Part shown: positions 1 through 14,795 of the stretch, piece by piece | How positions within the stretch are numbered: position 1 is the first letter of the stretch | How the letters are laid out: the number at the start of each line of letters is the position of its first letter | DNA from: Strigomonas culicis | Lineage: Eukaryota > Euglenozoa > Kinetoplastea > Trypanosomatida > Trypanosomatidae | Reading direction: 5' to 3' | Assembly: GCA_000482145.1 (NCBI GenBank) | Contig: AUXH01000485.1 | Span: forward strand, 1-14,795 | DNA: 14,795 nucleotides | Position numbers and translations under genes: made by a program | The notes under the pieces: generated by a model | Seen by the model: only the letters and a program-made list of their open reading frames with translations | Databases searched by the model: none | What the model was told of the DNA's origin: nothing

Positions 1-6
1 TTTAGT

Positions 7-10
<4 letters not shown>

Positions 11-42
<32 letters not shown>
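11..42. repeat. (CT)16 microsatellite upstream of PABP
   Basis: This is an uninterrupted CT dinucleotide repeat followed by more pyrimidine-rich sequence to about position 66. In trypanosomatids such tracts upstream of a gene usually serve as the polypyrimidine signal for trans-splicing, and they also couple to polyadenylation of the preceding gene. Confidence 0.95.
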
Positions 43-45
<3 letters not shown>

Positions 46-101
46 CCTTTTCTACTTTTTTTTTTTCGCATCGATTTGCACATATATCTTACACGGATAA
101 G
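11..101 (+). promoter_or_regulatory. Candidate spliced-leader acceptor region of the PABP gene
   Basis: A long pyrimidine tract (11-66) is followed by its first good AG at 100-101. Using this site would give a 174-nt 5' UTR with no AUG before position 276, and it would place the A-rich tract at 114-167 inside the mature leader. Later AGs at 169-170, 223-224 and 236-237 are possible alternatives; the last two follow a short T-rich stretch and would exclude the A-rich tract. The choice is inferred from pattern only. Confidence 0.5.
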
Positions 102-113
102 GATTTTTTTTTT

Positions 114-167
114 CAAAAAAAAAACAAAAAAAACAAAAAAATAAAAATTAATATACAAAAAAAATAA
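114..167 (+). promoter_or_regulatory. A-rich tract in the PABP leader region
   Basis: The tract is dominated by runs of 7 to 10 adenines separated by single C or T residues, and is preceded by a run of ten T. In mammals the cytoplasmic PABP mRNA carries an A-rich 5' UTR element that PABP binds to repress its own translation. A similar element here is attractive but is inference, and it depends on the splice acceptor lying at about position 101 rather than downstream. Confidence 0.4.
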
Positions 168-275
168 TAGTAAAACCGTTGTAAGGCTTAAAGAAATATC
201 TTTGAGTTTTTTTGCGTTTGTTAGTGCTTCTTCGTAGTGCATAAATACCATTTGTCATCCCGAACATACTGAAGT

Positions 276-1949
276 ATGTCCTTTCAAGGTCCTAATCCCT
301 CCATCTGGGTCGGTGGTCTTGACCCCAACCTGAAGGAGCAGCCCCTGTACGATTACTTCATCCGCATTGGCCCCATTGCCTCCGTCCGCGTGTGCGTGGA
401 CTCCGCGACGCAGAAGTCTCTGGGCTACGGCTACGTCAACTTCCAGGACGCCGCCGATGCGGAGAAGGCGCTTGACCACGCCGGCGTGAAGCTCGGCAAC
501 AAGTACATCCGTATCGCGAAGATCCAGCGCGACCCCACCAAGCGTCGCGCGGGCGCGAACAACATTGTGGTCAAGAAGCTCCCCAAGAGCATCGACACCG
601 GTGCCCTCAAGGACATGTTCGGCAAGTTCGGGCGCCTCACCGCGATCGGGCTCGCGTGCGACGAGAACGGCGAGTCCCGCGGGTACGCGCGCATCTCCTA
701 CGAGCGCGAGGAGTCCGCCGCCGAGGCCGTGAGCAACATGAACGGCTTAGAACTGGACGGCCAGGCCATCGTTGTCGAGCGCTTCCAGGCGCAGTACCGC
801 GACGAGCAGCTCAAGCAGTTCATGAACCTCTACGTGAAGAACCTCGACCCCTCCGTCACCGACGAGAAGCTGAAGGAGTTCTTCGCCACATTCGGCGAGG
901 TCACCTCCTGCAAGGTGCGCGACTTCGGCGACGTCAAGGCGGAGGTCGGCCTCGGCTACGTGGCGTTTGCGAACCACGAGGCCGCCGCCAAGGCCGTGGA
1001 GGAGCTCAACGGCAAGGAGGTCGAGATCGCGAAGGAGGGCAGCGCCCTCGACGTGAGCCGCTTCCGCTCCCGCGAGGAGCGCCAGCGCGACCGCGAGCGC
1101 GCGCGCCGCGAGCGTGCCCAGCAGTACATCAAGTACCCCAACCTCTACGTGAAGGGCTTCGATGACAGCGTGACCAGCGACCGCCTCAAGGAGCTCTTCG
1201 AGCGCTACGGCGAGACGGTGTCCGTCACCGTCATGACCGACCGCGAGACGGGCCTCAGCCGCTGCTTCGGCTTCGTGTCGATGAAGGACCAGAACGCCGC
1301 CTCGAACGCCATCACGGAGCTGAACGGCAGCACCTTCCTCTGCCCGCGCCCCCTCTTCGTCACCTACGCGATGCGCAAGGACGCGCGCCGCCAGGGCCTC
1401 GAGGAGCGCAACAAGGCACGCAACCGCGGTGGCCCGATGGGCATGGGCAACGTGCCCCCGATGGGCGGCTTCCTCGGCGGCCCCGGCGCGTTCAACAACC
1501 TCAACATGCCCTTCATGCGCCAGCCGCACATGGGCATGATGAACAACAACATGGGCGGCATGAACCCCATGCGCCAGATGGGCGTCCCCGCGCCGATGAA
1601 CCAGATGCGCCAGCCCCGCCCGCTGGTGCAGCGCCAGATGATGCAGAACCCGATGCCGCCTCAGCAGATGCAGCAGCAGCAGCAGCAGCAGCAGCCCCCC
1701 GTGTCCTTCACGGTGCGCAACCTCTCCAACATGCTCAACAACCTCAACCCCGAGCAGCAGAAGAACCTCCTCGGCGAGCGCCTCTACAACTACATTGTGC
1801 GCAGCCACCCCGACCTCGCCTCCAAGATCACCGGTATGCTCCTCGAGATGGACAATGCCGAGATCCTCAACATGCTGGACACCCCCAGCAACCTCGATGC
1901 GAAGGTCAAGGAGGCCCTCGATGTGCTCAACCGCCATGCGAGCGTGTAA
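276..1949 (+). CDS. PABP2: Poly(A)-binding protein, cytoplasmic (PABP2-type)
   Basis: A 557-residue protein with the full cytoplasmic PABP architecture. It should bind mRNA poly(A) tails and link them to translation initiation and stability factors. Four RRMs are visible: RRM1 at 9-83 (RNP2 IWVGGL 10-15, RNP1 LGYGYVNF 49-56), RRM2 at 96-169 (RNP1 around 134-142), RRM3 at 184-262 (RNP2 LYVKNL 185-190) and RRM4 at 288-366 (RNP2 LYVKGF 290-295, RNP1 RCFGFVSM 329-336). A Met/Gly/Asn/Pro-rich linker (about 385-475) ends in a glutamine run at 466-473. The C-terminal MLLE domain (about 483-555) contains MLLE at 521-524 and should bind PAM2 motifs. Length is normal for the family. Codon use is extremely biased to C/G third positions, as expected for an abundant protein. 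The start is the first AUG downstream of the leader. Trypanosomatids have several PABPs; assignment to PABP2 rests on the N-terminus and remembered synteny, and is less certain than the family. Confidence 0.95.
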   Translation: MSFQGPNPSIWVGGLDPNLKEQPLYDYFIRIGPIASVRVCVDSATQKSLGYGYVNFQDAADAEKALDHAGVKLGNKYIRIAKIQRDPTKRRAGANNIVVKKLPKSIDTGALKDMFGKFGRLTAIGLACDENGESRGYARISYEREESAAEAVSNMNGLELDGQAIVVERFQAQYRDEQLKQFMNLYVKNLDPSVTDEKLKEFFATFGEVTSCKVRDFGDVKAEVGLGYVAFANHEAAAKAVEELNGKEVEIAKEGSALDVSRFRSREERQRDRERARRERAQQYIKYPNLYVKGFDDSVTSDRLKELFERYGETVSVTVMTDRETGLSRCFGFVSMKDQNAASNAITELNGSTFLCPRPLFVTYAMRKDARRQGLEERNKARNRGGPMGMGNVPPMGGFLGGPGAFNNLNMPFMRQPHMGMMNNNMGGMNPMRQMGVPAPMNQMRQPRPLVQRQMMQNPMPPQQMQQQQQQQQPPVSFTVRNLSNMLNNLNPEQQKNLLGERLYNYIVRSHPDLASKITGMLLEMDNAEILNMLDTPSNLDAKVKEALDVLNRHASV

Positions 1950-3191
1950 GACAAAGATAATAATAAGAATAAAATAAATAAATGTAAAGAAAAATGAAGT
2001 GACAACCCGTTTTTGAGTCTTCTTACCTTTGCTTCACCATTGGTTGATTTTAATAGAAAAATGCTTTGTTCCTTACTCCTGTTTCGACATTGAAAACTAT
2101 AAAAAGGAGGAGATACATGATAAAATGGGAAGATAGGCTAAGATAGAAAGCAAACAAAGTAGTGGTACTAATAGAGAACAAAAAAAGAAAAAGAAAAAGA
2201 GAAAAGTGGAGAGCAAAAAGAAACACTTGTTTAGCGTACGCTTTTATGAAAACAAGAGTAAAATGTACCTTAGTGTTTTTGTTCGTTCTTCTTCGTTTCA
2301 CTGTCTCACCTTTTTTTTTCCCTTTATTGGCAGCTATTTTGTTTTTTTTTAGTGTTTTAAAACTTTTTTTACTTTCTTTCGTGTTATCCAGAAATAAAGC
2401 AGATCTACGCCAACAGTAAAAGCGAAGAAACATAAAGAAAGTATTTTTAGTGAAAGCGTGCATGTTTTTGTTTCTCCCTTTCTTTCCAAGCTTTCATCAA
2501 GGGTTTTTTTAATTATTCTATATATATATACATATTTTATTATTATTATTATTATTTTTGTTTTCTCTCTTTTCGCTGCGAAGCTTTTGAGGTACAAAAC
2601 GAAAAAGAAAAAAAACGAGATTTCAGAATGGCCTCTTTATAGTTGTATTTTACTCTCGTTTTATTTTTCAGTTTTTTTTTTTTCATTTACCATTTGGTTT
2701 ATGTTCGTGTTCGCACTTACTTTGATCCCTCTTTCATTTTTTTCTTTTTCTTTTTATTTTTCAAGCTTGTTGTTCAACCTTTTTGTTTTACTCCATTAGT
2801 GAATACCAGAGCATACGAGCTTTAAAAAAAAAAATGATAAAAAGAAGAGCTCGTAGAGGATATGCGGCCAAACGCGAAGCGAATTTTTTTCTTTTTTCAA
2901 TAGTAAGCCAATAACAAAAAAAAAAGAGTGTTTTATTTTCCATAAACAAACAAATAACAAAAAATATAATATACAGCAAAAAAAATCTAGTAATTTTTTA
3001 AAAAATAACAAAAAAAAACACAGAGAAAAGGGTAAATGAGTAAAAAAAAATGTTAAAAGAAAAAAGAAGGCATACGGATCAGACACCTCTCTGACCCTTC
3101 TCTCTCTCGCGCGCTCACAGACGGCGCTGCAACTTCTTTTCTGGAATGACTTTGTTTCCTCTTTTGTCTCTACTGTGCTAACCCGACATCG
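1950..3191 (+). other. Long AT-rich intergenic region, probable PABP 3' UTR
   Basis: About 1.24 kb without a credible gene. It contains alternating strand-asymmetric blocks: A/G-rich at about 2172-2222, T-rich at 2274-2375, A-rich at 2597-2620, T-rich at 2640-2790 and strongly A-rich at 2823-3069. An AT repeat and a TTA repeat sit at 2519-2556. Open frames on both strands here translate to Phe/Lys/Leu low-complexity strings and lack domains. Much of the stretch is likely the PABP 3' UTR, since long UTRs are common for regulated trypanosomatid mRNAs; the polyadenylation site cannot be placed from sequence alone. Confidence 0.6.
2519..2556. repeat. AT and (TTA)n microsatellites
   Basis: A short TA dinucleotide run (2519-2530) is followed by a TTA trinucleotide run (2537-2556). 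A second TTA run occurs at 4432-4446 downstream of the TB2/DP1 gene. These are simple repeats with no evident function. Confidence 0.9.
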
Positions 3192-3239
3192 CTTCTCTCT
3201 CTCTCCTCACCTCTTTTTTTTTTCCTCTATTATACAAAG
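3192..3239 (+). promoter_or_regulatory. Spliced-leader acceptor region of the TB2/DP1-family gene
   Basis: A pyrimidine tract of CT repeats plus a T run (about 3192-3229) is followed by the first AG at 3238-3239. A second usable acceptor is the AG at 3302-3303, which follows another pyrimidine-rich stretch (about 3266-3295). The two choices differ in whether a short upstream ORF (3296-3343) is in the mRNA. Confidence 0.6.
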
Positions 3240-3295
3240 AAAATAACCAACGGACATCATTGAACTTCTTTTCCTTACGCTTTCTTCGGCCCTTC

Positions 3296-3343
3296 ATGCA
3301 CAGAGGGCTTGTCCAGCTTAGCATCGCGCGCATTTGCTTCTGA
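3296..3343 (+). CDS. Short upstream ORF (15 codons) before the TB2/DP1-family gene
   Basis: This ATG at 3296 is the first AUG after the acceptor at 3239. It opens a 15-codon frame that stops at 3341-3343, 34 nt before the main start at 3378 and in a different frame. If the acceptor at 3302-3303 is used the ATG is removed. It is more likely a regulatory uORF than a functional peptide gene. Confidence 0.3.
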   Translation: MHRGLVQLSIARICF

Positions 3344-3377
3344 AACCGAAGGGTTGCGCTCGCGTCCGCGGGACACG

Positions 3378-4373
3378 ATGTTTGTGCTTCTCCGTGACTA
3401 TGTGAATGGCTTCTTCCTGGACGTGGCTTACCTCTACGCAATGCTCTCCGCGCTCCAGCGGCGGAAGGTCGGGCGTAGCGGGGAGGGTGAGAGTGGGCCA
3501 TCCGGTGAGCTCGGCCCCCGACAGGAGCTGCGCGTGCCGCTGTCGGCGCTCAAGCTCTGGGTGATGCTCGTCTCCGTGAGCGGGCTGTCCCTGCTCGGTG
3601 CCGACTACATCCCTCTGTTCCTGGAGCTCAAGACGATTTTTGTGTACCTCATCATCCTCTCGCCGCCGTACGCACAGCAGGACCTGTATGACCGCGCTTT
3701 TGGGCCGCTGCTGCACCGCGTGGCCGCGCTTCTCATGTCCTTCCAAAGTAACAACCTCTTCTCGAAGCGCTGCAGCCTCTTCTGCGTCCGCCGGCTCATC
3801 TTCCTGTCGATGGCCATTATGAACTTTGTCGACCGCAGCGAGGTGATGGACCCCGACGCCGTGAGGGACATCATGAGCGGTCTGGTCTTTTCGCGGCGCG
3901 CGCTCGATGACGTGGACGCGCTGGAGAAGGCCAAGAGCCCGACGGGTGCAGGTGCGGAGGGGAGCCAGCCGCGGCACGTGACAGACGCGGTGGCGACCCA
4001 GGCAAAGGGATTGCTGGACAACCTGCGCTCCGTCGGCACCTTCGCCGAGGAGTACAAGCGGCTGGAGAGCCGGCGGACGAGCCGGGCGGCGAGCGAGCAC
4101 GGGGTGGTAGGGCCGTCCGCGCCTCTCAAGCGGTCCGCGTCGGCCGGGCCGCAGCGTGCGGGGACGGCTTCTGGCGACACCCGCCGGCGCTACCAGGACC
4201 CGGAGCCTTTGCGTAGACTGCCTGGCACGGCCGCGGAGATGGATTCGGTGTCGCGCCACGACCCCTCCCTAGAGGACTACGGCAGTGTGTCTTCCCACGA
4301 GGAGGGGGAGGTGAAGAAGAAGAAGAGCTCTGGCTTTAGAAGTCTGTTCTCGCGAAAGAAGCATATGGCATAG
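3378..4373 (+). CDS. TB2/DP1/HVA22 (REEP/Yop1-like) family membrane protein
   Basis: A 331-residue protein whose first half resembles the REEP/Yop1 family, which inserts hydrophobic hairpins into the ER membrane and supports tubule curvature. Hydrophobic stretches lie at about 10-26, 58-78 and 79-96. The segment at about 77-112, with LELK followed by a hydrophobic run, SPPY, and then LYDRAFGPLL, matches the family pattern of a polar residue cluster, a membrane run and a conserved tyrosine/phenylalanine-containing helix. Residues about 185-331 form a Ser/Arg/Ala/Gly-rich, probably disordered tail that ends in a basic patch (KKKK at 313-316, RKK at 326-328). The ATG at 3378 is chosen because the frame upstream opens only with a TTG codon and this is the first in-frame ATG after the splice acceptors. 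The tail makes the protein longer than typical Yop1. Family assignment is by pattern recognition and is fairly good; the exact role is inferred. Confidence 0.75.
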   Translation: MFVLLRDYVNGFFLDVAYLYAMLSALQRRKVGRSGEGESGPSGELGPRQELRVPLSALKLWVMLVSVSGLSLLGADYIPLFLELKTIFVYLIILSPPYAQQDLYDRAFGPLLHRVAALLMSFQSNNLFSKRCSLFCVRRLIFLSMAIMNFVDRSEVMDPDAVRDIMSGLVFSRRALDDVDALEKAKSPTGAGAEGSQPRHVTDAVATQAKGLLDNLRSVGTFAEEYKRLESRRTSRAASEHGVVGPSAPLKRSASAGPQRAGTASGDTRRRYQDPEPLRRLPGTAAEMDSVSRHDPSLEDYGSVSSHEEGEVKKKKSSGFRSLFSRKKHMA

Positions 4374-4650
4374 TGTACTCGCATGTATAAGTGTATCTAT
4401 CACACTTGGCGCTACTCCACACGCCTTAGTGTTATTATTATTATTAATCCTTTCAATTTGGAGAGAGAAAGAGAGAGAGAGAGAGGGACAGCATCTCTTT
4501 CCATTTGCTAGCCTTGTGACAGCATTGAGAAACAGCCCATGCGTGGTGTGTCATGCGTTGGCGATACTGTAATTTGCTACTCCTACGGAATGCTACTGAA
4601 CGTCTCGACTTGCTTCATCCTTTTTTTTCTTCTAAATACAATCCTTTTAT
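4374..4650 (+). other. Intergenic region between TB2/DP1-family gene and HBS1
   Basis: Non-coding stretch holding the probable 3' UTR of the TB2/DP1-family gene, a TTA repeat (4432-4446) and a GA-rich repeat (4460-4487). The GA repeat is complementary to the CT repeat at 4653-4676 just before HBS1. No gene or stable RNA seen. Confidence 0.7.
4460..4487. repeat. GA dinucleotide repeat
   Basis: A nearly perfect GA repeat with one AAA interruption. It is the reverse complement of the CT repeat at 4653-4676, so the precursor RNA could pair over 15 or more bases across a gap of about 165 nt. Confidence 0.9.
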
Positions 4651-4692
4651 TTTCTCTCTCTCTCTCTCTCTCTCTTTTTCTTCTCCATGCAG
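4651..4692 (+). promoter_or_regulatory. Spliced-leader acceptor of HBS1
   Basis: A CT repeat and T-rich pyrimidine tract (4651-4686) runs directly into the first AG at 4691-4692. This predicts a 35-nt 5' UTR with no upstream AUG, the clearest acceptor in the window. Confidence 0.8.
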
Positions 4693-4727
4693 TGTACTTT
4701 GAGTAAAACTAGTGTACTTACACCGTC

Positions 4728-6584
4728 ATGAATCGTCATCAAAAGTTTTTCGCCGAGCTGGAGCACACGCTCGACGAGGAGGAATACTACGACGAGGAGG
4801 ACTACGAGGAAGAGTACGAGGAGGAGTACTACAACGAAGAAGGGGAAGAATACTACGATCCGGAGGCGGCGGCCGCCGAGGCACGACATGCGAAGGTAGT
4901 GAACCCGCACACGTGCATCAGTCCCGAGGTGGACGCGGACTTTGAGCTGCTGGACGCGATGCTGCCGGTGCTGCACCAGGAGTGGAAGGAGAAGGCCCCG
5001 CGGGAGCTGCCCTTGATGGAGATCGCCGCGGTGGAGGCGCTGCGCCACGCCGAATACGATGTGAACAGCGCCGTCGACTACGCACTGGAGCGACGACTGG
5101 AGGGCAAGAAGGGGCAGGTCAAGAAGGCACTGCACGTCACCGGCTGCGCGAGTAAACACGATGAGTCGCAGCGCAGCAACACGGAGGCCGCGACCAACGA
5201 CGTGTCCGAGGCACAGGGGCCCTCGACGCTGGCCCTCGGCACCAGCGCCAACGCCCCCAAGAAGAGCACGAAACGGGCGAAGGGCCTGGAGGGGCTCATG
5301 CCCGACGCGAGTAAGCCGGACTGCACGTTTGTGATCGCCGGCCACGTCGACTCTGGCAAGAGCACGACGCTCGGCCACCTGCTGCTGCTGCTGGGAAAGG
5401 TGTCGATGGAGGACGTCAGCCGCAACGAGCAGGAGGCCCACGGGACGAACAAGGAGAGCTTCAAGTACGCGTGGCTGCTCGACCAGTCGGAGGAGGAGCG
5501 GCGTCGCGGCGTCACCATCGACAGCGGGTCGCAGTGCTTCGAGACGGCGCACCGCCGCGTTCACATCCTCGACGCCCCGGGCCACAAGGACTACGTGCTG
5601 TCCATGATGAGTAGCGCCACGCAGGCGGACGCCGCCTTGCTGGTGATCAACGCGAGCACGTCGGAGTTTGAGACCGGCTTCGCGCATGGCACGCGGGACC
5701 ACCTTCTTGTGCTCAAGACGCTCGGCATCGGCTCCATCATCGTCGCGGTGAATAAGATGGACTCCGTGAACTACTCCAAGGACCGCTACAACTACATCAT
5801 CCAACAGCTGAAGCTGCTCTTCAAAGAGCTGCGGATCAAGGAGTCCTGCATCGTGGGCTACTGCCCCGTGAGTGGCATGAGCGGCGTCAACCTGTGCGAG
5901 TTGATGCCGCTCCAGACGCCGTGGTACGACGGGCCCTGCCTCATCGACTTGCTCGACCGCTGCCCGCTGGAGAGCCGCCTGCTGGAAGCGCCGCTGCGGC
6001 TGTCGCTACAGGACGTGCAGGGCAGCAGCCTCTACGCGAAGGTGGAGAGCGGCAAGCTGCTCAAGGGCGACACGCTGCACTTCGTGCCCTGCGACGTCAA
6101 GGTGGCCGTGCGCCAGATCGTGAAGCCGACCGTCGGCGGCGTGGTGCAGGCGGCCTTCGCCGGCGAGCCGGTGGAGATCAGCACCAACTCCAACTTGGTG
6201 GGGCTCTACCCGGGCTGCGTCGGCAGCCTGCAGGGGGAGAGCGCCTGCCGCGCCGCCCGCCGCTTCGAGGCCCACGTGCAGACCTTTCCGACACTGCAGA
6301 AGGCGGTGATACCGGGCGCGTCCTTCATGATGGTCGCCCACGCCCTCACCGTGCCGGTGAAGGTGACGCTGCTCGTCAGCAAGATGAAGCCGAGTGACGG
6401 CAGCTGGAGCAAGGGCATGGTGAAGTGTGTGCCTGCCGGCGCGCAGGCGATTGTGCAGCTGCAGGCAGAGCAGAAGGTTGCCTTGGAAAACTCCGAGGAT
6501 TGTCGGGCACTCGGGCGCTTCATCCTTCAGCAGGACGGCGAAACGGTTGCTGGCGGATTAGTGAAGAATGTCATTGTCGACTGA
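4728..6584 (+). CDS. HBS1: HBS1-like translational GTPase (ribosome rescue)
   Basis: A 618-residue member of the EF1A/eRF3/HBS1 GTPase family. HBS1 partners with Dom34/Pelota to split stalled ribosomes in no-go and non-stop decay in the cytoplasm. The G domain starts near residue 198: G1 GHVDSGKS at 205-212, switch threonine T263 in GVTID, G3 DAPGH at 282-286, G4 NKMD at 342-345, and G5 around SGMSG 382-386. Beta-barrel domains II and III follow (about 420-618), with a family-typical end RALGRFILQQDGETVAGG. Assignment to HBS1 rather than eRF3 or EF1A rests on the N-terminal part: a very acidic Tyr/Glu-rich stretch (13-44), then a small helical HBS1-N-like domain (about 70-122), then a Lys/Ser-rich linker. 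EF1A lacks such an extension, and eRF3 N-termini are usually different and longer. The start is the first AUG after the acceptor at 4692. All GTPase motifs are intact. Confidence 0.9.
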   Translation: MNRHQKFFAELEHTLDEEEYYDEEDYEEEYEEEYYNEEGEEYYDPEAAAAEARHAKVVNPHTCISPEVDADFELLDAMLPVLHQEWKEKAPRELPLMEIAAVEALRHAEYDVNSAVDYALERRLEGKKGQVKKALHVTGCASKHDESQRSNTEAATNDVSEAQGPSTLALGTSANAPKKSTKRAKGLEGLMPDASKPDCTFVIAGHVDSGKSTTLGHLLLLLGKVSMEDVSRNEQEAHGTNKESFKYAWLLDQSEEERRRGVTIDSGSQCFETAHRRVHILDAPGHKDYVLSMMSSATQADAALLVINASTSEFETGFAHGTRDHLLVLKTLGIGSIIVAVNKMDSVNYSKDRYNYIIQQLKLLFKELRIKESCIVGYCPVSGMSGVNLCELMPLQTPWYDGPCLIDLLDRCPLESRLLEAPLRLSLQDVQGSSLYAKVESGKLLKGDTLHFVPCDVKVAVRQIVKPTVGGVVQAAFAGEPVEISTNSNLVGLYPGCVGSLQGESACRAARRFEAHVQTFPTLQKAVIPGASFMMVAHALTVPVKVTLLVSKMKPSDGSWSKGMVKCVPAGAQAIVQLQAEQKVALENSEDCRALGRFILQQDGETVAGGLVKNVIVD

Positions 6585-7032
6585 AGACGACGAACAACGA
6601 CGGCACCTGGAGCAGTGCGGCGGGTCTTATCGTTTTTTTTTTCCTTATCACACCACAAATAATAACAATACCATACGAGTATGAATAGGGATGAAGGTGC
6701 ATATTGTGTGTTTTTTTCCCGGGCCATTCTATTCTAAATGTATGTGGTTCCTTCTTTTTTTTTTCCTATTTGGTGATGCTGTAATCGTTCGTTGTTTTAT
6801 GAGTTGATGTGTTGTCGCACAGTAATGGCAACGCTAATTGTCATACTTACAAAAAAAAAAAAAAAGAATGGAGAATCAGTAAAGATATGCATGCCATCTC
6901 TGCTATTGCATGAGCATTCCGTAGGACTTAACACGATGCGTTAAACTGCTCTTCTCTCCCCACCCCTTATCTCCACCCCCTTTTTTAGCCTTCTTTTCCT
7001 TTTAGAATCTAGCATTTACACGTAACCGTATA
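6585..7032 (+). other. Intergenic region between HBS1 and DUF2009 gene
   Basis: AT-rich non-coding stretch with T runs at about 6630-6641, 6711-6717 and 6755-6764 and a 15-base adenine run at 6851-6865. Early pyrimidine tracts and AGs occur at 6987-6988 and 7004-7005. A 14-base perfect palindrome lies at 7024-7037. No gene or stable RNA seen. Confidence 0.7.
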
Positions 7033-7109
7033 CGGTTGTTTTTTCTTCTTCCTTTTACCATTATTCTTCGCCTTTCCTCCATTCTTTGCGTACCTACCCT
7101 CCTTGTAAG
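7033..7109 (+). promoter_or_regulatory. Spliced-leader acceptor region of the DUF2009 gene
   Basis: A long interrupted pyrimidine tract (about 7035-7105) is followed by the first AG at 7108-7109, predicting a 74-nt 5' UTR without upstream AUGs. AGs at 6987-6988 and 7004-7005, after a separate C/T tract, are alternatives. Confidence 0.6.
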
Positions 7110-7183
7110 AGGACCAACGGACGTGGACCATTAGGAAACGACAACGATAAAAGAGCGGTTGAGCACACGAGTCTTTCATTGAT

Positions 7184-8683
7184 ATGAGGGGTTTTCTTAC
7201 CTGCAGTAAACAGAGCAAAAAGCTCAAATTTGATGACGAGTACGAATTGTTAGAAGAGCCGATCGACAATGCAGAGTTCATTCCGCTTCGCTTGACGCAG
7301 AGCGAGCGCAAAGTGCAGCGCCTGATGCGCGGCATTATTCTTGCCTCTTGCTACACGGACAAGGTAGACACCCACAATGCGCTGAAGAAGAACAGAGATA
7401 ATATGATCGTCAAGGAGATCCTCAACGCGCTGACCGGTCTCATCATCGGGCTAGATATCAAGATGGCGGAGACCCTGCTGAAGACGAAGGACTTCACACC
7501 ATACAAGGACAAGATCTGTTTAGCCATTGAGACGTGCCGGCGGTATAAGATCATGAACCCGGATATGCTGCGCACCGACTACGTCAAGTTCCTGTACATG
7601 GTGCAGGACGCGGTGCAGAGCGAGGCGCTCAACGAGATCCTCGGCTTCTCGGTCGCGGCGGAGCTTCTGACCGTCGGCCGCTACGCGCGCGAAAACGGCT
7701 TCGAGGAGATGCTGCGGGACCCGCGCCTGCCGCTCTGCATCACGCCGGTGCCGCTCATGAAGAGCCGGGACGTGCTGAACAAGTGTCTGCGCTGCAAGGA
7801 TCAAACGGTCAACGAGCTGTTGCGGGCGACGGGGGCCAAGCACCGCGTCGACGAGAACACGGTGGAGATTGCCGTGCGCAGCCTCAACGACGCGAACTGC
7901 TTCTCCAACGACAATGTGAAGACGACGGAGCAGCTGCTGGAGCTCCTCAAAACCTACTTCAAGCCGGGCTCCTCGACGCAGGGTACGGACCTCAGCATCA
8001 CGGAGGGCAAGGACGGGAGCCGCCTGACGCACGAGCACCGCCGGCAGTACTACTACGTGTTGCAGAGCTTGACGCTGTGGAAGAACATCTGCCGCCAAAT
8101 GTACTCCCTCTGGACCATCGCGGAGGAGGACATGTTGAACCCCAACGAGAAGTATGAGCTGCGCTCCACGGGGCAAGGGCTGCAGCGGGTGCAGAAGGCG
8201 CCCACCCTGTACCGGGCGATCCAGGACGTGCTGGCACAGACCAAGCAGGAGCTCGGCGAGTGGGTCGGGTCCGAGCGCATCCACCTCGGCGACGATCAGG
8301 TGCCGAATGCCTTCCACTTCATCGACAAGTACGGGCAGGTATCGCGTATTCTCATCCCGATTCTGCGCACGCTGGAGCACATCGATCTCCTCGAGAAGGG
8401 CGATGGGTCGCGGCTGCACTCCAAGGGGGACGGCCAGCATTACCGGGACTACGTGGCGGAGGTCTGGGGGAGCGGGGAGAAGGCGAAGCAGGCGGTGCTG
8501 CGCGACTTTTTCCGGTTCGGATTCGATGGCAGCGGTGGCGACAACATGGACGACGCCGGCAGCTGCATTGACGGCCGTCTGACAAGCGCGTGGAACTGGT
8601 GCAACAACATACGCCTCAAACCCTTTTATCCACTTTTCCTCTTAGCCGGGTTTAGTTCATTCGATGGGGATCTCAGTATATAA
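7184..8683 (+). CDS. DUF2009/UPF0652 family protein, function unknown
   Basis: A 499-residue protein of the conserved eukaryotic DUF2009 (UPF0652) family, best known from plants, protists and some fungi. No biochemical role is known to me. The most diagnostic part is C-terminal: VPNAFHFIDKYGQVSRIL at about 373-390, then RDFFRFGFDGSG near 440-451, then SCIDGRLTSAWNW at 460-472 and FYPLFLLAGFSSFDGD at 481-496. Conserved features recognised earlier include a helical region at 40-180, a Cys/Arg-rich CLRCKDQTVNELLRATG at 201-217 and LTLWKNICRQMYSLW at 296-310. There are no obvious membrane segments or signal peptide, so it is probably a soluble, mostly helical protein. The length matches the family. 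The ATG at 7184 is the first AUG after the acceptor at 7109. Codon choice is less biased in the first 120 codons than later. Confidence 0.82.
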   Translation: MRGFLTCSKQSKKLKFDDEYELLEEPIDNAEFIPLRLTQSERKVQRLMRGIILASCYTDKVDTHNALKKNRDNMIVKEILNALTGLIIGLDIKMAETLLKTKDFTPYKDKICLAIETCRRYKIMNPDMLRTDYVKFLYMVQDAVQSEALNEILGFSVAAELLTVGRYARENGFEEMLRDPRLPLCITPVPLMKSRDVLNKCLRCKDQTVNELLRATGAKHRVDENTVEIAVRSLNDANCFSNDNVKTTEQLLELLKTYFKPGSSTQGTDLSITEGKDGSRLTHEHRRQYYYVLQSLTLWKNICRQMYSLWTIAEEDMLNPNEKYELRSTGQGLQRVQKAPTLYRAIQDVLAQTKQELGEWVGSERIHLGDDQVPNAFHFIDKYGQVSRILIPILRTLEHIDLLEKGDGSRLHSKGDGQHYRDYVAEVWGSGEKAKQAVLRDFFRFGFDGSGGDNMDDAGSCIDGRLTSAWNWCNNIRLKPFYPLFLLAGFSSFDGDLSI

Positions 8684-8789
8684 TGTGCAAATGGAAGCGG
8701 AAAAGAAGGAATGAAGCCTTTTGTAAAACGAAGGACAAAAAAAAAGGTAAGAAATGGTATAGCTGTATACATACACACTCATACATACA

Positions 8790-8821
<32 letters not shown>

Positions 8822-9019
8822 TAGAAAGGATGTTTTTGGTTCCTGTACACTTTACGATGATACTATAATTACTCCTTTTTTCTCCCTATATTCAGGTATT
8901 GAACAGAGATGAAATACTCATGTTGCTTCCTTTTTGTACTTCCACGAGCATACAAACTGCACTGGCTGTTCATACTCGAGGTACCCCATACAATACGTTC
9001 TTTTTTTTCGGAATAATCT
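8684..9019 (+). other. Intergenic region between DUF2009 gene and RPC4
   Basis: Non-coding AT-rich stretch with a TA repeat at 8790-8815 and short A and T runs. It probably holds the 3' UTR of the DUF2009 mRNA. No gene or stable RNA seen. Confidence 0.7.
8790..8815. repeat. (AT)13 microsatellite
   Basis: Uninterrupted alternating AT of 26 bases. A second, similar AT repeat lies at 14183-14205. Confidence 0.95.
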
Positions 9020-9050
9020 CTGCTCTTGCTTGTTTCCTCCTCTTCACAAG
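9020..9050 (+). promoter_or_regulatory. Spliced-leader acceptor of RPC4
   Basis: A pyrimidine tract (about 9017-9046) is followed by the first AG at 9049-9050. This gives a 32-nt 5' UTR to the ATG at 9083. It also removes the TTG codon at 9026 that opens the frame, which supports the later start. Confidence 0.75.
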
Positions 9051-9082
9051 TTGATTGGTTTAGCATAGGAGTTGGCAGCAAC

Positions 9083-10072
9083 ATGCCGCCAAAGCCAAAT
9101 CTAAGGTTTAAGCCCAATCCGAGCGGACCACAGACAGGCCGATCGCCGCCCCTCACCTCTCTCAATGGGGAGGCGTTCGATGAGAATATTAGCTTAGAGA
9201 CGATGGCGCGGCAAGTGCAGCAAGAGAGCTGCTTCAGCTTCCGCGGCGCCGTCAGCCATAGCGAGGTGGAGCCACCGTACGAGGCGGGCAAGCGATTTGC
9301 GGAGCCGGTGGACGACATCCGCCTGTACCCTAAGGTGGCCCCCCGCCTGCCTGCCAACACCATGTCTTCGCTGCTCGTCTCTGGCGGCGGGAGCGGCGTG
9401 CATGGCCACGTGTACGCGCCGATCCCGCTCAACCACAGGGACGCGGCGCAGGCGGCGGCGGCGGCAAGCCGCGGCATGCAGGGCCCCGGCGGCAGCGGCG
9501 TCGCCGTGCAGCCCAAGCCGCGGCCGGCGACCGCGCCCGCGACGGGCGAAGATCAGGACCGTGGCGTTGCCTTTCTGAAGGAGGGCGTCCGCGAGGAGGC
9601 GCGGGCGTGGGAGGCCAACCGGCGCTTCCACGAGCAGATCCTGAGGCCGTGCACGCTCACCGCGTCGCCGCTCGGCGACCCGCGCGCCGACGCGAGCGGC
9701 GGGGGCGACTTGGTGTGGCTGCAGATGCCGCGCTTCTACGAGAACGCCCCCTTCGACCTCGCCACCATGGACCCCGGGAAGGTGGGCGAGCTTGTTGTAC
9801 TGAAGAGCGGGCGCATGCTACTGCGCATTCACAACGTCTACTACGACGTGGCGGCCTCCTGTGAGGCCGAGCCGACCGCCGAGGGAGACACGCCGACCCC
9901 CGCACCGAGTGGTAGTGAGGCCTTAGAGGGTCCGTGTTCGATGGCGGTCATCTCGAACAGCACAGCGTCGACGCACGTTTTGAGTGGCGAGAGACCGACT
10001 GTCTCGTGCTGTGAAGTGGGCCTCCTAACGAAGAAGCTCATCTGCACACCGACGATTGTGGAGCATTCCTGA
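9083..10072 (+). CDS. RPC4: RNA polymerase III subunit RPC4 (RPC53 homologue)
   Basis: A 329-residue protein with the RPC4 domain at its C-terminus. In other eukaryotes RPC4/RPC53 pairs with RPC5/RPC37 on RNA polymerase III and contributes to initiation, termination and reinitiation at tRNA and 5S genes in the nucleus. Visible family signatures are WLQMPRFYE at 212-220, GKVGELVVLKSGRMLLRI at 232-249 followed by NVYYDV at 251-256, and the terminal VGLLTKKLICTP at 312-323. These correspond to the family pattern of a hydrophobic/Pro strand, a GKLxxxxSGKxxL hairpin and a final KLVCxP strand. Residues 1-207 are Pro/Gly/Ala-rich and probably disordered; alanine runs sit at 124-128. The usual basic N-terminal part is short, so the protein is smaller than human RPC4. 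The start is the first ATG after the acceptor at 9050. An insertion (about 262-284) separates the hairpin from the final strands. Confidence 0.8.
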   Translation: MPPKPNLRFKPNPSGPQTGRSPPLTSLNGEAFDENISLETMARQVQQESCFSFRGAVSHSEVEPPYEAGKRFAEPVDDIRLYPKVAPRLPANTMSSLLVSGGGSGVHGHVYAPIPLNHRDAAQAAAAASRGMQGPGGSGVAVQPKPRPATAPATGEDQDRGVAFLKEGVREEARAWEANRRFHEQILRPCTLTASPLGDPRADASGGGDLVWLQMPRFYENAPFDLATMDPGKVGELVVLKSGRMLLRIHNVYYDVAASCEAEPTAEGDTPTPAPSGSEALEGPCSMAVISNSTASTHVLSGERPTVSCCEVGLLTKKLICTPTIVEHS

Positions 10073-10441
10073 TACCCCTGTCTGATGCTTCAGACGCTTT
10101 TCTGTTGTTGTATTTTCCCTTTTCCTTTTCGCATAAGCGGTTAACACCAATTGAACTATGAAAACAACAATAATAACAACAAGATGGTTTTGTTTGGGGA
10201 GCATTTCTTAGTTTGGGGTGTTCCTTTGCTTTGCTTATATGTTGGAATCCTTACAAGCTTGTCATGTTACACACGTTTTGCCCGCTCTCTCTTTCTCTCG
10301 TATGTCCCGAAGGTGTTAATTGTTTGATTCTTTTTTTTTTTCTGTTCTTTCCGTTTGTCTAGCTTTTGAAATAGACGTCATTATCGGTGAGGTGATCCTC
10401 CATCGTAGGATATTACGAAGACGCTGTTCGCGATTTTAGGT
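10073..10441 (+). other. Intergenic region between RPC4 and BBS1
   Basis: Non-coding stretch. A 6-bp hairpin with a 4-nt loop (10080-10095) lies just after the RPC4 stop, and an AAC/AAT-rich segment lies at about 10160-10183. T- and CT-rich tracts follow at about 10284-10300 and 10330-10342. No gene or stable RNA is convincing here. Confidence 0.65.
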
Positions 10442-10493
10442 TCATTTTTTCCTTCTTACACTCTTTATCGCGTTCTTCTCACTTTCATCCTAG
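10442..10493 (+). promoter_or_regulatory. Spliced-leader acceptor region of BBS1
   Basis: A pyrimidine-rich tract (10441-10490) ends at the AG at 10492-10493, which would leave only 9 nt of gene-encoded 5' UTR before the ATG at 10503. The AG at 10438-10439 is an alternative giving 63 nt. No AUG lies between either site and the start. Confidence 0.65.
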
Positions 10494-10502
10494 TTCATTG
10501 CC

Positions 10503-12368
10503 ATGTCAAAGTCGACGGATCCTGACAAAATGTGGCTCTTTGCCTTCAAGGATAGTCTCGCCAATCTGAGCGCCTTCTCCAACTGCGTCACGACTGTGGA
10601 CGTGCTGGGCGACGGCGAGAGCCGCCTCCTTGTGGCGGACGGGAGCAAAAAGATAAAGCAGTTCAGCGGCACGTCACTGCAGACGGAGGTGCCGCTCATC
10701 ACGGTGCCCTCCGCGATCGCCTCCTTCTACGCGGAGTCGGCCAATGCCTTCAAGCGCCCCATTGTGGCGGTGGCAACAGGCCCATACATTTTCATGTACC
10801 GCAACAACAAGCCGCTGTACCGCTTTTCGGTGCCGGTGATCCCGATCGAGGTGGACGAGCAGGACGTGTGGAGGAACCTGATGGAGGGCAACATCTCCCT
10901 CGAGGATGCGGTGGAGCTGTTCGGCCAAAAGGTGGACTCTGGCGGCAACGTGTGCACGCGCACGATTGATCTTCTGCTCCTCGACAGCCATGAGGAGCGC
11001 CAGGCCTTCCTGGCCGATCTGCACGGCAAGCCGCTGCGGCAGCACGACCTGGTGACCTGCATGGGCACCCTCTTGCGCGACTCGCCGGACCCGGCCGGCA
11101 AGGGCCTGCTCTGCTTCTGCACAGAGAACCGCCTACTGTACGTGCTGCGCAACACGGCCACGGAGGTGGAGCGCGTGGTGGAGCTGCCCAGCGTCGGCGT
11201 GGAGCTCATCTGCGCCGGCTTCTACAGAGGGGAGTACCGCATCATTATCTCGTGCCGTGATGGTCGCATTTACTCTCTCAAGAACGGCGTGTTGCACTCT
11301 TCGGTGATCCAGCCGGACGCACAGCCGAGCAGCATCACGCGCTACGACAACTTCATCGTCGTGGCCACGACGGCGAACACGGTCACGTCCTTTAACCTCA
11401 AAGGCAAAAAACAGCACACGCTGTACATGCCGTGCCCCGTCACCAACCTGGCCACCCTCACGGACGCGGTGGCGGGCACGGCCAAGGCGCTGCTGGTCGC
11501 GCTGAGCAACGGCGAGCTGCGCGTGTACGTGGGCAAACACCTGCAGTACACGATGCAGCTGCACGACACGGTGAGCGCGCTCTACTTTGGCCGCTACGGC
11601 CGCGAGGACTCGGCGCTGCTGATCGTCCTCAAGACGGGGGCCCTGCTCGTCTACCTGCTGCACCGCAAGGCGGTCTTCTCCCAGCAGAAGGACTTGGAGA
11701 CGCGGCCGCCACCGGAGCAGGACATCCCCATCGCGGTGCCCAAGCTGAGCTCCGTCTTCAGCCTGCAGACCGAGCGCGAGAAGAAGTACGGGCTGGACAT
11801 GTACAAGACCTTTCAGTACGACCTCTGCGTGCTGCGCCTGCATGTCGCCAAGGCGTACTGGAAGCTCGTCTCGGGCGGCGCGCCGCTGCCGGGCAGTGAG
11901 GTCGAACCGCCTGCCGCTGCAGCGCCGCCGGTGAGCGCCGCGGCAGCGGAGGCCCCCACCGCCGCCGTCGTGGCGCCGGAGCCGCCGGTGAGCACGGCCC
12001 CCATCACGGAGATCTCTCCCATGGCGGCACTGAGCGCGCACCTCCGCATCACCGCGACGGTGCAGGGGCTCGGCCCCGTGTTTAAGCTGAAGCTGACGTT
12101 GCAGAACACCACCAAGAAACCCCTACGTGACATTTTTATTGTTCTCCTCTTTGCCCAGGACGTGTACGAGATGCCGAAGAACTTGCTGTTCGTGCCCTAC
12201 GTTGTACCCGCCATGGCGTACCCCTGCGACGCTCTGGTTCAGCTGCGGGAGGGTGAGGTGAAAGGGGATGGTATTCTAGCCATCGCGGTGGATAAGAAGA
12301 ACTCGCGCCCGCTGGGCTTAACCCTCATCGACCTACCGGAGGCAGAACTACTGGAGGGTCTGGATTAA
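10503..12368 (+). CDS. BBS1: Bardet-Biedl syndrome 1 protein, BBSome subunit
   Basis: A 621-residue protein matching BBS1, a core subunit of the BBSome, the coat complex that moves membrane proteins in and out of cilia and flagella and is recruited by ARL6. The N-terminus follows the family pattern: WLFAFKDSLANLSAFSNCV at 11-29, then LGDGESRLLVADGSKKIK at 35-52, PSAIASFY at 69-76, VAVATGPYIFMYRNNKPLYRF at 88-108 in two parts, and EQDVWRN at 119-125. The beta-propeller spans about 10-395 and is interrupted by a helical insertion near 120-145, as in BBS1. A helical segment follows (about 405-457), then an Ala/Pro/Val-rich linker (458-505) that looks like a local expansion, then a C-terminal beta-sandwich-like (GAE-type) domain (about 511-612). 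Human BBS1 is 593 residues, so length fits. The start is the first ATG after the acceptor. BBS1 implies a flagellate host. Confidence 0.9.
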   Translation: MSKSTDPDKMWLFAFKDSLANLSAFSNCVTTVDVLGDGESRLLVADGSKKIKQFSGTSLQTEVPLITVPSAIASFYAESANAFKRPIVAVATGPYIFMYRNNKPLYRFSVPVIPIEVDEQDVWRNLMEGNISLEDAVELFGQKVDSGGNVCTRTIDLLLLDSHEERQAFLADLHGKPLRQHDLVTCMGTLLRDSPDPAGKGLLCFCTENRLLYVLRNTATEVERVVELPSVGVELICAGFYRGEYRIIISCRDGRIYSLKNGVLHSSVIQPDAQPSSITRYDNFIVVATTANTVTSFNLKGKKQHTLYMPCPVTNLATLTDAVAGTAKALLVALSNGELRVYVGKHLQYTMQLHDTVSALYFGRYGREDSALLIVLKTGALLVYLLHRKAVFSQQKDLETRPPPEQDIPIAVPKLSSVFSLQTEREKKYGLDMYKTFQYDLCVLRLHVAKAYWKLVSGGAPLPGSEVEPPAAAAPPVSAAAAEAPTAAVVAPEPPVSTAPITEISPMAALSAHLRITATVQGLGPVFKLKLTLQNTTKKPLRDIFIVLLFAQDVYEMPKNLLFVPYVVPAMAYPCDALVQLREGEVKGDGILAIAVDKKNSRPLGLTLIDLPEAELLEGLD

Positions 12369-12643
12369 CTTTGCGGAGACGCTAGTCCATAGATACGCGT
12401 GTACACACTCACACCACTTTTTTTGTTGTTGTTGGTTTTCTTTTTTTCTTCTTCCTCTATCAGATCCACTAGTATGGAGGGGAGAGAGATGGTATTGTAT
12501 ATGTATCCAAAAAGTCTTGCGCAGAATGTGTATGAAGTGAAAATGAGTTTACACCTACACGGCCGTGAAAGTCCTCTTCTCTATATCCAACTATCACGCG
12601 TACACCGGTTCCTGTTTTTTTTTGTGGTTGAAGGTTCTCATGC
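12369..12643 (+). other. Intergenic region between BBS1 and the VMA21-like gene
   Basis: Mixed-composition non-coding stretch with a T/TTG-rich tract (12418-12455). An open frame that crosses it (from about 12399) has no domain signal and begins with a non-ATG or late ATG codon. It probably carries the BBS1 3' UTR. Confidence 0.65.
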
Positions 12644-12686
12644 ACTCTCTACCCTTTCTTCTATCTTCTCTTGCTCACGCAATAAG
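12644..12686 (+). promoter_or_regulatory. Spliced-leader acceptor of the VMA21-like gene
   Basis: A pyrimidine-rich tract (about 12644-12675) is followed by the first AG at 12685-12686, just 2 nt before the ATG at 12689. The other candidate AG at 12632-12633, after a T run, would include an out-of-frame AUG at 12640 whose frame runs past the true start. The downstream site therefore seems the productive one. Confidence 0.6.
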
Positions 12687-12688
12687 TT

Positions 12689-13366
12689 ATGTCTTCACAG
12701 CCAGACAAAACGGAGAAACCCGTAACGCACGCGCCCGTTGTGGGCGAGGCCTCCACGGCCGTCGCACCGACGGCAGACGCGGCCGCAGCCGTGCCGCCTA
12801 AGACGCGCTTGTTGAAAGAAGTGGAGGAGGAGGAGCGGCGCTACATCTACGAGACCTTGTACAAGTCTATCGAGAACGAGGACGACCAAGCGGTGCGCGA
12901 CCACTTGACGGTGAGCGACACGTTGCGCTTTGCGAAGGAGGCACGGGCGGAGTTTTATCGCACGTCATCGCTCCCCCTCTCGCAGCGGTTCAACGAGGTA
13001 CTGGCCTTGGTGGCCACCATGGCGAACGTGCGGCTGCCCTTTGCGAAAAAGAACCAGGATGAGGCCCCCGTCGTGCGTACCGCGGCAAGCGTGCAGCACA
13101 ATCATAGGGTGCTCAACATTTTTGTGATTGTAACGGTGCTGATGTTCACCCTGCCGCTGATCAACCTCTTTGTTGGGATGCACGTGATTGCTCCGCGCTA
13201 CAACGTGGACCCTGTCCTGTGTGGTGGGTTTCTCTCCGTCGCCACTGTCCTGGCCATTTCGATCGGCTACATCATCTACGGTCTGCTAGAGCGCGCCCCA
13301 TCCGACGTGGCCGCGGCCAGCGGCAAGGAGGTGCTCCAGTCTGCCGCAACGAAGAAGGCGCAATAA
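12689..13366 (+). CDS. VMA21-like two-pass membrane protein, putative V-ATPase assembly factor
   Basis: A 225-residue protein whose last third resembles VMA21, the ER chaperone that assembles the Vo sector of the vacuolar proton ATPase. TM1 lies at about 142-163 and contains LMFTLPLINLF, similar to the VMA21 pattern of a membrane run broken by a proline. A short loop with aromatic/charged residues follows (164-175), then TM2 at about 176-199 ending in YIIYGLLER. The protein ends in TKKAQ, so K222-K223 sit at -4 and -3: a canonical KKXX ER-retrieval signal. Yeast Vma21 also uses a C-terminal dilysine motif. A two-pass topology with both ends cytosolic fits. The unusual part is the N-terminal extension of about 140 residues: an Ala/Pro-rich disordered start (1-38), then a charged helical region (39-120) with no match I recognise. 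Typical VMA21 is about 75-100 residues. Any other ER-retrieved two-pass protein remains possible. Confidence 0.6.
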   Translation: MSSQPDKTEKPVTHAPVVGEASTAVAPTADAAAAVPPKTRLLKEVEEEERRYIYETLYKSIENEDDQAVRDHLTVSDTLRFAKEARAEFYRTSSLPLSQRFNEVLALVATMANVRLPFAKKNQDEAPVVRTAASVQHNHRVLNIFVIVTVLMFTLPLINLFVGMHVIAPRYNVDPVLCGGFLSVATVLAISIGYIIYGLLERAPSDVAAASGKEVLQSAATKKAQ

Positions 13367-13690
13367 CGGATACACGTCGGCGTAAAGACGCAGTGCGGCT
13401 GCGTTCTACTGCGGTAACCTGGTTTCGCGGTCGTCGGAGGCCTTTCCACAGCGTTGAGGCTTCTTAAGTAGTAATGGATTTCTAACTAAAACTGTTTGTA
13501 CATTCGTTCACGTTCTTTTCTTCCCTTCTTTAACATCGAATGCCGAGTATCAAAGGTAAAAACAAAAGTACTAAGCGCACTACATGTTGAGGTGCCCTTC
13601 TCTCTTTCTTTGTGTGTATCAATATATTGTGCACTAATACCACCTGTGCGATTGCCCTCTAATGAACTTCGGTGTCTTTTCTACTCTTCT
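13367..13690 (+). other. Intergenic region between VMA21-like gene and the 62-aa gene
   Basis: Non-coding stretch. A 6-bp hairpin with a 5-nt loop (13388-13404) lies shortly after the stop. A non-ATG open frame begins at 13496 and runs into the next gene, but it is interrupted by the predicted splice acceptor at 13721. No separate gene seen. Confidence 0.65.
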
Positions 13691-13721
13691 ATCATTCCCT
13701 CACTCAAAACTTCTTTTTTAG
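13691..13721 (+). promoter_or_regulatory. Spliced-leader acceptor of the 62-aa gene
   Basis: Pyrimidine-rich sequence with a TTCTTTTTT run (to 13719) is followed by the AG at 13720-13721. This predicts a 41-nt 5' UTR with no AUG before position 13763. Confidence 0.65.
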
Positions 13722-13762
13722 TTTTCAAAAGAAAAGAGTATTGTTGCCTTGATTGTATCAGG

Positions 13763-13951
13763 ATGGTGTCCGATGGAGCTGCCTATGGCATTTCGGTAGC
13801 TGTCTACTTTGGTTTAGTTGCGATCTGGATGGTAGTGTGCTTTTTCTTGCGTCGAATGAGCATTAAAAACGACCAACGCGAGCAGAAGAATATGCTCCAG
13901 ACCAATGGTGCACCTGGCACCCCTCCTCAATTCTATGGTCCCCAAGTTTAG
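13763..13951 (+). CDS. Small single-pass membrane protein, unrecognised
   Basis: A 62-residue protein I do not recognise. It has a short N-terminus (MVSDGAAY), one strongly hydrophobic segment at about 9-29 rich in Val, Phe and Tyr/Trp, and a double arginine at the membrane exit (30-31). A polar, positively charged and Gln/Asn-rich tail follows and ends in a Pro/Gly-rich segment (GAPGTPPQFYGPQV, 49-62). The positive-inside rule suggests the tail faces the cytosol. The ATG at 13763 is the first AUG after a good acceptor, and the frame upstream opens only from a TTG before that acceptor. The sensible membrane profile and the acceptor both support a real gene, but its small size and lack of homology knowledge limit confidence. 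Possible roles include a small subunit of a membrane complex; none can be assigned. Confidence 0.6.
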   Translation: MVSDGAAYGISVAVYFGLVAIWMVVCFFLRRMSIKNDQREQKNMLQTNGAPGTPPQFYGPQV

Positions 13952-14270
13952 CGGTGGGGTTTTGCTCCTTTCGGTTTACTTCTTTGCACCCTGTACCATG
14001 ATTGAATGATTGTAACACATCCAATTGTTTTTTTCCCCTTTCTGACCTGTGCTTGATAATGACAGTAACGACGATAAGAAAACGTCTTCTCGTATTGCCA
14101 GTACCCTGGATGACCTCTATCGTATCGAGTTTTCCAGCCTCATTATTGCGCTACTCCTCCTTTCCTTCCACTTTCTATCCTGATATATATATATATATAT
14201 ATATACATATCAATCTTTCCACCAAGTACTGACGGTATTCCATTTTTCTTATTATCTTCTCTTATAAGAA
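13952..14270 (+). other. Intergenic region before the guide-RNA cluster
   Basis: Non-coding stretch that probably holds the 3' UTR of the 62-aa gene. It contains a T/C tract (14028-14043), a pyrimidine-rich stretch (14140-14180) and an AT repeat (14183-14205). I looked for further C/D or H/ACA RNAs here and found no set of boxes with acceptable spacing. Confidence 0.6.
14183..14205. repeat. AT dinucleotide microsatellite
   Basis: Alternating AT repeat of about 23 bases upstream of the H/ACA candidate. It is similar to the repeat at 8790-8815. Confidence 0.9.
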
Positions 14271-14336
14271 GTGTTGTCAGGTATTGCAGTGGACGTGACT
14301 TCAATCGTCATTGCAGGTTCAAACAGCACGAGATCC
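14271..14336 (+). ncRNA. Single-hairpin H/ACA guide RNA (AGA box)
   Basis: A 66-nt segment folds as a trypanosomatid-type H/ACA RNA, which would guide pseudouridylation by the CBF5 complex in the nucleolus. The lower stem pairs 14271-14277 with 14323-14329 (7 bp, one GU). The upper stem pairs 14285-14290 and 14292-14295 with 14306-14309 and 14310-14315 (10 bp, one GU, one bulged G at 14291), closed by a 10-nt loop. Between the stems is a symmetric 7 + 7 nt pocket (14278-14284 and 14316-14322). An AGA box lies at 14331-14333, one base after the lower stem. The distance from the base of the upper stem to the box is 15 nt, matching the 14-16 nt rule of the family. Trypanosomatid H/ACA RNAs are single hairpins with AGA instead of ACA. 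The predicted target would read roughly UUGAACC-UN-AUACCUG, allowing wobble; I could not place it in rRNA. Confidence 0.7.
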
Positions 14337-14395
14337 AATTATGAAATTAACGACTTTCAAACGTATATAGATCTACCTTTATCATTATGTGCGCT

Positions 14396-14480
14396 TTCTT
14401 CATGATGCACACACTTATTCTACGAGCGATGTCTGACAGTTCGTTGATGATATACTATAACATGCACTACCAGCTGAAGC
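14396..14480 (+). ncRNA. Candidate box C/D snoRNA
   Basis: Ordered C/D boxes with family-like spacing: C-like ATGATGC at 14402-14408 (one mismatch to RUGAUGA), D' CTGA at 14433-14436, C' TGATGA at 14445-14450 and D CTGA at 14474-14477. The two spacers are 24 and 23 nt, and D' and C' are 8 nt apart, as expected for a double-guide RNA directing 2'-O-methylation. A long terminal stem is not visible (only about 3 bp), and the C box is imperfect, so this is the weaker complete candidate. The ends are approximate. The position between an H/ACA candidate and another C/D candidate supports it. Confidence 0.45.
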
Positions 14481-14570
14481 TCATACACTCTTATGTATGC
14501 TGTTTATCGATACTATATTTTCCTTTTTTTTTCACCACTTACGTGCCTATCGCCACCCGCGCGGAGTGTA

Positions 14571-14671
14571 CGCAGTGCAGCTGATGATCATACGCGGTAC
14601 ATATTAACAGCAACATCTGACCCCGAATGACGCTACTATCGTTTTGGAGCTAATCGCTGACCTGCACTGTG
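14571..14671 (+). ncRNA. Box C/D snoRNA with 10-bp terminal stem
   Basis: About 101 nt carrying C TGATGA at 14582-14587, D' CTGA at 14617-14620, C'-like ATGACG at 14627-14632 and D CTGA at 14657-14660. The terminal stem pairs 14571-14580 with 14662-14671: eight consecutive Watson-Crick pairs (CAGTGCAG with CTGCACTG), then one GU and one CG. One unpaired base lies on each side between the stem and the C and D boxes. The spacers (29 and 24 nt) and the 6-nt D'-C' gap suit a guide for 2'-O-methylation by fibrillarin/NOP56/NOP58/SNU13. The base before UGAUGA is C rather than a purine, a small deviation. Guide sequences lie just upstream of 14617 and 14657. I could not assign targets. Confidence 0.6.
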
Positions 14672-14700
14672 CGCTGCGCTGCGTGGCGTGGCGTGGCGCG
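14671..14700. repeat. GCGCT/GCGTG short tandem repeats
   Basis: Two GCGCT-like units are followed by three GCGTG units, in a GC-rich island (14661-14740) that contrasts with the AT-rich surroundings and lies between two C/D RNA candidates. Confidence 0.7.
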
Positions 14701-14738
14701 GTGTCCACGTGCGTGCCTGCTGTGCGCTTGTGTGCCGC

Positions 14739-14795
14739 TGATGATACCATTTGACATTAAGCACAGTTTGACCTGAACCCTTAATGAACGTGAAC
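14739..14795 (+). ncRNA. Candidate box C/D snoRNA, truncated by the window end
   Basis: C box TGATGA at 14739-14744 in the same local context (GCTGATGAT) as the C box at 14582. It is followed by D' CTGA at 14773-14776 after a 28-nt spacer, and a degenerate C'-like ATGAAC at 14784-14789. The layout mirrors the RNA at 14571-14671, but the D box and 3' stem would lie beyond the window, so it cannot be confirmed here. A matching stem would need to complement the GTGTGCCGC that precedes the C box (14730-14738). Confidence 0.4.

What the first reader, a model, noticed from the sequence alone, without database searches (positions are those of the whole stretch)
14271..14336. Single-hairpin H/ACA RNA with AGA box hidden in an apparently empty region
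Two stems (7 bp and 10 bp with one bulge), a symmetric 7 + 7 pocket, an AGA box right after the lower stem and a 15-nt pocket-to-box distance all agree with the trypanosomatid H/ACA design. Several independent constraints are met at once, which is hard to get by chance.
Basis: partly seen in the sequence, partly recalled or inferred. Interest (0 to 1): 0.75.

Follow-up and report, generated by a model that had tools for sequence, protein, structure and literature searches.

The report
Trypanosomatid single-hairpin pseudouridine-guide RNA (TB9Cs3H2)
The hairpin is real: it is this trypanosomatid's copy of a known small guide RNA (TB9Cs3H2) that in a related parasite directs one chemical change in ribosomal RNA, so it is ordinary, though it sits in a cluster of guide RNAs and has a diverged second copy elsewhere in the genome.

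Summary
The one Rfam match in the window above a family's cut-off is RF01556, trypanosomatid H/ACA snoRNA TB9Cs3H2, at 14270-14333 (+), 56.6 bits against a cut-off of 50. Stems, 7+7 pocket, AGA box and 15-nt spacing are as described. Anatomy alone would be weak: three other places in the window meet a bare form of the descriptor. The family match, a second genomic copy and the target carry the case. Contig C128 holds a second copy with nearly the same pocket; its lower stem differs at 4 of 7 pairs on both sides and still pairs. The arms pair with a conserved 28S stretch, UGAAC[U]AUGCCUGA, in agreement with the published T. brucei site, Psi at LSU-alpha 939, whose guide also affects srRNA1 maturation (PMC6411936). 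The 'empty' region is a snoRNA cluster: two C/D candidates with complete box sets, and a third cut by the contig end, follow. Expression and the organism's own rRNA could not be tested. A known family in another species: low interest.

The parts
14270..14336 (+). Predicted mature H/ACA-like snoRNA, TB9Cs3H2 family
   Evidence: RF01556 match 14270-14333, 56.6 bits, cut-off 50; 3' end placed 3 nt after the AGA by the published rule
14271..14277 (+). Stem I, 5' arm
   Evidence: pairs with 14323-14329, 7 of 7; the second genomic copy differs at 4 pairs on both sides and 1 on one side and still pairs 7 of 7
14278..14284 (+). Pocket, 5' arm; with T14277 it holds the guide TCAGGTA (14277-14283)
   Evidence: 7 of 7 identical in the C128 copy; pairs 7 nt, one G-U, with TGCCTGA of a fungal 28S fragment
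14285..14315 (+). Stem II (14285-14290/14310-14315 and 14292-14295/14306-14309), bulge G14291, apical loop 14296-14305
   Evidence: pairs listed; the minimum-energy fold differs slightly in the upper part
14316..14322 (+). Pocket, 3' arm; guide GTTCA (14317-14321)
   Evidence: 6 of 7 identical in the C128 copy; pairs 5 nt with TGAAC just before the target U
14323..14329 (+). Stem I, 3' arm
14331..14333 (+). AGA box
   Evidence: sequence; aligned to the AGA of the family model
14402..14477 (+). Candidate C/D snoRNA in the same cluster: C 14402 (ATGATGC, one mismatch), D' 14433, C' 14444, D 14474; arm before D resembles SNORD33
   Evidence: box scan; RF00133 match 14390-14483 at 23.4 bits, below its cut-off of 44
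14581..14660 (+). Candidate C/D snoRNA: C 14581, D' 14617, C' 14624 or 14627 (two mismatches), D 14657; flanks 14573-14580 and 14662-14669 pair 8 of 8
   Evidence: box scan; flank pairing; 12-nt perfect pairing of the D' arm to a printed trypanosomatid 18S probe
14737..14795 (+). Third C/D candidate, incomplete: C-like CTGATGA, then CTGA near 14772, cut by the contig end
   Evidence: read from the sequence printed; no complete box set found by the scan

Best explanation
It is the gene of a box H/ACA-like (AGA-box) guide RNA, an orthologue or second-locus copy of T. brucei TB9Cs3H2. Inferred steps: the RNA is cut from the polycistronic transcript that carries the upstream protein genes and the snoRNA cluster; it binds the Cbf5/Nhp2/Nop10/Gar1 core; its two pocket arms pair with large-subunit rRNA at UGAAC-U-A-UGCCUGA and place the U for conversion to pseudouridine at the site called LSU-alpha 939 in T. 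brucei. Shown here: family membership by sequence and structure, stem conservation between two genomic copies, an intact pocket, and pairing of the arms to that stretch in 28S rRNA of a fungus. Not shown here: transcription, protein binding, modification, and the organism's own rRNA.
For: RF01556 above its cut-off over all 63 positions, E 1.7e-10. Second copy in the same genome at C128:263-326, 44.5 bits, below the cut-off, with a 15-nt identical run over the 5' pocket arm, 41 of 64 identities overall and compensated stem I. The family search rings in 0 of 14 control genomes. Arms pair 5+7 with a fungal 28S fragment around the U; 6 of 5000 arm shuffles and 11 of 4667 equally spaced window positions do as well on that fragment. 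T. brucei work: guides LSU-alpha Psi939; silencing lowers that Psi, raises the 3.9-kb precursor and lowers sr1 (PMC6411936, section 31). The site agrees with the spacing to Gm925 and Am927 of T. brucei when set against recalled human positions Gm1509, Am1511, Am1521 and Psi1523; a printed primer set for human A1521 covers this stretch. C/D candidates follow, as expected for mixed trypanosome clusters (PMC2613932).
Against: No RNA data. The rRNA of this genome was not found: the rRNA family searches (RF02543, RF01960) did not complete, a universal LSU motif had 0 hits, and a longer target stretch with 2 mismatches had one hit whose locus I did not read, against one for the control pattern. A pattern for full 7+7 pairing had 26 hits against 16 for the control; I did not read those loci and saw no rRNA stretch that I know among the matched letters. 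The shorter target pattern hit one place (control 0), whose flank reads by eye as protein-coding, not rRNA. Only about 500 nt of fungal LSU were scanned. Covariation rests on two sequences (31 of 500 shuffles reach it).
Confidence: 0.93

Rival explanations
1. A decayed or silent second copy: the C128 copy, which sits with the TB9Cs3H1 genes, is the working gene, and the window copy is a relic.
For: Two copies exist; the C128 copy lies beside two TB9Cs3H1 matches, the neighbour expected from the T. brucei cluster name.
Against: The window copy fits the family model better (56.6 against 44.5 bits), keeps all 7 lower-stem pairs, pocket and AGA, and is followed by C/D candidates with complete box sets.
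Confidence: 0.05
2. An AGA-like RNA of the second Psiscan class: same shape and box, but not dependent on Cbf5 and not a pseudouridine guide.
For: Psiscan describes such RNAs with the same structural features (PMC2613932, passages).
Against: The family member in T. brucei guides a measured Psi that falls on silencing; the pocket, not just the shape, is conserved.
Confidence: 0.015
3. A chance hairpin beside an AGA.
For: Three other places on the + strand of the window satisfy a bare form of the descriptor.
Against: Family match E 1.7e-10; a second copy with compensated stem changes and nearly the same pocket.
Confidence: 0.005

Closest known systems
TB9Cs3H2 (Rfam RF01556), T. brucei H/ACA snoRNA guiding LSU-alpha Psi939; named with Atsnor77 in PMC6562600 (passage)
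   Same: Full-length model match above cut-off; conserved UCAGGUA and GUUCAA pocket arms; single hairpin; AGA
   Different: Different organism; lower-stem letters differ from the family consensus while pairing; no TB9Cs3H1 is recognised beside it in the window
Second copy in the same genome, C128:263-326
   Same: 5' pocket arm, 6 of 7 bases of the 3' arm, base of stem II, AGA
   Different: Lower stem and apical part rewritten, 23 of 64 positions differ; below the Rfam cut-off
Canonical two-hairpin H/ACA snoRNAs of other eukaryotes
   Same: Pocket about 15 nt from the box, guide pairing on both sides of the U
   Different: One hairpin, no H box, AGA instead of ACA, as described for trypanosomatid members (PMC2613932, passages)

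Membership tests
Rfam RF01556 TB9Cs3H2 | Score at or above the gathering cut-off over the model | tested here: met
   56.6 bits, cut-off 50, positions 1-63 of 63
Rfam RF01556 TB9Cs3H2 | Conserved pocket arms UCAGGUA and GUUCAA | tested here: met
   both present
Rfam RF01556 TB9Cs3H2 | Pairing with LSU rRNA at the Psi939 site | tested here: inconclusive
   5+7 pairs with a fungal 28S fragment; the same stretch is printed in animal and human 28S primers; own rRNA not found in the held assembly and the rRNA family searches not answered
Trypanosomatid H/ACA-like snoRNA | Single hairpin of 57-91 nt with stem I of 5-8 bp, perfect stem next to the pocket, apical loop >=5 nt | tested here: met
   about 67 nt, 7 bp, 6 unbroken pairs above the pocket, 10-nt loop; limits
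Trypanosomatid H/ACA-like snoRNA | AGA box 1-3 nt after stem I, target U 13-16 nt before it | tested here: met
   1 nt; 15 nt
Trypanosomatid H/ACA-like snoRNA | Compensatory changes in the stems | tested here: met
   4 of 13 pairs changed on both sides, 26 of 26 cells paired, two sequences only, 31 of 500 shuffles as good
Trypanosomatid H/ACA-like snoRNA | Expressed as a small RNA and destabilised when Cbf5 is depleted | not testable with these tools
   no RNA data here
Trypanosomatid H/ACA-like snoRNA | Usually clustered with C/D snoRNAs | tested here: met
   2 complete C/D box sets within 400 nt downstream, none by the same scan in the rest of the window on either strand; both are candidates, unsupported by a family match over cut-off

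The most novel reading that the evidence does not exclude
The genome keeps two TB9Cs3H2 genes in two snoRNA arrays with the same guide but rewritten stems, because the two RNAs share out the two known roles of this snoRNA (pseudouridine guiding and support of srRNA1 release) or are expressed at different stages.
Probability: 0.05. Interest if true: 0.4.

Novelty: new member of a known kind. Interest (0 to 1): 0.15.

Why it matters
Biologically it adds one more genome to a described family. The one mildly useful fact is the pair of copies with the same guide and rewritten stems, one of which falls below the Rfam cut-off and would be missed by routine annotation. The snoRNA repertoires of two Phytomonas isolates are already tabulated in print (PMC3916237, passage; the table itself not seen), so this gene may already be listed if the organism is one of those.

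Tried and rejected
Anatomy as proof: set aside, since three other + strand places in the window meet a bare form of the descriptor. The one with a long stem II (13205, AGA 13288) lies inside a reading frame (12689-13366) and has no Rfam match over cut-off.

Full 7+7 pairing to a target in the genome: 26 hits, control 16; loci not read. Short target pattern: one hit, in C452; 2000 of the 2914 bases of its locus were read by eye and look protein-coding, so it was dropped; the two further C452 pieces were fetched but not read, and no family search was run on them.

Other copies: the family search and the pattern TCAGGTANTGNAGT (control 2) give the same two places. TB9Cs3H1 gave matches only in C128. 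The stretch 13960-14795 has no further copy in the genome apart from a simple-repeat match.

Organism: a protein search with the 225-aa protein scored nothing at E <= 0.001 among 4055 candidates. A spliced-leader pattern had 0 hits. The genome size of 17.7 Mb resembles Phytomonas EM1 (17.8 Mb) and HART1 (18.1 Mb) (PMC3916237, passages); that is an inference only. Whether C485 and C128 are two ends of one array or two arrays is open.

An earlier scan with other limits listed further loose C/D pairs in the window and in L007. Papers opened in passages but carrying no claim here: PMC10662448, PMC3091756, PMC3542256, PMC2780460.

Full report
Observation. The 63-nt RNA folds at -21.4 kcal/mol (z -2.78; 3 of 200 shuffles as good); the other strand does not stand out (z -0.85; 37 of 200).

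Chance. In a bare form (stem II of 4 bp or more) they are met on the + strand by 8 start/AGA combinations at 4 places, this one included, and nowhere on the - strand; one other place has stem II of 6 bp or more. A looser descriptor takes 84 of 231 AGA triplets. Psiscan's authors counted 1,458,629 candidates in T. brucei, repeats not yet merged, under a crude model of this kind that also required rRNA pairing (PMC2613932, passages). What lifts this site above chance is homology: against all 4227 Rfam families the window has one match over cut-off, RF01556 TB9Cs3H2, 14270-14333, 56.6 bits, E 1.7e-10 (alignment).

Second copy. The window is contig C485 (1-14795) of an unnamed 17.7-Mb assembly of 670 contigs. 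RF01556 has two matches there: this one and C128:263-326 at 44.5 bits, below the cut-off of 50. The two agree at 41 of 64 positions. The 5' pocket arm is identical, the 3' arm differs at one base. Stem I pairs 7 of 7 in both, with 4 pairs changed on both sides and 1 on one side; over 13 named pairs all 26 cells pair, while sliding the partner by 1 to 3 columns leaves at most 50% paired. With two sequences the shuffle control is weak (31 of 500). The part of stem II above its sixth pair does not pair in the same register in the C128 copy. A pattern for the pocket core finds only these two places.

Target. T. brucei TB9Cs3H2 guides Psi939 of LSU-alpha; silencing it lowers that Psi, raises the 3.9-kb precursor and lowers sr1 (PMC6411936, section 31 read; further passages). 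The figure with the pairing is not held. From recalled rRNA I proposed the stretch GGUGAAC[U]AUGCCUGA. It is printed in fungal LSU sequences (PMC12287172, passages), in a 28S primer used for sea slugs (PMC2790442, passage) and, up to GCCUG, in a human 28S primer for A1521 (PMC6856654, passage). On one fungal fragment of about 500 nt the window arms and the C128 arms both give this place as the best site, 5 pairs before and 7 after the U, with one base skipped on each arm next to the U; 6 of 5000 shuffled arm pairs and 11 of 4667 equally spaced window positions reach that score. T. brucei has Gm925 and Am927 (PMC9283944, passages), 14 and 12 nt before Psi939; recalled human positions Gm1509, Am1511, Am1521 and Psi1523 have the same spacing around this stretch. 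The organism's own rRNA was not seen: rRNA family searches did not complete, a universal LSU motif had 0 hits, a longer target stretch with 2 mismatches had one hit not examined further, and the short target pattern hit one place with a flank that reads as protein-coding.

Surroundings. Upstream, on the same strand, are protein genes: a poly(A)-binding protein (four RRM stretches and an MLLE domain), an EF-Tu-like GTPase, a DUF2009 protein and BBS1, all over Pfam's cut-offs; two more with matches below the cut-offs (RPC4-like, VMA21-like); and two, of 331 and 62 aa, with none. Downstream, two C/D snoRNA candidates have complete C, D', C', D sets (14402-14477 and 14581-14660); the same scan finds none in the rest of the window, and 2 of 2000 simulated sequences reach two. 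The first resembles SNORD33 in its guide arm (RF00133, 23.4 bits, below its cut-off of 44). The second has a D' arm that pairs 12 of 12 with a Trypanosomatidae probe ('Tryp 681') and with a T. brucei 18S primer stretch (passages; pairing), and flanks that pair 8 of 8. The fifth base before D' pairs with a U; matching the letters of Um714 and Am721 to that stretch puts it at Um714, the target of TB9Cs2C6; this register is my inference. A third C/D candidate is cut by the contig end. C128 carries two TB9Cs3H1 matches over cut-off beside its H2 copy; the full-set C/D scan found none in the first 10 kb of C128.

Verdict. A member of a described snoRNA family in its usual kind of setting. The mechanism is published for the T. 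brucei member and inferred here. The two copies with one guide and rewritten stems are the only slightly unusual point; whether they lie in one array or two cannot be told from this assembly.

Noticed in passing
window 14402-14477 (+): C/D snoRNA candidate with a complete box set; its arm before D, ACATGCACTACCA, is identical to the SNORD33 consensus there.
   Followed up: partly
window 14581-14660 (+): C/D snoRNA candidate; D' arm pairs 12 of 12 with trypanosomatid 18S, by inference at the site of T. brucei Um714; flanks pair 8 of 8.
   Followed up: partly
window 14737-14795 (+): A third C/D-like start, cut off by the contig end, so the array seems to continue beyond the window.
   Followed up: no
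L007 (C128) 263-676: Second TB9Cs3H2 copy below the Rfam cut-off, followed by two TB9Cs3H1 copies.
   Followed up: yes
L007 (C128) 733-769: Possible C/D snoRNA start; the arm before CTGA (GTAGGGTAAAAT) is complementary to the recalled LSU stretch UUUUACCCUAC, perhaps the TB9Cs3C3 counterpart. It has no complete box set.
   Followed up: no
whole assembly G000: A universal LSU motif and a spliced-leader pattern have no match; tandem rRNA and SL repeats may be missing from the held assembly.
   Followed up: partly
window 14154-14213: (TA)n run with flank; a related stretch lies at C257:17732-17790, 82% identical.
   Followed up: no
window 3378-4373: 331-aa reading frame with no Pfam match.
   Followed up: no
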